Positions 1 to 64,000 of a DNA stretch of 64,000 bases are shown piece after piece (position 1 is the stretch's first letter; each line of letters opens with the position of its first letter). The position numbers and the translations under genes were made by a program. Source of the DNA: Fluviicola sp. (GTDB lineage: Bacteria > Bacteroidota > Bacteroidia > Flavobacteriales_D > Crocinitomicaceae). The notes beneath the pieces were generated by a model that saw only the letters and a program-made list of their open reading frames with translations, searched no databases and was not told the origin of the DNA. The stretch is taken from the NCBI RefSeq assembly GCF_039596395.1, contig NZ_JBCNJT010000001.1, positions 1,399,315-1,463,314 on the forward strand. The letters run 5' to 3'.

Positions 1-1
1 G

Positions 2-376
2 GGAGATTCCATGCCGCCGGTAGACGAAGGTTCTTTCGTCGTAGCAGAATACATTCAGAATTGGGGAAGTGTCCGCAACGGAACTCCTTGTATCGTCGTT
101 ACAAAAGACGACGGGATTGTGTTCAAGATCGTAAACAACTTCATTGAAACGCAGCAATCATTCGAATTGTGCTCGACCAATCCGTTGTATTTGCCTTACT
201 ATGTAAACGTCAACGAGATTGTGGAAATGTGGAAGTTTGTCAATTACATTTCTCCGAGCCTTCCGGAAATGCGCATTGATGATTCGACACTCACAAAAAG
301 CATCCAGGATTTACAGCGTGAAATCATTGATTTGAAACGAACGGTTACCGGGGGAGCGAAAAACGTTGTTCATTAA
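2..376 (+). CDS. S24/LexA-like C-terminal domain of a transcriptional regulator (5' truncated)
   Basis: The gene enters from before the window. The visible 125 codons begin with Gly-Asp-Ser-Met, the nucleophile motif of S24 (LexA/CI-like) peptidase domains, and continue through a beta-rich stretch containing a candidate partner Lys in VFKIV. This is followed by a short coiled-coil-like tail of about 20 residues. In Bacteroidota such domains usually follow an N-terminal XRE helix-turn-helix, which would lie outside the window. The ATG at base 11 is the Met of the GDSM motif, so it is internal and not the start. The 3' end overlaps the convergent recQ by 32 bp. A role as DNA-binding regulator is inferred; whether it self-cleaves cannot be told from this part. 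Confidence 0.75.
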   Translation, partial: GDSMPPVDEGSFVVAEYIQNWGSVRNGTPCIVVTKDDGIVFKIVNNFIETQQSFELCSTNPLYLPYYVNVNEIVEMWKFVNYISPSLPEMRIDDSTLTKSIQDLQREIIDLKRTVTGGAKNVVH

Positions 377-2237
377 ACACGACACGTTCTTCGGTGATCA
401 ACTCGCGCAGTACGTTTTTGATCTTTGCTGAAAAAGACGTGTCGAATTGAGCGATAATCTCGGATAAAGTTAACGCTTTGCCTTCCAGCAGGGCAACTAA
501 TTCCAGTTCCAGTCGCGGATGCTTTTCCAGCAGGTTTTGCTCCAGGCAATAGTCACACTTTCCGCAAGGATCGCTTTTTTGCCCGAAATAAGCAATGATA
601 AACTGAGGCCTGCAGTGTTTCTCTTCAATGAAGCGTTTCATGACGTTCATGCGCTCCAAAGCACGTTCTTTCCTGAAATGATAAACTTCCGGTTTTAATT
701 CTACGTAATCATCCGGGAAACGCTCATGCAGGAAAGTAACCATCGGAAGATCGGTTCGCCAGGTAATGTCAATAATCCCATGCTCTTCCAGGTATTTCAA
801 CTGGCGTTCCAGTTCCTGGGGCGAGATCTTCAATCGCTGACAAGCTTCTGTTTCGTCGAGTTCGCAAAAAGAATCGAAAACTTCACTGTGATTCCTGCAA
901 ACCCAGGTAATCAAAGGATCCAAAACAGGATTCTTCAACTGGAATCCGTATAAATGCGTATTGTCGATGCTGACCTTAATGCGTGATCCTTTCAATCCTT
1001 GTTCTGAAAAAAGAATACTTCCGTTCATTTCAAGTAATTTGAAAGCCGGATAGACTTCCTGGATGTTCAAATTGAACTTTTTGACAAAATCATTGAAAGG
1101 AAGCACATAGGATTCATGTTCACCGGAGCCAATGGCCACTTTCAGGTAATTGCACAAAGCGCGATAGATCAGTTTGATCCGGTCTGTAGACGGGAACTGC
1201 GCCATTACCCGCTCAGCAATTTCGTTAATATCGGCAGGTTCTATAAACGCAAAAGTCCGGGATTCATTTCCGTCACGTCCGGCTCTTCCCGCTTCCTGGA
1301 AATAGGATTCCGGATTGTTCGGAACTTCATAATGCGCTACAAAACGCACGTTCGGTTTGTCGATTCCCATTCCAAATGCATTCGTAGCAACCATGATCGG
1401 CGTTTTTTCCGAAAGCCAGTTTGCTAACGCCAGGCTCCGTTCTTTGGCATTCATTCCACCGTGATACATGTTGGCTTTGATATTCCGTGCCTGCAGGTAA
1501 ATCATCACGTCTTTCACGCTTTTACGCGTTTGACAATATACAATGCCTACATCTCCCGGGTTCTTGTGAATCCATTTCGTGATCGCATCCAGTTTATTGG
1601 AGACGTGGTAAATCTCATAACTGACATTCGTACGTTCGAAAGAAGCTTCAAAAACTTCCGGGTTCTTCAGTTTCAGATGTGTAATGATGTCTTCCTTGAC
1701 TTTCGGAGTTGCAGTGGCGGTTACAGCAATCATGGGCACTTCCGGATGGAATTCCCTCAATTTGGTCACTTCCATGTAAGCCGGTCTGAAATCATGTCCC
1801 CATTCAGAAATGCAATGCGCTTCGTCAACAACAAACAAACCGACTTCCATTTGCTTTACTCTTTCCTGGAATAACCGGGTTTGTATCCGTTCCGGGGAGA
1901 TGTACAGGAAGTCAATCCCGCCGAATTTGGCATTGTCGAGCAGAATATCGATTTCCCGGAAAGAAAGTCCGCTGGTCAGTGCTTTTGCGCGAATTCCTCT
2001 TTTTTGCAGTTGATTCACCTGGTCTTCCATCAGAGCAATCAAAGGCGAAACTACGATCGTAATTCCTTCACGGGCAATTCCCGGAACCTGGAAACAGATG
2101 GATTTCCCACCACCGGTAGGCAAAAGCGCAAGTACATCCTTCCCGTAAATAGCAGCATCAACAATTTCCTCCTGCAAAGGACGAAACTGAGAATAACCCC
2201 AATAATTGGAAAGAATTTCAACGCTTTTGTTTGACAT
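345..2237 (-). CDS. recQ: RecQ-family ATP-dependent DNA helicase
   Basis: This 630-residue superfamily 2 helicase unwinds DNA 3'-5' during repair and recombination. Walker A (PTGGGKS) lies at residues 40-46 and the DEAH box at 138-141, followed by TATATP, the FGMGIDKPNVRF motif and QEAGRAGRDG of the second RecA-like lobe. A four-cysteine zinc site typical of RecQ is at C542, C558, C561 and C564. Only 66 residues follow the last cysteine, so the HRDC domain of E. coli RecQ is missing and the winged-helix part is short. This matches the shorter RecQ type that many Bacteroidota carry beside a longer one. Transcription converges on the regulator at the left edge, with 32 bp overlap. Confidence 0.95.
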   Translation of the reverse strand: MSNKSVEILSNYWGYSQFRPLQEEIVDAAIYGKDVLALLPTGGGKSICFQVPGIAREGITIVVSPLIALMEDQVNQLQKRGIRAKALTSGLSFREIDILLDNAKFGGIDFLYISPERIQTRLFQERVKQMEVGLFVVDEAHCISEWGHDFRPAYMEVTKLREFHPEVPMIAVTATATPKVKEDIITHLKLKNPEVFEASFERTNVSYEIYHVSNKLDAITKWIHKNPGDVGIVYCQTRKSVKDVMIYLQARNIKANMYHGGMNAKERSLALANWLSEKTPIMVATNAFGMGIDKPNVRFVAHYEVPNNPESYFQEAGRAGRDGNESRTFAFIEPADINEIAERVMAQFPSTDRIKLIYRALCNYLKVAIGSGEHESYVLPFNDFVKKFNLNIQEVYPAFKLLEMNGSILFSEQGLKGSRIKVSIDNTHLYGFQLKNPVLDPLITWVCRNHSEVFDSFCELDETEACQRLKISPQELERQLKYLEEHGIIDITWRTDLPMVTFLHERFPDDYVELKPEVYHFRKERALERMNVMKRFIEEKHCRPQFIIAYFGQKSDPCGKCDYCLEQNLLEKHPRLELELVALLEGKALTLSEIIAQFDTSFSAKIKNVLRELITEERVVFNEQRFSLPR

Positions 2238-2250
2238 GCTTTATTAAATT

Positions 2251-2286
2251 AAAAAGGAAACTGAGCGGAGTCGAAGTGTCCTTTTT
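2251..2286. repeat. Hairpin repeat, TTCGACTCCGCTCAG family (copy 1)
   Basis: The minus strand carries the 15-nt core TTCGACTCCGCTCAG. It is flanked by arms AAAAAGGA and TCCTTTTT that pair over 8 bp, with three further pairs inside one mismatch. It lies between the start of recQ and the end of the DUF3298-like gene, and its T-rich arm could end transcription of neighbouring genes. Confidence 0.8.
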
Positions 2287-2299
2287 TGAACGTGTAAAA

Positions 2300-3448
2300 T
2301 TACTGCTTCAACTTCATTAATTTGCTGTAGTATTCCGGTTTTATCACAGATTTCAGTTCCGAATAGGGGATTACAGCCCATTCCGGATCGAGGCAAGGCG
2401 CTTTGTAGTGCGGGAACAAAGGCAAAAGCCTGATTCCTTCCGAAGTAAATACAAAATTGCAATCGGTGGTCCATAATTCCTGATCATTGTACCCGCACTC
2501 AAGTACATCATCTGGCGTGTCTTCGTCAAACTCTCCGGGATTTTCTTTGGACAAATACTTGTAAATGCGTTCTTCAAATTCCGCCTCTTTTCCGGGCAAT
2601 AAATAATCTTCGGATTCGATTTTTTGGTGCGTGTTTAAATGGTAGTTAATCCCGTAACTGCTCTCACCCGGATGTGCGCCTCCACAATAGAATACCTCAA
2701 AAACAGAGAAGCACAGGAGGTCATTGGAAATGGCAAGATTGGAAAAACTGTAATTTAAATCGGAGCCATAGTTTGAGTAGGAAGCACATTCCAGGCTCGT
2801 GAGAAATTCAGTGAGTTGCAAATATTCCAGGTATAAGTTGGCATCTTTCTGTTTTTCCGCCACCAGGCCCGAATCAATGCGAAACAGGCTGATCCCGGTT
2901 AATACTTCCGTAAACGGACGGATTTTCACCTGATTGACCGTACGTACCGGCCCGTCTTGCTTCAGTTTGAAAAGCCCGATTTTCACTTTTGTCAAATCAT
3001 TGTCGGCATGGCCTTCTTTCACGAGATAAGGGTTGGAGCATTTCGGACTTCCTGTTTCTTTGGTGGTTAATGCAGCCAATTTAACCGGAAGTGATTTTCC
3101 ATTGTGAGACCACGTTCCCTCCAGTGCCTGGTTAGGCCATTTAAATTTGAAAATCTCTGGATTCTCAGCTATTTCCCCGTAAAAATCTCTTGAATTCAAT
3201 GTAACAACTCCTGCCTTGTAGCTGCCGGTTAAGGAAATATCGACCAGCTTATTTTTATAAAAGTAGTAACCTTCAGCATGACTTCCACTCACGGAGAATT
3301 GAAGGTAAATCGGATACTTTCCGATCATTCCGCTATAGGAATGCGCTTGTCCGCAAACACGGACTGAAGAGAGGAATAAAAAACAAAAGCAAAGCAGTAG
3401 TTTTCTCTTGAAATGGCTTTTCAATGAAAGTGTTGTAAGTCCTGGCAT
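2300..3448 (-). CDS. Secreted protein with DUF3298/RsiV-like C-terminal domain
   Basis: The 382-residue product has an N-terminal hydrophobic segment (about residues 15-30) ending near VCGQA, which fits a signal peptide. The C-terminal half has the Cys-Gly-Gly-Ala-His-Pro motif and the final hydrophobic-rich stretch with a conserved PYSEL that characterise DUF3298 domains, found at the C-terminus of RsiV-like anti-sigma factors and in many secreted Bacteroidota proteins. The N-terminal half is predicted mostly beta. A cell-envelope location is likely, but the function is unknown. It is transcribed toward recQ from its own upstream region and is separated from ilvE by a divergent intergenic region of about 110 bp. 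Confidence 0.7.
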   Translation of the reverse strand: MPGLTTLSLKSHFKRKLLLCFCFLFLSSVRVCGQAHSYSGMIGKYPIYLQFSVSGSHAEGYYFYKNKLVDISLTGSYKAGVVTLNSRDFYGEIAENPEIFKFKWPNQALEGTWSHNGKSLPVKLAALTTKETGSPKCSNPYLVKEGHADNDLTKVKIGLFKLKQDGPVRTVNQVKIRPFTEVLTGISLFRIDSGLVAEKQKDANLYLEYLQLTEFLTSLECASYSNYGSDLNYSFSNLAISNDLLCFSVFEVFYCGGAHPGESSYGINYHLNTHQKIESEDYLLPGKEAEFEERIYKYLSKENPGEFDEDTPDDVLECGYNDQELWTTDCNFVFTSEGIRLLPLFPHYKAPCLDPEWAVIPYSELKSVIKPEYYSKLMKLKQ

Positions 3449-3560
3449 TTTTATTTGGTTACATTAAAAATACATGTTGTTGCAAATATTGGAATTACTT
3501 CCGGATTGTTCGTGGAATCGTCAACTAATTTAGGTATATTCGCAATAACTATTAGTCGTT

Positions 3561-4628
3561 ATGATATTACAAGACAACATGAAAGTTACTCTTACTCAAG
3601 AGTCGAAACTAAATGCTGTTGATTGGAATAATTTGCCATTCGGTAAGGTTTTTTCCGATCATATGCTGATTATGGATTATAAAGACGGCGCGTGGCAAGA
3701 TCCTGAGATCATTCCATTCGGACCGTTATCCATGCATCCTGCAACGTCTGTGATCCATTACGGGCAATCAATTTTTGAAGGATTGAAAGCATACCGGATG
3801 GACAATGGCGAAGTGGCGATTTTCAGGCCTGACATGAACGCAAAACGATTCGAAGAGTCTTGTGAGCGTATGTGCATGCCGGTTATTCCTGAGAATTTAT
3901 TCGTTGAACTGACCCGCAAATTGGTTGAAGTTGAAAGCAACTGGATCCCTAATAAAGAAGGATATTCCCTTTACTTAAGACCGTTTTTATTCGGAACTGA
4001 TGAATACATCGGTATCCGTCCGTCTGATACGTATCGCTTTGTAATTTTTGCATGTCCGGTTGGAGCTTACTACAGTGAGCCGGTGAATGTAAAAATTGAA
4101 GAGTTCTACACAAGAGCATCAGTTGGCGGAGTAGGAAGAGCAAAAACGGCAGGGAATTACGCTGCAGCTTTGTATCCTGCTAAACTGGGACAATTGAAAG
4201 GGTATCACCAATTGGTTTGGACAGACGGAAAAACACACGAATACATCGAGGAATCGGGAACTATGAACGTGATGTTTGTGATCGACGGAAAATTGATCAC
4301 TCCTTCCGAAGAGAGCGATACGATTCTAAGAGGTATTACCAAACGTTCGGTTATTGAAATCGCAAATCTTTGGGGAATGCCAGTTGAAGAACGCAAGGTT
4401 TCCGTAGCAGAAGTTGTTCAGGCGCATAGAGAAGGCCGTTTGACAGAAGCATTCGGAGCAGGAACAGCAGCAACAATTGCACACATTGCCAAAATCGGAT
4501 ACCGTGATGAAGATTTGATTCTTCCTCCGATCGAAACACGTACATTCTCATTGAAAGTGCATGCTTATCTGGATGATATCAAATCCGGTAAAGTAGAAGA
4601 CAGCTTCGGCTGGCTTTTGAAATTGTAA
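3561..4628 (+). CDS. ilvE: Branched-chain amino acid aminotransferase
   Basis: This is a PLP-dependent class IV aminotransferase (355 residues) that interconverts leucine, isoleucine and valine with their 2-oxo acids. Recognisable signatures are FGPLSMHP and HYGQSIFEGLKAYR near residues 53-78, the catalytic lysine K195 in GRAKTAGNYAA, and EESGTMNVMFV followed by GITKRSVIEIA. Length and domain content match the bacterial family closely related to eukaryotic BCATs. A second in-frame ATG six codons downstream (3579) gives MKVTLTQ and could be the real start. The gene stands alone and ends at a strong terminator. Confidence 0.95.
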   Translation: MILQDNMKVTLTQESKLNAVDWNNLPFGKVFSDHMLIMDYKDGAWQDPEIIPFGPLSMHPATSVIHYGQSIFEGLKAYRMDNGEVAIFRPDMNAKRFEESCERMCMPVIPENLFVELTRKLVEVESNWIPNKEGYSLYLRPFLFGTDEYIGIRPSDTYRFVIFACPVGAYYSEPVNVKIEEFYTRASVGGVGRAKTAGNYAAALYPAKLGQLKGYHQLVWTDGKTHEYIEESGTMNVMFVIDGKLITPSEESDTILRGITKRSVIEIANLWGMPVEERKVSVAEVVQAHREGRLTEAFGAGTAATIAHIAKIGYRDEDLILPPIETRTFSLKVHAYLDDIKSGKVEDSFGWLLKL

Positions 4629-4651
4629 TGTTATTATCAGGTAATAAGATA

Positions 4652-4688
4652 AGTGGGCATGTGATTAATCGCGTGCCCACTGTTTTTT
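4652..4688 (+). terminator. Rho-independent terminator after ilvE
   Basis: A 12-bp stem with two G-U pairs (4652-4663 with 4670-4681, loop attaat) is followed by TGTTTTTT. It lies 23 bp after the ilvE stop and ahead of the next gene. Confidence 0.9.
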
Positions 4689-4732
4689 ATGGAAAATTTG
4701 ATAAGCCTGCATCCTTACAGAAATTAACAGTC

Positions 4733-6112
4733 ATGAAGCCGATTTTCTACCTTGTGTTCCTGATCCTGTTTTCCTCACAGGCATTTAGTCAGACTACCGT
4801 TCGAATCATTGCAAAGGACAGAAGTAACGGAGATCCTGTTTCCCGGGTTTACGTTCGTCAGTACCAGGGAGATTCATTGATCAACGCTCAATATACTTCC
4901 CTGAAAGGAGTTGCTTATTTCCGGGTTTCTACCAAAGAAGCTACCAATTTCGAACTGGAACATGTTGCATTCAGTGCACTTGAAGAAATTCCAACCAAAA
5001 TATTCTCAGGAAAACCAACCGATACACTGACCATTCAGGTTCGTATGCATTATTTCAAAGAAAAATTGCTGGACCAGGTTGTTATTAAACCTATCGGGAT
5101 CCCGGATACCGTTTTTGAATCAGAACGTGTTTCTGTCACCGATTTTGAATTCATGCCCGATAACAACCTGCTGTTATTGACTTATCCTAAAAACCTGAAA
5201 AAAGGAACAGAACTGGTTCTTTATGACGGATTTAATTTATTGGGAGAAATTCCGCTGCCTGAAAAAGGAGAGGAGTTGATCAGGGATTATCGGGGAAATC
5301 CTCATGTATTGACGGAAAACAATGTGTATGGAATCAATCAGCGAAACAAACAGATTCAAATCGCTCAAATCCAAAAGGATTATTACATGACCTACATTGC
5401 TCCGATCGTAGACACTGCTTTCACCAAGTATTATTTTTCCAATTTCAATCCTAAATACCCTGCTTTCGATTATTTCACCTTTGATATTGTAGATTCGAGT
5501 TACCGCAAGATCGCCAAAGTACAGGATGATCTGATGATGGAGCTGTATCGTTCCGAATTCAAATGGGTGGACGTACGAACAAAACTATGGGCGAAAGAAA
5601 AAGAGAACGAAACCGGGGTCGACAAGGAAGTTTGGGTCGGAATGTACTATTTCACCAATTCCATCTACTACAAAGAATTATATGCACCGATTTTTGAACG
5701 CAACGATTCTATTTTCCTGTTCGACCATTACAAGAATTTGTTGTTCAAATATTCTTACCAGGGAGATCTTGTTGACAGCATCCCGATTTATTATCACTTA
5801 CAGCCCAAAGAGAACGGATGGAAAAAGCACCTGATCCAGGATTATGAGACAGGCGAGATCTATATTCATTACGAACTTGCAGGGAAAGCGCAACTCAGAC
5901 ACTTTGATACAAAAACCGGGAAATTAAGTTCTCCTGTTCAGCTGCATTTCAAATACCCGGAAAATATCCAGATCAAAGGAAACAGTGTGTACTACATTTA
6001 CCGACCTTTCGAATCGACGCAGAAAAAGTATTTATACCGGGAAAGATTGCCCTTCGAATATCCGTCTCAAAAGACCAATAAGGGAACTTTAGTGGAGTTA
6101 GCAAAGCCCTAA
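4733..6112 (+). CDS. Secreted protein of unknown function
   Basis: I start this at the ATG at 4733 because it opens a clear signal peptide (MKPIFYLVFLILFSSQAFSQ). The longer reading frame from 4628 would read through the ilvE terminator. The mature protein (459 residues in all) begins with a beta-rich domain like the carboxypeptidase-regulatory or CarboxypepD_reg type seen in Bacteroidota outer-membrane proteins (TTVRIIAKDRSNGDPVSRVYV). A long beta-propeller-like region follows that resembles 6-bladed NHL/YVTN-like folds. No catalytic motif is recognised. Export to the periplasm or surface is likely, and the function is unknown. It stands between the ilvE terminator and a 190-bp gap. Confidence 0.65.
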   Translation: MKPIFYLVFLILFSSQAFSQTTVRIIAKDRSNGDPVSRVYVRQYQGDSLINAQYTSLKGVAYFRVSTKEATNFELEHVAFSALEEIPTKIFSGKPTDTLTIQVRMHYFKEKLLDQVVIKPIGIPDTVFESERVSVTDFEFMPDNNLLLLTYPKNLKKGTELVLYDGFNLLGEIPLPEKGEELIRDYRGNPHVLTENNVYGINQRNKQIQIAQIQKDYYMTYIAPIVDTAFTKYYFSNFNPKYPAFDYFTFDIVDSSYRKIAKVQDDLMMELYRSEFKWVDVRTKLWAKEKENETGVDKEVWVGMYYFTNSIYYKELYAPIFERNDSIFLFDHYKNLLFKYSYQGDLVDSIPIYYHLQPKENGWKKHLIQDYETGEIYIHYELAGKAQLRHFDTKTGKLSSPVQLHFKYPENIQIKGNSVYYIYRPFESTQKKYLYRERLPFEYPSQKTNKGTLVELAKP

Positions 6113-6303
6113 AAGCGTAAATGGAGCTAAGACGGGCGTCCTAACTCCATTCACTAATCAACCTAACCTAACCACCTAAATCATAACAAAGATACTACAA
6201 GTAATTTGATATGCAACTGATCAGGCGAAAAAAAAACAGATAAAAAATCGTTAAAAAAGTCAAGATGTTAGTAATCAGTATTTTAACTTTTTGAAAAATA
6301 CCG

Positions 6304-6891
6304 TTAAATGATCAGCTTTCTTCCCATTGGTCCTTCACAGAACAATAGATCCAGGATAGAAACCCGGGTATTAAATTGAGTTTGATTGAACAATACCTGG
6401 TTATATACTCCCTGCATTTCCAATTGCTCATAATCCGATTCGCGGTAGTCTTCCTGGTATGAGGTTTCATACTTTTCCGTCAAAGAGAAATCAACGGACA
6501 ATTGATACGTATCTAAAAAGAACTGAGTGATCTCCAAATCAAAATCGATCAGAAAGCGGTGTTTTTTGAAAAGCAACTTTTCGATATCTGAAGCGTAATG
6601 CTCGAAGTAGGGAGCAGAGGCATACGCAGTTTTCAAAGCTTTCCAATGAAGCAAAGGCCAATTTTGCTGGTACGAAACCAATACATCCTTCGTTACGGTC
6701 TTCGATCCGGAAGGTTTTTCGAGCGGCATCGTCAACACCTGGGCTCCCTGTGAACCCAGAATGACCATCCGGTTGCGGAAAGTTTGTTTCGGTAAATGAT
6801 CCGAATTCTCGAAAACAAGCTGTTTAAACCGCGCCAGGTCCTGGAAATAACGAACACTTCCGAAATAGGCGATCGGGAAAACTGCGGACAT
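6304..6891 (-). CDS. WbqC-family protein
   Basis: The 195-residue product opens with FPIAYFGSVRYFQDLARF, matching the start of WbqC-like proteins, whose members usually begin with P-x-Y-x-P/G-x-x-x-Y(F). The stretch QNWPLLHWKALKTAYASAPYFEHY is also typical. The family occurs in O-antigen and glycopeptidolipid clusters and, in Flavobacteriia, directly downstream of lepB as here (9 bp gap). The biochemical role is not established. It is the last gene of the minus-strand group parA-parB-DUF5683-dapB-lepB-wbqC, and is probably co-transcribed with lepB. Confidence 0.85.
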   Translation of the reverse strand: MSAVFPIAYFGSVRYFQDLARFKQLVFENSDHLPKQTFRNRMVILGSQGAQVLTMPLEKPSGSKTVTKDVLVSYQQNWPLLHWKALKTAYASAPYFEHYASDIEKLLFKKHRFLIDFDLEITQFFLDTYQLSVDFSLTEKYETSYQEDYRESDYEQLEMQGVYNQVLFNQTQFNTRVSILDLLFCEGPMGRKLII

Positions 6892-6900
6892 AGGAAATGC

Positions 6901-8769
6901 TTATTGAATCTTGGTAAACATACGATCCCAGCGAATACCCGTGTAGGCACTTTTCGAGAACCAAACAACCGATGCTTTTCCAACCACGTGATCTTCCGGA
7001 ACGTAACCCCAAACTCTTGAATCTGCAGAGTTGTAACGGTTATCTCCCATCAACCAGTAGTAATTCATGGCAAACTTGTAAGTAGTCGCTTTCTTCCCGT
7101 CGATGTAAATTCCGTCATTCTTTTCCTGTAACTTGTGACCTTCGTAAGCTGTAATTGCTCTTCGGTACCAGGCAATATTTTCTTTCGTCAGGTTCACAAC
7201 CGCTCCTTTTGCCGGGATTCTGAACTTCGTAAAATCAGTCACTGTATTGTTTACATACAAGTCTTTCGGGAAGTTATCCAGGTTCCGGATCAATTCTGAG
7301 TAAGTTGCTTTGTGAGCTTTATCATCCGAATATTGAGGGCTTAAATACAGATTAAAAGAAGATTTCGGAGACATTCTCTTCAATTCCTGCAATCTCGCAT
7401 GTGTCAGGTATACAATTTCTACTCCATTTGCATTCATCACATAATCACCTTCTTCCTGAGACAAGCCCATGGAAGTTAAATAACGCTCCAACAAAGGTTC
7501 TCCTGAAATGGTATAAGCCATGTTCTGGTTCGGATAAATTCTCGCAGGTTTCCCGTTGATATACAAAATAGAGTTTTTGATTTCAATTTCGTCTCCCGGA
7601 ATAGCCACACATCGTTTGATGTAGTTTTCACGCTTATCAACCGGACGGTAAATAATTCCATAATGCTCGATGTAATTCAACCCTTTTTCAGGCATTCCTC
7701 CGCGAGAGTAAGTTACACCGCTTGCAATAGCAGTACGTGCTTTATTTCTCCATTTTTCGATATTCTGAATGAACTCTCCTCCAAGGCTATCCATGATCAG
7801 TGTTTCCGCATTTTCACCTGTTGCCATGGATTTCTGCTGAAGAACCTGGAAAGCTTCCGGATGTTTTTGGGATGCATCCTGGAACCAATACCACAATGCT
7901 TCGCTGTTTACCACCTGGTGGTAATCATGTCCCATCAAACCGTTCGGTACGCGCGGATCGTAGATCGCAGTATCACCGGAAGGATAGTTGAATACCATCA
8001 CATCGTAGCGGTTCACCTTTCCGAAGCCCGGTAAACGGTAATAATTAGACGTTTCAATTCCCAGGTAAGATTTCACATTGATCCACGGAATGGTATTGTG
8101 AACCAACGGGAATGAAAGGGGAGTAACGGGAACTTTCGGTCCGTAAGCCAATTTGTTTACAAACAAGAAATCTCCGACCAACAAAGTTTTTTCCATGGAT
8201 CCCGTAGGAATCTGGAACGGTTCAAAAACGTACGTACGAATGATGCTGGCGGCAACCAATGCGAAAATGATCGAATCCCCCCATTCCTTGATGGCTGATT
8301 TCTTCCCGATTCTTTTGGAACGGAATGACAATACGTAAGCCACTACGTGACCCAGAACCGGCAAAGCCAAAAACAAAGCAATGTGATCGCTATTCGTGCG
8401 TTTTGCCACTTCAACCGGACTTGCCCAGTTTGTTGGAGCCAATACCGGTAAGTTTTGATCGTTTGCAATCTTCCACAAGATCAGGTACGGAAAGAAAATT
8501 CCCTGGAGCGTATCTGCAATCGAAAAGAACCCGAATCTGCGGATATAGGAAACATTTGCAACCATCCACATTACAATATGAATTCCTGGAATGAACATCA
8601 GCAATGCCCACCATGGTTTTCCTGCCCCGAACTTAAATACGATGTAATAATTGTAAACCGGTACAAATGCCTGCCAGGATTTAGCTCCCATACGATCAAA
8701 CGTTTTCCACCAAAGGGAAATGATCGGGTGGACAAGAAGCAGGAATAAGAAATAATAAAATACGTTCAT
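6901..8769 (-). CDS. lepB: Signal peptidase I with N-terminal membrane domain
   Basis: This is the membrane serine protease that removes signal peptides from exported proteins. It has 622 residues. Residues 1-105 hold three or four hydrophobic segments of a DUF5684-like module, and another segment lies at 131-148. The catalytic serine is S191 in QIPTGSMEKTLLVGD and the general base lysine is K385 in NYIKRCVAIPGD. The C-terminal signature MGDNRYNSADSRVWG is present. About 100 residues of extra sequence lie between NYPSGDTAIYDPR (about 260-273) and the lysine box, rich in aromatic and charged residues, so the protein is longer than most bacterial LepB enzymes. It starts 10 bp after dapB stops and shares its operon. 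Confidence 0.95.
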   Translation of the reverse strand: MNVFYYFLFLLLVHPIISLWWKTFDRMGAKSWQAFVPVYNYYIVFKFGAGKPWWALLMFIPGIHIVMWMVANVSYIRRFGFFSIADTLQGIFFPYLILWKIANDQNLPVLAPTNWASPVEVAKRTNSDHIALFLALPVLGHVVAYVLSFRSKRIGKKSAIKEWGDSIIFALVAASIIRTYVFEPFQIPTGSMEKTLLVGDFLFVNKLAYGPKVPVTPLSFPLVHNTIPWINVKSYLGIETSNYYRLPGFGKVNRYDVMVFNYPSGDTAIYDPRVPNGLMGHDYHQVVNSEALWYWFQDASQKHPEAFQVLQQKSMATGENAETLIMDSLGGEFIQNIEKWRNKARTAIASGVTYSRGGMPEKGLNYIEHYGIIYRPVDKRENYIKRCVAIPGDEIEIKNSILYINGKPARIYPNQNMAYTISGEPLLERYLTSMGLSQEEGDYVMNANGVEIVYLTHARLQELKRMSPKSSFNLYLSPQYSDDKAHKATYSELIRNLDNFPKDLYVNNTVTDFTKFRIPAKGAVVNLTKENIAWYRRAITAYEGHKLQEKNDGIYIDGKKATTYKFAMNYYWLMGDNRYNSADSRVWGYVPEDHVVGKASVVWFSKSAYTGIRWDRMFTKIQ

Positions 8770-8778
8770 AGGGTAGAA

Positions 8779-9501
8779 TTAAAATGCTAGTACATCGCGC
8801 ATGGTGTAAACTCCTTTTTTTCTATGAAGGAATTCGGCGGCAATGACGGAACCCAGTGCAAATCCATCGCGGGAATGCGCTTCGTGGCTCAAGGTTAAAG
8901 TGTCTATTTTTGAAGAATATGAAATCGTGTGTGTGCCCGGAACATCCGGCTCTCTCAATGCCTGGATAGGAAGTTCATGATCGGCATATTCCGGCCAGGA
9001 ACCTGTTTCGGATTTCCAGGAAGTGTAGTTGTGATTATTCTGAATAATTCCCTGTGCCAAAGAAACAGCCGTTCCACTCGGAGCGTCCAGTTTTTGGATG
9101 TGGTGAATTTCTTCGATTTGTGCTTTGTATTCCGGATGTGCATTCATCAGTGTTGCAAGCTTCTCATTGATGTTGAAAAGAATATTTACTCCGATGCTGA
9201 AATTGGATGCATGCAATAAGGAACCGGTTTTCTCAGTAACCAGGGTAGCAACATAAGGCAAATGATCTTGCCAGCCTGTTGTCCCCACAACAACCGGAGT
9301 TCTTTGCTCCATACAAGCCTCAATGTGTTTGATCGCTAATCCGGGCTGCGTAAATTCAATAGCAACATCCGCCTGGTTCAAATCAACCTGGTCGATCGTT
9401 GTTTTGGAATCTACTTTATAAGCAATGATATGGCCGCGCTCAAGAGCAATGCGCTCAATCGCTTTTCCCATTTTTCCGTATCCGATTAGTCCGATTTTCA
9501 T
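8779..9501 (-). CDS. dapB: 4-hydroxy-tetrahydrodipicolinate reductase
   Basis: This enzyme makes tetrahydrodipicolinate in the lysine and meso-diaminopimelate pathway. The 240-residue protein has the NAD(P) glycine motif GYGKMG at residues 7-12, VVGTTGW, SNFSIGVNILF and the catalytic box EIHHIQKLDAPSGTA. I chose the ATG at 9501 (MKIGLIGYG); an upstream TTG three codons earlier is unlikely. Immediately before this ATG is TATTTTTG with a 6-nt gap, a candidate promoter -7 element, so dapB may have its own start site within the operon. It lies between DUF5683 (40 bp upstream) and lepB. Confidence 0.95.
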   Translation of the reverse strand: MKIGLIGYGKMGKAIERIALERGHIIAYKVDSKTTIDQVDLNQADVAIEFTQPGLAIKHIEACMEQRTPVVVGTTGWQDHLPYVATLVTEKTGSLLHASNFSIGVNILFNINEKLATLMNAHPEYKAQIEEIHHIQKLDAPSGTAVSLAQGIIQNNHNYTSWKSETGSWPEYADHELPIQALREPDVPGTHTISYSSKIDTLTLSHEAHSRDGFALGSVIAAEFLHRKKGVYTMRDVLAF

Positions 9502-9541
9502 GTAGCGCAAAAATACTGTTTTCCCCTTCCGAATTTAACTT

Positions 9542-10099
9542 TTAACGAAATTTAAATTGAAAAGAAACTCCGTAAGCATTCGGGAAATAAGTTGTGGGAT
9601 GAATGGATAATGACAAATCTTCGCTGATATCGAAATTTACAAAATGTGCTTCAACGCCCGCATCCACAATATTGAGGATATAAACGAGTCCTAGTCCCAA
9701 TATGGCAAAGTCGCGCCGGTTGCGGTGCTGAGCATACAATGAAAGCAAACTCTGATCGTCGTAATCCAGGAAATTGCCTGGTGCATTTCCTACTTTTCGC
9801 GATTCATATTCCGCCCGGTAATCGTTCTTCAACATGTTGTTCTTTACCACGAAATAAGTCGTGGCAGTCAACCCTGCATAGATCAGCGGAACTTTCCAGT
9901 AAGCTTTCTTCTTGCCCTTTGGCATGGCAATGTGATTGTAAATCTGTCCCGAACCGGGTACCACAGCGGAGAAAAGACAGGCTCTTTTCCAGGAATGTGT
10001 TTTAACGGAATCCTGAGGCGGAGCAACAGCAAGCGAATCCTGGGCGTTTACATGAAGTGAAAACCAAACCAACGTAAAAACACCAAGGATTTTGTGCAT
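9542..10099 (-). CDS. DUF5683-domain membrane protein
   Basis: The 185-residue product has a signal peptide ending near VNAQ, a Ser/Pro-rich spacer, and then the motif VPGSGQIYN with hydrophobic segments around residues 65-80 and 125-145, which are the marks of DUF5683. In Flavobacteriia this gene nearly always sits between parB and dapB, as here. Its start ATG overlaps the parB stop by one base (TAATG), so translational coupling is likely. The function is unknown; a role at the cell envelope is inferred from its sequence. Confidence 0.85.
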   Translation of the reverse strand: MHKILGVFTLVWFSLHVNAQDSLAVAPPQDSVKTHSWKRACLFSAVVPGSGQIYNHIAMPKGKKKAYWKVPLIYAGLTATTYFVVKNNMLKNDYRAEYESRKVGNAPGNFLDYDDQSLLSLYAQHRNRRDFAILGLGLVYILNIVDAGVEAHFVNFDISEDLSLSIHPTTYFPNAYGVSFQFKFR

Positions 10100-11025
10100 T
10101 ATTTTGTTTTGTTCAATAATTCGATGATGCGATTTAAATCTACTTCGGATGAGAAGTTAATTAAGATCTTACCACTTCCTGAATGAGTCTTCTTAATCTC
10201 CACTTTCGAAGAAATCCGATCGCTCAAATGGTTTTTGAACACTTCCTGGATCGAAGATAATTCGGGAGTAGAAGCTGTTTTTGGAGCATTCGGAGCTTCT
10301 TCGCTGGTACGTGACGTATTGGTGCGGATCAACTCTTCAATCTCACGAACAGAAAGCTGGAAATCAATGATCTGACGGTATAAGTCCAATTGACGGTCTT
10401 CATCACCGGAAGATACCAATGCGCGGGCATGCCCCATTGAAATGAGGTTATCACGAACTCCTAACTGGATTTCAGCCGGAAGTTTCAGCAAACGCAAATG
10501 GTTGGTAATCGTTGTTCTTCCTTTGGAAATCTTTTGGGACAATTGGTCCTGTGTCAAACCGATCTCATCAATCAGGCGCTGGTAGGAGAGGGCAACTTCG
10601 ATTGCATTCAGGTCCTCGCGCTGAATATTCTCCACCAAAGCCATTTCAAGCATCGCCTGGTCATTCGCTACGCGGATATATGCAGGAACTTCTTCCAGTC
10701 CAGCCAATTGAGAAGCTCTGAAACGTCTTTCCCCTGAAATCAGCTGGTATTTATCTTTCCCCAGTTTACGAACCGTTAAAGGCTGGATAATTCCGTGGAT
10801 CGCAATGGAATCTTTCAATTCGTTCAATGCATCTTTTTCGAAATTCGTACGCGGATTGAACGGATTGGCTTCAATCGAACCGATCGGGATCAATGCCACA
10901 CCACCGGAAACGGCAGTAGCGGTCGCCGCAGGCGCAGTTGTTGTTGTAATATCAGATGAGGAACCTTCCAATAAAGCTCCCAATCCTTTTCCTAAAGCTG
11001 AACGTTTTTTCGGATTAGATGTCAT
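10099..11025 (-). CDS. parB: Chromosome-partitioning protein ParB
   Basis: ParB binds parS sites near the origin and acts as a CTP-dependent DNA clamp for chromosome segregation. The 308-residue protein has the N-terminal ALGKGLGALL motif that contacts ParA, the ParB/Srx-like domain with SGERRFRA (CTP binding), a central helix-turn-helix containing GKGRTTITNHLRLLKLP-like residues, and a C-terminal dimerisation part. The start overlaps parA by 11 bp. No convincing parS site was found in the window. Confidence 0.95.
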   Translation of the reverse strand: MTSNPKKRSALGKGLGALLEGSSSDITTTTAPAATATAVSGGVALIPIGSIEANPFNPRTNFEKDALNELKDSIAIHGIIQPLTVRKLGKDKYQLISGERRFRASQLAGLEEVPAYIRVANDQAMLEMALVENIQREDLNAIEVALSYQRLIDEIGLTQDQLSQKISKGRTTITNHLRLLKLPAEIQLGVRDNLISMGHARALVSSGDEDRQLDLYRQIIDFQLSVREIEELIRTNTSRTSEEAPNAPKTASTPELSSIQEVFKNHLSDRISSKVEIKKTHSGSGKILINFSSEVDLNRIIELLNKTK

Positions 11026-11827
11026 TTCCTACTTGAAATTGTTTGTCGTTATTACCGATTTTTGTCAAATCGTTTCGTTGAAGAATTTCACGGGCGAAAT
11101 TCAAATAATTAATAGCTCCTTTGCTGGTAGCTTCGTGCATGACGATTGTTTCACCGAAACTAGGAGCTTCTCCCAATTTCGTATTTCTGTGAATCACCGT
11201 ATCGAAAACCAAATCCTGGAAGTGTGTTTTCACTTCTTCCACCACCTGGTTTGCCAGGCGCAAACGCGTATCGTACATCGTCAGGACAATTCCTTCGATT
11301 TCCAATTCCGGGTTCAGTCTTCCCTGGATGATTTTAATGGTATTCAGTAATTTCCCCAAACCTTCCAGTGCGAAATATTCACACTGAACCGGAACCATTA
11401 CGGAATCCGCAGCTGTCAGGGCATTTACAGTAATCAATCCCAAAGAAGGGGAGCAATCGATGATAATGAAATCGTATTGATCTTTGATTTTGTCAAGCGC
11501 CTGCTTCAGCATTTGCTCGCGGTTAGGCATATTGATCATTTCCAGCTCAGCACCAACCAGGTCAATGTGAGAAGGAATAATATCCAGGTTCGGATTGCTT
11601 GTAGGAATAATTAATTCCGACGGATGCACGTCATTGATCAGACAATCGTAGATATTACGGGAGTTTTTCGGGTCCAGACCGACTCCGGACGTGGCATTTG
11701 CCTGCGGATCAGCATCGACCAACAATGTCTTGTACTCCAAAACACCAAAACATCCACCCAGGTTAATGGCTGTAGTTGTTTTGCCAACACCACCTTTTTG
11801 ATTCGCTATTGCGATAATTTTACCCAT
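11015..11827 (-). CDS. parA: Chromosome-partitioning ATPase ParA (Soj)
   Basis: This 270-residue ATPase works with ParB in chromosome segregation. The deviant Walker A motif KGGVGKT is at residues 11-17, followed by the DADPQANATSGVG switch region and the Walker B-like DFIIIDCSPSLGLITVNAL. It is the first gene of the segregation, lysine biosynthesis and secretion operon. The upstream TATCTTTA on the minus strand resembles the Bacteroidota -7 element with one mismatch, but no clear -33 element was seen. Confidence 0.96.
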   Translation of the reverse strand: MGKIIAIANQKGGVGKTTTAINLGGCFGVLEYKTLLVDADPQANATSGVGLDPKNSRNIYDCLINDVHPSELIIPTSNPNLDIIPSHIDLVGAELEMINMPNREQMLKQALDKIKDQYDFIIIDCSPSLGLITVNALTAADSVMVPVQCEYFALEGLGKLLNTIKIIQGRLNPELEIEGIVLTMYDTRLRLANQVVEEVKTHFQDLVFDTVIHRNTKLGEAPSFGETIVMHEATSKGAINYLNFAREILQRNDLTKIGNNDKQFQVGNDI

Positions 11828-11935
11828 AAGAGCACTGTAAATTTGTGGATAAAGATAAGTTATTGAAATGACCTAAGCGGTATTTCCTCCTGCTATTTTT
11901 TCAACGAATAAGATGTTGAAAGATTGTTTGAAAGT

Positions 11936-12247
11936 TTACAGGTCGTCAAACTGAACATCGCTACTGTAAGTGGGATTCGAACTTCCCCCGGTGTTCAATT
12001 CATTTGCTTTGTTCATGACTTCCAATAAGGTCTCCGAAAATTTATCGAAATCTTCCTTGTAAAGGAATACTTTGTGCTTTTGAAAAACTTCTTTCCCGTT
12101 GACGGTTACCTTCTTGCTTTCCGTAACGGTAATGTAATGATCCTGGCCTTTTGTGGCTTTGATATCGAAGAAATAAGTGCGTTTTCCGGCTTTAACAATT
12201 TTAGTAAAGACTTCCCGCTGAGAGTCGTAATCCAGTTCGTTTTGCAT
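11936..12247 (-). CDS. PUR-family DNA/RNA-binding protein (DUF3276)
   Basis: A small basic 103-residue protein with the PUR-domain signature KAGKRTYFFDIKATKGQDHYITVTESKK. Bacteroidota PUR proteins bind single-stranded nucleic acid in vitro, and their cell role is poorly defined. The acidic, disordered C-terminus follows a beta-beta-beta-alpha unit, so it probably acts as a dimer. It stands alone downstream of a good promoter (12272-12301) and is not coupled to parA. Confidence 0.9.
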   Translation of the reverse strand: MQNELDYDSQREVFTKIVKAGKRTYFFDIKATKGQDHYITVTESKKVTVNGKEVFQKHKVFLYKEDFDKFSETLLEVMNKANELNTGGSSNPTYSSDVQFDDL

Positions 12248-12271
12248 AGTTTAATAAGGGTTGCAGCAAAA

Positions 12272-12301
12272 CAAATATGAATGATTATTATTGATATACA
12301 A
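12272..12301 (-). promoter_or_regulatory. Bacteroidota-type promoter for the PUR-family gene
   Basis: On the minus strand TTG (12299-12301) is followed after 19 nt by CATATTTG (12272-12279), one mismatch from TAnnTTTG. The predicted leader before the ATG at 12247 is about 20 nt. Confidence 0.6.
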
Positions 12302-12318
12302 AATTTTGAGGCAGAAAT

Positions 12319-13437
12319 TTACTTTTTCGGTTTTCGTTTCTTCCCGGAATTGAGCGTAGCAGATGGCTCTTCCTCTTTTTTGTGCTTCTTCTTCAACTCA
12401 TATTTTTCAAGAGCGGTCATTTCTTTTTTGTCCTTCTTAACCGGCTTCTTGCTTTCTTCGGTTGTGTTCAGCGCATCTGAATCCGGTAAAACGGCTACGT
12501 GTACATCGTTTGCAGAACCTTTTCCTTCACCGGTCGGATCGATCCATTTCGATGGAGTGGAAGTCACGCTGACTTCTCCGCTTTTATCGATGGAAGCAAC
12601 GGAAACAACATTGTCTTTCTTGTTGATGCCAACAACGTCCTCTTTCAATACCCAGCGATTGTTATCAAGGATGAAAGCATCGTAAGACATATCCGGAACA
12701 TAGAATTCGTAGAAACCGACCATTGTAGGAGTTTCCGGCATTAAATGATCGAAAATAATACGGTTGTATTCCGGTTCGTAGCGCAAAGACATTACAGAAC
12801 GCTCCGAATGTTCGTAGAACATACGTTTTGCCGTTGTAGTGCCGGATTTGAACAGGGGATAGCCCAATTTTAAACTGTTCCCGGAAAATGCGATAACATC
12901 AATCAGCTTGGTGTTGCTCATGCGTGTTCCGCCATCCCAACCAAGAACGGTGTAATAGGTTTTATTTGCTTTTTCTACCGGAATAATCTGGTAATACAAA
13001 GCTCCGTACCACATATCTGCTTCCAGCGTTTCTTCCGGTTTAGCAGTAAGTAAAAAGGATTTGTCGATTAATTCGATGACCTTGTGTTTCGTGTCTTTCA
13101 AGGAGTTCCGGTGAAGCACGTACGCATAATACTTTTGGGTTCCGTCGTCCTGTTCCACGTTCCAGTTCACAATGCGCACCAATTTATCCGGACTGTCAAT
13201 CACTCCGAGTGTTTTCAATTTGGTAAATGTGATGTCGAAAACAGTAGGTTCGTTGAGCGTTTGCTCGATCAGCTTTTTAAATTGCTTATTCCAGTTTTCC
13301 TTGCCTGCATTATCCCGGGCCCCGCGAACGGAATCCAACAATACAGCCAGTTCGTTTTCCCTCGAATAGGAATCGAATTGCCCCCAGGACTGGAGCGCAG
13401 TAAACATTGTAATGATTAAACCGAATGAAACCTTCAT
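12319..13437 (-). CDS. Secreted protein of unknown function, Lys-rich C-terminus
   Basis: The 372-residue product has an N-terminal signal peptide ending near SWGQ. A folded region to about residue 290 follows, in which WYGALYYQIIPV and YYTVLGWDGG are striking. The last 60 residues or so are highly charged, with many Lys-Lys and Glu clusters and a basic terminus. It looks like a conserved Bacteroidota exported protein without known enzymatic motifs. The basic tail could bind polyanions or nucleic acids, but that is only inference. It is bordered by the PUR gene and the ferredoxin gene, both on the same strand with gaps of 70 and 55 bp. Confidence 0.6.
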   Translation of the reverse strand: MKVSFGLIITMFTALQSWGQFDSYSRENELAVLLDSVRGARDNAGKENWNKQFKKLIEQTLNEPTVFDITFTKLKTLGVIDSPDKLVRIVNWNVEQDDGTQKYYAYVLHRNSLKDTKHKVIELIDKSFLLTAKPEETLEADMWYGALYYQIIPVEKANKTYYTVLGWDGGTRMSNTKLIDVIAFSGNSLKLGYPLFKSGTTTAKRMFYEHSERSVMSLRYEPEYNRIIFDHLMPETPTMVGFYEFYVPDMSYDAFILDNNRWVLKEDVVGINKKDNVVSVASIDKSGEVSVTSTPSKWIDPTGEGKGSANDVHVAVLPDSDALNTTEESKKPVKKDKKEMTALEKYELKKKHKKEEEPSATLNSGKKRKPKK

Positions 13438-13492
13438 AACTCTAGAACGTCAAAAAAGTAACCAGGTTACAATTTAAGAATAATTGAAGCAA

Positions 13493-13879
<387 letters not shown>

Positions 13880-13941
13880 TTAAACGTTGAAATATTTCAA
13901 AAAATTAATGGAATTCCTACCGGAGGAATTAACTTTGCATC

Positions 13942-14988
13942 GTGGAAAAAAGAGCAATTACAGAAGTTTTCGGTCAGCTTCAAAAAGCACTCAAAGCTTT
14001 TACAAGCAACGAACAATGGCCCGGTTACGAATGCGGATTAACGGAAGATGAATTTCAAGGATTTCAGCGCTTAATCAACAAAGAAATTCAATTAAACCCG
14101 TGGTTTACCAAAGAGAATTGTATCAAGGCTTTAAATGGAATCATTCATTTAACTGAAAAAGAAGCGCTTGAAAACTTTTCCAACAGGTATTCATTTACCT
14201 CCAGTCCGAAGACGATTGCATTGATCATGGCCGGAAACCTTCCCTTCGTGGGATTCCATGATTTGCTTTGTGTGCTGATTACCGGGAACAAAGCATTGTG
14301 CAAATTGAGTAGTTCCGATACGCGCATTCCTATGAAACTGATCGAATGGATGCACGAATGGAATCCTGAACTGAAAGAATACATTCGCATTTCTTTGGGA
14401 CCGATCAAAAACTACGATGCCGTGATTGCAACAGGAAGCAACAGTTCCATTGCACAATTTGAAACGTATTTCGGAGGAGTTCCCCATTTATTCCGGAAAA
14501 ACAGGACATCTATTGCTGTTTTGGATGGCTCGGAAACAAACGAAGAACTGGCAAAATTAAGCTCCGATTGTTTTGATTTCTTCGGGATGGGCTGTCGCAA
14601 CGTTTCCAAATTGTACCTGCCTGTAGGATTTGACCTGAACCGCATTTTTGAGAATTTCATGGACCAGGCACATTTGATCCAGCATCATAAATACGGGAAC
14701 AACTACGATTACAATCGCACGGTTTATTTAATGAACCAGATTCCGTTCCTGGATAATAATGTATTTATGCTAAAAGAAGACGAAGGCATTCACGCTCCGT
14801 TATCTGTGATCTACTACGAATACTACCGGGAAGAAGGGCTGCTCCTGCATAAAATTACCGAAATGAAAGACGAGCTTCAGGCGGTTGTCGGACATGATTT
14901 CATTCCTTTCGGGAAAGCACAGTCTCCGGATATAACAGATTTTGCGGATGGAGTAGATACCTGCGCATGGCTGAATTCACTTCATTAA
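13942..14988 (+). CDS. LuxC-type acyl-CoA reductase
   Basis: The 348-residue protein matches the acyl-CoA reductase (LuxC) family, NAD(P)H-dependent enzymes that reduce acyl thioesters to aldehydes through an acyl-Cys intermediate. The likely nucleophile is C218 in FGMGCRNVSKLYLP, and the nucleotide-binding region includes VIATGSN at about residues 161-167. The start is a GTG at 13942, exactly 4 nt after TAACTTTG, which suggests a leaderless mRNA. No other luciferase-type genes are nearby, so a role in aldehyde or wax-type lipid metabolism is only a guess. The stop codon overlaps the left arm of a hairpin. Confidence 0.85.
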   Translation: MEKRAITEVFGQLQKALKAFTSNEQWPGYECGLTEDEFQGFQRLINKEIQLNPWFTKENCIKALNGIIHLTEKEALENFSNRYSFTSSPKTIALIMAGNLPFVGFHDLLCVLITGNKALCKLSSSDTRIPMKLIEWMHEWNPELKEYIRISLGPIKNYDAVIATGSNSSIAQFETYFGGVPHLFRKNRTSIAVLDGSETNEELAKLSSDCFDFFGMGCRNVSKLYLPVGFDLNRIFENFMDQAHLIQHHKYGNNYDYNRTVYLMNQIPFLDNNVFMLKEDEGIHAPLSVIYYEYYREEGLLLHKITEMKDELQAVVGHDFIPFGKAQSPDITDFADGVDTCAWLNSLH

Positions 14989-15012
14989 AGATGACTCCGG
15001 TCAGTCACCTTT
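14987..15012 (+). terminator. Short hairpin at the acyl-CoA reductase stop codon
   Basis: AAAG-TGACT pairs with AGTCA-CTTT around loop ccggtc with one A/C mismatch, and gaaaaaa follows. It reads like an internally shortened copy of the TTCGACTCCGCTCAG hairpin and begins within the TAA stop codon. Confidence 0.6.
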
Positions 15013-15028
15013 GAAAAAAGCCGCCCAT

Positions 15029-15059
15029 TCCGTTCACTGAGCGGAGTCGAAGTGACGGA
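15029..15059. repeat. Hairpin repeat, TTCGACTCCGCTCAG family (copy 2)
   Basis: The core is on the minus strand. The arms TCCGT-CACT and AGTG-ACGGA pair over 9 bp with one bulged T. It lies just after the shortened copy at 14987. Confidence 0.8.
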
Positions 15060-15145
15060 TTGCGGAGTTATTAACAATCGTCTTCAAAGTTTTCAACATT
15101 TTTTGTAACCAAGTTCTTACTTTTGCGTATTCTGGAAAGAATTCA

Positions 15146-16159
15146 ATGCCTTTTAACATGATGAGAAGCTTAGCAATTGTAGGATTTGGGATTTCTTTTT
15201 CCGTTTTCGGAGGACAATCCCCGGCAAAAATGACACAGACAGATTACGTGAATATGTGGTCGAATGTGGCAGTTGAACACATGCTTACTTACCGTATTCC
15301 GGCAAGTATCACACTTGCGCAGGGTTTGCTGGAAAGTGCCAATGGAAACTCACCGCTTGCAACTGAAGCCAATAATCATTTCGGGATTAAATGCAGCGAC
15401 TGGACAGGAGAGAAGATGTACTTCGATGACGATGCAAAAGGAGAATGTTTCCGGAAATATCCCAATGCAACGGAATCATACAACGATCACAGCTTATTCC
15501 TGACCAAAAAACCGCGTTATGCAGGTTTGTTCCAATTCCCGGTTGATGATTACAAGAACTGGGCGAAAGGATTGAAGAAAGCAGGCTATGCAACTCACCC
15601 GGAATATGCTGAAAAATTAATCGATTTGATCGAACGCCTGAGATTGTACGAATACGATGATAAAACTGCTCCTGATACTAAAGGAACAGAGTTGTTGGCA
15701 AGTAATGCAAAAGAAAACTCAGCTTCCGGTTCCAAATCCAAGTCCAAAGAAACGGCAAACAATAAGCCGGTTTCTTCCATGAAGATCGATGAAGCGTGTT
15801 TGAAATACCAAACTCACACCGCGAAAGAAAACAAGAACGATGTGAAATTCATTGTTGCCCGGAAAGGGGATACTTACTATAAAATTGCGAAAGAATACGA
15901 TTTGGCGATGTGGCAAATGTACAAGTACAACAATTTCGTGGAGAAAAAAGACATGCTTGAACCGGGCGATATCGTTTATATCGAACCGAAAAGAAGCAGG
16001 TCCCGTTGTAAAGACGTGACTTACACTGCCAGCAAAGAAATTACATTGATCGAGATTTCCCAGGCAGAAGGGATCAAATTGAAAAGCCTTGTAAAAATGA
16101 ACGGATTCACATCCGAAAAAGTGACTGTCCAGAAAGGACAAAAGATCCTTCTTCGTTAG
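15146..16159 (+). CDS. Secreted glucosaminidase (GH73) with LysM domains
   Basis: A 337-residue cell-wall hydrolase that should cleave peptidoglycan at N-acetylglucosamine. A short signal-like segment is followed by the GH73 domain (about residues 35-170) with the signature ASITLAQGLLESANGNSPLA, including the likely acidic catalytic Glu, and NHFGIKC. A Ser/Lys-rich linker leads to two LysM-type units (about 228-275 and 290-337) that bind glycan. The start could be the ATG at 15146 or the one at 15158. A TACTTTTG -7 element lies 20 nt upstream. It acts in the periplasm, probably in growth or separation of the cell wall. Confidence 0.88.
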   Translation: MPFNMMRSLAIVGFGISFSVFGGQSPAKMTQTDYVNMWSNVAVEHMLTYRIPASITLAQGLLESANGNSPLATEANNHFGIKCSDWTGEKMYFDDDAKGECFRKYPNATESYNDHSLFLTKKPRYAGLFQFPVDDYKNWAKGLKKAGYATHPEYAEKLIDLIERLRLYEYDDKTAPDTKGTELLASNAKENSASGSKSKSKETANNKPVSSMKIDEACLKYQTHTAKENKNDVKFIVARKGDTYYKIAKEYDLAMWQMYKYNNFVEKKDMLEPGDIVYIEPKRSRSRCKDVTYTASKEITLIEISQAEGIKLKSLVKMNGFTSEKVTVQKGQKILLR

Positions 16160-16193
16160 TTATCTGCGTTGAAGTTTATTGTTGTTGTTTGTG

Positions 16194-16222
16194 AAAGGTT
16201 GTGTTATGCAACCTTTTTTTTT
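16194..16222 (+). terminator. Rho-independent terminator after the glucosaminidase
   Basis: AAAGGTTG (16194-16201) pairs with CAACCTTT (16209-16216) around a 7-nt loop and runs into nine consecutive T residues. Confidence 0.92.
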
Positions 16223-16242
16223 GGAAAGTTTCAAGTGAGTTC

Positions 16243-16282
16243 AAAAGTTCAAATGTTCAAAAACCAGCATTTGAACTTTTTT
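16243..16282. repeat. AAAAGTTCAAATG inverted repeat
   Basis: AAAAGTTCAAATG (16243-16255) pairs perfectly over 13 bp with 16268-16280, and T residues follow. A related hairpin lies at 46224-46263. It is probably a repeat family that doubles as a terminator. Confidence 0.65.
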
Positions 16283-16428
16283 AAACTATTAAACCATTGA
16301 ACGCCTTCTTAGGATTTCAATGCTGAAACTCCCAATTCCCTCTGATTCATTATGGAGCAGGTGCTAAATTGTTTTAAGAAAAATACTAGGATTAAAAGAT
16401 TTTGTTAAATTTGAGAAACTCCTGTATT

Positions 16429-17961
16429 ATGAAACCCTCAAACGAACTGTATAAGTTAATCAAGTCGTTGACTAAATCTGAAAAGCGATTTTTCAAGCTT
16501 TCTTCAGCTTTACAATCCGGTGAAAAGAACTACCTGAAGATTTTTGATTTTATCGAAAAACAAGGTGCTTACCGGGAAGAGGATTTAAAGGAATTCTTTC
16601 AAAATGAGACATTTGTAAAACACTTGCCTTCTGAAAAAAACCATTTATACCGGTTGATCCTGAAAAGTCTTCGCGTTTATTATTCGGAGCAATCAGCTTC
16701 AAGCGTTCTTAAGCAGGAATTAAAAAACGTAGAGATTTTATACAACAAAGCTCTTTACAAAGAGTGCGAAAAATTTGTTCAGCGGGCAAAAAGTTTAGCC
16801 ATTGAGCACGAGGAGTTTTATTACTGGTACGAATTGATCGCCTGGGAGAAAAAGCTCCTGGAAGCAGCTTATGAGGACGGTGAGTTTTCAAGGAACCTGG
16901 ATGATATCATCGAAGAGGAGGAATTGGTGATTGCGAAATTGCGAAACCTGGCGGAATACCAGGTCATTTATTCCAAGATCAATTTGATTTTCCGCTCGGG
17001 AGGATTTACCCGTAATGAAGAGGAGCGAAAAATTGTTGAGGACATTTCCAATTATCATTTGATCAAAGGAAAGAACACGGCACTTTCCACGCGGGCATCT
17101 TCCATGTGTTACTACATCAAAGGATTGTGTGCTGCAACCAACCGGAATTACGAAGATAGTTTCCAGTTCTTTAACCGCACCAAAGATATCCTCGACAACA
17201 ATCCATTGATCAAAGAAGATCTGGGACAGCGTTATATCCTGACACTTTCTCATTTATTGCGTTGTTACATTGACAACAAACAGTTCAAGGAAGCTACAAA
17301 CGTGATCCATGAGATCCGTTCACTGGAAGGAAGCAAAGGATTTAATTCCACCGATTTATCCCTGCGCATTTTCACCATCTCCTACAATGGGGAATTTGCT
17401 TTGAACCACGCTACCGGAAATTTCGAAGCTTCCGCTAAACTCGCCGACGAAGTACGCGTTAGATTGCGTGACCTGGATGACAAAGTTTCGAAAGAACAGA
17501 ATATTTTGTTCAGCTATAACCAGGCTTATACGTATTTCGGGATCGGAGATTATAAAAAAGCGCTTTCAACCCTGAACGAAGTACTGAATGATAACGAACA
17601 GCGTTTGAGACAGGATATTTACAGTTTTGCCCGCATTTTCAACCTGATCATTCATCTGGAACTGGAAAACTATGATTTCCTGGAATATGTGATCAAATCC
17701 ACGAACCGTTATTTAAGCAAACACGACCGCGACTACGAAATAGAAAATGTAGTGATCAAGCATTTGCGCAAACTGGCAAAAAGCATGAATGTGACTCAGC
17801 GCAATGAGATCCTTTCGAAAATGAAAGTGGAAGTAGCCGAGTTGATGAAAGATCAGCAGGAACGTGTGATCCTGGATTATTTCCACCTTCCGGCGTGGAT
17901 CAATTCGAAACTGGATAAAGTAGATTTCTCAAAAGCAATCAAGGAGTACAATCACTTGTAA
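16429..17961 (+). CDS. Helical repeat (TPR-like) protein of unknown function
   Basis: The 510-residue product is almost wholly alpha-helical, with repeated pairs of helices like TPR units (for example NYEDSFQFFNRTKDILDNNP and YFGIGDYKKALSTLNEVL). The N-terminus MKPSNELYKLIKSLTKSEKRFFKL is characteristic of a Bacteroidota-only family. I chose the ATG at 16429 over the TTG at 16402 because TAAATTTG lies at 16406-16413, giving a leader of about 9 nt. No signal peptide, so it is cytoplasmic. The function is unknown; protein binding is likely. The last 10 bp overlap the convergent porin gene. Confidence 0.7.
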   Translation: MKPSNELYKLIKSLTKSEKRFFKLSSALQSGEKNYLKIFDFIEKQGAYREEDLKEFFQNETFVKHLPSEKNHLYRLILKSLRVYYSEQSASSVLKQELKNVEILYNKALYKECEKFVQRAKSLAIEHEEFYYWYELIAWEKKLLEAAYEDGEFSRNLDDIIEEEELVIAKLRNLAEYQVIYSKINLIFRSGGFTRNEEERKIVEDISNYHLIKGKNTALSTRASSMCYYIKGLCAATNRNYEDSFQFFNRTKDILDNNPLIKEDLGQRYILTLSHLLRCYIDNKQFKEATNVIHEIRSLEGSKGFNSTDLSLRIFTISYNGEFALNHATGNFEASAKLADEVRVRLRDLDDKVSKEQNILFSYNQAYTYFGIGDYKKALSTLNEVLNDNEQRLRQDIYSFARIFNLIIHLELENYDFLEYVIKSTNRYLSKHDRDYEIENVVIKHLRKLAKSMNVTQRNEILSKMKVEVAELMKDQQERVILDYFHLPAWINSKLDKVDFSKAIKEYNHL

Positions 17962-19445
17962 TCAAACTTGTATTGCATCCCGATATTGAAAGTGGTATTT
18001 ACAATATCCAGGTCTGATCTGCTTTCGAAAAATGCCTTGTAAACAGAACTTGTTGTCAGGTAACGCACAGAAAGATCCAGGTAAACCCGGTTGAAACGGA
18101 ATCCGAATCCTCCGCTGACCGTTTGGCTGAATGTTTTCCCGTAGCTTCTTGCCAACGTATCTCCTTTCGGGTAGTAACCATAACCACCACGGATGAAAAA
18201 CATGTTGTTAATCGCCCACTCACCACCAACACGCACATTCAAAGCATCCACCATCTGGCTTTTAATTGTTGCGTTTTCAATGGCGTAATTGTAAGGAGTA
18301 TAAGCTTCGTCGGTGGTGGTTTTTAATCGTCCCCAGGCATAATTCAGATATTCCAAATCCACATTGATACAACCGTTGTCACCGAACACAAATCCAAAAG
18401 ATCCGACAAACTTGGTAGGAGTCCAGATTCTGTATTTGTATTTATTAACCGGCAGAAAACTTGGATCTACGTATTTCATCCCATCGGCGTGAAGCGCCTG
18501 CATGTCAGCCGAATATTCATCCGTGATCTGGTAAAAAGTAGGTGTATGAATAGCAACTCCCACACGGAACCAATCAGCCGGCAGGAAAATAGCACCCAAT
18601 TTCACATTTGTTCCGCCTCCTTTTGACCGGTAGTTGTATTGATAAACATACGACATTAAACCAAGCGTTCCTGTTGTATCGGTCAATGTTTCTTTGTGAA
18701 TGATTGATTCGGAGAAATTCAGGGTATTGTAAGAAACCGAAGCTCCGAAATAGATTTTATCCAGGTAATTTGCGCTGAGCCCAAAGTAAAATTCATTGAT
18801 TCCTCCACGGTTCAAAACAGTGCGATTATGAATTACATCCGCGGAATTCAATCTCGGGTAATAATTGTTATTTGCATCCGGATCGATCGCATATGTTTGA
18901 TAGGCCAGGGAAGAGGTGTATGGCTGATACGTGTATAGATCTTCCGGTGCAATTCCCGAAGCCCCCGAAGCAAATACATCCAAGAGCGACTCGAACTGTT
19001 GTCCGCTGTAATTGAATGAATTATCGAAATTTGCAACACGGTTCATCCCGAAAGAGATTTGCGTGTAGATCAAACCGGAATTAGAACTGGAAACGTCACT
19101 TACAACCGTTCCGGCCAAATTAGGTATCCGCACTTTAAATGCATCCATGGATGAAGTTCCTGTTGAGACAGCCTCACCGTTCCCTCTGAAATGCGAAGTT
19201 GTTTTAACGGAAGTACCCGCTGCACCAAAAGAGAATGAACTCACGGAAGCTCTTCCGAATCCGGCCGGGTTGATACCGATACAACCGCTTTCTGCACCTA
19301 AAGCTCCGAAGGAACCTCCCATTGCATCAAACCGCGCTGATCCCTGAACGTACGTGTTTGATAACCGGTATACATCTACTTCATTCTGTCCGAACGCAAA
19401 AAAGGCTCCGGTAAAAACTGAAGCCAAAACTATCTTAGATCTCAT
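17952..19445 (-). CDS. OmpP1/FadL/TodX-like outer-membrane protein
   Basis: A 497-residue beta-barrel with a signal peptide ending at AFGQ and the early motif SARFDAMGGSFGALGAESGCIGINPAG, close to the conserved segment of the FadL/TodX family that carries hydrophobic substrates across the outer membrane. The C-terminus ends in aromatic and charged residues (MQYKFDYK), as expected for a BAM substrate. Substrate unknown. It follows the Tyr/Gly-rich lipoprotein gene by 9 bp, and the pair is probably one transcript. Its 3' end overlaps the convergent helical-repeat gene by 10 bp. Confidence 0.85.
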   Translation of the reverse strand: MRSKIVLASVFTGAFFAFGQNEVDVYRLSNTYVQGSARFDAMGGSFGALGAESGCIGINPAGFGRASVSSFSFGAAGTSVKTTSHFRGNGEAVSTGTSSMDAFKVRIPNLAGTVVSDVSSSNSGLIYTQISFGMNRVANFDNSFNYSGQQFESLLDVFASGASGIAPEDLYTYQPYTSSLAYQTYAIDPDANNNYYPRLNSADVIHNRTVLNRGGINEFYFGLSANYLDKIYFGASVSYNTLNFSESIIHKETLTDTTGTLGLMSYVYQYNYRSKGGGTNVKLGAIFLPADWFRVGVAIHTPTFYQITDEYSADMQALHADGMKYVDPSFLPVNKYKYRIWTPTKFVGSFGFVFGDNGCINVDLEYLNYAWGRLKTTTDEAYTPYNYAIENATIKSQMVDALNVRVGGEWAINNMFFIRGGYGYYPKGDTLARSYGKTFSQTVSGGFGFRFNRVYLDLSVRYLTTSSVYKAFFESRSDLDIVNTTFNIGMQYKFDYK

Positions 19446-19454
19446 TTATTTAAT

Positions 19455-20402
19455 TTATCGTCTACCACCACTTCTTGATCCTCCACCTCCGGAAGGCGAA
19501 CTTACGCTTCCTCCCCCGGAACCACCGCCGCTTCTCATAGTAGGAGTACTTGTTCGCGGGCTGGAATTTGTATTGATTGTTCTGTTACTAACGCCTTGGT
19601 TCGGATTTGATTCCGATCTGTTGTAAGTGCCTGTTCGCTCCGTGGTAGGATTAGAAGGACGGCCTGCAACTACAGGTCGTGCAGACTGTCGTGGGCTCAC
19701 ACCGGTAGCTGAAACTCTTCCGGGAGCAGGGTTCCCTGTATTAAGAACCGGTGACGGATTCGAAAGTGTATTTCTACCGACTCCGCTAAAACCGTTCGTA
19801 TTCGGTTTCGCGATTAATTTGTTGTCGTAATGTACAATCCCGGAAGAGGATGATGCCATTCTTCCGGTAGAAGTTCCTGCATGTGCATTCGACATATTTC
19901 CTGCTGTATTTGGCTTACTTGAAGGTGTAAACCAGGAAGTATTCCCGTAATAAGAAGGATATCCGCCTCCGTAAGGATAATAACCGTACGGATAAGCAGT
20001 GCTGTAGCCATAATGATAAGGATTCCCGAAAGTATTGCTTCCGTATCCATAACCGTACCCCATGTTGTAATAAGGAGTATAGAAATTACTGTAGCCATAA
20101 TAACCCAATCCGGTAATCGGAGCATACGGGGAATATCCGTAATAAACATATTGGGTATTGTAAAAATAATCGTAGTACTGACGCGGGGAAACATAGGTTG
20201 TGCGCTCCTGCGGAACCTCAGTTTGTTCCTTCTTCGCGACAAAAGTAGCGTAATCCGTCACGTCATTCAGGTCCGTTCCCGGAGGCATAATAGGGGTGCG
20301 CGTATTGTAAACGTCATCCTGCATGAAATGCTCGGAAGAACTACATCCTGCAAGGGATATTGCAACTCCAAAACAAACTCCGAATTTTAACACGTTATAC
20401 AT
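19455..20402 (-). CDS. Tyr/Gly-rich lipoprotein
   Basis: The 315-residue product is a lipoprotein with lipobox SLAGC (Cys20). Residues about 75-150 are dominated by Tyr, Gly, Asn and Pro (repeated YGY and YPYG units). The C-terminal third is rich in Ser, Thr, Asn and Gly, ending in Gly-Ser-Gly repeats and SGGRR. Such low-complexity sequence is usual in surface-exposed Bacteroidota lipoproteins. No known domain. It precedes a FadL-like porin by 9 bp and may work with it at the outer membrane. Confidence 0.7.
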   Translation of the reverse strand: MYNVLKFGVCFGVAISLAGCSSSEHFMQDDVYNTRTPIMPPGTDLNDVTDYATFVAKKEQTEVPQERTTYVSPRQYYDYFYNTQYVYYGYSPYAPITGLGYYGYSNFYTPYYNMGYGYGYGSNTFGNPYHYGYSTAYPYGYYPYGGGYPSYYGNTSWFTPSSKPNTAGNMSNAHAGTSTGRMASSSSGIVHYDNKLIAKPNTNGFSGVGRNTLSNPSPVLNTGNPAPGRVSATGVSPRQSARPVVAGRPSNPTTERTGTYNRSESNPNQGVSNRTINTNSSPRTSTPTMRSGGGSGGGSVSSPSGGGGSRSGGRR

Positions 20403-20489
20403 GATGATAAAGATTAAAAAGGTTGATTAAAGATAGCTGATTTATTTCTAATTTTACGGTTTTATTCTTAAAATTTAACATACTCAAAA

Positions 20490-21965
20490 ATGTCACAGAA
20501 GTACGCTACTCGCGCCGAAGATTATTCAAAGTGGTATAATGATTTAATATCCAGAGCTGACCTTGCAGAACACTCGGATGTTAAAGGAATGATGGTAATC
20601 AAACCCTATGGTTATGCTATTTGGGAAAACATGCGCGACATCCTGGATGCAAAATTCAAAGAAACAGGTCATCAGAATGCGTACTTCCCCTTATTCATCC
20701 CGAAAAGCTATTTGAGTAAAGAAGCATCCCACGTGGATGGTTTTGCGAAAGAATGTGCGGTTGTAACGCATTACCGTTTGAAAAACGATCCGAACGGAGG
20801 AGGTGTTATTGTGGACCCGGATGCAAAGCTGGAGGAAGAATTAATCGTTCGTCCGACTTCCGAAACCATTATCTGGAACTCGTACAAAAAATGGATCCAA
20901 TCTTACCGCGACCTGCCGATTTTGATCAATCAGTGGGCAAACGTAGTTCGCTGGGAAATGAAAACCCGTTTGTTTTTGCGCACTTCCGAGTTCTTATGGC
21001 AGGAAGGCCACACGGCGCATTCCACGAAGGAAGAAGCGATCCGGGAAACAGAACAAATGCTGGATGTTTATGCAGATTTTGCAGAACAATATATGGCGAT
21101 GCCGGTAATCAAAGGCCACAAGACAGAAAGCGAGCGTTTTGCAGGAGCCGATGATACTTACTGTATCGAAGCCATGATGCAGGACGGAAAAGCTTTGCAA
21201 GCAGGAACTTCCCACTTTTTGGGGCAGAACTTTGCAAAGGCATTTGAAGTTAAATTCAGCGATGCGCAAGGTAAACTGGAATACGTTTGGGCAACTTCCT
21301 GGGGAGTTTCCACCCGTTTGATGGGAGCTTTGATCATGACCCATTCCGATGATGAAGGTTTGGTATTACCACCTGCGCTTGCACCGATTCAGGTAGTGAT
21401 CGTTCCGATTTACAGAACAGAAGAAGAATTGCAATCAATCAACGAAGCAGTAGCCAAAATCTCTGCCGAACTGAAAGGATTGAAGATCAAAGTGAAATAC
21501 GATGCCGACGATCAGAAACGTCCGGGATGGAAATTTGCCGAATACGAAGCAAAAGGAGTTCCGGTTCGTATGGCGATCGGGCCAAGAGACCTGGCAAATG
21601 GAGTAGTGGAGATTGCCCGTCGTGATACGAAGGAGAAATACGCCATGAACATTGACAACATCGGTGCTTCCATTACTGCTTTATTGGATGAGATCCAGGT
21701 GAACTTGCTTAAAAAAGCAAACGAATTCCGCGATCAGAACATGCACAAAGTGGATACTTACGAAGAGTTCAAAACGAAACTGGAGCAGGACGGAGGATTC
21801 TACCTGGCTCATTGGGACGGAACCAAGGAAACGGAAGCTAAGATCAAAGAAGAAACAAAAGCAACGATCCGCTGTATTCCTATTGATATTGCTTCGGAAC
21901 CAGGAGTTTGTATGGTGACCGGGGCTCCTTCAAAAGGACGCGTGGTTTTTGCGAAAGCATATTAA
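20490..21965 (+). CDS. proS: Proline--tRNA ligase, archaeal/eukaryotic type
   Basis: This class II synthetase (491 residues) charges tRNA-Pro. [20 protein letters not shown] and EWxxKTR-type residues of motif 2, together with the C-terminal domain ending in [18 protein letters not shown], place it in the eukaryote/archaea-like subgroup without the INS editing insertion. Bacteroidota commonly use this type. It stands alone, and an AT-rich region with a long inverted repeat follows. Confidence 0.96.
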
Positions 21966-21966
21966 C

Positions 21967-22072
21967 AAATTGATAATGTAAAATTTTAAAATTGAAAAGA
22001 TGGATTGTTTTTAACTGAGGCAATTGTTCAGCCTTAGAAATAACCCTCTTTTCAATTTTCCATTGTCAATTT
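21967..22072. repeat. Long imperfect inverted repeat between proS and the next gene
   Basis: The inner arms AAAATTGAAAAGA (21988-22000) and their exact complement (22047-22059) pair over 13 bp. The outer arms at 21967-21978 and 22061-22072 pair over 12 bp with one mismatch. The left side has a few extra T/A bases. The loop is about 46 nt. It could end proS transcription or be a relic of a repeat element. Confidence 0.7.
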
Positions 22073-22088
22073 TTCAATTCAAAAGATT

Positions 22089-22769
22089 ATGGAAGATTCA
22101 CGAAAAATCATACAGGATATTTTGATCCGGAAAGCAGGATTGAAGCAGGATATCTTTCACGATACGAAAAATCATTTTGAACGCTTTAAAACGCATTTAC
22201 TGCAGGAAATCGAAGCATTGCGGGCTTCTGTTGAAGATCCCAGGATTCGTTTACACTTAGAGAACAAAGGTGAATTCCAGGTGCAGGTGTATGTGGGGAG
22301 TGATGTGCTTGTTTTTCAAATGCATACCAATGTATTCAAATTGCCCGACGAACATCCGATGTGGCAAACAGATTACCTGAAGGAAGATAAAAGCCGCGGT
22401 TTTTTCGGGATTATCAATATCTACAATTTCCTGGCGGAATCTTATCTGAAGAACCGGAGCAATGATTTGGGATACCTGATCGGACGTGTTTTCATCAATA
22501 AAGACGAACATTTTATGGTGGAAGGAAAGGGGCAATTGGGCTTTTTATTCCGTGATTTGACCAATTCGGTGCTTACGGATGCGATTCTTACGAACATCAT
22601 TCACGTCTCCTTTGCCTATGCTTTAGACTTCGATTTGCTAACTCCGCCTTATGAAATCGTGTCAAAAGTGACCGTTTTCCAGATGCAGGAACTCGAAGCG
22701 AGCAGTCAAATGTCGACCGGTAAACGACTGGGTTTCAAATTTGAAGCAGAAGACACAGATTTTTTTTAG
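22089..22769 (+). CDS. Conserved hypothetical cytoplasmic protein
   Basis: The 226-residue product has no signal peptide or membrane segment. The N-terminal 50 residues look like a long amphipathic helix; a mixed alpha/beta domain follows with notable YVGSDVLVFQMHTNVFKLP and GFFGIINIYNFLAESYLKNR. I recognise no catalytic motif or named family, but the clean codon use and good length suggest a real gene. It lies 16 bp after the inverted repeat and about 20 bp ahead of the tRNA-Glu promoter, so it is likely its own short transcription unit or the tail of one from proS. Confidence 0.55.
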   Translation: MEDSRKIIQDILIRKAGLKQDIFHDTKNHFERFKTHLLQEIEALRASVEDPRIRLHLENKGEFQVQVYVGSDVLVFQMHTNVFKLPDEHPMWQTDYLKEDKSRGFFGIINIYNFLAESYLKNRSNDLGYLIGRVFINKDEHFMVEGKGQLGFLFRDLTNSVLTDAILTNIIHVSFAYALDFDLLTPPYEIVSKVTVFQMQELEASSQMSTGKRLGFKFEAEDTDFF

Positions 22770-22789
22770 AAAAAAAGCATCGGAAAAGC

Positions 22790-22819
22790 TTGCAAATAGG
22801 AAAAATCCAAGTATATTTG
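22790..22819 (+). promoter_or_regulatory. Promoter for the tRNA-Glu / rpsT unit
   Basis: TTG (22790-22792) and TATATTTG (22812-22819) are separated by 19 nt, an exact match to the Bacteroidota housekeeping promoter pattern. The first tRNA starts 20 nt downstream. Confidence 0.85.
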
Positions 22820-22838
22820 CACTCCGAAATTCAAAAAC

Positions 22839-22913
22839 GGCCCATTCGTCTAGTGGTTAGGACGCCAGGTTTTCATCCTGGAAACAGGAGTTCGATTCTC
22901 CTATGGGCTGCCA
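22839..22913 (+). tRNA. tRNA-Glu (TTC), copy 1
   Basis: The sequence folds into a cloverleaf with an acceptor stem GGCCCAT/ATGGGCT, an anticodon stem CCAGG/CCTGG and loop TTTTCAT, giving anticodon TTC (reads GAA/GAG), and a T arm with GTTCGATTC. CCA follows directly in the DNA (22911-22913). It is identical in its 72-nt body to copy 2, 11 nt further on, and both are probably cut from one transcript with rpsT. Confidence 0.97.
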
Positions 22914-22921
22914 ACTTAGTT

Positions 22922-22993
22922 GGCCCATTCGTCTAGTGGTTAGGACGCCAGGTTTTCATCCTGGAAACAGGAGTTCGATTCTCCTATGGGCTG
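22922..22993 (+). tRNA. tRNA-Glu (TTC), copy 2
   Basis: Same cloverleaf and anticodon TTC as copy 1. Here the discriminator G is followed by CAA, so the CCA end must be added by the tRNA nucleotidyltransferase. It ends 29 bp before the rpsT start codon. Confidence 0.97.
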
Positions 22994-23022
22994 CAAATTT
23001 TAGATTGTAATAAAAGAAAAAA

Positions 23023-23274
23023 ATGGCAAATCACAAGTCAGCACAAAAACGAATTCGTTCTAACGATGTTAAGCGTTTGCGTAACAAGTACCAACACAAA
23101 ACAACTCGTAACGCAGTACGCAAACTTCGTTCTTTGAAAGATAAGAAAGAGGCAAGCGAATTGTTGCCAGCAGTAGTTTCCATGTTGGATAAATTGGCAA
23201 AGCGTAATATCATTCACAAAAACAAGGCTGCGAACTTGAAATCAGGTTTGACAGTTGCTGTGAACAAATTATAA
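23023..23274 (+). CDS. rpsT: 30S ribosomal protein S20
   Basis: This 83-residue, Lys/Arg-rich helical protein binds 16S rRNA in the small subunit. It opens with [20 protein letters not shown], the standard S20 start, and ends in the helical hairpin with the conserved [12 protein letters not shown]. It follows the tandem tRNA-Glu genes by 29 bp and is probably on the same primary transcript. A strong terminator follows. Confidence 0.98.
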
Positions 23275-23294
23275 GAAATTCATTCAAGAATGAG

Positions 23295-23330
23295 AAGGTC
23301 TTGTCTGCCAGACGGCGATGAGACCTTTTT
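23295..23330 (+). terminator. Rho-independent terminator after rpsT
   Basis: AAGGTCT (23295-23301) pairs with AGACCTT (23321-23327) around a small inner hairpin gtctg/cagac, followed by TTTTT. Confidence 0.9.
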
Positions 23331-23348
23331 GTGTTTTAATAAAGTTTC

Positions 23349-25058
23349 ATGAAGAAATGGGCTTTGTTTCTACTTGTTATCTCTTTCTGCCCGCTTATCA
23401 GTGTGGCACAATCTCCCTTTGGAAATTACTTCCAGGATTCGTTAAAGCCCGGCCACCGCATTTCCGGTAAGCTCGATTCCGTAGATGCCAACCTGGCTAA
23501 TTACCAGCATACACTTCCCGGAGACTTCAATCCCTTCCTGTTCCAATTTTCATTTTCCGATCTGAATACCGTTTGGCTGAAACCCCAACAAAGGCGTTTT
23601 TCTTCCATTCCTCATATTGCGTTTGAATATTCCATGGGATCGAAATCGGCCCAATTCGGGAAGATTACTTATACCCAGGCGATTGATTCCAATACGTTCA
23701 TTCAATTCGATTACATCCGCAACAGCACCCTGGGAAATCTTCGCAACTCCAGTTTTGAACGGAATTCCGCCCAATTAATGGTCATGCACCGTTCCAAATA
23801 CTACGGGACCATCCTGGACGCTTCATTTTATTCCAGCAACAACCGGTTGAGCAACGGTACGCTCGGAGATTCAATCCGCGAAGGATTTGCACTCCTGTTC
23901 CAGGAAGTAGACAAACCCAACGCTGAGAATAAGATCAAGGAATTGCATATCGACTGGAAGAATTACATTTCGTTTACGAAAGATTCCCTGCAAAAGATCG
24001 GGATTATCCTGCAGCCACGACTCGATATCAAGAACATGCGTTACCTGGAAACAGATACACTGGAAGGTATTTACGGGTTTACGAATTATGACACCGCAGT
24101 TACAGCGGATTATTGGGAGTTGTCTTCTTTAAAAATGAACGGCGGGGTTTTCTACAAGAACCGTGGTTTCAACATTGAAGCGGGCTTGGGTACACGCTAC
24201 TGGGACTATGACAATATGCAGGTTCACCAGGATACGACTGAAGCATTCGGATTTGCTGCTTTGGACATGAACATTCAGGGATATGCACTGAACGCAACCG
24301 CAAATTACACTTTTGCAGGAGCAAGCGGCGAAACCCAGATTCTGGCAGAAGCAAAGAAGGCTTTCCGGATCAATAAATTTTCTGCAAGCGGTGCATTTAT
24401 CCACAAATACCCGGAAAATTATCAACGGGCCTATTACGGAAATACACTTTCCTACAATTGGAACGACCGGGAATTGAGCACCAAAACCTCCCTGAACCTG
24501 AGTTGGACCAATAAGAACCGGTTTGTACCTTTCTTTGCCCAGGCTTTTGTGGAGAACAATTCAAAAATGCCCGTTTTCATCCAAAACCGTTGGAGGCAAG
24601 ACACTTTGACATCTTTAAATGTATTGGGAATCCAGGCAGGATTTGAATATTCCTACAAGAAATTATTGGTACAGGGAAGAGCAAGCTACCGCGAAAGTAC
24701 CGGCGATTTGCTTCCCAACTGGTTGCTTTCCGGACGCATTGCCTACAACGGCGGACTGTTCAAAGCGAAAAAACTAAAAACCGTAACAGGTATTGAAATC
24801 GGTTACATCAGCCATTACCAATTGCTGGATTTTGTTCCACAGATGAACACGTATACATTTGTTTCTGCTGGAAAACAGTTCCGCGACATGATGAAGCTGC
24901 ATTTCTATACCCAATTTGATTTGGGGTATTTCAGATGGTTTATCCGTGTAGAGAATATCGAGCAGACATTTGTGAAGCCTACCAATTTCGAAGGAATCGG
25001 TTATCCGGTTACACCGCTGCAGTTGCGGTTCGGGGTTTCGTGGGATTTTTTCAATTAA
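23349..25058 (+). CDS. Putative porin (Porin_10-like)
   Basis: A 569-residue outer-membrane beta-barrel with a signal peptide ending at SVAQ. The long alternating hydrophobic pattern, many Tyr/Trp/Asn residues and the C-terminal PLQLRFGVSWDFFN match the Porin_10 family of Bacteroidota, in which the end motif R-FG-V-SW-FF is typical. Substrate unknown. The gene lies alone after rpsT, and its stop codon forms part of the left arm of a hairpin repeat that should end transcription. Confidence 0.85.
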   Translation: MKKWALFLLVISFCPLISVAQSPFGNYFQDSLKPGHRISGKLDSVDANLANYQHTLPGDFNPFLFQFSFSDLNTVWLKPQQRRFSSIPHIAFEYSMGSKSAQFGKITYTQAIDSNTFIQFDYIRNSTLGNLRNSSFERNSAQLMVMHRSKYYGTILDASFYSSNNRLSNGTLGDSIREGFALLFQEVDKPNAENKIKELHIDWKNYISFTKDSLQKIGIILQPRLDIKNMRYLETDTLEGIYGFTNYDTAVTADYWELSSLKMNGGVFYKNRGFNIEAGLGTRYWDYDNMQVHQDTTEAFGFAALDMNIQGYALNATANYTFAGASGETQILAEAKKAFRINKFSASGAFIHKYPENYQRAYYGNTLSYNWNDRELSTKTSLNLSWTNKNRFVPFFAQAFVENNSKMPVFIQNRWRQDTLTSLNVLGIQAGFEYSYKKLLVQGRASYRESTGDLLPNWLLSGRIAYNGGLFKAKKLKTVTGIEIGYISHYQLLDFVPQMNTYTFVSAGKQFRDMMKLHFYTQFDLGYFRWFIRVENIEQTFVKPTNFEGIGYPVTPLQLRFGVSWDFFN

Positions 25059-25086
25059 GGTGACTTCGACTCCGCTCAGCCACCTT
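25057..25086. repeat. Hairpin repeat, TTCGACTCCGCTCAG family (copy 3)
   Basis: Arms AAGGTG (25057-25062) and CACCTT (25081-25086) flank the core. The left arm overlaps the last bases of the porin stop codon. A probable terminator. Confidence 0.85.
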
Positions 25087-25123
25087 TACTAATTTTCTTT
25101 TCGTTTATCAATAGTATAATGGA

Positions 25124-25143
25124 CACTGAGCGGAGTCGAAGTG
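25124..25143. repeat. Hairpin repeat, TTCGACTCCGCTCAG family (copy 4, inverted)
   Basis: The core lies on the minus strand with only 4-bp arms (CACT/AGTG). It is inverted relative to copy 3, with 37 bp between them, so the two cores can also pair with each other. Confidence 0.8.
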
Positions 25144-25235
25144 AACATTTGAACTTATCGATGGGGATAAGTTCATCTTTCATTTCATCTGTATAAGGGA
25201 AACCTTTCCTATATTTGAAAACCAAAAAACTATAG

Positions 25236-25982
25236 ATGGGATTACTAGATAATAAAGTTGTATTAATTACCGGAGCATCCAGAGGAATAGGTAAATCGAT
25301 TGCAGAGGAATGTGTAAAGCAAGGCGCAAAAGTTGCTTTTACGTATTTGTCTTCAGAAGAGAAAGCGCGTGCTTTGGAAGCTGAATTGACGGCAAACGGA
25401 GGAACGGCAGTCGGATTCAAGTCTGATGCCGCAAATTTCGACCAGGCTCAAAAGCTGGTGGATGATGTTGTGGAGAAATTCGGAACGATCGATGTTCTTG
25501 TAAATAATGCAGGAATTACACGCGACACGCTTTTGATGCGTATGACGGAAGAGCAGTGGGACGAAGTAATTAACACGAATTTGAAATCTGCTTTCAACTT
25601 GACAAAAGCAGTTCAGCGCCCAATGTTGAAGGCTCGCTCAGGATCGATCATTAATATGTCGTCTGTTGTAGGTGTAAGCGGAAATGCAGGTCAGGCAAAC
25701 TATGCGGCATCTAAAGCAGGTTTGATCGGATTTACAAAATCTGTTGCACAGGAATTGGGATCAAGAAGCATTCGTTGCAACGCTATTGCTCCGGGATTCA
25801 TTGAGACGGAAATGACCGGTGCACTGGACCAAAAAGTAGTGGAAGAGTGGAGAAATTCGATTCCATTGAAAAGAGGAGGACAACCGATCGACGTTGCAAA
25901 CGCGGTGGTTTTCTTAGCTTCTGATATGTCAGCTTATATTACAGGACAAACAATCCATGTGTGTGGAGGAATGTTGATGTAA
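25236..25982 (+). CDS. fabG: 3-oxoacyl-ACP reductase (FabG-like SDR)
   Basis: This NADPH-dependent short-chain dehydrogenase (248 residues) reduces 3-oxoacyl-ACP in fatty-acid elongation. GASRGIGKS (residues 13-21) binds the cofactor, NNAG is at 90-93, and the catalytic triad S143, Y156, K160 sits in MSS and YAASKAG. PGFIETEMT and the C-terminal GGMLM are typical of true FabG. TATATTTG (25210-25217) 18 nt upstream of the ATG is a good -7 element. Broader SDR specificity cannot be excluded, but no other fatty-acid genes are adjacent. Confidence 0.93.
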   Translation: MGLLDNKVVLITGASRGIGKSIAEECVKQGAKVAFTYLSSEEKARALEAELTANGGTAVGFKSDAANFDQAQKLVDDVVEKFGTIDVLVNNAGITRDTLLMRMTEEQWDEVINTNLKSAFNLTKAVQRPMLKARSGSIINMSSVVGVSGNAGQANYAASKAGLIGFTKSVAQELGSRSIRCNAIAPGFIETEMTGALDQKVVEEWRNSIPLKRGGQPIDVANAVVFLASDMSAYITGQTIHVCGGMLM

Positions 25983-26060
25983 TTTTTCGCGCTTTTATTC
26001 TTGTGGCGTAGCGGTTTTCCATGAACCACCAAGACAAGAAGAGCATAACTAATTTAAAGA

Positions 26061-26088
26061 GGGTTTCAAGATTTTGGAGCCCTTTTTT
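26061..26088 (+). terminator. Rho-independent terminator after fabG
   Basis: GGGTTTC (26061-26067) pairs with GGAGCCC (26076-26082) using two G-U pairs, followed by six T residues. Confidence 0.85.
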
Positions 26089-26100
26089 ATATGTGAATTG

Positions 26101-26137
26101 AGTAGGGCCGTCCCGGATAATCCGGGACGGCCCTACT
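26101..26137. repeat. REP-like palindrome with GTAGG/CCTAC ends (copy 1)
   Basis: GTAGGGCCGTCCCGGAT (26102-26118) and its exact complement (26120-26136) are separated by one A; the flanking A/T extends the stem to 18 bp. TGTTTTTT follows on the plus strand. It sits between the fabG terminator and the stop of the convergent transporter gene. Confidence 0.9.
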
Positions 26138-26142
26138 GTTTT

Positions 26143-29100
26143 TTATGCGTTGCTTCCGGATCCCCGGGAGAATAATTTCAGGCACTTGCGGAGCAGATCG
26201 TAGTAAAGCGTAACGATCAACAGGATTGTCATTCCCCACAACACCAGCACATTCGCCAGGAATGTACTCATTGGAATTCCGAACCAGTATTTCTTGTAAG
26301 TATAGAACGGAGCGTCCAATAAACGCGTGTTTTTCGGGTCCATGTACAACGGATCGTCTTTCTGGATCAATTCATCATCTGTTACAATGATCTTTTGAAC
26401 TTCCGTGCGATTGGTCACCAAATCCTGCAAACTTTCATTGATGAATGCAGCCTGGGATGCTTCGTAATTTTTCTCACCCATTTTCATGACCAGCTGATCC
26501 AGTAATTCAGTAGTTTGATTATAAGTGAGGTTGTATTGCTTTTTCAACGTTTCCAGGAAAGCACCGATATTGAACTGGATTTCCTGCACGGAAGATTTTC
26601 CTTTTTGCAATTTGCTTAAACCGGCTACACAGTCTTTACATTCCAGGTTCCCCCAATTGGAAACTTCTTTTTCCACTTCATTGGACAGGATGCGTTTTGC
26701 TTTCTCAAAATCCTCCGGAGATGTCTTTTTATCGGCCAGGATCGTCAACTGGTTCTTCATTTCCGGAATCCAGTAATCCCGTTTCCAGCTTGCATTGCTT
26801 TGTTTCTGGTGCAATTCGAACTGGCGGCCTTCGTGCTCATTGTCCACAGCCTGCGTTACCGCCAAAGCTTCATAGGCCCAGCGCGATGCCATCGCATTCC
26901 CGATCCACGGAACTTCGTTGTTGGAAGAGAAAATCGGGTGGAGCTTATCGAATTTCACGATTACTCCGGAGAAGATCAATTGCGGGATGATCAATAATGG
27001 AACGATGATGTAAATAACTTTCGCAGAGTTGAATGCACTGGAAATATTCAATCCCAATACATTCGCCATGCAGGAAGTAGAGAAGAGGATTACCCAGTAT
27101 TCCCACCACAATCCATGGATTTCAAGGATCAGGTTCCCGATCAGTACAAAAAATGCAGTCTGGATAGCAGAAACGATAAACATGATCAGTATTTTCGACC
27201 ACAAATAAGAACCGAGTGATAAATTCAGGAAACTTTCGCGTTTCAGGATTTTCTTGTCTTTGATGATTTCTTCCGCTGCCACCGTTAGCCCCAGGAACAA
27301 AGCAACAACTACCGAAATGAATAAGTATTGCGGAATATTCTCGTTTTCGTAGAAGACATAATCTTCGTGTCCTTTCCCGTCTGTGTTGAAAAACTTGACG
27401 AAGAAAGAAAGGATTGCAGCCAAAACCGGCGCTTCCAGCATGTTGATGAACATATACTGACGGTTTGCCAGCTTGCTCAGCACATCTCTCAGGAAGAAAA
27501 CCTTGAACTGCTTGATCTTATTGGCAATGCGGGAAGTTCCTTTGATCGGTTCCGTAATTTCTTCGATATCCGGGGTCTTGTAATTGGACAAATAGCGTTC
27601 GTTCCATTCTCTCGGAGTGACTTTACGCACCTTTGTCTGGTTCCCGTATTCATCTACCACTTTCGATTCGATGATGTTGAAAATCTGTTCCGGGTTTACG
27701 TTACCACAAATCGGGCATTCGCGCTCGTTTGCATTGACGTGATGTACGTGCGTTTTGAAATAAACGACCGCATCAATCGGGTTTCCGTCGAAAATCGGGT
27801 AACCTCCCTGGTCGAGGATCATTAATTTATCGAACATCTTGAAGATCTCCGATGAAGGCTGGTGGATTACTACAAAGATCAGTTTTCCTTTCAGGGAAAG
27901 CTCTTTGAGCATGTCCATAATATTTTCAGAATCGCGCGAAGAAAGCCCGGATGTAGGTTCATCCACGAACATCACTGCAGGTTCGCGGATCAATTCCAGG
28001 GCAATATTCAAACGCTTGCGCTGTCCTCCGGAAATGGTTTTTTCCAGTGGGCTTCCTACTTTCAGGTGCTTGGCGTCTCCCAAACCGATATCCGAAAGTA
28101 AATCCAATACTTTTTTCTTCAGCAGGGATTCGGACAGGTCGTTGAAACACAATTTCGCGTTGAAATACAAGTTTTGGAAGACGGTCAATTCCTCGATCAA
28201 TAAATCATCCTGGGAAACAAATCCGATTACTCCTTCCAGTTTGGATTTCTCCCGGTGTAAGTCAACCCCGTTAATGGTTACAGCACCATGAGAAGGCGCG
28301 TAGTTTCCGTTCAGTACGTTCAGGAAAGTAGATTTCCCGGCTCCCGAACCACCCATTACACCCAGTAATTTCCCGGATTGTTCAATGAAATTGATTTCAT
28401 GCAGACCGATTTTTCCACTGTTGAAGTGGAATTGCAAATGATCTACTTTGAAGGTAATCTTCTCGCGGTTCGCATCGTTGAGGAACCTGGAAATCACATC
28501 GCTGTAATAAATCGGTGCGGATTTATTGGTACGCAGGGTAGAACCCTGGTTTAAAATATGTCTGCGTTCATTGGAAACGATCTGACCGTTCAGGATTAGC
28601 TCATCGTGACCGAAATATCTGAAAAACAGGATGTTGACACTTTCCAGCCGGATTACCGAAATGGAACCGTCGAATCCTTCCATTTTAATCAGCTTTGCAT
28701 GCGAAAGGTGCAGGTCTTTTTCAGTGATGTACATGAAATGCTCATCATCCAGGATCGTACTTCCATTTGCTTCGACAAAGGATTTTAGTTGCTGGTACTC
28801 AAAATCAGGAATGTTGAATGATTCGGAAACCGTGTGAACGAATTCCTGTTCCTGTTCGTGTACCTGGTCATTTGCGTGAATAAAGTCGAAAATACGCAGC
28901 AACACGATCATTTTTTGCCGCTGGGTCAATTCTTCATTGATCTGTGCACAAATACGCAACACCTTTACCGAATTAACGGATGTCCTTTTGCGCTGACCAT
29001 CTTTCTTTCCGGATCCCTGGTGGTGAACTAACAGGAATTCATCAAACAGCTGAATGTACTTTTGAAGCAATTCATCGTTCAGTTCGGTACGTAAAAATGC

Positions 29101-29220
29101 TTCTACGATTCTTCTGCCATTGGAACTTTCAATGGCTTCGTTAGTAGGGTCTGTTACTTCATCAACCTTCGCGATAATCGCGAATAACTGCATTAGAGCG
29201 CGGAGTATGCGTTCACTCAT
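26143..29220 (-). CDS. ABCG-type half transporter with N-terminal TerB-like region
   Basis: A 1025-residue fusion. Residues 1-165 form a helical, acidic TerB-like region, followed by a beta-rich segment (about 170-235). The ABC ATPase has Walker A GGSGAGKST (290-298), signature SGGQRKR and Walker B VMFVDEPTSGL. A pair of cysteines (CPICG) and a linker lead to an ABC-2 membrane domain with about six segments, and a large soluble loop (about residues 785-960) separates the last two. The ATPase-then-permease order is that of ABCG/White proteins. Substrate unknown. It is the last gene of a set of three with two exported proteins. Confidence 0.85.
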   Translation of the reverse strand: MSERILRALMQLFAIIAKVDEVTDPTNEAIESSNGRRIVEAFLRTELNDELLQKYIQLFDEFLLVHHQGSGKKDGQRKRTSVNSVKVLRICAQINEELTQRQKMIVLLRIFDFIHANDQVHEQEQEFVHTVSESFNIPDFEYQQLKSFVEANGSTILDDEHFMYITEKDLHLSHAKLIKMEGFDGSISVIRLESVNILFFRYFGHDELILNGQIVSNERRHILNQGSTLRTNKSAPIYYSDVISRFLNDANREKITFKVDHLQFHFNSGKIGLHEINFIEQSGKLLGVMGGSGAGKSTFLNVLNGNYAPSHGAVTINGVDLHREKSKLEGVIGFVSQDDLLIEELTVFQNLYFNAKLCFNDLSESLLKKKVLDLLSDIGLGDAKHLKVGSPLEKTISGGQRKRLNIALELIREPAVMFVDEPTSGLSSRDSENIMDMLKELSLKGKLIFVVIHQPSSEIFKMFDKLMILDQGGYPIFDGNPIDAVVYFKTHVHHVNANERECPICGNVNPEQIFNIIESKVVDEYGNQTKVRKVTPREWNERYLSNYKTPDIEEITEPIKGTSRIANKIKQFKVFFLRDVLSKLANRQYMFINMLEAPVLAAILSFFVKFFNTDGKGHEDYVFYENENIPQYLFISVVVALFLGLTVAAEEIIKDKKILKRESFLNLSLGSYLWSKILIMFIVSAIQTAFFVLIGNLILEIHGLWWEYWVILFSTSCMANVLGLNISSAFNSAKVIYIIVPLLIIPQLIFSGVIVKFDKLHPIFSSNNEVPWIGNAMASRWAYEALAVTQAVDNEHEGRQFELHQKQSNASWKRDYWIPEMKNQLTILADKKTSPEDFEKAKRILSNEVEKEVSNWGNLECKDCVAGLSKLQKGKSSVQEIQFNIGAFLETLKKQYNLTYNQTTELLDQLVMKMGEKNYEASQAAFINESLQDLVTNRTEVQKIIVTDDELIQKDDPLYMDPKNTRLLDAPFYTYKKYWFGIPMSTFLANVLVLWGMTILLIVTLYYDLLRKCLKLFSRGSGSNA

Positions 29221-29248
29221 GCTTTTCCGGTATTTATTTGACTAATTA

Positions 29249-29671
29249 TTATCTTTTGAATCCGATCATCATAACGGCACAGCCGGTGATTTTTTTATCC
29301 ATATCCAATTCCGTTTCAATAACAACGGGAATTGTTCTCGGAACTTTGAAATCCCAGTAATTGGAGTTCTTATACTTCCTGTTTGAGAAAAGGATGTTTC
29401 CATCCAGGTCTTTCACTGTAAAAATCACATACTCATCATCCGTACCTGCCGTTGCAGCGATCCGGTAAGTGGTTCCACCGAAGAAAGTGGTTTTGAACTC
29501 TGCCTTTTCACGATCGAGGAACGCCGTGTAAACCTGTCCGTCAGACACGAAGTTCTTTTCTTTTCCTTTCAGAATATTTTCGCAATCCTTTACCAGGGTT
29601 TCGCAATCCTGTGCATTTACTCCAAATCCGACGAATAAAGTAAAGATGCTGTATAGTGCTAACTTTTTCAT
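29249..29671 (-). CDS. Small exported protein of unknown function
   Basis: A 140-residue product with a signal peptide ending at NAQ. The mature part is short and beta-rich, with two Cys near its start (CETLVKDC) and one near the end, and the segment FFGGTTYRIAATAG. No known domain is recognised. It lies 28 bp ahead of the ABC transporter gene and 11 bp after the lipoprotein gene, so an operon with the transporter is likely. Confidence 0.6.
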   Translation of the reverse strand: MKKLALYSIFTLFVGFGVNAQDCETLVKDCENILKGKEKNFVSDGQVYTAFLDREKAEFKTTFFGGTTYRIAATAGTDDEYVIFTVKDLDGNILFSNRKYKNSNYWDFKVPRTIPVVIETELDMDKKITGCAVMMIGFKR

Positions 29672-29682
29672 AATGACTAATG

Positions 29683-30579
29683 TTATTCGATTACTTTTCC
29701 TCGAATGGCTTCGATTTTCTGATTAATAAAATTCAGGGTGCTGGAGTCGACAGTAACCACTGTTTTGTGACGCAGGGTAGTTGTTTTCGTTTTTGCATTG
29801 GTCACAGGAGCCATATACTCGTACTTGATCGTAATCTGATCGAAATAGAATTTCAAATCTTTCATGTCTGTGATCAATTCATCCCAATCGCCTTTTTTAT
29901 TGTAATCCGAAAGCAAATCGATGATCGTATTCAATGTCTCAGACTGTTCTGCAATCCGGTCCAGGATCTTCTGGTTTGCATGTTCTTTATTGATATTACA
30001 AGCCAGGTACATCGATTCGATCCATCCTCCTACCAGGATCAATGCAGAAACGCTTTTGCGGTTATTTGATTTCAGGAAATTATCTGATTTCTTAAACGCA
30101 TCCGAAACAATCACCATCATGGAATCCTTGTTGGTGGAGTTCTTTTCGAAACGGGACATGAAATCTTTATCGAAGGCTCCTTCCAGGCCCAATTTACTGG
30201 TTAGTTTTTCGATGGTGGAAAGGTACTTTAACGCAATGCTGTTTTGCTTGTAAATCGACACGTACCCAAGGTCTGTTCCATAAACTCCGAGGTTCATTGC
30301 TTTCTTGTATTCAGAGGTGTAATCTCCCACTTTTTCCAGGTCGTTCAACAGGAATTCGTTGTAAGGAGATTTGGACTCTTCCAGCAACATCGCCATTTGC
30401 ATAGGCGAGGGAATACTGAAGATTTTGTCATCAAACTTCGCATTCAAAGAGCTATTGGGGTCGATAACTTCTTTGCTTATTTCAGGCTTTTTTTCTTCCT
30501 CCGATCCACAGGAGCTAATCATAAGTACAATCCCGGTACTTAATGTGAAAGTAGTTAATAGCTTATTCATAAGTCGCAT
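29683..30579 (-). CDS. Lipoprotein of unknown function
   Basis: The 298-residue product has a lipobox MISSC and a Glu/Lys-rich start, and then a largely helical body with GVYGTDLGYVSIYKQNSIALKYLSTIEKL. This matches a widespread uncharacterised Bacteroidota lipoprotein family. The ATG at 30579 or the second at 30570 may be the start. It is the first gene of the three-gene set with the small exported protein and the ABCG transporter. An upstream TATATTTT resembles the -7 element. Confidence 0.65.
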   Translation of the reverse strand: MRLMNKLLTTFTLSTGIVLMISSCGSEEEKKPEISKEVIDPNSSLNAKFDDKIFSIPSPMQMAMLLEESKSPYNEFLLNDLEKVGDYTSEYKKAMNLGVYGTDLGYVSIYKQNSIALKYLSTIEKLTSKLGLEGAFDKDFMSRFEKNSTNKDSMMVIVSDAFKKSDNFLKSNNRKSVSALILVGGWIESMYLACNINKEHANQKILDRIAEQSETLNTIIDLLSDYNKKGDWDELITDMKDLKFYFDQITIKYEYMAPVTNAKTKTTTLRHKTVVTVDSSTLNFINQKIEAIRGKVIE

Positions 30580-30914
30580 TGTTTCTTCGTTAACGTACAG
30601 ACGAAAATATACAAAAAATTGTTAATGGAACTTTGTTGTTGATAATTCTGAATCAGAATTGTTTAAAACGCCTATTTGATCGAATAGTTCCGGATTCTGA
30701 TTAAATTTGCAGGAGCAATGACGTTTTTAAAACGATTCTGAAGAATAATAAGTTTAATACCTTAATAAACAGCACTTTAAGCTGTTTCACCTTCAGAAAT
30801 AAATGAATTCCTGAACTCGTGTTTGCCGGTGCGAAAACCGGGAAAACGGTCTTACGGGGAGGAATTGAACGGTTAAAAACAATCTGCTATATTTTTAGTT
30901 GTAAAAAGAAAATT
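30580..30914. other. 335-bp region upstream of hemB
   Basis: This gap holds an inverted repeat AATCAGAAT (30651-30659) with its complement (30694-30702). It overlaps TAAATTTG (30702-30709), a possible second promoter. An 8-codon frame (30718-30741, Met-Thr-Phe-Leu-Lys-Arg-Phe-stop) preceded by AGGAG and a hairpin AAACAGC/GCTGTTT (near 30775) follow. The nearest promoter to hemB is listed separately. No riboswitch class is recognised. Confidence 0.5.
30865..30895 (+). promoter_or_regulatory. Promoter for hemB
   Basis: TTG (30865-30867), 20 nt, then TATATTTT (30888-30895), one base from TAnnTTTG. The predicted mRNA begins about 15 nt before the ATG at 30915 and so argues against the longer reading frame from 30819. 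Confidence 0.7.
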
Positions 30915-31889
30915 ATGAATATTCGTCCGAGAAGAAATCGCAAAAGTGCAGCCATCAGAGCAATGGTTGAAGAAACACAATTAGGAGCACAGCACCTGAT
31001 CTATCCGCTTTTCCTGAAGGACGGAAAAAACATTCGTGAAGAAGTGTCTTCTTTGCCGGGGAATTACCGCTGGAGCATTGATCAGTTGCTGCCGGAATTC
31101 GAAAAATGGATGAACCTCGGGATAAAGACATTCGACTTGTTCCCGGCAGTCGATGAACACCTGAAGGACCAAATCGGCAGTTACAGCTATGCAGACGAGA
31201 ATTTTTACCTGCACACCATTCGCACGCTGAAAGAAAAGTTCCCGGAAGTGGTGTTAATGTCGGATGTAGCGCTGGACCCTTATTCTTCAGACGGGCACGA
31301 CGGTTTGGTAATTGACGGGAAGATCGTGAATGACCCGACGCTGGATATCCTGGGACGCATGTCTGTTGCGCAGGCCCAGGCAGGAATTGACATCATCGGT
31401 CCTTCCGATATGATGGACGGAAGAGTAGGTTTTATCCGTGATGAACTGGATGCTGCAGGTTTCCAGGATGTTTCGATTATGTCTTACACGGCAAAATATG
31501 CCAGTGCTTTCTACGGTCCTTTCCGGGATGCGTTAAATTCAGCACCGAAGAGCGGAGATAAGAAGACCTATCAAATGAACCCGGCCAACAAGCGCGAGGC
31601 TTTGATAGAAGCGGAACTTGATATTGCTGAGGGAGCAGATTTCATTATGGTGAAACCGGCTTTGTGCTATTTGGACATTATCCATTTGCTGAAAGAGAAT
31701 TTCGCGACACCAGTTACGGCTTACAATGTGAGCGGAGAATGTGCCATGGTTTACGCAGCTGCTAAAAACGGTTGGCTGGATTACGACCGGGCTGTCATGG
31801 AAATGCTATTGAGTATCAGAAGGGCAGGAGCAGATGGGATTTTGACGTATTTTGCGCCGGATGCAGCTAAACTAATTGCTAATTCTTAA
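30915..31889 (+). CDS. hemB: Delta-aminolevulinic acid dehydratase (porphobilinogen synthase)
   Basis: It joins two 5-aminolevulinate molecules to porphobilinogen in heme synthesis. The start MNIRPRRNRKS at 30915 is chosen because it is the family start and fits the promoter. The 324-residue protein has the two Schiff-base lysines K194 (YTAKYAS) and K247 (MVKPAL). In the metal site, the three cysteines of zinc-dependent enzymes are replaced by A119, D121 and D129 (segment 117-130), the non-zinc, Asp-rich class. A hairpin repeat follows directly as terminator. Confidence 0.96.
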   Translation: MNIRPRRNRKSAAIRAMVEETQLGAQHLIYPLFLKDGKNIREEVSSLPGNYRWSIDQLLPEFEKWMNLGIKTFDLFPAVDEHLKDQIGSYSYADENFYLHTIRTLKEKFPEVVLMSDVALDPYSSDGHDGLVIDGKIVNDPTLDILGRMSVAQAQAGIDIIGPSDMMDGRVGFIRDELDAAGFQDVSIMSYTAKYASAFYGPFRDALNSAPKSGDKKTYQMNPANKREALIEAELDIAEGADFIMVKPALCYLDIIHLLKENFATPVTAYNVSGECAMVYAAAKNGWLDYDRAVMEMLLSIRRAGADGILTYFAPDAAKLIANS

Positions 31890-31901
31890 TTGCGAATTGC
31901 G

Positions 31902-31936
31902 AATGGTGACTTCGGCTCCGCTCAGTCACCATTTTT
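31902..31936. repeat. Hairpin repeat, TTCGACTCCGCTCAG family (copy 5), likely hemB terminator
   Basis: AATGGTGACT (31902-31911) and AGTCACCATT (31924-31933) pair perfectly over 10 bp around the core (with one G), followed by TTT. It separates convergent hemB and a lipoprotein gene. Confidence 0.88.
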
Positions 31937-31941
31937 CGGAA

Positions 31942-32505
31942 TTATTTGATTGAGAGTTTCAGTTTATTCCAAACACCTTGTTTTTTCAATTCGGAAATAT
32001 ACTGTTTAGAAGATCCTTGTTCCATTCCATAATCGGTTCCGCCTTCATATTTGATTGATAGAATCAATTGTGAGTTCAATTCGGAGATATTCATTGCTAC
32101 ATAATTTGTTTCGTGGTCCCTGACCTCCCAGGTTTCTTCCAAATCCGTTCCCGGAACCCGGATTTCAGAAACAAAGGGTGTTTGAACTTCAAGGAGTAAC
32201 AAATTACCCAGTCTGCAGTATTTCCCTTTCGAATAGACATCTTCTTCCAGACAAAGTGATTCAAAAACGAATAAGGAATCGTTTACAAATACCATATTGC
32301 TTGCACAACAGTCGCAGGGAGCTAAAATTTGCATGTTTGCAGAATCAATCTCGGGTCCCAGGAAGAAATACTTCCCGCTGAAATCTGTATTGGAATGTTT
32401 TATGAAATCGTCTTTCAGAGAAATAAAGGGTATGGGCTTTCCTTTCGTACATGCTGTAAGAGCAAGTGTGAGGATAAATACGTAAACTGTTTTTTGAATC
32501 GACAT
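31942..32505 (-). CDS. Lipoprotein of unknown function
   Basis: The 187-residue product has the lipobox LTAC (Cys19) behind a short hydrophobic leader. The mature part is beta-rich and Cys-containing (CDCC at about residues 63-66). No known family is recognised. TATCTTTA on the minus strand lies exactly 4 nt before its ATG, a spacing shared with several other genes here. It converges on hemB across a hairpin repeat. Confidence 0.6.
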   Translation of the reverse strand: MSIQKTVYVFILTLALTACTKGKPIPFISLKDDFIKHSNTDFSGKYFFLGPEIDSANMQILAPCDCCASNMVFVNDSLFVFESLCLEEDVYSKGKYCRLGNLLLLEVQTPFVSEIRVPGTDLEETWEVRDHETNYVAMNISELNSQLILSIKYEGGTDYGMEQGSSKQYISELKKQGVWNKLKLSIK

Positions 32506-33065
32506 GTATTAAAGATACGAATTCATTCCCACAAAGAAACATTGCCCAGTGTCGGGACAGGTGAGCACAGTTGTTTTACATATTTGAGTAGCAGGGTCCG
32601 ATATTTTCACTATGTCAATAACCGAAACTCATCCTCTTGTTGGTTGACTTAACGATTTTTTAATTCGATTCGGTTAGGTTTTTCAACTGTTCGAAGCTCT
32701 GATTTGTAGTTGAACTAATTCTATATATCCCAGTTATAATAAGGGTTTGGACCTTTTAAGTTTAAAATGTTAGAAATAGTGTGATTTGTTTGAGATATAA
32801 CGTTTTAATATTATATCCATACTTGACCCATACTTGACCCGTACTTGACCTATACATGACCCAGTTAAGGCGTTTTTCTATTTTTCAGAAAGCTGTTTTC
32901 CATTCTTTGTATCATGTGGAAACTTCTCAGAAGTGTTACGGAATCCTTCCAAAAGGAACGAATATTTATTCATTCCCGGCGAATATCAATTAAACACGAA
33001 GAGATTCAACTAACTGAATGACTATTAGTTATATTTATCGGAACAATAACTTAAATATCTACAGG
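32506..33065. other. 560-bp divergent intergenic region
   Basis: No gene is evident. It contains four head-to-tail 11-bp units (32817-32860, listed separately), AT-rich DNA and the start region of the next small gene. No tRNA or terminator was seen. Confidence 0.6.
32817..32860 (+). repeat. Four tandem 11-bp units, CCRTACTTGAC
   Basis: CCATACTTGAC, CCATACTTGAC, CCGTACTTGAC and CTATACATGAC follow without gaps. A period of 11 bp puts each unit on the same face of the helix, as in binding-site arrays. They lie about 205 bp ahead of the small secreted-protein gene at 33066. Confidence 0.85.
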
Positions 33066-33347
33066 ATGAAATTAAAAATGATTTTTATGTCAATGGCATT
33101 TTTGCTGTTGGCGAACGTTGCAAGTGCGTTTACGATCCGTTACTACAACAACGATTCTCAAAAGTACACGATGGAGGTTCGTTCCAACGGGTCTACTCAG
33201 AAAATTGAATTCAGTGCTTCTACAACGAGTTCTGCTTCTGTTCAGACAAGTGCTTCTGAAGTTGAGATCAAAACAGAATGCGGTTGGGTAAAAGTGAAAG
33301 ACGGTCAGAAAATCTCTATCAAGAACGGTTGTATCAAGATTGAATAA
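33066..33347 (+). CDS. Small secreted protein of unknown function
   Basis: I start at the ATG at 33066 since it opens a clear signal peptide (MKLKMIFMSMAFLLLANVASAF). The frame from 33018 adds 16 polar residues without support. The mature protein is about 70 residues, Ser/Thr-rich with two Cys (ECGW and NGC) and a likely small beta-sandwich. It has its own terminator. The 11-bp repeat array upstream suggests a regulated gene. Function unknown. Confidence 0.6.
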   Translation: MKLKMIFMSMAFLLLANVASAFTIRYYNNDSQKYTMEVRSNGSTQKIEFSASTTSSASVQTSASEVEIKTECGWVKVKDGQKISIKNGCIKIE

Positions 33348-33367
33348 TTGATTTTTGCGTAATACGA

Positions 33368-33403
33368 AATCCTGGTTTGCTTCGGCGGATCGGGATTTTT
33401 TTT
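33368..33403 (+). terminator. Rho-independent terminator after the small secreted-protein gene
   Basis: AATCCTG (33368-33374) pairs with CGGGATT (33391-33397) over 7 bp with one G-U pair, followed by eight T residues. Confidence 0.85.
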
Positions 33404-33418
33404 GTTTTTAAGGCGGCC

Positions 33419-33527
33419 ATTGATAGTTTCGCTGCGCTCGCGGGTTTCAACCACATAGTACACATAGAACACATAGTTTTATCCTGTTGGGAGGCGATTG
33501 TAGTTTCGCTGCACTCTCGGTTTTTAA
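33419..33527. repeat. Cluster of degenerate repeats (GTTTCGCTGC and ACATAG units)
   Basis: TAGTTTCGCTGCGCTCGCGG (from 33424) recurs as TAGTTTCGCTGCACTCTCGG (near 33502). Between them three 9-bp-spaced ACATAG units lie at 33453, 33462 and 33471. No open frame is seen. It lies about 140 bp ahead of the his promoter. Confidence 0.55.
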
Positions 33528-33663
33528 AGAACATGAAAACATAGCAGATCAGCCGCGGCTGACCGCTATCTCTTTCAGTCACGAAGCTTGTGTTTTACAT
33601 ATTGTTACTTAGTTGTTTCGCAGGTTAGAAAATCATTCCGAAGCAAAAAAAATCCGGAATTTA

Positions 33664-33693
33664 TTGTTGGTTTAATTATTCCACTTACATTTG
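33664..33693 (+). promoter_or_regulatory. Promoter of the his operon
   Basis: TTG (33664-33666), 19 nt, TACATTTG (33686-33693): an exact match to the Bacteroidota pattern. The leader-peptide ATG follows after 4 nt, so transcription should begin at or next to that codon. Confidence 0.88.
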
Positions 33694-33697
33694 TTGC

Positions 33698-33742
33698 ATG
33701 AAAATGACACAATTACATCATCATCATCACATGCTCAGCTAA
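33698..33742 (+). CDS. Histidine-rich leader peptide of the his operon
   Basis: The frame reads M-K-M-T-Q-L-H-H-H-H-H-M-L-S-stop, with five consecutive His codons (33716-33730) 7-11 codons in. It begins 4 nt after the promoter -7 element and may therefore be translated without a leader; the ATG at 33704 is an alternative. Its stop codon lies inside the region that can pair with the left arm of the downstream terminator (see the attenuator). Its job is to sense charged tRNA-His by ribosome stalling, as inferred from this arrangement and from the classic enterobacterial his leader. Confidence 0.88.
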   Translation: MKMTQLHHHHHMLS

Positions 33743-33808
33743 GCGCTTTGGTGAGATGATTGTATATCTATAATTCTTTAACCCGCTTGGCTTTCAAGCG
33801 GGTTTTTT
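33737..33808 (+). promoter_or_regulatory. Transcription attenuator of the his operon
   Basis: Terminator form: AACCCGCTTG (33780-33789) pairs with CAAGCGGGTT (33795-33804), 10 bp, then TTTTTT. Antiterminator form: AGCTAAGCG (33737-33745) pairs with CGCTTGGCT (33784-33792), 9 bp with one G-U, and blocks the terminator's left arm. The antiterminator's left strand overlaps the leader stop codon. A ribosome stalled at the His codons would leave it free, while one reaching the stop codon would cover it and let the terminator form. Confidence 0.85.
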
Positions 33809-33859
33809 GTTGTCATTTTATTTCAATACTCTTTTGAAGGCCGGGCTCTAATTAAAAAC

Positions 33860-34717
33860 ATGGAACGTTTAATTATTGCTTTACAAAAATCAGGTCGGCT
33901 CCGGGAAGGTTCCCTGGAATTGCTGAAAGAATGCGGCCTGAAAACCGATTACCGGGACGGACAACTCAAGATCGTTACATCCGATTACCCGGCAGAGCTC
34001 TTATTCCTGCGCAACAGTGATATCCCGCAATACGTATCCGACGGGGTAGTGGATCTGGGAATTGTGGGGTCCAATCTACTGGAAGAAGATGAAACTCCGG
34101 TGGAGATTATCCAGGCACTGAATTTCTCCCAATGCCGTTTGTCGTTTGCTGTCCCCAAAGCGTCTGGCATTCAAACAGCCGAAGATTTGCAGGGAAAACG
34201 CATTGCTACATCGTACCCGAATTCAGTAAGAAAGTACCTGCAACAACAGGGAATTACCGCGGAAATACACCCCATTTCAGGTTCGGTAGAAATAGCGCCA
34301 TCCCTGGACTTGTCAGACGCCATTGCAGATATCGTTTCTACCGGGAACACCCTTTTTCAAAACAACCTGCGGGAAATTTTCCCTTTTCTTTATTCCGAAG
34401 CAGTTTTGATCAAAGGCCCGGATTTGGCCCCTGAAAAACAGGTGCTGCTGGACCAATTGCTTTTTCGTATTCAATCTGTTCTGGCGGGAAATGAAAACAA
34501 ATACATTCTGCTCAATGCTCCGAAAGAAAAACTTTCGACAATCTGCAAGATTCTTCCGGGAATGAAAAGCCCTACCATTCTTCCTCTTGCGGTTGAAGGC
34601 TGGATCAGTATTCATTCGGTGGTGAAAAAAAAGGAAGTCTGGCAGGTCGTTCAGCAACTAAAATCGGAAGGTGCAGAAGGAATCCTCGTTTGTCCTATCG
34701 AAAAAATGGTTTCTTAA
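33860..34717 (+). CDS. hisG: ATP phosphoribosyltransferase, long form
   Basis: First enzyme of histidine synthesis: it joins ATP and PRPP. The 285-residue protein has RLIIALQKSGRLREGS and DLGIVGSNLLEE for the catalytic domain and ISGSVEIAPSLDLSDAIADIVSTGNTL as the PRPP site. The C-terminal about 75 residues (MKSPTILPLAVEGWISIHSVV) are the ACT-like regulatory domain that gives feedback control by histidine, so HisZ is not needed. It begins 51 bp after the attenuator T-run and is followed two bases later by hisDC. Confidence 0.97.
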   Translation: MERLIIALQKSGRLREGSLELLKECGLKTDYRDGQLKIVTSDYPAELLFLRNSDIPQYVSDGVVDLGIVGSNLLEEDETPVEIIQALNFSQCRLSFAVPKASGIQTAEDLQGKRIATSYPNSVRKYLQQQGITAEIHPISGSVEIAPSLDLSDAIADIVSTGNTLFQNNLREIFPFLYSEAVLIKGPDLAPEKQVLLDQLLFRIQSVLAGNENKYILLNAPKEKLSTICKILPGMKSPTILPLAVEGWISIHSVVKKKEVWQVVQQLKSEGAEGILVCPIEKMVS

Positions 34718-34719
34718 AG

Positions 34720-37038
34720 ATGAAAACACTCATAAATCCATCCCAAACAGAATTAAAAAAAGTCCTGGAACGGGTGAAACTGGAACCCGGAAACCTGGAA
34801 GCTTTCATTTCGGAAGTGTTCCAAAAGATTGAAACAGAAAAGGACCTGGCATTGCGAAATTTTACCCTGCAATTTGACGGTACTGTCCTTGACAGTATAC
34901 CGGTCGAAGAATGGGAATTCGAAGAAGCAGAAGCCCTCGTTTCAATGGAATTAAAGCAGGCCATTCGTGTTGCAGCCCGCAATATCGAACGTTTTCACCG
35001 TTCACAAGAGAACCGGGAAACAGAAGTTGAAACAACTCCGGGCGTCCTTTGCTGGAGAAAATCCGTACCGATACAAACTGTTGGACTATATGTTCCCGGA
35101 GGCACAGCTCCTTTATTTTCGACTGTTTTAATGCTTGGAATTCCTGCTAAAATTGCCGGAAACCCGACGCGTTATTTATGCACTCCTCCCGACAAAAAAG
35201 GGAAAATCCACCCTGCAATTTTATTTGCGGCAAAAACAGCCGGAATTGATATCGTATACAAAGCCGGTGGAGCACAAGCCATTGCCGCCATGAGCCTGGG
35301 AACGGAAACCATTCCAAAGGCGGATAAAATCTTCGGCCCGGGAAATCAATATGTGACGGCGGCAAAGGTATATGCCCAAAAACTCGGAATTGCCATTGAT
35401 ATTCCAGCCGGCCCGTCGGAAGTACTGGTTGCTGCCGACCGATCGATTCCCGCATCCTTTGTTGCCGCAGACTTACTGGCTCAAGCCGAACACGGCACGG
35501 ATTCACAGGTCATTTTCCTTACGGATGAAAGTGAGTACCTGGAACAGGTATTGGAAGAAGTAAACAGACAACTGGAATTACTTCCCAGAAAAGAGATTGC
35601 CCGAGAAGCTTTGAAATCCAGTCTTGCTATTGTTTCAACGATCAAAAACTGGCCGGAAATCATCCGTTCGTATGCTCCGGAGCACTTAATTATCATGGGG
35701 AAATACGAAGACGAGATCGTTCCGAAGATCACCAATGCCGGAAGTGTATTTATCGGCAGGAATACGGCTGAGAGTTTCGGGGATTATGCTTCAGGTACCA
35801 ATCACACCTTGCCAACTTCCGGTTTTGCAAATGCATACAGCGGTGTTTCCCTGGATTCCTTTGTCAAGAAAATCACCTATCAAACAGTCAGTGACCTGGG
35901 ATTGAAAAACCTGGGGCAAACAGTGATTACTATGGCAGAAGCGGAAGAATTGCAGGGGCACGCTAATGCGGTAAAAGTACGTTTCGACTTCGCTCAGCGA
36001 CTTTCTTCTGACACTCCGGACATTAACCATTTTATCCGGAAGGATTTGCGGGACGTGACACCTTATAGTTCTGCAAGGGATGAAAGTGCAGGTACCGGCG
36101 ATGTTTTCCTGGACGCCAACGAACATGCTTCAGTCACTCCTTACAACCGGTATCCCGATCCGGGACAAAAACAATTGAAGGAAGTAATCGGGGAGATCAA
36201 AGGAATCCAACCGGAAAATTTGTTCCTCGGAAACGGGTCGGATGAAGTGCTGGACCTGATCTTCCGGCTTACCGGAACTCCGTTTCTGGACACCGTTGCG
36301 TGCTTAAATCCTTCCTACGGAATGTATGCTGTACTCGCTAAACTGAACGGCCTGGAACTGCGGAAAATCAATCTCGACAAGCAATTCCGGATTACTGCTC
36401 CACAAATCTTAGCACAGGCAGAAGGTTCGAGGCTATTGGTATTGTGTAACCCGAATAATCCGACCGGAAACCTGATCCCTAAAAAGGTTTTGCTTGAAAT
36501 TATCCGGGAATTTACAGGATTGGTAGTGATTGATGAAGCCTACATTGATTTTTGTCCGGCTGATTCCTTATCCGGTGAAGTGACTCATTATCCGAACCTG
36601 ATCGTGGTACAAACACTTTCAAAAGCTTACGGAATGGCGGGCTTACGCATTGGAATGGCAATCGCTTCGAAAACCTGGATTGCCGCCCTGAACCGGATAA
36701 AACCTCCTTACAACTTGAGCTCGGTGGTACAGGAAAAAGCTATCGACACTTTAAAAACAACTCCCTGGAACACATTGAAGGCTGAAATTATCGGGGAGCG
36801 GGAACGTTTGACCGTCTTTTTGAAATCCCAAGCAGCTGTTACGGAAGTTTTTCCATCGGAGGCCAACTTCATTCTTTTCCGCATTCCGGATGCTTCGGCT
36901 GTTTACCGGAAACTGCTTGAAAACGGAGTAGTCGTGCGCGACAGAAGCAGCCAATTTAATTGTTCGGATACCTTGCGGGTGAGCATCGGGACCCGGGAAG
37001 AAAACAATCAATTCATTCAAATCATGCAAACGTTATGA
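34720..37038 (+). CDS. hisD-hisC: Fused histidinol dehydrogenase / histidinol-phosphate aminotransferase
   Basis: A single 772-residue frame carries HisD (about residues 1-421) and HisC (about 434-772). HisD shows GLYVPGGTAPLFST and KIFGPGNQYVTAAK, its usual end LQGHANAVKVR, and the zinc-binding region with AEHGTDSQV. HisC shows DVFLDANEH, NPNNPTGNLIP and the PLP lysine K635 in TLSKAYGMAG. Separate copies of both usually occur in Bacteroidota. The joining stretch (residues 422-433) is encoded by a copy of the hairpin repeat at 35974-36004. The start MKTLINPS (34720) is 2 bp after the hisG stop and the 3' end overlaps hisB (ATGA). Confidence 0.95.
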   Translation: MKTLINPSQTELKKVLERVKLEPGNLEAFISEVFQKIETEKDLALRNFTLQFDGTVLDSIPVEEWEFEEAEALVSMELKQAIRVAARNIERFHRSQENRETEVETTPGVLCWRKSVPIQTVGLYVPGGTAPLFSTVLMLGIPAKIAGNPTRYLCTPPDKKGKIHPAILFAAKTAGIDIVYKAGGAQAIAAMSLGTETIPKADKIFGPGNQYVTAAKVYAQKLGIAIDIPAGPSEVLVAADRSIPASFVAADLLAQAEHGTDSQVIFLTDESEYLEQVLEEVNRQLELLPRKEIAREALKSSLAIVSTIKNWPEIIRSYAPEHLIIMGKYEDEIVPKITNAGSVFIGRNTAESFGDYASGTNHTLPTSGFANAYSGVSLDSFVKKITYQTVSDLGLKNLGQTVITMAEAEELQGHANAVKVRFDFAQRLSSDTPDINHFIRKDLRDVTPYSSARDESAGTGDVFLDANEHASVTPYNRYPDPGQKQLKEVIGEIKGIQPENLFLGNGSDEVLDLIFRLTGTPFLDTVACLNPSYGMYAVLAKLNGLELRKINLDKQFRITAPQILAQAEGSRLLVLCNPNNPTGNLIPKKVLLEIIREFTGLVVIDEAYIDFCPADSLSGEVTHYPNLIVVQTLSKAYGMAGLRIGMAIASKTWIAALNRIKPPYNLSSVVQEKAIDTLKTTPWNTLKAEIIGERERLTVFLKSQAAVTEVFPSEANFILFRIPDASAVYRKLLENGVVVRDRSSQFNCSDTLRVSIGTREENNQFIQIMQTL
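35974..36004. repeat. Hairpin repeat, TTCGACTCCGCTCAG family (copy 6), inside hisDC
   Basis: The core here is TTCGACTTCGCTCAG, one change from the family core, with arms AAAGT-CG (35974-35981) and CG-ACTTT (35998-36004) pairing over 7 bp around one bulged A. It is translated as R-F-D-F-A-Q-R-L between the HisD and HisC domains. Other copies in the window are all intergenic. Confidence 0.8.
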
Positions 37039-38171
37039 AACAAAAAATTCTTTTTATTGACCGGGACGGGACTATTCTCAAGGAACCAAGCGATTACCAG
37101 GTCGACTCTTATTCCAAACTCCAGTTTTTGGAAGGAGTAATTTCAGCCCTGAAAACCATTGTTTCCTGGAACGAATACGAGCTTGTATTAGTCAGTAACC
37201 AGGACGGATTGGGCACAAAAAGTTTTCCTTTGGAAGATTTCAACGGTCCACACCAACTGATGCTGGATATTTTGGAAAGCGAGGGCATTGTTTTTTCAGC
37301 AGTGTGCATAGACCGTTCTTTCCCGGAGGAACAATCTCCGGACCGGAAGCCCCGAACGGGGATGCTCACAAGGTATTTTTCCAAAGAATATGACCTGGGG
37401 AACTCACTGGTAATCGGTGATCGCCTGACAGACGTCGAACTGGCTAAAAACCTGGGTTGTAAAGCCTTTTTACTGGACGCAAACTCCATAGAAGTCGGGA
37501 CTGAACTACAATTTTCGCCGGAAGAACTGGAAAAAGTCATACTCCGCAAGGTCTCGAATTGGAATGATTTGCTTGCCGACCTGCGTTTGGGAACCCGGAA
37601 AGTTGAAATACGCAGGACCACGGCAGAAACTGATTGCTGCATCAACCTGGACCTGGACGGAAGCGGCATTTCGACAATTCAAACCGGAATTGCTTTCCTG
37701 GATCACATGCTGGACCAGCTTGCGCGTCACGGACAACTGGATATCACACTAACCACGAACGGCGATTTGCAAATCGATGAGCACCACACTATTGAAGATA
37801 CTGCTCTGACCCTTGGGCAGGCAATTGACCAGGCTTTGGGATCAAAACGCGGAATAGAGCGTTATGGATTTTGCCTGCCGATGGACGATTGTTTCGCAAC
37901 TTGTGCTATTGATTTCGGAGGTCGCGCGGAATTGATCTGGGACGTGGAACTGAAGCGCGAATTCGTAGGAAAACTACCAACTGAAATGGTTCATCACTTT
38001 TTTAAATCATTTTGTTTTACAGCACGTTGCAATATTTATATTCAAGCAATAGGTGAAAACGAACACCACAAGGTAGAATCCATCTTCAAAGCCTTTGCGA
38101 AAGCCCTATTAATGGCCAAACGCAGAAGCGGAAATTTCGATTTTCTCCCGACAACTAAAAACGCACTCTGA
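37035..38171 (+). CDS. hisB: Bifunctional histidinol phosphatase / imidazoleglycerol-phosphate dehydratase
   Basis: Residues 1-165 form a HAD phosphatase with the D9-x-D11 nucleophile motif (FIDRDGT), and residues 188-378 the dehydratase with RTTAETD, DHMLDQLARHG (223-233) and DEHHTIED (249-256) for metal binding. In the phosphatase the loop where enterobacterial HisB binds zinc with four Cys/His shows only C91, so that zinc site appears lost. The start ATG at 37035 overlaps the hisDC stop by 4 bp (ATGA). Confidence 0.96.
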   Translation: MKQKILFIDRDGTILKEPSDYQVDSYSKLQFLEGVISALKTIVSWNEYELVLVSNQDGLGTKSFPLEDFNGPHQLMLDILESEGIVFSAVCIDRSFPEEQSPDRKPRTGMLTRYFSKEYDLGNSLVIGDRLTDVELAKNLGCKAFLLDANSIEVGTELQFSPEELEKVILRKVSNWNDLLADLRLGTRKVEIRRTTAETDCCINLDLDGSGISTIQTGIAFLDHMLDQLARHGQLDITLTTNGDLQIDEHHTIEDTALTLGQAIDQALGSKRGIERYGFCLPMDDCFATCAIDFGGRAELIWDVELKREFVGKLPTEMVHHFFKSFCFTARCNIYIQAIGENEHHKVESIFKAFAKALLMAKRRSGNFDFLPTTKNAL

Positions 38172-38788
38172 TGCAAGTAGCAATCATTGATTATGGAGCC
38201 GGAAACCTGTTTTCGATCCGGCAAGCATTTAAACGGTTGGGACGGGAAGTCGTTTTAACAGCTGACGAAGGAGAAATCCGCTTGGCTTCACATGTTATTT
38301 TCCCGGGGGTGGGGCATGCGGGAAGTGCTATGAATTACTTGCAGGAAAAAGGATTGGAGCGGGTTATACCCACTTTGACCCAGCCCGTGTTGGGAATTTG
38401 CCTGGGTATGCAGTTGATGTGCGGCTGGAATGAAGAAGGAAACCTGCAGGGTTTAGGAATTTTCGACGTGCCGGTTCAATCCCTCGAATCCCAATTCGGC
38501 CATCTGCAAATTTGCCAGTTTGCCAAATGGCAAACCGAAGATTTCCGGGCAAACTATCCCGTTCCGCACATGGGTTGGAACGATGTTCAGTTAAACGGAA
38601 AATCCGAAGCATTCTACTTCGTACACAGCTATGCCGCCGGAATTTGTAAAGACACCTGGGGAATTGCCGGGTATCCCTGGCCTTTTTCCGCAGCATTGAA
38701 AAAAGACAATTTCTACGGTGTTCAGTTTCACCCTGAAAAAAGCGGAACCGCCGGAGAACAATTACTCACTCAATTTTTAGCATTATGA
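38171..38788 (+). CDS. hisH: Imidazole glycerol phosphate synthase, glutaminase subunit
   Basis: A 205-residue class I glutamine amidotransferase that passes ammonia to HisF. The triad is C77 (GICLGM), H187 and E189 (GVQFHPEKSG); the PHMGWN block is at about 132-137. Relative to E. coli HisH there are about 20 additional residues before PHMGWN (about 108-128, including HLQICQFAKWQTE), encoded by DNA (38499-38537) that matches an intergenic repeat at 47651. Its ATG shares one base with the hisB stop, and its stop overlaps hisA (ATGA). Confidence 0.95.
   Translation: MQVAIIDYGAGNLFSIRQAFKRLGREVVLTADEGEIRLASHVIFPGVGHAGSAMNYLQEKGLERVIPTLTQPVLGICLGMQLMCGWNEEGNLQGLGIFDVPVQSLESQFGHLQICQFAKWQTEDFRANYPVPHMGWNDVQLNGKSEAFYFVHSYAAGICKDTWGIAGYPWPFSAALKKDNFYGVQFHPEKSGTAGEQLLTQFLAL
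38499..38537. repeat. AAATTTGCC palindromic repeat (copy inside hisH)
   Basis: The 39-nt stretch contains GCAAATTTGC and TTTGCCAAATGGCAAA, both self-complementary. By eye, 33 of 40 aligned positions match the intergenic sequence at 47651-47690. It is in frame and encodes part of the extra segment of HisH. Confidence 0.7.
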
Positions 38789-39513
38789 TCGCCATACCTG
38801 CAATTGACTTAATAAATAACGAGGTAGTTCGCTTATTCCAGGGGGATTACAAGCAGCAAACAGCTTATCCATTGGATCCGGTCGAATACGCCATTGAGAT
38901 AATGACCAACGGATTGGAATATTTACACCTGGTAGATTTATCGGGAGCAAAAGCCGGAAAGCTCGTGCACCAATCCATCCTGGAACAAATTGTGTCCCAA
39001 ACAGCCCTGAAAGTAGATTTCGGAGGAGGAATAAAAACAGAGGGTGACATTCGTCATTTATTGAAATCCGGAGCCACCCAGGTCGTAATCGGGAGCTTGT
39101 GCGTGAGAGATCCGGAAAAAGTAATGGAATGGATTGAAACATTCGGAACGGAACGCTTTATCCTGGCGCTGGACATCGACGGAAACGAACTGAAGATCAA
39201 CGGATGGCAAGATGCTTCCGGAAAAACTTTGGAAGAAATCATGCGCCGGTTCAGTCGGTTCAAAGGATTAACCATTCTGACCACAGACATCCGCAGAGAC
39301 GGCACAGGATCAGGCCCGAATGTGGATTTGTACGAAAAACTAGTTCGGAACTTCCCCGACCAGCGCTGGATTGCAAGTGGTGGAACAGAATCTTTACAAA
39401 ACCTGGAAAAACTCCGAAAAGCAGGCTGTTACGGCTGTGTGATCGGCAAAGCATTGCTCGAAGGGAAAATAACTTTAAAAGAACTTAAATCATTCAACGA
39501 TGCAGGTTTATAA
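38785..39513 (+). CDS. hisA: ProFAR isomerase (phosphoribosyl-formimino imidazole carboxamide isomerase)
   Basis: A (beta/alpha)8 barrel of 242 residues that opens the ribose ring of the histidine intermediate. D8 in IPAIDLINNEVVRL and the Asp in TTDIRRDGTGSGPN are the catalytic pair; GGGIKTEGDI and ASGGTESL bind phosphates. It overlaps hisH by 4 bp at its start and hisF by 14 bp at its end. Confidence 0.97.
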   Translation: MIAIPAIDLINNEVVRLFQGDYKQQTAYPLDPVEYAIEIMTNGLEYLHLVDLSGAKAGKLVHQSILEQIVSQTALKVDFGGGIKTEGDIRHLLKSGATQVVIGSLCVRDPEKVMEWIETFGTERFILALDIDGNELKINGWQDASGKTLEEIMRRFSRFKGLTILTTDIRRDGTGSGPNVDLYEKLVRNFPDQRWIASGGTESLQNLEKLRKAGCYGCVIGKALLEGKITLKELKSFNDAGL

Positions 39514-40255
39514 ACGAATCATTCCGTGCCTGGACATTCAAAACGGGAGGACGGTAAAAGGAATCAACTTCGAATCGATCCGGGACGCCGGAGATCCTGT
39601 TCAGTTAGCCAGCTACTATGCAAAACAGGGGGCAGATGAACTGGTATTACTGGATATTTCAGCAACGATTGAGAGGCGTTCGACATTTATCCCGGTAGTA
39701 GAAGCTGTTGCAGAACAGGTAAACATTCCATTTACGGTGGGCGGAGGAATTTCATCAGTTGAAGCTGCACGAATACTCCTGAGAAGCGGTGCAGATAAAA
39801 TCGCTGTCAATTCATCGGTAGTAAAACGCCCGCAATTAATTGCCGAATTGGCCGATCAGTTCGGAAGGCAATGTGTAGTAGTGGCAATTGATGTACGCAA
39901 AGCGAAAGCCGGTTGGACCGTTCACACCCATGGAGGAAAAAAGGATACCGGCATCGACGCAATTGAATGGGCTGTAAAAGCTGTTTCAATGGGAGCCGGG
40001 GAATTGCTCCTTACTTCCATGGACGGAGACGGAACGAAAAACGGATTCGCCCTGGATTTTTACCGGAAAGTACAAAAGTTTGTGACTGTTCCGGTGATTG
40101 CTTCCGGTGGAGCAGGAACTGCAGCACATTTTGAAGAACTGTTTACCCAAACGTCTGTTACCGGCGGATTGGCTGCCAGCATTTTTCACTTCGGAGAAAT
40201 TGAGATTCCCGAATTGAAACTTGAATTGAGTAAAAGAATTAGAATAAGGCTATGA
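39500..40255 (+). CDS. hisF: Imidazole glycerol phosphate synthase, cyclase subunit
   Basis: A (beta/alpha)8 barrel (251 residues) that uses ammonia from HisH. Catalytic Asp residues are D12 (PCLDIQNGRTVKG) and the one in TSMDGDGTKNG; the GGGISSVEAA and ASGGAGTAAH phosphate loops are intact. It begins inside hisA (14 bp overlap) and its stop overlaps hisI (ATGA). Confidence 0.98.
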   Translation: MQVYKRIIPCLDIQNGRTVKGINFESIRDAGDPVQLASYYAKQGADELVLLDISATIERRSTFIPVVEAVAEQVNIPFTVGGGISSVEAARILLRSGADKIAVNSSVVKRPQLIAELADQFGRQCVVVAIDVRKAKAGWTVHTHGGKKDTGIDAIEWAVKAVSMGAGELLLTSMDGDGTKNGFALDFYRKVQKFVTVPVIASGGAGTAAHFEELFTQTSVTGGLAASIFHFGEIEIPELKLELSKRIRIRL

Positions 40256-40836
40256 AATACGACAAAAACGGATTAATTCCGGCAATTATACAGGATTCAC
40301 AAACGAATAAAGTCCTGATGCTCGGTTATATGAATGAAGAATCGTTCGAACAAACACTGGAAACAAAATTGGTGACCTTTTTTTCGCGTTCCAGGAACGG
40401 GATTTGGGTAAAAGGAGAAACTTCCGGGAATTATTTAAAACTGGTTGACTGGAAAGCGGATTGCGACCTGGATGCTTTATTGATACGCGTCATTCCCGCG
40501 GGGCCAACGTGTCACACCGGGACCACTTCCTGTTTCGGTAAAGCAACGAGAGATCCGCTTAACATCTTGAGCGGCTTGATACAAACCATTGATGAGCGGT
40601 TTACAACTCCCCGGGAAGGATCTTACATTCAATCGCTGATTGAAAAGGGATTGTCTAAGATTGCTCAGAAAGTAGGTGAAGAAGGAGTGGAAGTGGTGAT
40701 TGAAGCGATGCGGAACGAACCGGAACTATTCAAAGAAGAAGCTGCTGATTTGTTGTTTCACTATTTGGTTTTGTTGCGGGCGAAGGAGGTGGATTTTAGA
40801 GAGGTGCTGGGTGTTTTGGATGGAAGACAAAAGTAA
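40252..40836 (+). CDS. hisIE: Bifunctional phosphoribosyl-AMP cyclohydrolase / phosphoribosyl-ATP pyrophosphatase
   Basis: 194 residues carry both steps 2 and 3 of histidine synthesis. HisI: KVLMLGYMN at the start, WVKGETSGN and the metal site with DCDLDALLIRV and GPTCHTG. HisE (from about 105): GSYIQSLIEKGLSKIAQKVGEEGVE and a helical C-terminus. It is the last gene of the his operon. No obvious terminator follows at once; about 70 bp separate it from a convergent gene. Confidence 0.97.
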   Translation: MKYDKNGLIPAIIQDSQTNKVLMLGYMNEESFEQTLETKLVTFFSRSRNGIWVKGETSGNYLKLVDWKADCDLDALLIRVIPAGPTCHTGTTSCFGKATRDPLNILSGLIQTIDERFTTPREGSYIQSLIEKGLSKIAQKVGEEGVEVVIEAMRNEPELFKEEAADLLFHYLVLLRAKEVDFREVLGVLDGRQK

Positions 40837-40907
40837 TCATACTTTTATTTCCCGCAGACCCCGAATGTTAAGGACAGGCGAGTACGGAGAAAACGGAAGC
40901 TCATTTT

Positions 40908-41222
40908 TTATTGATCACAAGGCTCTTCCGCCCACAAATCATGGATCAATTCCAGTTCGTCAAGAGTTTCGATAGATTCGCAGCAGGTTCTCATTTTGGA
41001 ACGCCAGTCGTTTGTGTCAAATGAACTCACATCCGCATTTTCCCAGGTTTGTTTGTCGGGCCACTGAGCGATACCGATGTAAGAAGTTTCAGAGGATTTA
41101 TAAAGGCGTGAGCCCAGACTGCCGCAGCGCCGGTAAATGAGTTTAGTGACTTCTTTCCAGGATTCTTCGAAAGCCTCGTTTTGATGTGGATGGATGATGA
41201 AGCGGTAACTGATGGTGAACAT
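40908..41222 (-). CDS. Antibiotic-biosynthesis-monooxygenase-like small protein
   Basis: 104 residues with a ferredoxin-like alpha/beta pattern starting MFTISYRFIIHPHQNEAFEESWKEVTKLI, as in dimeric ABM-fold proteins, followed by SRLYKSSETSYIGIAQWPDKQTWE. Such proteins include small monooxygenases but many have no known activity. It faces the end of the his operon and lies 19 bp downstream of the next minus-strand gene. Confidence 0.65.
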   Translation of the reverse strand: MFTISYRFIIHPHQNEAFEESWKEVTKLIYRRCGSLGSRLYKSSETSYIGIAQWPDKQTWENADVSSFDTNDWRSKMRTCCESIETLDELELIHDLWAEEPCDQ

Positions 41223-41241
41223 ATCAATAGATTATTAATAA

Positions 41242-41643
41242 TTAGCTGAGATCAGTATTCTCTTTATAACTGATTCGTACATCCCAAATATTTCTTAGAT
41301 CTCTGTAGAATAGGTTATCTTCTTTATCAATCCAGACGATACCATGATCCTTTATAATTTCCTGTTCGATCAATTCATCAATGATACGATCTGTTACTTC
41401 TGTAAAATCCCTTAAATATTCAAAGCTAAATTCCTCTCCACAAATGATTTCGGGAACATCCGGCAAGGAAATATCACTAATAAATCCGATCCTGTCCCCG
41501 GCGTTTTTTATTAGATAATAAGTAACAATGGTTGACGCAATGACCGTTCCGGGGATTTCCCTGAAATGAGTTCCTGTATCCACGCCGTAAAAATCAATAA
41601 TCTCTTTTTTATCAACGTTTACCAATGAATAATCCAGGCCCAT
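41242..41643 (-). CDS. Conserved hypothetical protein
   Basis: 133 residues, acidic, no signal peptide or membrane segment. It starts MGLDYSLVNVDKKEIIDFYGVDTGTHFREIPG. An alpha/beta fold seems likely, but no family is recognised. Its 19-bp gap to the ABM-like gene suggests co-transcription. Whether it belongs with the carbamoyltransferase cassette just upstream on the same strand (24 bp gap) is unclear. Confidence 0.5.
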   Translation of the reverse strand: MGLDYSLVNVDKKEIIDFYGVDTGTHFREIPGTVIASTIVTYYLIKNAGDRIGFISDISLPDVPEIICGEEFSFEYLRDFTEVTDRIIDELIEQEIIKDHGIVWIDKEDNLFYRDLRNIWDVRISYKENTDLS

Positions 41644-41666
41644 TTGTGGAATGTTTAGATGAATAT

Positions 41667-42044
41667 CTACCAGTGCTTTTCAAAATAAGCCTTATCGAAT
41701 ACTTTTTCGTTGTGTTTGAACAACGTAGAAGCGGTGTTTTTCAGATGCATGGGGTCTTTCTTTCCGAACAGGCGTGTAAGCATGGCAATCGGGAAGAGGA
41801 AGAGGTAGAAAATGAGGCTCAGAACGATATTCGGAACAATGTAACTCAGAACAAGCGTTAGTTTCATCCAGGCAAAATCGATCCACTTTGCAATGAAATC
41901 AGAAAGTACGCCCGCCAAACCAACAAAGAATGCCACGGACAAACTCCATTTCCATTTGGTCATCAAATAGATCAGCACAAAGCCAACTACGATCGTCAGG
42001 ACTGTTTTAGCCGGGTTGGAAGCTTTTTGTTTCGGAGCACTCAT
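41667..42044 (-). CDS. SxtJ-family-like small membrane protein
   Basis: 125 residues with a basic N-terminus and three or four hydrophobic segments (about 15-30, 35-55, 60-90), and a conserved end with KKDPMHLKN near residues 95-103. The gene order carbamoyltransferase / SGNH protein / DUF5989 / this protein matches a set seen in several phyla, where the fourth gene is called SxtJ-like. Membrane location is clear; the role, presumably in modification or export of a surface glycan or metabolite, is inferred from context. Confidence 0.7.
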   Translation of the reverse strand: MSAPKQKASNPAKTVLTIVVGFVLIYLMTKWKWSLSVAFFVGLAGVLSDFIAKWIDFAWMKLTLVLSYIVPNIVLSLIFYLFLFPIAMLTRLFGKKDPMHLKNTASTLFKHNEKVFDKAYFEKHW

Positions 42045-42056
42045 GCGGACAAGAAC

Positions 42057-42206
42057 TTAGAACAAGGAATAAATAAAAGGTGCAATGGCACTGGTACCAC
42101 CGAAAACAATCAGGATCCCGATCAATAGCAGGATGATGATAACAGGTGCTAACCAAAATTTCTTTCGCTCTTTCATAAAGCGCCATAAGTCGCGTAAAAA
42201 TTCCAT
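42057..42206 (-). CDS. DUF5989 small membrane protein (49 aa)
   Basis: A complete 49-codon frame from ATG 42206: MEFLRDLWRFMKERKKFW, a hydrophobic span rich in Ile/Leu, and an end with APFIYSLF. This is the DUF5989 pattern (short basic amphipathic start, one membrane span, Gly-Gly-Thr turn). It lies 12 bp upstream of the SxtJ-like gene. It is easily missed because of its length. Confidence 0.85.
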   Translation of the reverse strand: MEFLRDLWRFMKERKKFWLAPVIIILLLIGILIVFGGTSAIAPFIYSLF

Positions 42207-42350
42207 TTAGTTATTTTAAATTTTAATTCTTCTTTTCCTTTATCTGTCCGTCTTTCCAGAGGGAACTTCTGTCTTTTTCGTAAGGTGGACTATCACTGTC
42301 CGTAATGCTTAGCTTTTTGCGAAAGCTGCATTCCGTCTTCAGTAGCTTCG

Positions 42351-43544
42351 CTACTTCTTCTGAAGAAGGTATTTTGCCATTAATTTGTTTGTTTCCGAAT
42401 TCGGATGGGAATCACCGTCAAGCGTATATTTCCCGTAATACTTAATCGTATGGGACAAATCTATAAACTTAATCTTCTTCTTGTTCAAATAAGATTTAAA
42501 AATGCGCATTTCTTCAGGAGTATATGCGATGTAATTCGGGTAGAAGACCAGGTAGAACTTGTCATTCCCGAATTGTTTCTGATAGGCTTTCTTGCTTTCC
42601 AGGATCATTTCCGTAACCAGGTCGAAATGGGAATCATTCAGTTTCAAAGGAAGATCTGCTTCGAAATATTTCACAATATTGGTTTGATACAAACGCTCAT
42701 ACCACCCGGAAACAAACGGCCGGCCGTCTTTAAACAACTTGTTGCGGACCAGTTTTCCACCTTTCATTTCGTAATAAGGAGCTAAGTGCAGCCATTCCGT
42801 ATAGCGGTGCATGGTACCGATAGCTCGGTAAATGTGGTCCCAAAAGAAAATGTAGTAGGCACACCCGTCTTTTTCGGCAACCTGTTTTGATAAATCGCGG
42901 TATTGGAACTGTGCCAGCATGTGGTTTGTTCCGGTGGCAGAAATACAAAAGTTATAGGAATTTGCTTCCGGAGATTGTTCCTGTACGTGATAAGCCAGCG
43001 TTTGATTGTCTTCCAACCCGTAACCGAACCCGATGGAACAACCGAAGAACAGGTTGTATTTTGTTTTCGTGGAATCGAAGCCAGGAGTGATGCGCTTATT
43101 CATGCTGTCTATGGCAAAATGCACATCAAATACCGTATCATTATTACCGATGACTTTCACTTCGTGGTAAACGCTGTCCGGGTAGTAAGTAGCACCAACC
43201 TGGCGCGCGATGTGATTTTCCGGCAAATTCGGAATACTGAAGTCTTTTTTAAATGCAGAAGGCATTCCCAAAACAAAGAACAAAATAGTCTCGAGCAGGA
43301 ACAGGAGCAAGGCTATCAGGGTAATATTCGCCAGGATTACTTTTTTTCCTTTCAGGAAGAGCAGGTAAAAACATGTCAGGATGAATAACAGGGACAGGTA
43401 TTTCCACAATCTCAACCAGCCGAAGATCTCATAACCGATCCCGTTTTTGGTGACGTTGTATGCGAACAAGCTGATAATCGCCAGGACCAAAACAATGCAT
43501 GTCCGTTTATTTGCTTTGACGAAGGATTTGAATTTCTGCATCAT
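42351..43544 (-). CDS. Membrane-anchored SGNH-hydrolase-like protein
   Basis: 397 residues. Three hydrophobic segments within the first 95 residues are followed by an SGNH-type domain: block I FFGCSIGFGYGLEDNQT (nucleophile Ser), a block with SATGTNHM, and the C-terminal catalytic pair D-x-x-H in LDGDSHPNSETNKLM. Likely acts outside the membrane as an esterase or acyltransferase-like enzyme. It is 5 bp after the carbamoyltransferase gene. Confidence 0.8.
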   Translation of the reverse strand: MMQKFKSFVKANKRTCIVLVLAIISLFAYNVTKNGIGYEIFGWLRLWKYLSLLFILTCFYLLFLKGKKVILANITLIALLLFLLETILFFVLGMPSAFKKDFSIPNLPENHIARQVGATYYPDSVYHEVKVIGNNDTVFDVHFAIDSMNKRITPGFDSTKTKYNLFFGCSIGFGYGLEDNQTLAYHVQEQSPEANSYNFCISATGTNHMLAQFQYRDLSKQVAEKDGCAYYIFFWDHIYRAIGTMHRYTEWLHLAPYYEMKGGKLVRNKLFKDGRPFVSGWYERLYQTNIVKYFEADLPLKLNDSHFDLVTEMILESKKAYQKQFGNDKFYLVFYPNYIAYTPEEMRIFKSYLNKKKIKFIDLSHTIKYYGKYTLDGDSHPNSETNKLMAKYLLQKK

Positions 43545-43549
43545 TTCGC

Positions 43550-45415
43550 TTAGTCCATTTTAAATTTGACCATCCATTTCTCCTTGTTTTCCCAATCTTC
43601 CTGTTCGGTTTTGGTATATACAAAATCACCGACCACCAGGTAATCCATTTCCGTACTCATGAAGCAACGGAACGCATCGTAAGGAGTACAAACAATGGGT
43701 TCGCCTCTCACGTTGAAGCTCGTATTTACTACCAATCCGTATGAAGTCTGGTTTTTAAATTCCTGAATAAGCGCGTGATATCTCGGGTTTGTTTCCTTGT
43801 AAACAGATTGAACACGTGCGGAAAAATCTAAATGAGTGATGGACTGCAGGTCGCTTCTTTGATGGTACAAGCGTTCCCAAAGCGGCAAATCGTTGTAATT
43901 ATCAGGCAATTTCAGCCTCCTGCTTTCTTTCACAGGCGCAACTACAAGCATATACGGAGAATCTGCCTGTAAATCGAAGTATTCGCGTGCATCTTCAGCC
44001 AGAACAGAAGGAGCAAAAGGCCGGAAGCCTTCGCGGTACTTGATCTTCAGGTTTAATTTTTTCTGCATTTCCGGGTTGCGGGCATCGCCCAGGATACTCC
44101 TGTTACCAAGTGCACGCGGACCGAATTCCATTCTTCCCTGGAACCAGCCGACTACATTTCCTTCAGCCAGTTTCGAAGCCACGAAAGTCGTTAGCTCATT
44201 GAAATCATCGTACTTTTTATAACGGGCATTCGTGCGTTTGTTCATCGACTGGATTTCCTTTTCCGAATAATCCGGACCTAAATAGGTTCCGTTCATCTGG
44301 TCGTAGGAATAATCAATCACACGCGCTTCTTCGAAATACATGTGTGAAACCGCCAATGCGGCTCCCAAAGCTCCTCCGGCATCACCGGAAGCAGCCTGGA
44401 TATAGATTTCTTTGAAAAGATGCTCTTCCAGCAGTTTCCCGTTTGCCACACAATTCAGCGCAACACCTCCTGCCATGCACAAGTAATCCGAATTGGTCAG
44501 TCTTTTGGCCTCCTTCGCCATGAGGATGACAATTTCTTCGGTTACTTTCTGAATAGCAATTGCCAGGTTACAATGCACCTGTTCCAATTCAGATTCACCT
44601 TCGCGGCGCGCTACTCCAAACAATTCCTTCCATTTCTGGTCGTGAACCATGCGAAGTCCGGTTGCGTAGTTGAAGTACTTTTGGTTTAACCAAACAGACC
44701 CATCTGATTTAATATCAACCAGTTCTGATTTAATTTTCTGGATAAATTCTTTGGTTTGATCGGCATGTTCGTTCCCGTAAGGAGCAAGGCCCATCAATTT
44801 ATATTCCCCGGAGTTTACGGTGAATCCCAAATAATAGGTGAACGCACTATAGAGCAATCCAACGGAATGCGGGAACTCCATTTCACGGACCAATTCAATT
44901 TTTTCACCTTTCCCCAAACCGATGGAGGCCGTACACCATTCTCCCACACCGTCAATCGTCAGGATCGCTGATTCCGGGAATGAAGAAGGGTAGAAGGCAC
45001 TTGCGGCATGTGACAAATGGTGCTCCGGGAAAAGCATTTTCACCTTTTTCTTATCGTACTTGCCCACCTCTTTTAATCCGTCATGGATCATTTTCTTGAG
45101 AAACATTTTCTCGTTGATCCAAACGGGAATTGCTTTTAAGAAGGAGACCAATCCTTTCGGTGAAAAGGAATAATAGGTTTGCAGGAGGCGTTCAAATTTC
45201 AGAAGCGGTTTATCGTAGAATACGATTGCGTCCAGGTCATCAATTTCAAGTCCGGCTTCTTCCAGGCAGTATTTCACTGCTTCTACCGGAAAATCCGGAG
45301 TATGTTTATCGCGCGTAAATCGTTCTTCCTGTGCTGCGGCAATAATTCTGCCTCCAATAACCAGGGCAGCAGCCGAATCGTGATAGAAGGCAGAAATCCC
45401 TAAAACTTTTTTCAT
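43550..45415 (-). CDS. NodU/CmcH/TobZ-type carbamoyltransferase
   Basis: 621 residues. MKKVLGISAFYHDSAAAL and EERFTRDKH start the N-terminal Kae1-like domain; H132, H133 and H136 in HHLSHAASAFYP are near the metal/carbamoyl-adenylate site; MEFGPRALGNRSILGDAR and NTSFNVRGEP belong to the YrdC-like and C-terminal part. Such enzymes transfer carbamoyl from carbamoyl phosphate to hydroxyls of sugars or antibiotics. As first gene of a four-gene cassette it probably modifies a surface or small-molecule product. Acceptor unknown. Confidence 0.92.
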   Translation of the reverse strand: MKKVLGISAFYHDSAAALVIGGRIIAAAQEERFTRDKHTPDFPVEAVKYCLEEAGLEIDDLDAIVFYDKPLLKFERLLQTYYSFSPKGLVSFLKAIPVWINEKMFLKKMIHDGLKEVGKYDKKKVKMLFPEHHLSHAASAFYPSSFPESAILTIDGVGEWCTASIGLGKGEKIELVREMEFPHSVGLLYSAFTYYLGFTVNSGEYKLMGLAPYGNEHADQTKEFIQKIKSELVDIKSDGSVWLNQKYFNYATGLRMVHDQKWKELFGVARREGESELEQVHCNLAIAIQKVTEEIVILMAKEAKRLTNSDYLCMAGGVALNCVANGKLLEEHLFKEIYIQAASGDAGGALGAALAVSHMYFEEARVIDYSYDQMNGTYLGPDYSEKEIQSMNKRTNARYKKYDDFNELTTFVASKLAEGNVVGWFQGRMEFGPRALGNRSILGDARNPEMQKKLNLKIKYREGFRPFAPSVLAEDAREYFDLQADSPYMLVVAPVKESRRLKLPDNYNDLPLWERLYHQRSDLQSITHLDFSARVQSVYKETNPRYHALIQEFKNQTSYGLVVNTSFNVRGEPIVCTPYDAFRCFMSTEMDYLVVGDFVYTKTEQEDWENKEKWMVKFKMD

Positions 45416-45775
45416 TCGCGCAATTTATTCTGTTTCATTAACGTCAAAAATGGTTGTTCATTTTGACGAGGAACAAAAATAATCCATTAATCGCAGGAAG
45501 CAAGAGTAGATGAATAATATTCATTAAGAATAGAATGTTAGGAAATACTAGTGTGATGATCAATTACTCTTACACACAGAAGCCTTTCTATTATTCTACT
45601 TTTTCCAAAGTAAAAAAAGTAGGCAAAAATGCTTTTGAAATTACACCCGTCAAGCAGTCCTCCCACAATAAGATAGTCCTTAAAACAACAGCTTCATGCT
45701 TGTAATTTGAATGTACAAACAAGAAGAATATTCTGCACGCATAAATATTTTGTAACTTTGGTAAAAAAATTGAGC
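45416..45775. other. 360-bp divergent intergenic region
   Basis: No gene is evident. It contains a 9-bp hairpin CTACTTTTT/AAAAAGTAG (45596-45622) and, near its end, TAACTTTG (45753-45760) 15 nt before the thioesterase start. On the other strand TATTTTTG about 55 bp from the carbamoyltransferase start is a candidate -7 element. Confidence 0.6.
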
Positions 45776-46204
45776 ATGGAATTGTTTAACAAAGTAGTAT
45801 CAATCCGTTGGTCGGACCTGGATCCGAATTACCATGTCAGACACAGCGCATATTACGATTGGGGAGCACAACAGCGTGTAGAAGTATTGAATAATCTGGG
45901 GCTTTCACTGAAAGTGATGCAGGAAAATCATTTCGGCCCGATTTTATTCCGTGAAGAATGTGTGTTCCGGAAAGAAATTCACATGCACGATGAAATAACG
46001 ATCAGTCTGGCTATCAAAACGATTGCAGCAGACGGATCGCGCTGGACGATGCAACACGTATTGACGAACCAGCGAGGAGAATTGTGTGCAACCATTACAA
46101 TTGACGGAGCGTGGATCGATACTCAAAAGCGCAAATTGGCAAATCCGACACCGGAGATGGTGATTGAAACGATGAGTAAATTCCCGCAATTAGCTTCCAA
46201 CTAA
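45776..46204 (+). CDS. Acyl-CoA thioesterase (4HBT hotdog)
   Basis: 142 residues from the ATG at 45776, supported by TAACTTTG 15 nt upstream; the longer frame from 45707 would start before this element. SIRWSDLDPNYHVRHSAYYDW is the hotdog active-site helix start, with Asp and His in D-P-N-x-H-V. The rest fits a single-domain 4HBT thioesterase that hydrolyses acyl-CoA. It stands alone and ends at a bidirectional hairpin facing the helicase gene. Confidence 0.88.
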   Translation: MELFNKVVSIRWSDLDPNYHVRHSAYYDWGAQQRVEVLNNLGLSLKVMQENHFGPILFREECVFRKEIHMHDEITISLAIKTIAADGSRWTMQHVLTNQRGELCATITIDGAWIDTQKRKLANPTPEMVIETMSKFPQLASN

Positions 46205-46223
46205 TTACAAGTTCAATAGTTTA

Positions 46224-46263
46224 AAAGTTCAAAAAGTTTAAACCTTTGAACCTTTTGAACTTT
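46224..46263. terminator. Bidirectional hairpin between thioesterase and helicase genes
   Basis: AAAGTTCAAAA (46224-46234) pairs with TTTTGAACTTT (46253-46263), 11 bp, with T- and A-rich arms. It resembles the hairpin at 16243-16282 and would serve both converging genes. Confidence 0.6.
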
Positions 46264-46271
46264 GGAACAAT

Positions 46272-47582
46272 TCATCTGGCGAAGCCGATCTTTTGTTTTT
46301 TGCCTTTGATTTTCTTGTCGCGCAATTCCGGAACGACTTCTTCTGCAATATCGCTGCTGATCGCAACGAAAGAGCTGTAATCCATTACGGTAATCAGTCC
46401 TATTTCGTCGGGTCTTAATCCGCCGGTTTTGTGTAAAAAACCCACGATATCTACTTTATTGACCTTGTCTTTCTTTCCTGCGCTGATGTAAATCGTTTTC
46501 CATTTCGGGCGCTCAGGAAGCGGCTCGTTGGGAATGACTTCGTAGTTGTGATGTTCCGGGATGAAATCCGGAATGGTTTTCTTCGGGTCTAGGAACATGA
46601 ATACCACTCCGTCGGCGTCTTGCCGGCCGGTACGACCGCTTCTATGAATAAATTCCGCTTCTTTCAGCGACAATTGGTAATGAATCACGTGTTCCACGGC
46701 AGGAATATCCAATCCTCGGGCAGCCAGGTCGGTTGAAACCAGGAAATCAGCACTTCCATTCCTGAAGCGAATGAGTGCACGCTCCCGGTCATCCTGTTCC
46801 ATTCCACCGTGGTAAGCAACTGCGATCACCCCGTTTTCCTTTAAAAAATCGACAATCTCAACAACCGGTTCGCGGTGATTGCAAAAGATGATCGTTTTCC
46901 CTTCCGGAAGATTGCACAATAGTTCCAGCAATAATCCCAATTTATCCGCTTCTGTTGTTTGTACCGCAAAGTAATTGATCTGGTGGCTTTTTTCTACCAG
47001 GAAATCGATTACCACCGGGTTTTTGATTCCTGTAAATGCCGGAATCGTTTGCAGTTTAGTGGCTGAAACGAGGTATTTGTTCTGAAGTGCGTATAATTCG
47101 TTGATAATTTCCGTCATATCCGACTCGAATCCCATTTGAAGCGACTTATCGAATTCATCCAAAACGAGGGTATGTACTCCTGATAAATCCAGGTTATTTC
47201 TCCGGATATGATCCGCAAGCCTTCCGGGAGTTCCGATCAATACTGCAGGCGGAACAGACAGATTATTTTCCTCCACGCGCATGGAATGCCCACCGTAGCA
47301 GGTGTTTACTTTAAAGCCGGTACCCAGCTTTTTGAATACTTCTTCGATTTGAATGGAAAGTTCACGGGTAGGAGAGATGATCAACAATTGAACACCTGAT
47401 TGTTCCTTATTCAATTTCCCCAGTGCCGTCAACAAAAACGCTACTGTTTTCCCGGAACCTGTAGGGGAATGCAGGATGATCTCGGAATTTGCAGCAGAAG
47501 ATTCGAGCATTTGCTGCTGCATTTCATTCAGGGAAGAAATACCGAGTTTTTCGAGGGAGAAATTGGGGTGAGAACTGTTCAT
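46272..47582 (-). CDS. DbpA-like DEAD-box RNA helicase
   Basis: 436 residues from ATG 47582. Motif I SPTGSGKT, Ia PTRELSIQI, motif II reading DEFD rather than DEAD (LVLDEFDKSL), SAT, and motif VI HRSGRTGR are present. The C-terminal 70 residues (DIVGFLHKTGGLRPDEIGLITVMDYSSFVAI) match the DbpA RNA-binding domain, which targets 23S rRNA hairpin 92, so a role in large-subunit assembly is likely. The start is chosen because TATCTTTG lies 4 nt upstream, predicting a leaderless mRNA; the GTG further up is less likely. Confidence 0.9.
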   Translation of the reverse strand: MNSSHPNFSLEKLGISSLNEMQQQMLESSAANSEIILHSPTGSGKTVAFLLTALGKLNKEQSGVQLLIISPTRELSIQIEEVFKKLGTGFKVNTCYGGHSMRVEENNLSVPPAVLIGTPGRLADHIRRNNLDLSGVHTLVLDEFDKSLQMGFESDMTEIINELYALQNKYLVSATKLQTIPAFTGIKNPVVIDFLVEKSHQINYFAVQTTEADKLGLLLELLCNLPEGKTIIFCNHREPVVEIVDFLKENGVIAVAYHGGMEQDDRERALIRFRNGSADFLVSTDLAARGLDIPAVEHVIHYQLSLKEAEFIHRSGRTGRQDADGVVFMFLDPKKTIPDFIPEHHNYEVIPNEPLPERPKWKTIYISAGKKDKVNKVDIVGFLHKTGGLRPDEIGLITVMDYSSFVAISSDIAEEVVPELRDKKIKGKKQKIGFAR

Positions 47583-47650
47583 TTGCCAAAGATAACCGTA
47601 ATTCCGCAATATTACGTCCGATAAAATCCGATACACAAATTAGCAAAATT

Positions 47651-47690
47651 GCCAATATCCAAATTTGCCTGTTTGCCAAATTACGAACCG
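47651..47690. repeat. AAATTTGCC palindromic repeat (intergenic copy 1)
   Basis: 40 nt between the helicase and proC genes, containing AAATTTGCCTGTTTGCCAAA. It matches the in-frame segment of hisH (38499-38537) at about 33 of 40 positions and an inverted copy at 63626-63662 at about 22 of 28. Confidence 0.65.
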
Positions 47691-47705
47691 TAGTAAAACC
47701 AAAGG

Positions 47706-48494
47706 TTAGCGCTCGATTTTCTGGTAACTCGTTACGATTCCTTTGATCAATGCAGAACTGAATCCGCTGTGTTCCATCTCGTTCAGTCCAACGATGGTAC
47801 ATCCTTTCGGGGTGGTTACTTTATCAATTTCCTCTTCCGGGTGCAATCCGTTTTGGATCAGAAGCTGCGCTGCACCTTTTACGGTCTGGCTCACAATTTT
47901 ATTGGCTGTTTTCGCATCAAATCCCACTTCAATTCCGCCCTGGATCATGGCGCGGATAAAACGAAGCACATAAGCGATACCGCAAGCTCCCAGGATGGTA
48001 GCCGATTCCATTAATTGCTCATCGATCCAGACAATATCGCCAATTGCCCGGAAGAGGCCGCTTACATGGTCTTTCCGGTTTAAAGGATCCGGTAAACCGC
48101 TCAAAGCCGTCATACTTTCCTGTACATCTGCTGCCGTATTGGGCATTCCGCGGTAAATGGATAGCTCTGAAAGAGCCAGAGCATTCTTAATTTCCTCCAA
48201 AGTGATTCCTGTAGCAACAGAAATAATGGTGTGTTTTTTGGAGTCGAAAAACTCCTTGTGCTCTTCGAGAAAAGATAAAATGGTATATGGTTTCAGAGCT
48301 ATGATCAAATAATCGCACTGCCGGATCACTTCCCGGTTATTCGCTGTAAAATGCGTTTTGTCATCTTCATAACCAGCCAATTCCGATACATTTCTCCTGG
48401 TACCATATAATTGAGCATCGGGGTATTGTTTGCGAAATCCTTTCAATAATGACAATCCCAAATTTCCGCATCCAATAATTCCGATCTTTTCCAT
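47706..48494 (-). CDS. proC: Pyrroline-5-carboxylate reductase
   Basis: Makes proline from pyrroline-5-carboxylate with NAD(P)H. 262 residues from ATG 48494 (MEKIGIIGCGNLG with the Rossmann GxGxxG). GITLEEI, YRGMPNTAA and, near the C-terminus, the helical bundle with TTPKGCTIVGLNEMEHSGFSS, equivalent to the usual TSPGGTT block. A longer frame from 48557 adds unsupported residues. The gene lies alone between repeat-rich gaps. Confidence 0.93.
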   Translation of the reverse strand: MEKIGIIGCGNLGLSLLKGFRKQYPDAQLYGTRRNVSELAGYEDDKTHFTANNREVIRQCDYLIIALKPYTILSFLEEHKEFFDSKKHTIISVATGITLEEIKNALALSELSIYRGMPNTAADVQESMTALSGLPDPLNRKDHVSGLFRAIGDIVWIDEQLMESATILGACGIAYVLRFIRAMIQGGIEVGFDAKTANKIVSQTVKGAAQLLIQNGLHPEEEIDKVTTPKGCTIVGLNEMEHSGFSSALIKGIVTSYQKIER

Positions 48495-48528
48495 TTTAAC
48501 AATTTTGGCGTAAAAATAAAATTTATTT

Positions 48529-48564
48529 AACAAGGCGACTTCGACTCCCGCAGCCACCTTTGTT
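48529..48564. repeat. Hairpin repeat, TTCGACTCCGCTCAG family (copy 7, degenerate)
   Basis: Core TTCGACTCCCGCAG with arms starting AACAAGG (48529-48535) and ending CCTTTGTT (48557-48564), which pair with one bulge. Upstream of proC. Confidence 0.7.
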
Positions 48565-48621
48565 AAATTTCGTAGAAACTACTCTCAAGTTTTTGAATGT
48601 GGTAACAGAATTTGTATCTTT

Positions 48622-48715
48622 AAAATGTTATTCGTCGGCAGAGGCCGAGTGTAAATAACTGTTCGATTTATTCGAACTAAACCCATGCAGTGAGATTGTT
48701 GACGTCTAACATTTT
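48622..48715. other. Candidate structured RNA or hairpin cluster upstream of proC
   Basis: AAAATGTTA (48622-48630) and TAACATTTT (48707-48715) pair perfectly over 9 bp and enclose two clean hairpins: TCGGC/GCCGA with a 4-nt loop (48635-48648) and GTTCGA/TCGAAC with a 5-nt loop (48661-48677). A T-run ends the closing stem. Downstream (48750-48780) a CTTCGG tetraloop hairpin is present. It does not match tmRNA, SRP RNA or RNase P RNA as I know them. Function unknown. Confidence 0.45.
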
Positions 48716-48905
48716 TTACTACGAACGGGGAGTCTTAGTTTTTTAATGGCGGGCTGCAACCTTCGGGTTTCGCATGACGCGATCGGCAGATTACAAAGAA
48801 AAACAGCGAACCAAATCGTGCTTTCTGAGGCGTTCAGAATTTTCCCGTCATTGGCGGGACGCTGTATGGGTTTTTAATTGGGAAAATCAAAAAAATAATA
48901 ATTTG

Positions 48906-48944
48906 AAACACGTAGGCCCGCGATAATCGCGGGCCTACGTGTTT
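48906..48944. repeat. REP-like palindrome with GTAGG/CCTAC ends (copy 2)
   Basis: A 19-bp perfect stem around a single A: left arm 48906-48924, right arm 48926-48944, with GTAGGCCCGCGAT at its heart. The right arm touches the stop codon of the lipoprotein gene. Like copy 1 it has the centre GATAATC. Confidence 0.9.
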
Positions 48945-49399
48945 TATTTTTTTCCGTAAGTTCTGTAGACGGTTTTTTTCTTGTTGGAGCGTTCTGTAAC
49001 CAGTTCGTTCCCGTCACAACGGATTACTTTGAAATCTTCTGCAAAAGATGTGTCTTTGTCCTCATGCATCATGGTGAGAAGCGAATCCTGCAATTTCCAT
49101 TGTCCGGAAGTTCTTTCCTGGATTAATGGCAATCCTTTTTTGCGCCATTTCGGATCAACCAGCGTATCGTAGACAATAAAGAACCCGTTTTTTTGAATAT
49201 TCAGAATAACATCGGAAGGCTGATTCTGATGATCTGTTTTCCTTGAATCCGAATCTTCTGATTTGATTAATACCCATCTTCCGATGATAGACATCTCTTT
49301 TTGTTCTGTAGCATTTTCAACCTCTTGTGTATCTGTTGAACAGGATGCAAAAAGTAGTAGTATGGAAAATGATAAAAGATTAAATACCGATCGCTTCAT
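48944..49399 (-). CDS. Lipocalin-like lipoprotein
   Basis: 151 residues. Lipobox FASC after a signal segment, then MSIIGRWVLIKSEDS and GQWKLQDSLLTMMHEDKD, a short beta-barrel pattern like lipocalin-type DUFs of Bacteroidota. Function unknown. TATATTTA lies 4 nt before the ATG. The stop codon abuts a 19-bp palindrome. Confidence 0.65.
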   Translation of the reverse strand: MKRSVFNLLSFSILLLFASCSTDTQEVENATEQKEMSIIGRWVLIKSEDSDSRKTDHQNQPSDVILNIQKNGFFIVYDTLVDPKWRKKGLPLIQERTSGQWKLQDSLLTMMHEDKDTSFAEDFKVIRCDGNELVTERSNKKKTVYRTYGKK

Positions 49400-49445
49400 G
49401 TTCTAAATATAAACGAATATTTCAAACAATCCGCATTAACTGAAC

Positions 49446-50573
49446 TTAAAGTGACTTTCTGTAAATTTTACAGTGAACCGCCCGGTGGTCGGAAAACGGC
49501 ACCGATTGAATGTCAAAGTCGTAAGCTCCCAACTCCCCGGAATGAAAAATATAGTCGATCCTTCCTGCTGGAACACGCCCCACGTAAGTCACCCCGATAC
49601 CAGTAGTAGTTTCCCGGTAAGAATCCACTAAAAGGGTGTTGAACTGGTTGTACACATAAGACATCGGGGTGTCATTGAAATCTCCGCACACCACAACCGG
49701 GTAGGGCGAGGTCTTCATGTGTTCCACGACTTTTTCAGCTTGTTCGGCCCTTGCAGGATATGCGATCAGCAATTTATCTATCAAAAGGCGAACGGTCGAT
49801 TTTTTCGATCCGGCCTGTTTGTTCTTTTCGCCGAATAATTCATAATCCTGCTGCTGCAGTTTAATGGATTGCAGGTGAATGTCGTAGAAGCGGATCGTAT
49901 CCTTTCCTTTCACGATGTCCGCGTAAATACAGTAATTATCCGTTGTTTTAAAATTCTCGAACATCACATCTCCCTTGGCAATGATCGGGTATTTCGATAA
50001 CATGCAGATCCCGAAATTTTGCCGGTTCCGGATACGGTGCGAGTACCGTTCGTGATAATTACTGTAGCCCATCAAACTAATCAGCGTATCCTTCGTGGAA
50101 AACGCAGAAGGTTTATCCTGGTGGAAAAATTCCTGGAAACAAACCACATCCGGGTTCACGCGCTGAATATAACTGACAATGCTGTCGCGCGACTTATTGC
50201 GTTCTTCAATCGATTCGTTGTATACATCAAAGAGTCGCACGTTGTAACTCATGACACTCCAGGAAGAAACTTCGTTTCCGGGTTTCGGATCGGAAAATGT
50301 CACGGAAAGTGTCCTGAAATGCAGGTTCCCACCGAATAAAATAGCGATCAGGATATAGAAGAACCACCTTGACCGGGCAAATGCCCAATAGATCATCAGG
50401 ATTAAAGCCAGGCAAATAAAAATGGGATACATCAACCCGAAAAAGGGCAGAATGCGTATGGAGGAAGGGTGTACGTAAGGAGTTAAGTAGGCCAGTAGAA
50501 GGCAGCAGATAGACGTGACAGAGAGAATCTTTATCACGGTGGAAAATCGCGCTATCTTTTTAAACCAACTCAC
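49446..50573 (-). CDS. Membrane-anchored endonuclease/exonuclease/phosphatase-family protein
   Basis: 375 residues. Three hydrophobic segments in the first 95 residues are followed by the EEP fold: SWSVMSYNVRLFD, VCFQEFF (catalytic Glu), YDIHLQS, VCGDFNDTP and PFSDHRAVHCKI. The metal- and phosphate-binding residues seem intact. Substrate may be phospholipid, nucleotide or nucleic acid; not determined. The GTG start overlaps the upstream rhomboid stop by 4 bp (GTGA), so the two are translationally coupled. Confidence 0.85.
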   Translation of the reverse strand: MSWFKKIARFSTVIKILSVTSICCLLLAYLTPYVHPSSIRILPFFGLMYPIFICLALILMIYWAFARSRWFFYILIAILFGGNLHFRTLSVTFSDPKPGNEVSSWSVMSYNVRLFDVYNESIEERNKSRDSIVSYIQRVNPDVVCFQEFFHQDKPSAFSTKDTLISLMGYSNYHERYSHRIRNRQNFGICMLSKYPIIAKGDVMFENFKTTDNYCIYADIVKGKDTIRFYDIHLQSIKLQQQDYELFGEKNKQAGSKKSTVRLLIDKLLIAYPARAEQAEKVVEHMKTSPYPVVVCGDFNDTPMSYVYNQFNTLLVDSYRETTTGIGVTYVGRVPAGRIDYIFHSGELGAYDFDIQSVPFSDHRAVHCKIYRKSL

Positions 50574-51460
50574 TTGTTACTTTGCGAAAATAAAAAGTCT
50601 TTTTCGGCTTTGGTCAATGATTCGTAACCGGATTTTGAAATTTTATCCAAAATCTTATCAATGCGTTCCTGTTTTGCCTTCGCATCCATGTTGTATTCTT
50701 CGTCGGATTTCACGACTCTTCCGCCACCTTTCTGAGCTTTCATTCTCGGCTTACGGTTCCTGTTCCCGAAGAAACCTAAGATCCGCTGATGAATGGATTC
50801 CGTCCAGTTGATGATATTGGAAGAAGCATAGATATGCTGCACGGAAAGGAACCCGATCAAAGCTCCACCCAAATGCGCGAAATGCGCAACACCATCGTTG
50901 TTAATCGTTTGAGCCAAATCACTTACGACATAAATAAGTGCCAACACGTAAATTTTCACCGGAAAAATCCCGAAGAGGCTGATCGTAATATTCGGGCGGT
51001 ATACGGAAATAGCGATAAACAATGCCATGATCGAACCCGAAGCACCCAAAACAACCGACCCTTTTCCCATAAACTGGTGAGCTATCAATTCACAGAGTCC
51101 TCCTACAATTCCGCCTACTACATACACATGCAGCATTCTTCTGTCGGAAAAGAACTGTTTGAACAAACTTCCCGCGAAATACAGGAAGATCATATTGAAC
51201 AAAAAGTGGAGGAATTCAAAATGAGTAAAAATACTCGTGATCAATCCCAACGGAGCAAACAGAAACCTGTCGGGGTTTGTTTGCAGTGTAAAAAGATTGA
51301 TCTGTACCCATTCAATCCATTCACTGTGCGAAGCGTTCCAGGCTATTCCCAGGAAAAGCATTGCGAGGAATACCAACGAGTTGATAAAGATCAAACGGAT
51401 GTGCATTCCCCCGAATTTGAACTGGAATTTCAGTTCTTCTGATAATGTTCTGTCGTTCAT
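50570..51460 (-). CDS. Rhomboid-family intramembrane serine protease
   Basis: 296 residues. Six hydrophobic segments, the catalytic S141 in GASGS and H195 in HFAHLGGA, define a rhomboid protease active within the membrane. A basic soluble C-terminal tail of about 80 residues follows. The second of two adjacent rhomboid genes, 1 bp after the first and overlapping the next gene by 4 bp; both are downstream of mutL, an order common in Flavobacteriales. Confidence 0.93.
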   Translation of the reverse strand: MNDRTLSEELKFQFKFGGMHIRLIFINSLVFLAMLFLGIAWNASHSEWIEWVQINLFTLQTNPDRFLFAPLGLITSIFTHFEFLHFLFNMIFLYFAGSLFKQFFSDRRMLHVYVVGGIVGGLCELIAHQFMGKGSVVLGASGSIMALFIAISVYRPNITISLFGIFPVKIYVLALIYVVSDLAQTINNDGVAHFAHLGGALIGFLSVQHIYASSNIINWTESIHQRILGFFGNRNRKPRMKAQKGGGRVVKSDEEYNMDAKAKQERIDKILDKISKSGYESLTKAEKDFLFSQSNK

Positions 51461-51461
51461 C

Positions 51462-52259
51462 TTAATAAAAGTTTTTACCGGTTCTACGCCAGATCAGGAC
51501 AATGATTGCCCCAACAATAGCACCTCCGACATGCGCCAGGTGTGCTACGTGGTCTCCCTGATTTTTCTGAAAACTATAATATACTTCAAATAAGAAATAC
51601 CCACCGATCAACCATTTTGCTTTGATCGGAATCGGCGGGAATATCAGCATGAGCTGCGTATTCGGGAACAGGATTGCGAATGCCGCCATCAACCCGAAAA
51701 TAGCCCCGGATGCACCCACCATCGGAACGAAACTCTTATTCAAATACGAATGAATAGCTGCTGTCTGAACATCATTGATATTTTGATCGGATAAGAAACG
51801 GTTCAGTGCCGCAATACACTCTTCCGATCTTCCGTATTCTTTCAAAATACTGTTCATTCCGCTGATAATGTGTTCGTCACCGATCAGTCTTTTCAATTCC
51901 ATGACCTGGAAAGCTCCAATACCGCTATACAAGAGATAAGCCCCCAATGCAGAAGCCACATACAGCATGAAAAAGCGTTTTGGTCCCCACAAGCGCTCTA
52001 AAAAGCTTCCGAATACCACCAGCACATACATATTCATGAAAATATGCAGGAATCCTCCATTCGGATCAAGGATGCTTTGGTGCATGAAGAAGTGGCTCAC
52101 CAATTGATAAGGCTCAAAAAGCGGCGTATTAAAATAGTGTGCCCCGAGTAAACTTCCCAAATCAATGGTTCCCTGGGAATCAAAAAAAGCGGTCAATAAA
52201 GCCATGGCAATATTGAGCAATAATAAATTCTTGGTTACCGGCTGTATATTTCCAAACAT
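51462..52259 (-). CDS. Rhomboid-family intramembrane serine protease
   Basis: 265 residues, with S184 in GASGA and H243 in HLAHVGGA as catalytic dyad and six to seven hydrophobic segments. Between the second and third segments lies an extra soluble loop (about residues 118-178), which is not usual. Starts 1 bp after the mutL stop and is followed by the second rhomboid. Confidence 0.92.
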   Translation of the reverse strand: MFGNIQPVTKNLLLLNIAMALLTAFFDSQGTIDLGSLLGAHYFNTPLFEPYQLVSHFFMHQSILDPNGGFLHIFMNMYVLVVFGSFLERLWGPKRFFMLYVASALGAYLLYSGIGAFQVMELKRLIGDEHIISGMNSILKEYGRSEECIAALNRFLSDQNINDVQTAAIHSYLNKSFVPMVGASGAIFGLMAAFAILFPNTQLMLIFPPIPIKAKWLIGGYFLFEVYYSFQKNQGDHVAHLAHVGGAIVGAIIVLIWRRTGKNFY

Positions 52260-52260
52260 C

Positions 52261-54150
52261 TTAAAACAGTTGAATTAATTGTTCATTTGTAATCTGTGCA
52301 ATAATCCGTTTTCCCGAAGGAGAAAACGTGTGTTCATCCGCTTCAAACAGGCGGGCAATGAAATCGGTAATCGCTTCCTGGTTATTTGGTAGTTTAAAAG
52401 ACATACTTCCACCGAAAGCAATCTGTGACAAAACCGTATGTGCAATCTCTCCCTTATCCAGGGTTCCCATTTGCAGCTGTTCCAGGATTTTATCCACGCA
52501 TGAAAGCACCGTCGATTCATCCAGAATTTGCGGAATACCGTCAATGTGTAATTCCTGGTCGGACCAGGACCAGTTGAAACCGATACGGGAAAGTGTTTTT
52601 TCGTGTTCGTTCCAGGCCAATTGTTCCTGTTTGGACATCACTTTTTCCATCGGGAAGATCAATTGCTGGGACGCCAGCGGATTGATGAAGAATCCGCGCA
52701 TCAGATCATCGTAGAGCATCCGTTCGTAAGCCCGGCGGTAATGCACCACCAGTAATCCTTCCGGAATAGAACCCACAACAAAAGATCCCTTCAAAATAAA
52801 AACCCCGATTGATTTAACGGTTTCCACATCCAGTTCAAGCTGCAGGGATTTTTCTTCATGCTGCGGACTGCTCACTTCCTCACTGATTGCTTCCGAATTC
52901 CACAATTCATCCAAACTAGCAGATTGGAATTGCGAACCGAATCCGGCTTTATTCAGCGCATTGGAAAATGCCTTATCTTTTGTTGCGGAAGAGCCTGAGG
53001 AGGAATTCCCTCCTGAAAACTGTCCTTCACGCGTGTTTTGCACATGAAAAGGATTGTACGATTTATCCACCCGGATTTCAGGTACAACCGGAGTTTGACT
53101 TAACATCGATACCGGCAGGTCAAATTCGGGTTCACGGTCGAAATCCAAAGTAGGAGTGATGTTGAACTTTCCTAAGCCCAAACGCACTGCACTTCTGAGA
53201 ATACTGTATATGGCTTTGTCTTCCTCGAATTTAATCTCCGTTTTAGTCGGATGGACATTCACATCGATCTGTTTCGGATCTACCTCAAGGAAGAGGAAAT
53301 AACCCGGGAACAATTTGGATGGAAGCAAATGTTCGAATGCCGTTGCAATGGCGTGATTGAAATACGTATCCTTGAAGAAGCGGTTATTGACAAATAAAAA
53401 CTGTTCGCCGCGAGATTTTTTGGCAACTTCAGGTTTTCCAACAAAACCATCCAGCGCGACAATATCGGTATGTTCCGTCACCGGCACCAGGTTGTCACCG
53501 AATTTCTTCCCGAACACATCTACAATACGTTTTCTCAAAGGAGCGGGTACCAGGTGGTAAATTTCCTGGTCATTATGTACCAGGCGGAAAGCGATATCGT
53601 GATGGGGAAGAACTACGCGCTCAAACTCATCAATAATGTGCTTGAATTCCACATTGTCGGACTTCAGGAAATTGCGGCGGGCAGGAACATTGAAAAACAG
53701 GTTCTTGATCTCAAAGTTACATCCCACCGGGCATTGAGTCGGTTCCTGGCTCACCACTTCCGTTCCTTCGATCTGGATTTTCGTTCCCAATTCATCTCCG
53801 GCGCGTTTCGTTTGAAGCGTTACGTGTGCAATCGCAGCGATGGAGGCCAGTGCTTCCCCTCTGAACCCTTTTGTCTTCAAGGCAAAAAGATCATCCGCAT
53901 GCGCAATTTTACTGGTTGCGTGCCGTTCGAAACACATTCTTGCATCCATTGGCGACATTCCTTTTCCGTTATCAACGATCTGGATCAGGGTACGGCCGGC
54001 ATCTTTGATATATAGTTCAATTTTCGTTGCTCCCGCATCGATGCTGTTTTCAACTAATTCCTTCACAACAGAAGCCGGTCTTTGAACCACTTCACCTGCT
54101 GCAATCTGGTTAGCGACATGATCGGGAAGTAAACGAATGATATCTGACAT
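52261..54150 (-). CDS. mutL: DNA mismatch repair protein MutL, endonuclease motifs degenerate
   Basis: MutL couples mismatch recognition to strand removal. 629 residues. The GHKL ATPase is intact (ELVENSIDAGATKIE, DNGKGM, GFRGEALASIA). In the C-terminal dimer domain the metal site DQHAxxERxxxE of endonuclease MutLs reads HYRRAYERMLYDD at about 470-482, and the CPHGRP site reads SPSGKR at 610-615. It therefore probably lacks endonuclease activity, as E. coli MutL does. TATTTTTG lies 5 nt before the ATG. The first gene of mutL-rhomboid-rhomboid-EEP. Confidence 0.95.
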   Translation of the reverse strand: MSDIIRLLPDHVANQIAAGEVVQRPASVVKELVENSIDAGATKIELYIKDAGRTLIQIVDNGKGMSPMDARMCFERHATSKIAHADDLFALKTKGFRGEALASIAAIAHVTLQTKRAGDELGTKIQIEGTEVVSQEPTQCPVGCNFEIKNLFFNVPARRNFLKSDNVEFKHIIDEFERVVLPHHDIAFRLVHNDQEIYHLVPAPLRKRIVDVFGKKFGDNLVPVTEHTDIVALDGFVGKPEVAKKSRGEQFLFVNNRFFKDTYFNHAIATAFEHLLPSKLFPGYFLFLEVDPKQIDVNVHPTKTEIKFEEDKAIYSILRSAVRLGLGKFNITPTLDFDREPEFDLPVSMLSQTPVVPEIRVDKSYNPFHVQNTREGQFSGGNSSSGSSATKDKAFSNALNKAGFGSQFQSASLDELWNSEAISEEVSSPQHEEKSLQLELDVETVKSIGVFILKGSFVVGSIPEGLLVVHYRRAYERMLYDDLMRGFFINPLASQQLIFPMEKVMSKQEQLAWNEHEKTLSRIGFNWSWSDQELHIDGIPQILDESTVLSCVDKILEQLQMGTLDKGEIAHTVLSQIAFGGSMSFKLPNNQEAITDFIARLFEADEHTFSPSGKRIIAQITNEQLIQLF

Positions 54151-54288
54151 AGCAACAAAAATAAGAAAAAGCCTCAGTTTTTAATCCGGCAACCCGCAGT
54201 GTTTGCCATTATTTTTCAAAATAATTTACTGGCTTTTTAACAATTCCTGTTCCATTTTTCAAAGGCTGACAGGCTGTCAGTTAATTAC

Positions 54289-54320
54289 CGGTAGGGACGT
54301 AAAATTTTATATCCCTACCG
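54289..54320. repeat. REP-like palindrome with GTAGG/CCTAC ends (copy 3)
   Basis: CGGTAGGGA (54289-54297) and TCCCTACCG (54312-54320) pair over 9 bp; the middle GTAAAATTTTAT continues the pairing with one mismatch and one wobble. A separate 6-bp hairpin CTGACA/TGTCAG lies just before (54266-54280). Between mutL and the GH3/beta-lactamase gene, which diverge. Confidence 0.8.
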
Positions 54321-54364
54321 ATTCGGGTAAATGGCAGACCTACATTTTTACGTAATTTTGTTCT

Positions 54365-57337
54365 ATGAACAAAAAGACATTCCGCAAAGCTTCTTTTATT
54401 CTGATCCTGGTTATCGGATCGGGATTGATCACTTCGGCACTTTTAAAGACTCCGGCTCACAAACCGTTGAAAAAACAGTCTAAAAGCCTGACCACTGATA
54501 AAGATGAAGACCAATGGATCTCAGCCGAATTGGCCAAACTTTCCACGAAAGAACGCATTGCGCAATCCTTCATGGTGGCTTGCTGGTCGAACAAAGGAAA
54601 AGAACATTTGGCAGAAACAGAAATGCTGGTCCGCGAGCAGAAAATCGGTGGTTTGATCTTTTTCCAGGGCGAGCGCGACAACCTGCAGGAAGCCATTCAG
54701 CAAATGCAATCCAGCGCGGCACTTCCTCTGTTAATCGGGATGGATGCCGAATGGGGTGTGGCAATGCGCCTTTCCGGAGAACCGCGTTTTCCTTACCAGC
54801 AAACGATCGGAGCGGCAAATGACCTTGAACTGATAGAAAAAATCGGATACCACATGGGAGTTGAATGCGACATGCTTGGAATCCACATGAATTTCTCACC
54901 GGTTGCAGACGTGAACCTGAACCCGCAAAACCCGGTAATTGGTTTCAGGGCATTTGGCTCGAATCCACAGCAAGTTGCCAGACAAACAGCAGCAATGGTC
55001 AAAGGAATTGAAAATGCAGGAGTTATTTCCTGCGTGAAGCATTTTCCAGGACATGGCGATACGGACAAAGATTCCCACAAAGAACTTCCTTCCGTTTCAC
55101 ACAGCGTAAACGAATTCGAATCGAAAGATTTCCTGCCGTTCAAAAGCGGAATTGAAGCAGGGACCCGCTCCGTGATGGTAGCACATTTGAATGTTCCATC
55201 GCTGGACCCAAGCGGAACACCCAGCAGTTTATCCAAAGTTGTTATCGAAACTTATCTGCGCAAAAAACTCGGTTTTAAAGGCCTGGTAATTTCCGATGCA
55301 TTGAATATGAAAGCAGTTTCCGAGAAATACGGAAAATCCGAAGTGGTTGCAAAAGCCTATTTGGCAGGTTGTGACATTTTGTTGTTCCCTGAAAATGTTT
55401 CGGACGCCATCAACCTGATCTACAGCAAAGTGGAAAGCGGTGAATTGAGCAAAGAAACTGTCAATGAACATTGCAAACGCATCCTGAAAGCCAAATACGA
55501 AGCAATCGTTCACAAACCGATGATCAAACGCAGGGATCCTGCACCTGAACGCAAACTGATCATCAACCAAACCTACGAAAAAGCCTTGCTTTGTATCAAA
55601 AACGAAGAAGACCATTTGCCGGTTGACCGGGTAGATAAACCGATCATTCGCATTGCGGTGGGCACACATACTTCTGCTTTCAGAGATCGTTTAAATGATT
55701 ATGCTAAAATCACTCATTACAAATACTTTACAGCAGAAGAAGCTGTTAAACGATTGAAGACCATCAAACTCGATCCGAATGCAGAATACATCCTGGATTT
55801 TCACTCCGATGCACAGCGCGCACGTAACAATTACGGTTTTGGTCCCTGGAAACAAGTATTGGATCTGCTTCCTGAACAGGCAAAAGCAACCCTGGTGTTA
55901 TTCGGAAATCCCCTGACACTTCAGAATGAAACCGAATTTCCTAAAACTGTAAAATCGGTGTTATGCGGTTATGAAAATACAGCAGCAGCGCAGGAGCGAA
56001 CCGCACAAGCAATCATGGGAGCATTCGATATCGAAGGAAAACTGGCAACAGACATCAACACCCAATGGAAATCCGGGTTTGGTATCCAGGTGAAGAATAA
56101 CGGCCGGTTGAAATATTCCCAACCGGAAGAATTGGGCCTGAATCCCGACAAACTGAAAGAAGTAGACGATATCGTGGCAAAAGCCATTGAAGCGAAAGCA
56201 TTTCCGGGTTGCCAGATCGTTGTGGCTATCGACGGAAAAATTGTCATTCAAAAATCCTATGGAACAACCATCTATGAGAATGGTGACAGCATTACCAACG
56301 ATCATATTTACGACATTGCATCCATTACCAAAATCGCTTCTTCGACAACTGCTTTGATGCGTTTGAAAACCCTGAACAAGTTTGATGAGAAAACGGACCT
56401 GAACGAATTGGTCCCGGAATACGTAAAAGATACGCCTTATGCAGATTTGAAAGCAATCGACCTATTGACGCACCAGGCAGGTTTGACTCCGTGGATCGCC
56501 TTCTACAAGCGCACCATGGAAAACGGGGAATTAAATCCGTCGATTTATCAAAAAGAAGACAAAGGAGTTTACAACAGAGCCGTTGCAGACAACATTTTCA
56601 TCAAAGACGATTACTGGAAAACGATGCTGAAAATCATTGTTGAAACGCCGCTGACAGGAAAGAAATCGTATGAATATTCGGATCTGAGCTACTACTTCTT
56701 CAATAAATACATTGAGAAGACAAGTGGAATGGGGCAGAATGAATTTGTAGATAAAGAGATTTATCAGCCTTTGGGATTACAAACTATGACGTATTTACCG
56801 TTGAAGAAATTCAACAAGAAACGCATTGTTCCTACGGAATACGATAAAGAATTCCGTAAGCAACTGATCCACGGATACGTACATGATCCGGGCGCAGCCA
56901 TGATGGGCGGAGTTGCCGGCCACGCGGGATTATTCTCCAACGCAACAGACCTGGCAGCTTTGATGCAGTTCTTATTGAATAAAGGCCAGATAGGAGACCA
57001 ATCGATCATTAAAAAAGAAATTGTAGATCAGTTTACAGCGTGCCAATTTTGCCCCGGAAACAGAAGGGGAATTGGTTTCGACAAGCCGACCGTAAGCATT
57101 AAAAACGGTCCGACCTGTGACCTGGTATCGCCGTCCACATTCGGGCATTCCGGATTTACAGGAACGATTACCTGGGCAGACCCTGAAAACAAGGTAAACT
57201 TCGTGTTTTTATCGAACCGCGTTTACCCGGATGCAGACAATTGGAAAATTACAAAGATGAGCGTGCGCACAGAGATCCAGCGAGTAATCTACGAAGCACT
57301 TTTTGAAGCACGCCGGAAAAAGACAGACAACAAATGA
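54365..57337 (+). CDS. GH3 glycosidase / class C beta-lactamase-like fusion
   Basis: 990 residues behind an N-terminal signal or anchor (residues 9-27). The first half is a GH3 beta-N-acetylhexosaminidase (NagZ-type) with KHFPGHGDTDKDSH (225-238), whose His and Asp belong to the acid/base and motif of NagZ. The second half (from about 600) is a serine hydrolase of the beta-lactamase/PBP type with S653-x-x-K656, YSDLSYYF and HSGFTGT. Both parts fit muropeptide turnover in the periplasm. TAATTTTG lies 4 nt before the ATG. The stop overlaps bshA by 4 bp. Confidence 0.9.
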   Translation: MNKKTFRKASFILILVIGSGLITSALLKTPAHKPLKKQSKSLTTDKDEDQWISAELAKLSTKERIAQSFMVACWSNKGKEHLAETEMLVREQKIGGLIFFQGERDNLQEAIQQMQSSAALPLLIGMDAEWGVAMRLSGEPRFPYQQTIGAANDLELIEKIGYHMGVECDMLGIHMNFSPVADVNLNPQNPVIGFRAFGSNPQQVARQTAAMVKGIENAGVISCVKHFPGHGDTDKDSHKELPSVSHSVNEFESKDFLPFKSGIEAGTRSVMVAHLNVPSLDPSGTPSSLSKVVIETYLRKKLGFKGLVISDALNMKAVSEKYGKSEVVAKAYLAGCDILLFPENVSDAINLIYSKVESGELSKETVNEHCKRILKAKYEAIVHKPMIKRRDPAPERKLIINQTYEKALLCIKNEEDHLPVDRVDKPIIRIAVGTHTSAFRDRLNDYAKITHYKYFTAEEAVKRLKTIKLDPNAEYILDFHSDAQRARNNYGFGPWKQVLDLLPEQAKATLVLFGNPLTLQNETEFPKTVKSVLCGYENTAAAQERTAQAIMGAFDIEGKLATDINTQWKSGFGIQVKNNGRLKYSQPEELGLNPDKLKEVDDIVAKAIEAKAFPGCQIVVAIDGKIVIQKSYGTTIYENGDSITNDHIYDIASITKIASSTTALMRLKTLNKFDEKTDLNELVPEYVKDTPYADLKAIDLLTHQAGLTPWIAFYKRTMENGELNPSIYQKEDKGVYNRAVADNIFIKDDYWKTMLKIIVETPLTGKKSYEYSDLSYYFFNKYIEKTSGMGQNEFVDKEIYQPLGLQTMTYLPLKKFNKKRIVPTEYDKEFRKQLIHGYVHDPGAAMMGGVAGHAGLFSNATDLAALMQFLLNKGQIGDQSIIKKEIVDQFTACQFCPGNRRGIGFDKPTVSIKNGPTCDLVSPSTFGHSGFTGTITWADPENKVNFVFLSNRVYPDADNWKITKMSVRTEIQRVIYEALFEARRKKTDNK

Positions 57338-58479
57338 AAATCGGAATTGTACTATATCCCACATTCGGAGGGAGTGGAGTGGTAGCCACAGAACTTGGAA
57401 AAGCCTTAGCTCAAAAAGGGCATTTGGTCCATTTTATCACGTATTCCCAGCCTGTTCGTTTGGGAAGTTTTCGTGAGAATATTTTTTACCACGAAGTACA
57501 GCTTTCGGATTACCCACTTTTTGAGTACCAGCCTTACGAAACAGAATTGGCCAGTAAAGTAGTGGACGTTGTAAAATACGAAGGTTTGGACCTGTTGCAC
57601 GTGCATTACGCCATTCCGCATGCATCTGCGGCTTTTATGGCACAACAAATCCTGAAAGCACAGGGAATCAACATTCCGTTTATCACGACACTTCACGGAA
57701 CAGATATTACACTAGTCGGAAAAGACCCTTCATTCGAACCGGTTATTTCCTTTTGTATCAATGCATCAGACGCCGTGACAGCCGTTTCGGAGAGCTTAAA
57801 GAAAGATACATATACACATTTCGAGACCAGGCGCGAAATTCACGTAATCCCGAATTTCATTCAACCGAAAGCAGAATTACCGGTGATTAATATGGAAAAA
57901 CGCCGGCATTATGCCAAAGACGAAGAATTGATCCTGTGTCACATTTCAAATTTCCGACCAGTGAAACGCATTACAGACGTGGTTCGCATCTTTGAAAAAG
58001 TACAGGAAAAACTTCCGGCTAAATTATTGTTGGCAGGAGATGGCCCAGACCGCGCCATTGTAGAGCGTTTGGCCCGCGACCTTGGAATTTGCAACAAAAT
58101 CCTTTTCATCGGGAAAGTGCGCGAAACAGGCCCGATCCTAGAGTTGAGTGATTTATTCCTGTTACCATCCGAAACGGAAAGCTTCGGTTTGGCAGCTTTG
58201 GAAGCCATGGCAGAAGGAGTTCCGGTGGTTTCATCCAATACCGGTGGAATTCCGGAAGTAAACATCGACGGCTATTCCGGGTTCACATCCGATGTGGGCG
58301 ATGTGGAATCGATGGCACAAAATGCTATTCGCATCCTGGAAAATAAAGAAACACATCAGATTTTCCGGAAAAATGCACTGGAACAGGCGAAACGCTTCGA
58401 ATTGTCGGAAGTCCTTCCGTTGTATGAAGAATTGTACGAATCGGTATTAAAAGGACATCCGGATACCATCAAAGCTTAG
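57334..58479 (+). CDS. bshA: N-acetyl-alpha-D-glucosaminyl L-malate synthase
   Basis: First enzyme of bacillithiol synthesis: a GT4 glycosyltransferase (381 residues) joining UDP-GlcNAc and malate. LYPTFGGSGVVATELGKALA, LHVHYAIPHASAA, TTLHGTDITLVG and the nucleotide-sugar segment PSETESFGLAALEAMAEGVPVVSSNTGG are as in BshA of Bacillus and Flavobacteriia. The ATG overlaps the stop of the upstream GH3 gene (ATGA), so both are co-translated. A terminator follows. Confidence 0.95.
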   Translation: MKIGIVLYPTFGGSGVVATELGKALAQKGHLVHFITYSQPVRLGSFRENIFYHEVQLSDYPLFEYQPYETELASKVVDVVKYEGLDLLHVHYAIPHASAAFMAQQILKAQGINIPFITTLHGTDITLVGKDPSFEPVISFCINASDAVTAVSESLKKDTYTHFETRREIHVIPNFIQPKAELPVINMEKRRHYAKDEELILCHISNFRPVKRITDVVRIFEKVQEKLPAKLLLAGDGPDRAIVERLARDLGICNKILFIGKVRETGPILELSDLFLLPSETESFGLAALEAMAEGVPVVSSNTGGIPEVNIDGYSGFTSDVGDVESMAQNAIRILENKETHQIFRKNALEQAKRFELSEVLPLYEELYESVLKGHPDTIKA

Positions 58480-58502
58480 TTTTTTCAATAGAAAAGAGAT
58501 CG

Positions 58503-58529
58503 ATCGCCGGAAAATTACCGGCGATTTTT
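58503..58529 (+). terminator. Rho-independent terminator after bshA
   Basis: ATCGCCGG (58503-58510) pairs with CCGGCGAT (58518-58525) and runs into TTTTT. Confidence 0.93.
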
Positions 58530-58581
58530 GTTTCATTTATTTGGTTTTCATACTTTTCAAAAACGAAACCCAATTATACGA

Positions 58582-59313
58582 ATGATGAAACAGACCTTTG
58601 CCACAGCTTTATTATCCATTTTCTCAGCCCTGAACAGCTATTCACAAACAAGTAAGTCGGTCGATCATTTTTACATCAATGATGAAATCGCCGAAGGCAA
58701 TTTGTTTAATCCTGTGGATAGTAAAATGATTGACACCAACTCCATACGTTTTTTAGCTGCAAAAGAAAATGTCCTGGATTATTGTAATAAACATCTGTCA
58801 TTCCGGATGGATTCCGCAGCAAGCTATTATTCCTGCAGGGAATACTTTCAGGCAAATCCATACACTAGTGAAAGCAACCGAAAGCGGATGCAAAAAAAGC
58901 AATTGAAATATGAATTCTTCATCACCTTCAGTGTCAATCCTACAATTGATTATCACCTCTATTTTTATCTGGACAGCTTAATGCAAGTAAAGGATGCATC
59001 GGAAGACCTTTTCAAGATCAAAAAAGAGCGTATCCAGAACATCCTTCCATGGAACCAGATATCAGATCAGGTGTTGGAAAAAGAAAAGGATTACATTATT
59101 CCGCTCGGAGAAATCGATCTGGAATATGATCCAACATATAAACGGTTCGTGTATATGCTGATTCAGCTAAAAACAGAAAAGACCAACATTCACAAAACAT
59201 CTGACTATACTGGTGATTATGATTTAAATATGCTGATTGTCGATTCAGAGACCGGAACCGTTTTGGAAAAGACAAAAGCACACTATAGTTACATTTCTGA
59301 ACCTTCCTGGTAA
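58582..59313 (+). CDS. Exported protein of unknown function
   Basis: 243 residues from ATG 58582 (or 58585), which opens a signal peptide ending NSYSQ. The longer frame from 58528 overlaps the bshA terminator. The body is alpha/beta with many Lys/Asp and two Cys (YYSCREYF and an earlier YCN). No known domain is recognised. It is the first of several poorly known genes between bshA and the SRPBCC gene, all on the plus strand. Confidence 0.55.
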   Translation: MMKQTFATALLSIFSALNSYSQTSKSVDHFYINDEIAEGNLFNPVDSKMIDTNSIRFLAAKENVLDYCNKHLSFRMDSAASYYSCREYFQANPYTSESNRKRMQKKQLKYEFFITFSVNPTIDYHLYFYLDSLMQVKDASEDLFKIKKERIQNILPWNQISDQVLEKEKDYIIPLGEIDLEYDPTYKRFVYMLIQLKTEKTNIHKTSDYTGDYDLNMLIVDSETGTVLEKTKAHYSYISEPSW

Positions 59314-59381
59314 TTTTTTTGTTTTCCAATAATTAATTCGATAACTTGGGTATCTCTGCCACTCACGAAAACTGACTTACT

Positions 59382-59924
59382 ATGAGATATCTGGTCCGAC
59401 AAAATATTGTCTTCTTCATCGTTTCACTGATTATTTACTACTACAATCCTTCACTGGGATTAGTACTGATTTCGCTTTCTGCAGGCTTGTTTATTTGGGA
59501 AATCACCCGTAAAAAAGTCCGGTTTTCTCCCATCATTGCTGCTCTTTCGTGCATTTCACTGTTTTTGTTACTGGAAGATTATTCTACCAAAAGACAGGCT
59601 AAGATCATTGTAGCGGAAGTATTTGATTATTACAGGCATAACCACACCACTCCCAAAGACCTGGACCAGGTTTTTGTATCGACAACCATGATGCGGACCG
59701 CCGTTTTCGGAGGGTTCAATTACGGAATGAAAATCCTTTCTAGCCATCGCTGCGAGTGGAAACTGGAGTTTTCCAATATGTGGGGAACCCGTTACTTTTA
59801 CAATGATCGCCGGGGAATTTTCGAGCAAACAGAGCATTTGCAGGGAACCAATAAGCACTGGAACCTGTTTTGGAAAGTGGAGCCTCATTTGGAAGTGAAA
59901 GATCATCACCTGATGCCCGAATAA
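59382..59924 (+). CDS. Membrane protein of unknown function
   Basis: 180 residues. Three hydrophobic segments in the first 68 residues are followed by a soluble part with NMWGTRYFYNDRRGIFEQ and a charged end. No family is recognised. The soluble part probably lies on one side of the membrane. It is flanked by two gaps of 68 and 165 bp. Confidence 0.5.
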   Translation: MRYLVRQNIVFFIVSLIIYYYNPSLGLVLISLSAGLFIWEITRKKVRFSPIIAALSCISLFLLLEDYSTKRQAKIIVAEVFDYYRHNHTTPKDLDQVFVSTTMMRTAVFGGFNYGMKILSSHRCEWKLEFSNMWGTRYFYNDRRGIFEQTEHLQGTNKHWNLFWKVEPHLEVKDHHLMPE

Positions 59925-60089
59925 CTGATATTGGTTGCAGAAAGGCATGCTTTACCGATCGAAATCAAAAAGGATAAACAGGTTTCCGGATTGTGAATAC
60001 ATTGTTACCTTTTTTTCTTAACCGGCCTTCACGGTATTTTTACTGCATTTTTTCTTGTTTTCGGTCATTATAAGTACTACCTTCATTAC

Positions 60090-60548
60090 ATGCTTATGAA
60101 GACTATTTTTGATGAGTCAACTCGCAATGAGTTGATTGACCGCATTCACGCCATTCCAGATAATGCGCAGGCTCAATGGGGGAAAATGAATCTTTACCAA
60201 ATGCTAACTCATTGCACCACGTGGGAAGAATGGATGCAGGGAAAGAACAATCCGGTTTACAAACAGGTTTTTATCGGCAAGATCTTCGGTAAAATGGGAT
60301 TGAGACGCATGATCCGCGACGACAAGCCGATCGATAAAGGAGTTCCGACCTCAGAACCCTTCAAAATCAAAGAAACAAGCGGAGATATCCAGGAAAAGAA
60401 AGCATACTGGGTTCAGCTGATCCGATCTTATGAAACTTATTCGAATCCGGCATTTATTCATGATTTCTTTGGAAAAATGACCGAAGAGCAAATTGGTTTA
60501 TTGGCCTACAAACACACCGATCATCATTTAAGACAATTTAATAGTTAA
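60090..60548 (+). CDS. DinB-like protein (DUF1569)
   Basis: 152 residues of a four-helix bundle with the metal-binding His pattern of the DinB/DUF1569 family: MNLYQMLTHCTTWEEWMQGKN near the start and YKHTDHHLRQF at the end. Such proteins can bind divalent metal; a thiol- or glutathione-S-transferase-like role is known for relatives, and the nearby bshA makes a bacillithiol link possible but unproven. A second ATG two codons in is an alternative start. Confidence 0.75.
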   Translation: MLMKTIFDESTRNELIDRIHAIPDNAQAQWGKMNLYQMLTHCTTWEEWMQGKNNPVYKQVFIGKIFGKMGLRRMIRDDKPIDKGVPTSEPFKIKETSGDIQEKKAYWVQLIRSYETYSNPAFIHDFFGKMTEEQIGLLAYKHTDHHLRQFNS

Positions 60549-60551
60549 GTT

Positions 60552-61037
60552 ATGAAAAAGAGCGCTACCCTTTTTTTAGTCTTGATGGTGTTTACATCGT
60601 CCTCACTATTCAGTCAAACAAGAAAAGAAACCATCGTCAAACTGGAATGGCGGGAACAGGGTTTCGTCCATTTTTACAGCCCGGAATATTCCGTATATGT
60701 GAGTAAACCGGAATTTCTCAACATCCAGAACGAACTCTTGATCGGACTTTTTGATGAGTACGCTCAAAACCTCGATTCAATCAGCCTGGAAAACCCGTTT
60801 TCTGCGTTTAAATCGGACCAGCAAGACCTTCTTTGGGCACAGTTAAAGGAATGTGCTACAGACGGACAAATGCTTATTCTGCCCACTGTTTCCAAAAAGA
60901 AATTGAAAAACGTAGTAATCGTAGATGAAACAAAGGTTTATGGAAACGGAACAGAAGTTTGGGAATGCCGTGATCCTAAAACAGACCGTGTCATTTTTGC
61001 GCGTTATCAGAAAACACATGTGGCTCCGGATTTTTAA
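60552..61037 (+). CDS. Exported protein of unknown function
   Basis: 161 residues with a signal peptide ending LFSQ, followed by an acidic, mixed alpha/beta body. No recognised domain. Its start is 3 bp after the DUF1569 stop, so the two are probably co-transcribed. Confidence 0.55.
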   Translation: MKKSATLFLVLMVFTSSSLFSQTRKETIVKLEWREQGFVHFYSPEYSVYVSKPEFLNIQNELLIGLFDEYAQNLDSISLENPFSAFKSDQQDLLWAQLKECATDGQMLILPTVSKKKLKNVVIVDETKVYGNGTEVWECRDPKTDRVIFARYQKTHVAPDF

Positions 61038-61072
61038 CAGGCAACTTATTGGATAACAGTTAAATTTGTTCC

Positions 61073-62032
61073 ATGAATAAATTATTAGCCTGGTTTACAC
61101 CTGAAAATGATCGAAAAAGGAAATTCATCGCAATTGCTTTTACGCTTGTTATTTCCTTATTATTTACCGTCATGTGCATTTATTGGTGGGGAGATTATGG
61201 ATTTGCCTTATTCGTAATCACTCCTCTTTTCATGGGAATTTGCCCCGTAATCATTTATGGTAAAAAGAAATCCATTACCAGGGCACAAGCCTTCAATGTT
61301 GCTGCCTTAACGCTTTTATTTTACTGTTTAACACTGGTTTTCCTGGCTATAGAAGGAGTCATTTGCATCATTATGGCTCTTCCTTTGGGATTAATCGTAG
61401 TTTGGCTCGGATCTGTTATCGGATATGAGATAATCAAGCGGAAACCAAACAGCGGAACTCCTACACTCATTACCTTGTTATTCATTATTCCCATTTTCAG
61501 CTTTGTAGAAAAAGATTCCAGGCCATCCGTTACTTCTGTAACGACGAGTATAGACATTGATGCCAATCCTTCGGTAGTTTGGAAAAATGTTGTGGAATTT
61601 CCGCAATTAAACGAGCCTACTGAATTCATTTTCAAAACCGGGATTGCTTATCCAATCAATGCAAAGATTCATGGAAACGGGGTAGGAGCTATTCGTTATT
61701 GTAATTTCACGACCGGAAGCTTTGTGGAACCGATTACTGTTTGGGATCAACCAAAACTCCTGTCTTTCGACGTGCTTGAACAGCCCGAACCTATGAAGGA
61801 AATTAGTTTTTGGGACATTGATGCGCCTCACCTGCACGATTATTTTGTTTCCAAAAAGGGACAATTCCGGTTAATTCCTCTTCCGAATGGAAAAACGCGC
61901 CTGGAAGGAACAACGTGGTATTACCACCGGATAAAACCGGAATTTTATTGGAGAATGTGGAGTAATTACATTGTTCATTCGATTCATAACAGAGTCCTGG
62001 AGCACATTAAAACCAACTCTGAAAAGAATTAA
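61073..62032 (+). CDS. Membrane protein with C-terminal SRPBCC-like domain
   Basis: 319 residues. Four hydrophobic segments lie in residues 15-150. From about residue 160 there is a soluble domain with SIDIDANPSVVWKNVVEFPQL, a helix-grip (SRPBCC/START-like) opening, and a conserved FRLIPLPNGKTRLEGTTWYYHR. The domain binds hydrophobic ligands in many proteins; the ligand is unknown. TAAATTTG is 4 nt before the ATG. Confidence 0.7.
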   Translation: MNKLLAWFTPENDRKRKFIAIAFTLVISLLFTVMCIYWWGDYGFALFVITPLFMGICPVIIYGKKKSITRAQAFNVAALTLLFYCLTLVFLAIEGVICIIMALPLGLIVVWLGSVIGYEIIKRKPNSGTPTLITLLFIIPIFSFVEKDSRPSVTSVTTSIDIDANPSVVWKNVVEFPQLNEPTEFIFKTGIAYPINAKIHGNGVGAIRYCNFTTGSFVEPITVWDQPKLLSFDVLEQPEPMKEISFWDIDAPHLHDYFVSKKGQFRLIPLPNGKTRLEGTTWYYHRIKPEFYWRMWSNYIVHSIHNRVLEHIKTNSEKN

Positions 62033-62059
62033 CCAATTAGTACTGAACTGATAAGAATT

Positions 62060-62386
62060 ATGAAAGCTGTTGAAATCATTATGATTCCCGTTGCCGACCA
62101 GCAAAAAGCAAAAGCATTTTATTTGAAGCTGGGATTTGAATTATTGATGGAAGCTCCTGCAGAGCATGGTGAAACCTGGATTCAAATGGGATTACCCGGT
62201 CAGAATGTAACGATCTCATTGGCGAAATTTCATGGAATTATCATCGAAACAGAAGATATCACTGCAAAGATGGAAGCCTTGAAGGAAGAAAACATACTGG
62301 TTGAACAAATGCATGAAACTCCCTGGGGGAAATTTGCATGGCTGAAAGATCCGGACGGAAACAGTTTATGCCTCCATCAGAAATAA
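62060..62386 (+). CDS. VOC-family (glyoxalase-like) protein
   Basis: 108 residues with the two beta-alpha-beta-beta-beta units of vicinal oxygen chelate proteins: MIPVADQQKAKAFYLKLGFELL and an end WLKDPDGNSLCLHQK. Metal-dependent dioxygenases, glyoxalases and binding proteins belong here; the substrate is unknown. It follows the SRPBCC gene by 27 bp. Confidence 0.85.
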   Translation: MKAVEIIMIPVADQQKAKAFYLKLGFELLMEAPAEHGETWIQMGLPGQNVTISLAKFHGIIIETEDITAKMEALKEENILVEQMHETPWGKFAWLKDPDGNSLCLHQK

Positions 62387-62499
62387 ACCGGATCATTAAC
62401 ATCATTTACCACAATCCGCCGGGAAAACTAAACAGTGATCCTTAACTTTGAGTCACTTAATTTCCTGTCCGTTGAACAGGCGGGAATAATTGATTTATT

Positions 62500-62796
62500 A
62501 TGGCATCTTTTTCTGAAATCATCAACTCCGAAAAACCCGTTCTGGTCGACTTCTTTGCAACCTGGTGCGGCCCTTGTAAAACCATGCAGCCAATCCTGGA
62601 TGACCTGAAATCCAAAGTCGGGAATTCAGCTTCCGTGCTGAAAGTAGATGTGGATAAAAATCCGCACGCTGCCGAAAAATACCAGGTGAGGAGTGTTCCG
62701 ACTTTGATCTTGTTTAAAAATGGGAAAGTAGTGTGGAGACAATCAGGCGTGATGCAGGCAGGCCAATTGGCACAAATCATCAAACAGCATCAATAA
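62500..62796 (+). CDS. trxA: Thioredoxin
   Basis: 98 residues of the thioredoxin fold with the redox motif W22-C23-G24-P25-C26 and the cis-Pro loop VPTLILF. A disulfide reductant in the cytoplasm. TAACTTTG (62443-62450) about 49 nt upstream is a candidate promoter element. A bidirectional terminator follows. Confidence 0.95.
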   Translation: MASFSEIINSEKPVLVDFFATWCGPCKTMQPILDDLKSKVGNSASVLKVDVDKNPHAAEKYQVRSVPTLILFKNGKVVWRQSGVMQAGQLAQIIKQHQ

Positions 62797-62844
62797 GCAA
62801 AAAATGCATTTCTATTTGACGTAAATATTACGTCAAGTATTCGA

Positions 62845-62882
62845 AAAAAAAGAGCCCGCCGTGCCGCAACGGACTCTTTTCT
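62845..62882. terminator. Bidirectional terminator between thioredoxin and nitroreductase genes
   Basis: AAAAGAG (62848-62854) pairs with CTCTTTT (62874-62880), and CCG with CGG inside a C/A mismatch. A-run on the left, T-run on the right. Confidence 0.9.
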
Positions 62883-62906
62883 TTGAGTTGAGTTGGTTAT
62901 TGCAGG

Positions 62907-63533
62907 CTAGTTTAAAGTAATAGTCAATTCGTCCAAAGGAACACGTACTTTCTTCGCTTTTGCAAGGAAATCCGCTTCTTCATCCCTGTATCCCAAAGCA
63001 AGGATCACAGCAGACTGAAGTCCTTTTTCTTTCAATCCCAAAATTTCATCGAAAGCAGCATTGTCAAAACCTTCCATCGGTGTAGAATCCACTTTCAGGT
63101 TTGCAGCCGCAACAATAGCAGTTCCCAAGGCAATGTAAGCCTGTCTTGCTGCCCAGTTCTTTACAAATTCTTCCGGCATGCTTGCAAATCCTGACAATTT
63201 CTCTTTAAAGTCGTTTAAGCTTTCTACCGGAATGCCACGAGTTTTTGCAACCAGTTCAATATATTCGTCTACGTGAGTTTGTGAAACGTGTGTATAGGAA
63301 GCAAAAACCAATAGGTGAGAAGATTCCTTCACCTGCGGGTTAAATGATGCCGCCTGTAATTTTTCCTTGATCTCCGGATTGGAAACAACCAATACTCTGA
63401 AAGGCTGCATTCCTGCAGAAGTTGCTGTTAAATTGATTGCTTCCAGGATCTCTGTTACTTTCTCGTCTGATACTTTCTCAGATGTCATGCGTTTTACGGC
63501 GTATCGCCAGTTTAATGTGTCTATTAAATTCAT
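62907..63533 (-). CDS. Nitroreductase-family NAD(P)H oxidoreductase
   Basis: 208 residues from ATG 63533 (MNLIDTLNWRYAVKRM). RYAVKRM and TATSAGMQPFRVLVV fit the FMN-binding start, and AARQAYIALGTAIVAAANLKVDSTPMEGFD the dimer and active-site helices of NfsB-like enzymes. It reduces nitro compounds or quinones; the natural substrate is unknown. TACCTTTG on the minus strand lies 17 nt before the start codon. The longer frame from 63575 lacks support. Confidence 0.92.
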   Translation of the reverse strand: MNLIDTLNWRYAVKRMTSEKVSDEKVTEILEAINLTATSAGMQPFRVLVVSNPEIKEKLQAASFNPQVKESSHLLVFASYTHVSQTHVDEYIELVAKTRGIPVESLNDFKEKLSGFASMPEEFVKNWAARQAYIALGTAIVAAANLKVDSTPMEGFDNAAFDEILGLKEKGLQSAVILALGYRDEEADFLAKAKKVRVPLDELTITLN

Positions 63534-63625
63534 CTTTCTGTGTTTTGAGGCAAAGGTACAATCGAATAGTTTCAAAAAGATATCGATATACTAAACGAAA
63601 CTAGTTTCCACGGGTAAACCACCTT

Positions 63626-63662
63626 GTTTGTAATATGGCAAATTTGCGAATTTGAAATATCG
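63626..63662. repeat. AAATTTGCC palindromic repeat (intergenic copy 2)
   Basis: Read on the minus strand it matches the intergenic copy at 47651-47690 at about 22 of 28 core positions (CGCAAATTTGCCATATTAC). It lies between the nitroreductase and pentapeptide-repeat genes, which diverge. Confidence 0.55.
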
Positions 63663-63818
63663 AAGCAGGATTTGTTTTAGGCTAAATAGAATCGAAACAA
63701 ATGTAAAGTATCCATCCGATTCGGTTTCATTGCTTAAATTTGAAAGAATAAAGACCTGGAATTGCGGGAAAATCCAAGTCTTGAAATCTTGCAGTCTTAA
63801 TGTGCTAATATCCAAAAC

Positions 63819-64000
63819 ATGAAACTCCACGAAGGAAAAACATTCAATAAAGTTAATTACGCGAACAAACAGCTGATCAACAACGAGTTCAGCAATTGCC
63901 GGTTTGTGGATTGTGATTTCACCAAAAGCAACTTCAGCAGTATTGATTTCATTGACTGTGAATTTGTAAGCTGTAATTTCTCCCTAACCATTTTGAAACA
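63819..64000 (+). CDS. Pentapeptide-repeat protein (3' truncated by the window)
   Basis: The frame opens at ATG 63819 with MKLHEGKTFNKVNYANKQ and continues to the window end without a stop. From about residue 24 it shows the five-residue pattern A/C/S-(N/D)-(F/L)-x-x (FSNCRFVDCDFTKSNF) that forms right-handed beta-helices. Pentapeptide-repeat proteins include DNA-gyrase mimics and many of unknown role; the remainder is outside the window. Confidence 0.85.
   Translation, partial: MKLHEGKTFNKVNYANKQLINNEFSNCRFVDCDFTKSNFSSIDFIDCEFVSCNFSLTILK

Follow-up and report, generated by a model that had tools for sequence, protein, structure and literature searches.

An intergenic hairpin repeat translated within the linker of a fused HisD-HisC protein of Fluviicola

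The linker that joins histidinol dehydrogenase (HisD) to histidinol-phosphate aminotransferase (HisC) in a fused two-enzyme protein of Fluviicola sp. carries residues encoded by a hairpin repeat that is normally found between genes. Well-known cases of intergenic repeats becoming protein sequence come from Rickettsia. In the account that we favour and consider quite probable, hisD and hisC were fused first, and a REP-like element subsequently entered the insertion-tolerant linker, where it came to be translated as FD(S/F)AQ. The linker provides a concrete case, with a proposed order of events, in which a supposedly non-coding repeat encodes some of the segment joining two enzymes in one protein. 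Taken together with the leuS loops described later in the text, it constitutes a testable system for studying the route from intergenic repeat to protein sequence in free-living bacteria.

RESULTS AND DISCUSSION

The hisDC gene and the repeat copy in its linker

The window, that is, the whole stretch of 64,000 nucleotides that was analysed, contains a his operon composed of hisG, hisDC, hisNB, hisH, hisA, hisF and hisIE (33860-40836), in which the gene names other than hisD and hisC were assigned by eye on the open reading frames (ORFs). As an earlier, sequence-only reading of this DNA had stated, hisD and hisC form one frame of 772 codons (34720-37038, + strand), which is open throughout. In the fused protein, the HisD model TIGR00069 matches residues 31-421 (483.6 bits) and the HisC model TIGR01141 matches residues 440-770 (316.5 bits), both above their cut-offs. 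The first match ends on the last position of its profile and the second starts on the first position. The PF00815 (HisD) match ends at residue 422, and PF00155 is also matched in HisDC. The features of the gene are as follows.

34720..37038, + strand: hisDC, fused histidinol dehydrogenase / histidinol-phosphate aminotransferase, 772 aa (profile matches and ORF)
35973..35982, + strand: left arm AAAAGTACGT, formed by the KVR codons at the end of HisD; pairs with the right arm no better than by chance
35983..35997, + strand: hairpin-repeat core, TTCGACTTCGCTCAG, translated FDFAQ (residues 422-426)
35986..36036, + strand: inter-domain linker, residues 423-439, DFAQRLSSDTPDINHFI (gap between the HisD and HisC models)
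35998..36004, + strand: right arm CGACTTT; pairing not above chance

The core in hisDC is one mismatch away from TTCGACTCCGCTCAG. The variant with this base, TTCGACTTCGCTCAG, is common, occurring at seven places, hisDC included, in the list of matches with at most two mismatches in the same genome. On a matrix of 35 positions, built from 53 other copies of this genome with the hisDC copy left out, the hisDC place scores 32.9; the 53 source copies range from 26.4 to 52.1, and the second-best place in the hisDC locus reaches only 2.2. The proposal that the join is encoded by a copy of the hairpin family with one changed base is thus borne out by the core and the matrix score for about residues 419-428, which are the element-encoded part, but not for the remainder of the linker (residues 429-439), which is not recognisably repeat.

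The arms of the hisDC copy are still complementary in their letters (AAAGT-A-CG / CG-ACTTT), as had been noted, and the left arm coincides with the HisD codons for KVR. This complementarity was considered as a sign of kept structure and rejected, the folding energy being no better than with shuffled flanks (-7.3 versus a mean of -7.7, with 55% of the shuffles equally stable). The hisDC copy of a second genome of the genus (G001) is likewise not unusually stable, 87% of its shuffled flanks being equally stable. In an AlphaFold model of HisDC (11 sequences, pTM 0.56), the last HisD helix continues across the repeat-encoded FDFAQRL as far as residue 429, and the hinge residues 430-432 lie below pLDDT 50. 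As modelled, the repeat-encoded insert would most likely be a tolerated spacer in HisDC, and no sign of a function for it was seen in any of the analyses made.

The repeat family in this genome, the genus and the phylum

With at most two mismatches, the core matches at six places in the window, versus 0.12 expected. Besides the hisDC copy, these are the following.

2261..2275, - strand: core copy without mismatch, outside ORFs of at least 80 aa (locus L010)
15037..15051, - strand: core copy without mismatch, outside ORFs of at least 80 aa (locus L011)
25065..25079, + strand: core copy, first of an inverted pair
25126..25140, - strand: core copy, second of the inverted pair
31911..31925, + strand: core copy with one mismatch, between the convergent ORFs 30819-31889 (+) and 31942-32505 (-)

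The copy at 31911-31925, located about 20 nt past one ORF and before the convergent one, looks terminator-like, with GGTGAC...GTCACC and then ATTTTT.

The family seen in the window by the sequence-only reading is present genome-wide. In the 4.6-Mb genome (hereafter G000), there are 68 core matches with at most two mismatches (three for the reversed pattern) and 54 with at most one mismatch (none for the reversed control). The consensus of the 53 copies other than hisDC is AAAAGGTGAC-TTCGACTCCGCTCAG-TCACCTTTT. The arms vary between copies, yet left and right arms pair within the family: of 530 cells of arm positions, 386 are paired, versus 307 +/- 8 (largest value 331 in 1000 rounds) when the right arms are redealt whole among the copies. 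This excess of pairing indicates that the copies belong to a real hairpin family. By hand count, 20 of the 54 copies with at most one mismatch form ten inverted +/- pairs, whose starts are 33-101 bp apart.

Nearly all copies lie outside long ORFs. The hisDC copy is the sole one inside an ORF of at least 150 aa among the 53 tested in G000, and the corresponding proportions of copies outside such ORFs are 28/30 in G001 and 29/30 in G008 (30 tested out of 31). For the 52 copies of G000 outside these ORFs, the nearest ORF end within 60 nt is a 3' end in 29 cases and a 5' end in 13.

Copy numbers at one mismatch or fewer differ widely among the 14 genomes of the genus that were sampled: 99 in G007, 54 in G000, 49 in G002, 31 in G008, 30 in G001 and 10 in G003, followed by low counts in G012 (3), G013 (3) and G006 (2). 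No copy was found at this threshold in G004 (a genome only 83% complete), G005, G009, G010 and G011, and the reversed core gave none in any of the 14 genomes. In a sample of 296 Bacteroidota genomes with a completeness of at least 90%, the exact core is present in 50, G000 among them, and the reversed control in none. The family is therefore patchy but phylum-wide in Bacteroidota.

Distribution of the fusion and of the linker copies

Both genes were found in 12 of the 14 genomes, G006 and G010 having no close match to hisD or hisC; over the fused protein, the nearest relatives of G000 are 74-77% identical to it. The genes are fused in nine of the 12 (G000, G001, G002, G003, G005, G007, G008, G012 and G013) and separate in G004, G009 and G011. 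The sequence-only reading had suggested looking among relatives for separate genes with a hairpin of the same core between them. None of the three unfused genomes has a hairpin between hisD and hisC: with the start codons inferred, the genes overlap by 4 nt (ATGA) in G009 and G011 and are 1 nt apart in G004, in each case in another frame.

The linkers of the fused proteins are hypervariable in both length and sequence, as illustrated by IRLELKQSKSESGMDITRFLR in G002 and VRLDSIFPDTPSDTLQGHELTGKGSILSRMSVEGFIR in G007, and even G002 and G008, which are closely related, differ in linker length. In the linker of G007 (locus L034), the LQGH motif with which HisD finishes is repeated (LQGHAKAVKVR ... 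LQGHE), as though some of the HisD terminus had been duplicated into it. The repeat is present in two of the nine fused linkers, those of G000 (VRFDFAQRLSS) and G001 (VRLKAGFDSAQSTF). The G001 copy, AAAAGCAGGCTTCGACTCCGCTCAATCTACTTTT, has a matrix score of 39.2; the two copies have the same orientation and frame and are 12 nt apart relative to VKVR. For the other seven, the linker is not among the three best matrix places of its own locus. Fused relatives with unrelated linkers, which the earlier reading had named as a finding that would refute it, thus occur within the genus.

When HisD+HisC are analysed together with eight outgroup genomes, all fused genomes cluster in a single group, whose support on the unrooted tree is 89. 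A tree of eight His proteins, in which the three unfused genomes are the only outgroup, separates the fused genomes from them by a branch supported at 98.8/98. In this second tree, G000 groups with G002+G008 (100/100) and is therefore not the sister of G001, and the linkers of G002 and G008 are without the repeat although these genomes carry 49 and 31 copies. How G001, G007 and G012 branch relative to one another is poorly resolved (25.7/32 and 77.7/52).

Outside the genus the fusion is also encountered. In an order-level search of 399 genomes, the one-piece, stop-free matches among those listed all belong to the same genus; long open frames had hinted at extra fusions in G358, G071 and G099, but those in G358 and G071 were rejected on account of stops between the genes, and the one in G099 for lack of a HisC match in its piece. 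At the level of Bacteroidota, 17 of 110 loci with both genes are fused. Five of these merely duplicate other loci of the genus, which leaves the nine of the genus and three others. These three (L084 and L085/L118) have open junctions with other linkers, and the fusion thus arose more than once.

Origin of the linker copy

We propose that an ancestor within Fluviicola fused hisD and hisC, most likely through a small frameshift at a point where they overlapped or were almost adjacent. The fused linker would then have been free to vary in length and sequence. Later, in lineages in which the REP-like repeat was multiplying, a copy would have entered the linker by transposition or recombination, and it may have been kept because its core is free of stops in the frame used and reads as a short polar peptide, FD(S/F)AQ. 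The repeat would be a guest in a permissive linker, presumably neutral, and not the cause of the fusion. That the fusion, through a small indel, most likely predates the repeat is suggested by the unfused genes, which overlap or adjoin without a hairpin, and by the absence of the core, at one mismatch or fewer, from the three unfused genomes and from the early fused G005. Against this account, random insertion would hardly be expected to strike one short linker twice. Moreover, the fast turnover of the linker is compatible with a single ancestral repeat that was eroded in several of the lineages. On the eight-protein tree, in which the order of G001, G007 and G012 is weakly supported, two separate entries would be a smaller count than one entry followed by erosion.

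A single ancestral insertion, in which the repeat entered once in the ancestor of G000 and G001 or in that of all fused genomes and was eroded elsewhere, seems to us rather unlikely; if the entry came after the fusion, it is a variant of the account proposed above. The shared orientation and frame of the two copies, near the same point, speak in its favour, as does the improbability of two chance hits on one linker, and the linkers of G001 and G012 have common short stretches on either side of the place of the core. However, the G012 linker does not score as a repeat, and its alignment with that of G001 is weak, being slightly better than codon shuffles at p 0.01 in one of 36 comparisons. The offset of 12 nt between the G000 and G001 copies is a further difficulty, and losses would be needed in G002+G008, G007 and G012 on the eight-protein tree.

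The sequence-only reading had proposed the reverse order, namely that a hairpin lay between separate hisD and hisC genes and that the loss of the hisD stop codon left it behind as a linker. This would suit a family often found just past the 3' ends of ORFs (within 60 nt for 29 of the 52 copies of G000) and a hisDC copy that sits right at the HisD end. The distribution of the fusion and of the repeat nevertheless contradicts it, and we rejected it as very improbable: seven of the nine fused genomes have no match in the linker, in the unfused relatives the two genes overlap or are separated by 1 nt, are in different frames and have no hairpin, and at one mismatch or fewer neither the unfused genomes nor G005 have a copy of the core. 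It would, moreover, need independent fusions within one group.

We give equally little credit to the idea that the hairpin was kept for a function within the gene, whether in slowing the ribosome between the domains, as an internal terminator or as an mRNA processing site. Repeats of the REP type can serve as RNA hairpins, according to portions of Di Nocera 2013 (PMC3733652), but the folding energies of both hisDC copies are no better than those with shuffled flanks, and seven of nine orthologous linkers are without a match. Finally, a chance 15-base match in a free linker, with which the unexceptional arm pairing in hisDC would agree, has a negligible probability, since 46 sequences x 2 strands x ~60 places / 4^15 gives, by hand, ~5e-6 per linker and the match occurs in two, the reversed control is 0 in 14 genomes, and the flanks also fit the matrix.

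Copies in other ORFs and the leuS loop

The two copies of G001 that lie inside ORFs of at least 150 aa are in hisDC and leuS, and the single one of G008 is in leuS. At a cut of 120 aa, two of the 10 copies of G003 are inside ORFs, one in an ORF of 126 aa; the other, in an MMPL-family protein, falls outside the domain that was matched and may be a chance match. At the same cut, G012 has one of three copies inside an ORF (L315), and G002 has no clear case out of 49, one ORF of 151 aa spanning one pair. In G007, none of the 78 copies read out of 99 is deep inside an ORF, and one lies 34 nt before the end of an ORF of 269 aa (L399). In L315, near 1000-1015, the reverse core (LNGVE) directly precedes a C-terminal YPNPTTG..., for which the secretion sorting domain Por_Secre_tail scores 20.5 bits versus a cut-off of 27 bits.

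In leuS of G001 (L405) and G008 (L415), the core is in frame as FDSAQ. The loop that holds it is flanked by WIGKSxGxSV and IEVFTTRPDT and lies where the editing domain starts (PF13603 from residue 277); no core match was found in 11 other leuS loci. The presence of the core in these two genes means that hisDC is not the only gene in which it has entered a permissive segment of a protein. Six copies deep in long ORFs (hisDC of G000 and G001, leuS of G001 and G008, L312 and L315) share the readings FDSAQ/FDFAQ or, in reverse, LSGVE/LNGVE; they are few and do not represent independent events. A preference for these frames was considered and rejected, as it breaks in L399, where the frame is STPL.

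The leuS loop was read in 12 of the 14 genomes, G002 and G005 being left out. With at most two mismatches, the palindrome TCCCCCTTYRAAGGGGGA is present in the loops of G000 (L410), G012 (L407), G008 and G004 (L416), in whose genomes it has 8, 21, 13 and 30 sites, respectively; the reversed control has none in these four and one site each in G001, G003 and G013. This palindrome of four genomes is of the CCCCCTT/AAGGGGG type, and the loop of G008 has it in addition to the core. The loop of G007 (L408) contains a 26-mer with seven places in its genome at three mismatches or fewer, five of them clustered on one contig; the place at C25:224390 is the one within leuS. In all, six of the 12 leuS loops contain sequence repeated elsewhere in their own genome, belonging to three families.

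Judged from these sequences, the HisDC linker and the LeuRS loop look like sites that take up whatever repeats are active. We tentatively entertain, with slightly more doubt than belief, a broader view, in which permissive linkers and loops of essential enzymes of this lineage would be routinely rewritten in frame by active intergenic repeats and the HisDC linker and the LeuRS loop would be two such landing sites. If this is true, new protein segments would regularly arise from the repeats of a genome.

Comparison with known palindromic elements and fusions

The family is REP-like. It shares with REP elements a short imperfect palindrome with covarying arms, a large number of copies, a mainly extragenic location close to the 3' ends of genes and an arrangement in inverted pairs at short distance. 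Two marks of REP elements were not found, a fixed foot tag and a transposase gene accompanied by copies. The tag GTAG, GTGG or CGTC is absent as a fixed feature, since the feet follow the arms and are mostly GTGA/TCAC, GTGG being readable in a minority only. Y1_Tnp matches are present in the genus (23, in 11 of the 14 genomes). A transposase flanked by copies of the repeat was nevertheless rejected: none of the 23 loci, some of them shortened by contig ends, contains a core copy with at most two mismatches, and two have a match with three mismatches. Related Y1-type transposase-like proteins (LHDSRTS...RARERRF or similar) are encoded in L204, L208, L209, L210 and L211, in genomes with and without the repeat, and these five loci have no repeat copy at two mismatches or fewer.

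As portions of Di Nocera 2013 (PMC3733652) describe them, GTAG/CGTC REPs are short imperfect palindromes, mostly intergenic near 3' ends and often in inverted pairs, with a minority inside ORFs. In the same source, CGTC repeats are reported in Bacteroidetes among five phyla, and REPs are described inside ORFs, including those of essential enzymes. The present family differs from these REPs in that it has no fixed tag, that no transposase gene flanked by copies was found and that its host is the linker of a fused two-enzyme protein. For the TnpA-REP subclasses 2.4 and 2.6 of Bacteroidetes, portions of PMC6006769 report REP insertions that preserve the frame inside the transposase gene. They resemble our case in being frame-keeping insertions of REP-like hairpins in Bacteroidetes, whereas here the 23 Y1_Tnp loci are without a core copy at two mismatches or fewer.

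The fusion itself resembles hisIE and hisNB, as treated in portions of a survey of 91 strains (PMC8305728), in that neighbouring genes of one operon are joined, and the operon studied here also has hisNB and hisIE. Unlike these, a hisD-hisC fusion is unmentioned in those portions of the survey.

In the mode of translation, there is a likeness with the Rickettsia palindromic elements (RPEs), in which a palindrome is translated in frame within ordinary enzymes; R. conorii RPEs and, among the hosts, tRNA synthetase genes are named in PMC3733652. The in-frame element in a conserved enzyme, unmatched in the other orthologues, is found here in hisDC of G000 and G001 and in leuS of G001 and G008. Unlike the RPEs, the present repeat belongs to another phylum and has only a few in-gene copies per genome, and the likeness is one of kind, not of compared sequences. 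A literature search, partly judged by titles, did not find the repeat core, a hisD-hisC fusion or a repeat-encoded linker of a fused enzyme. In-frame REPs are already known, and what appears to be new is a REP-like, repeat-encoded linker between two domains.
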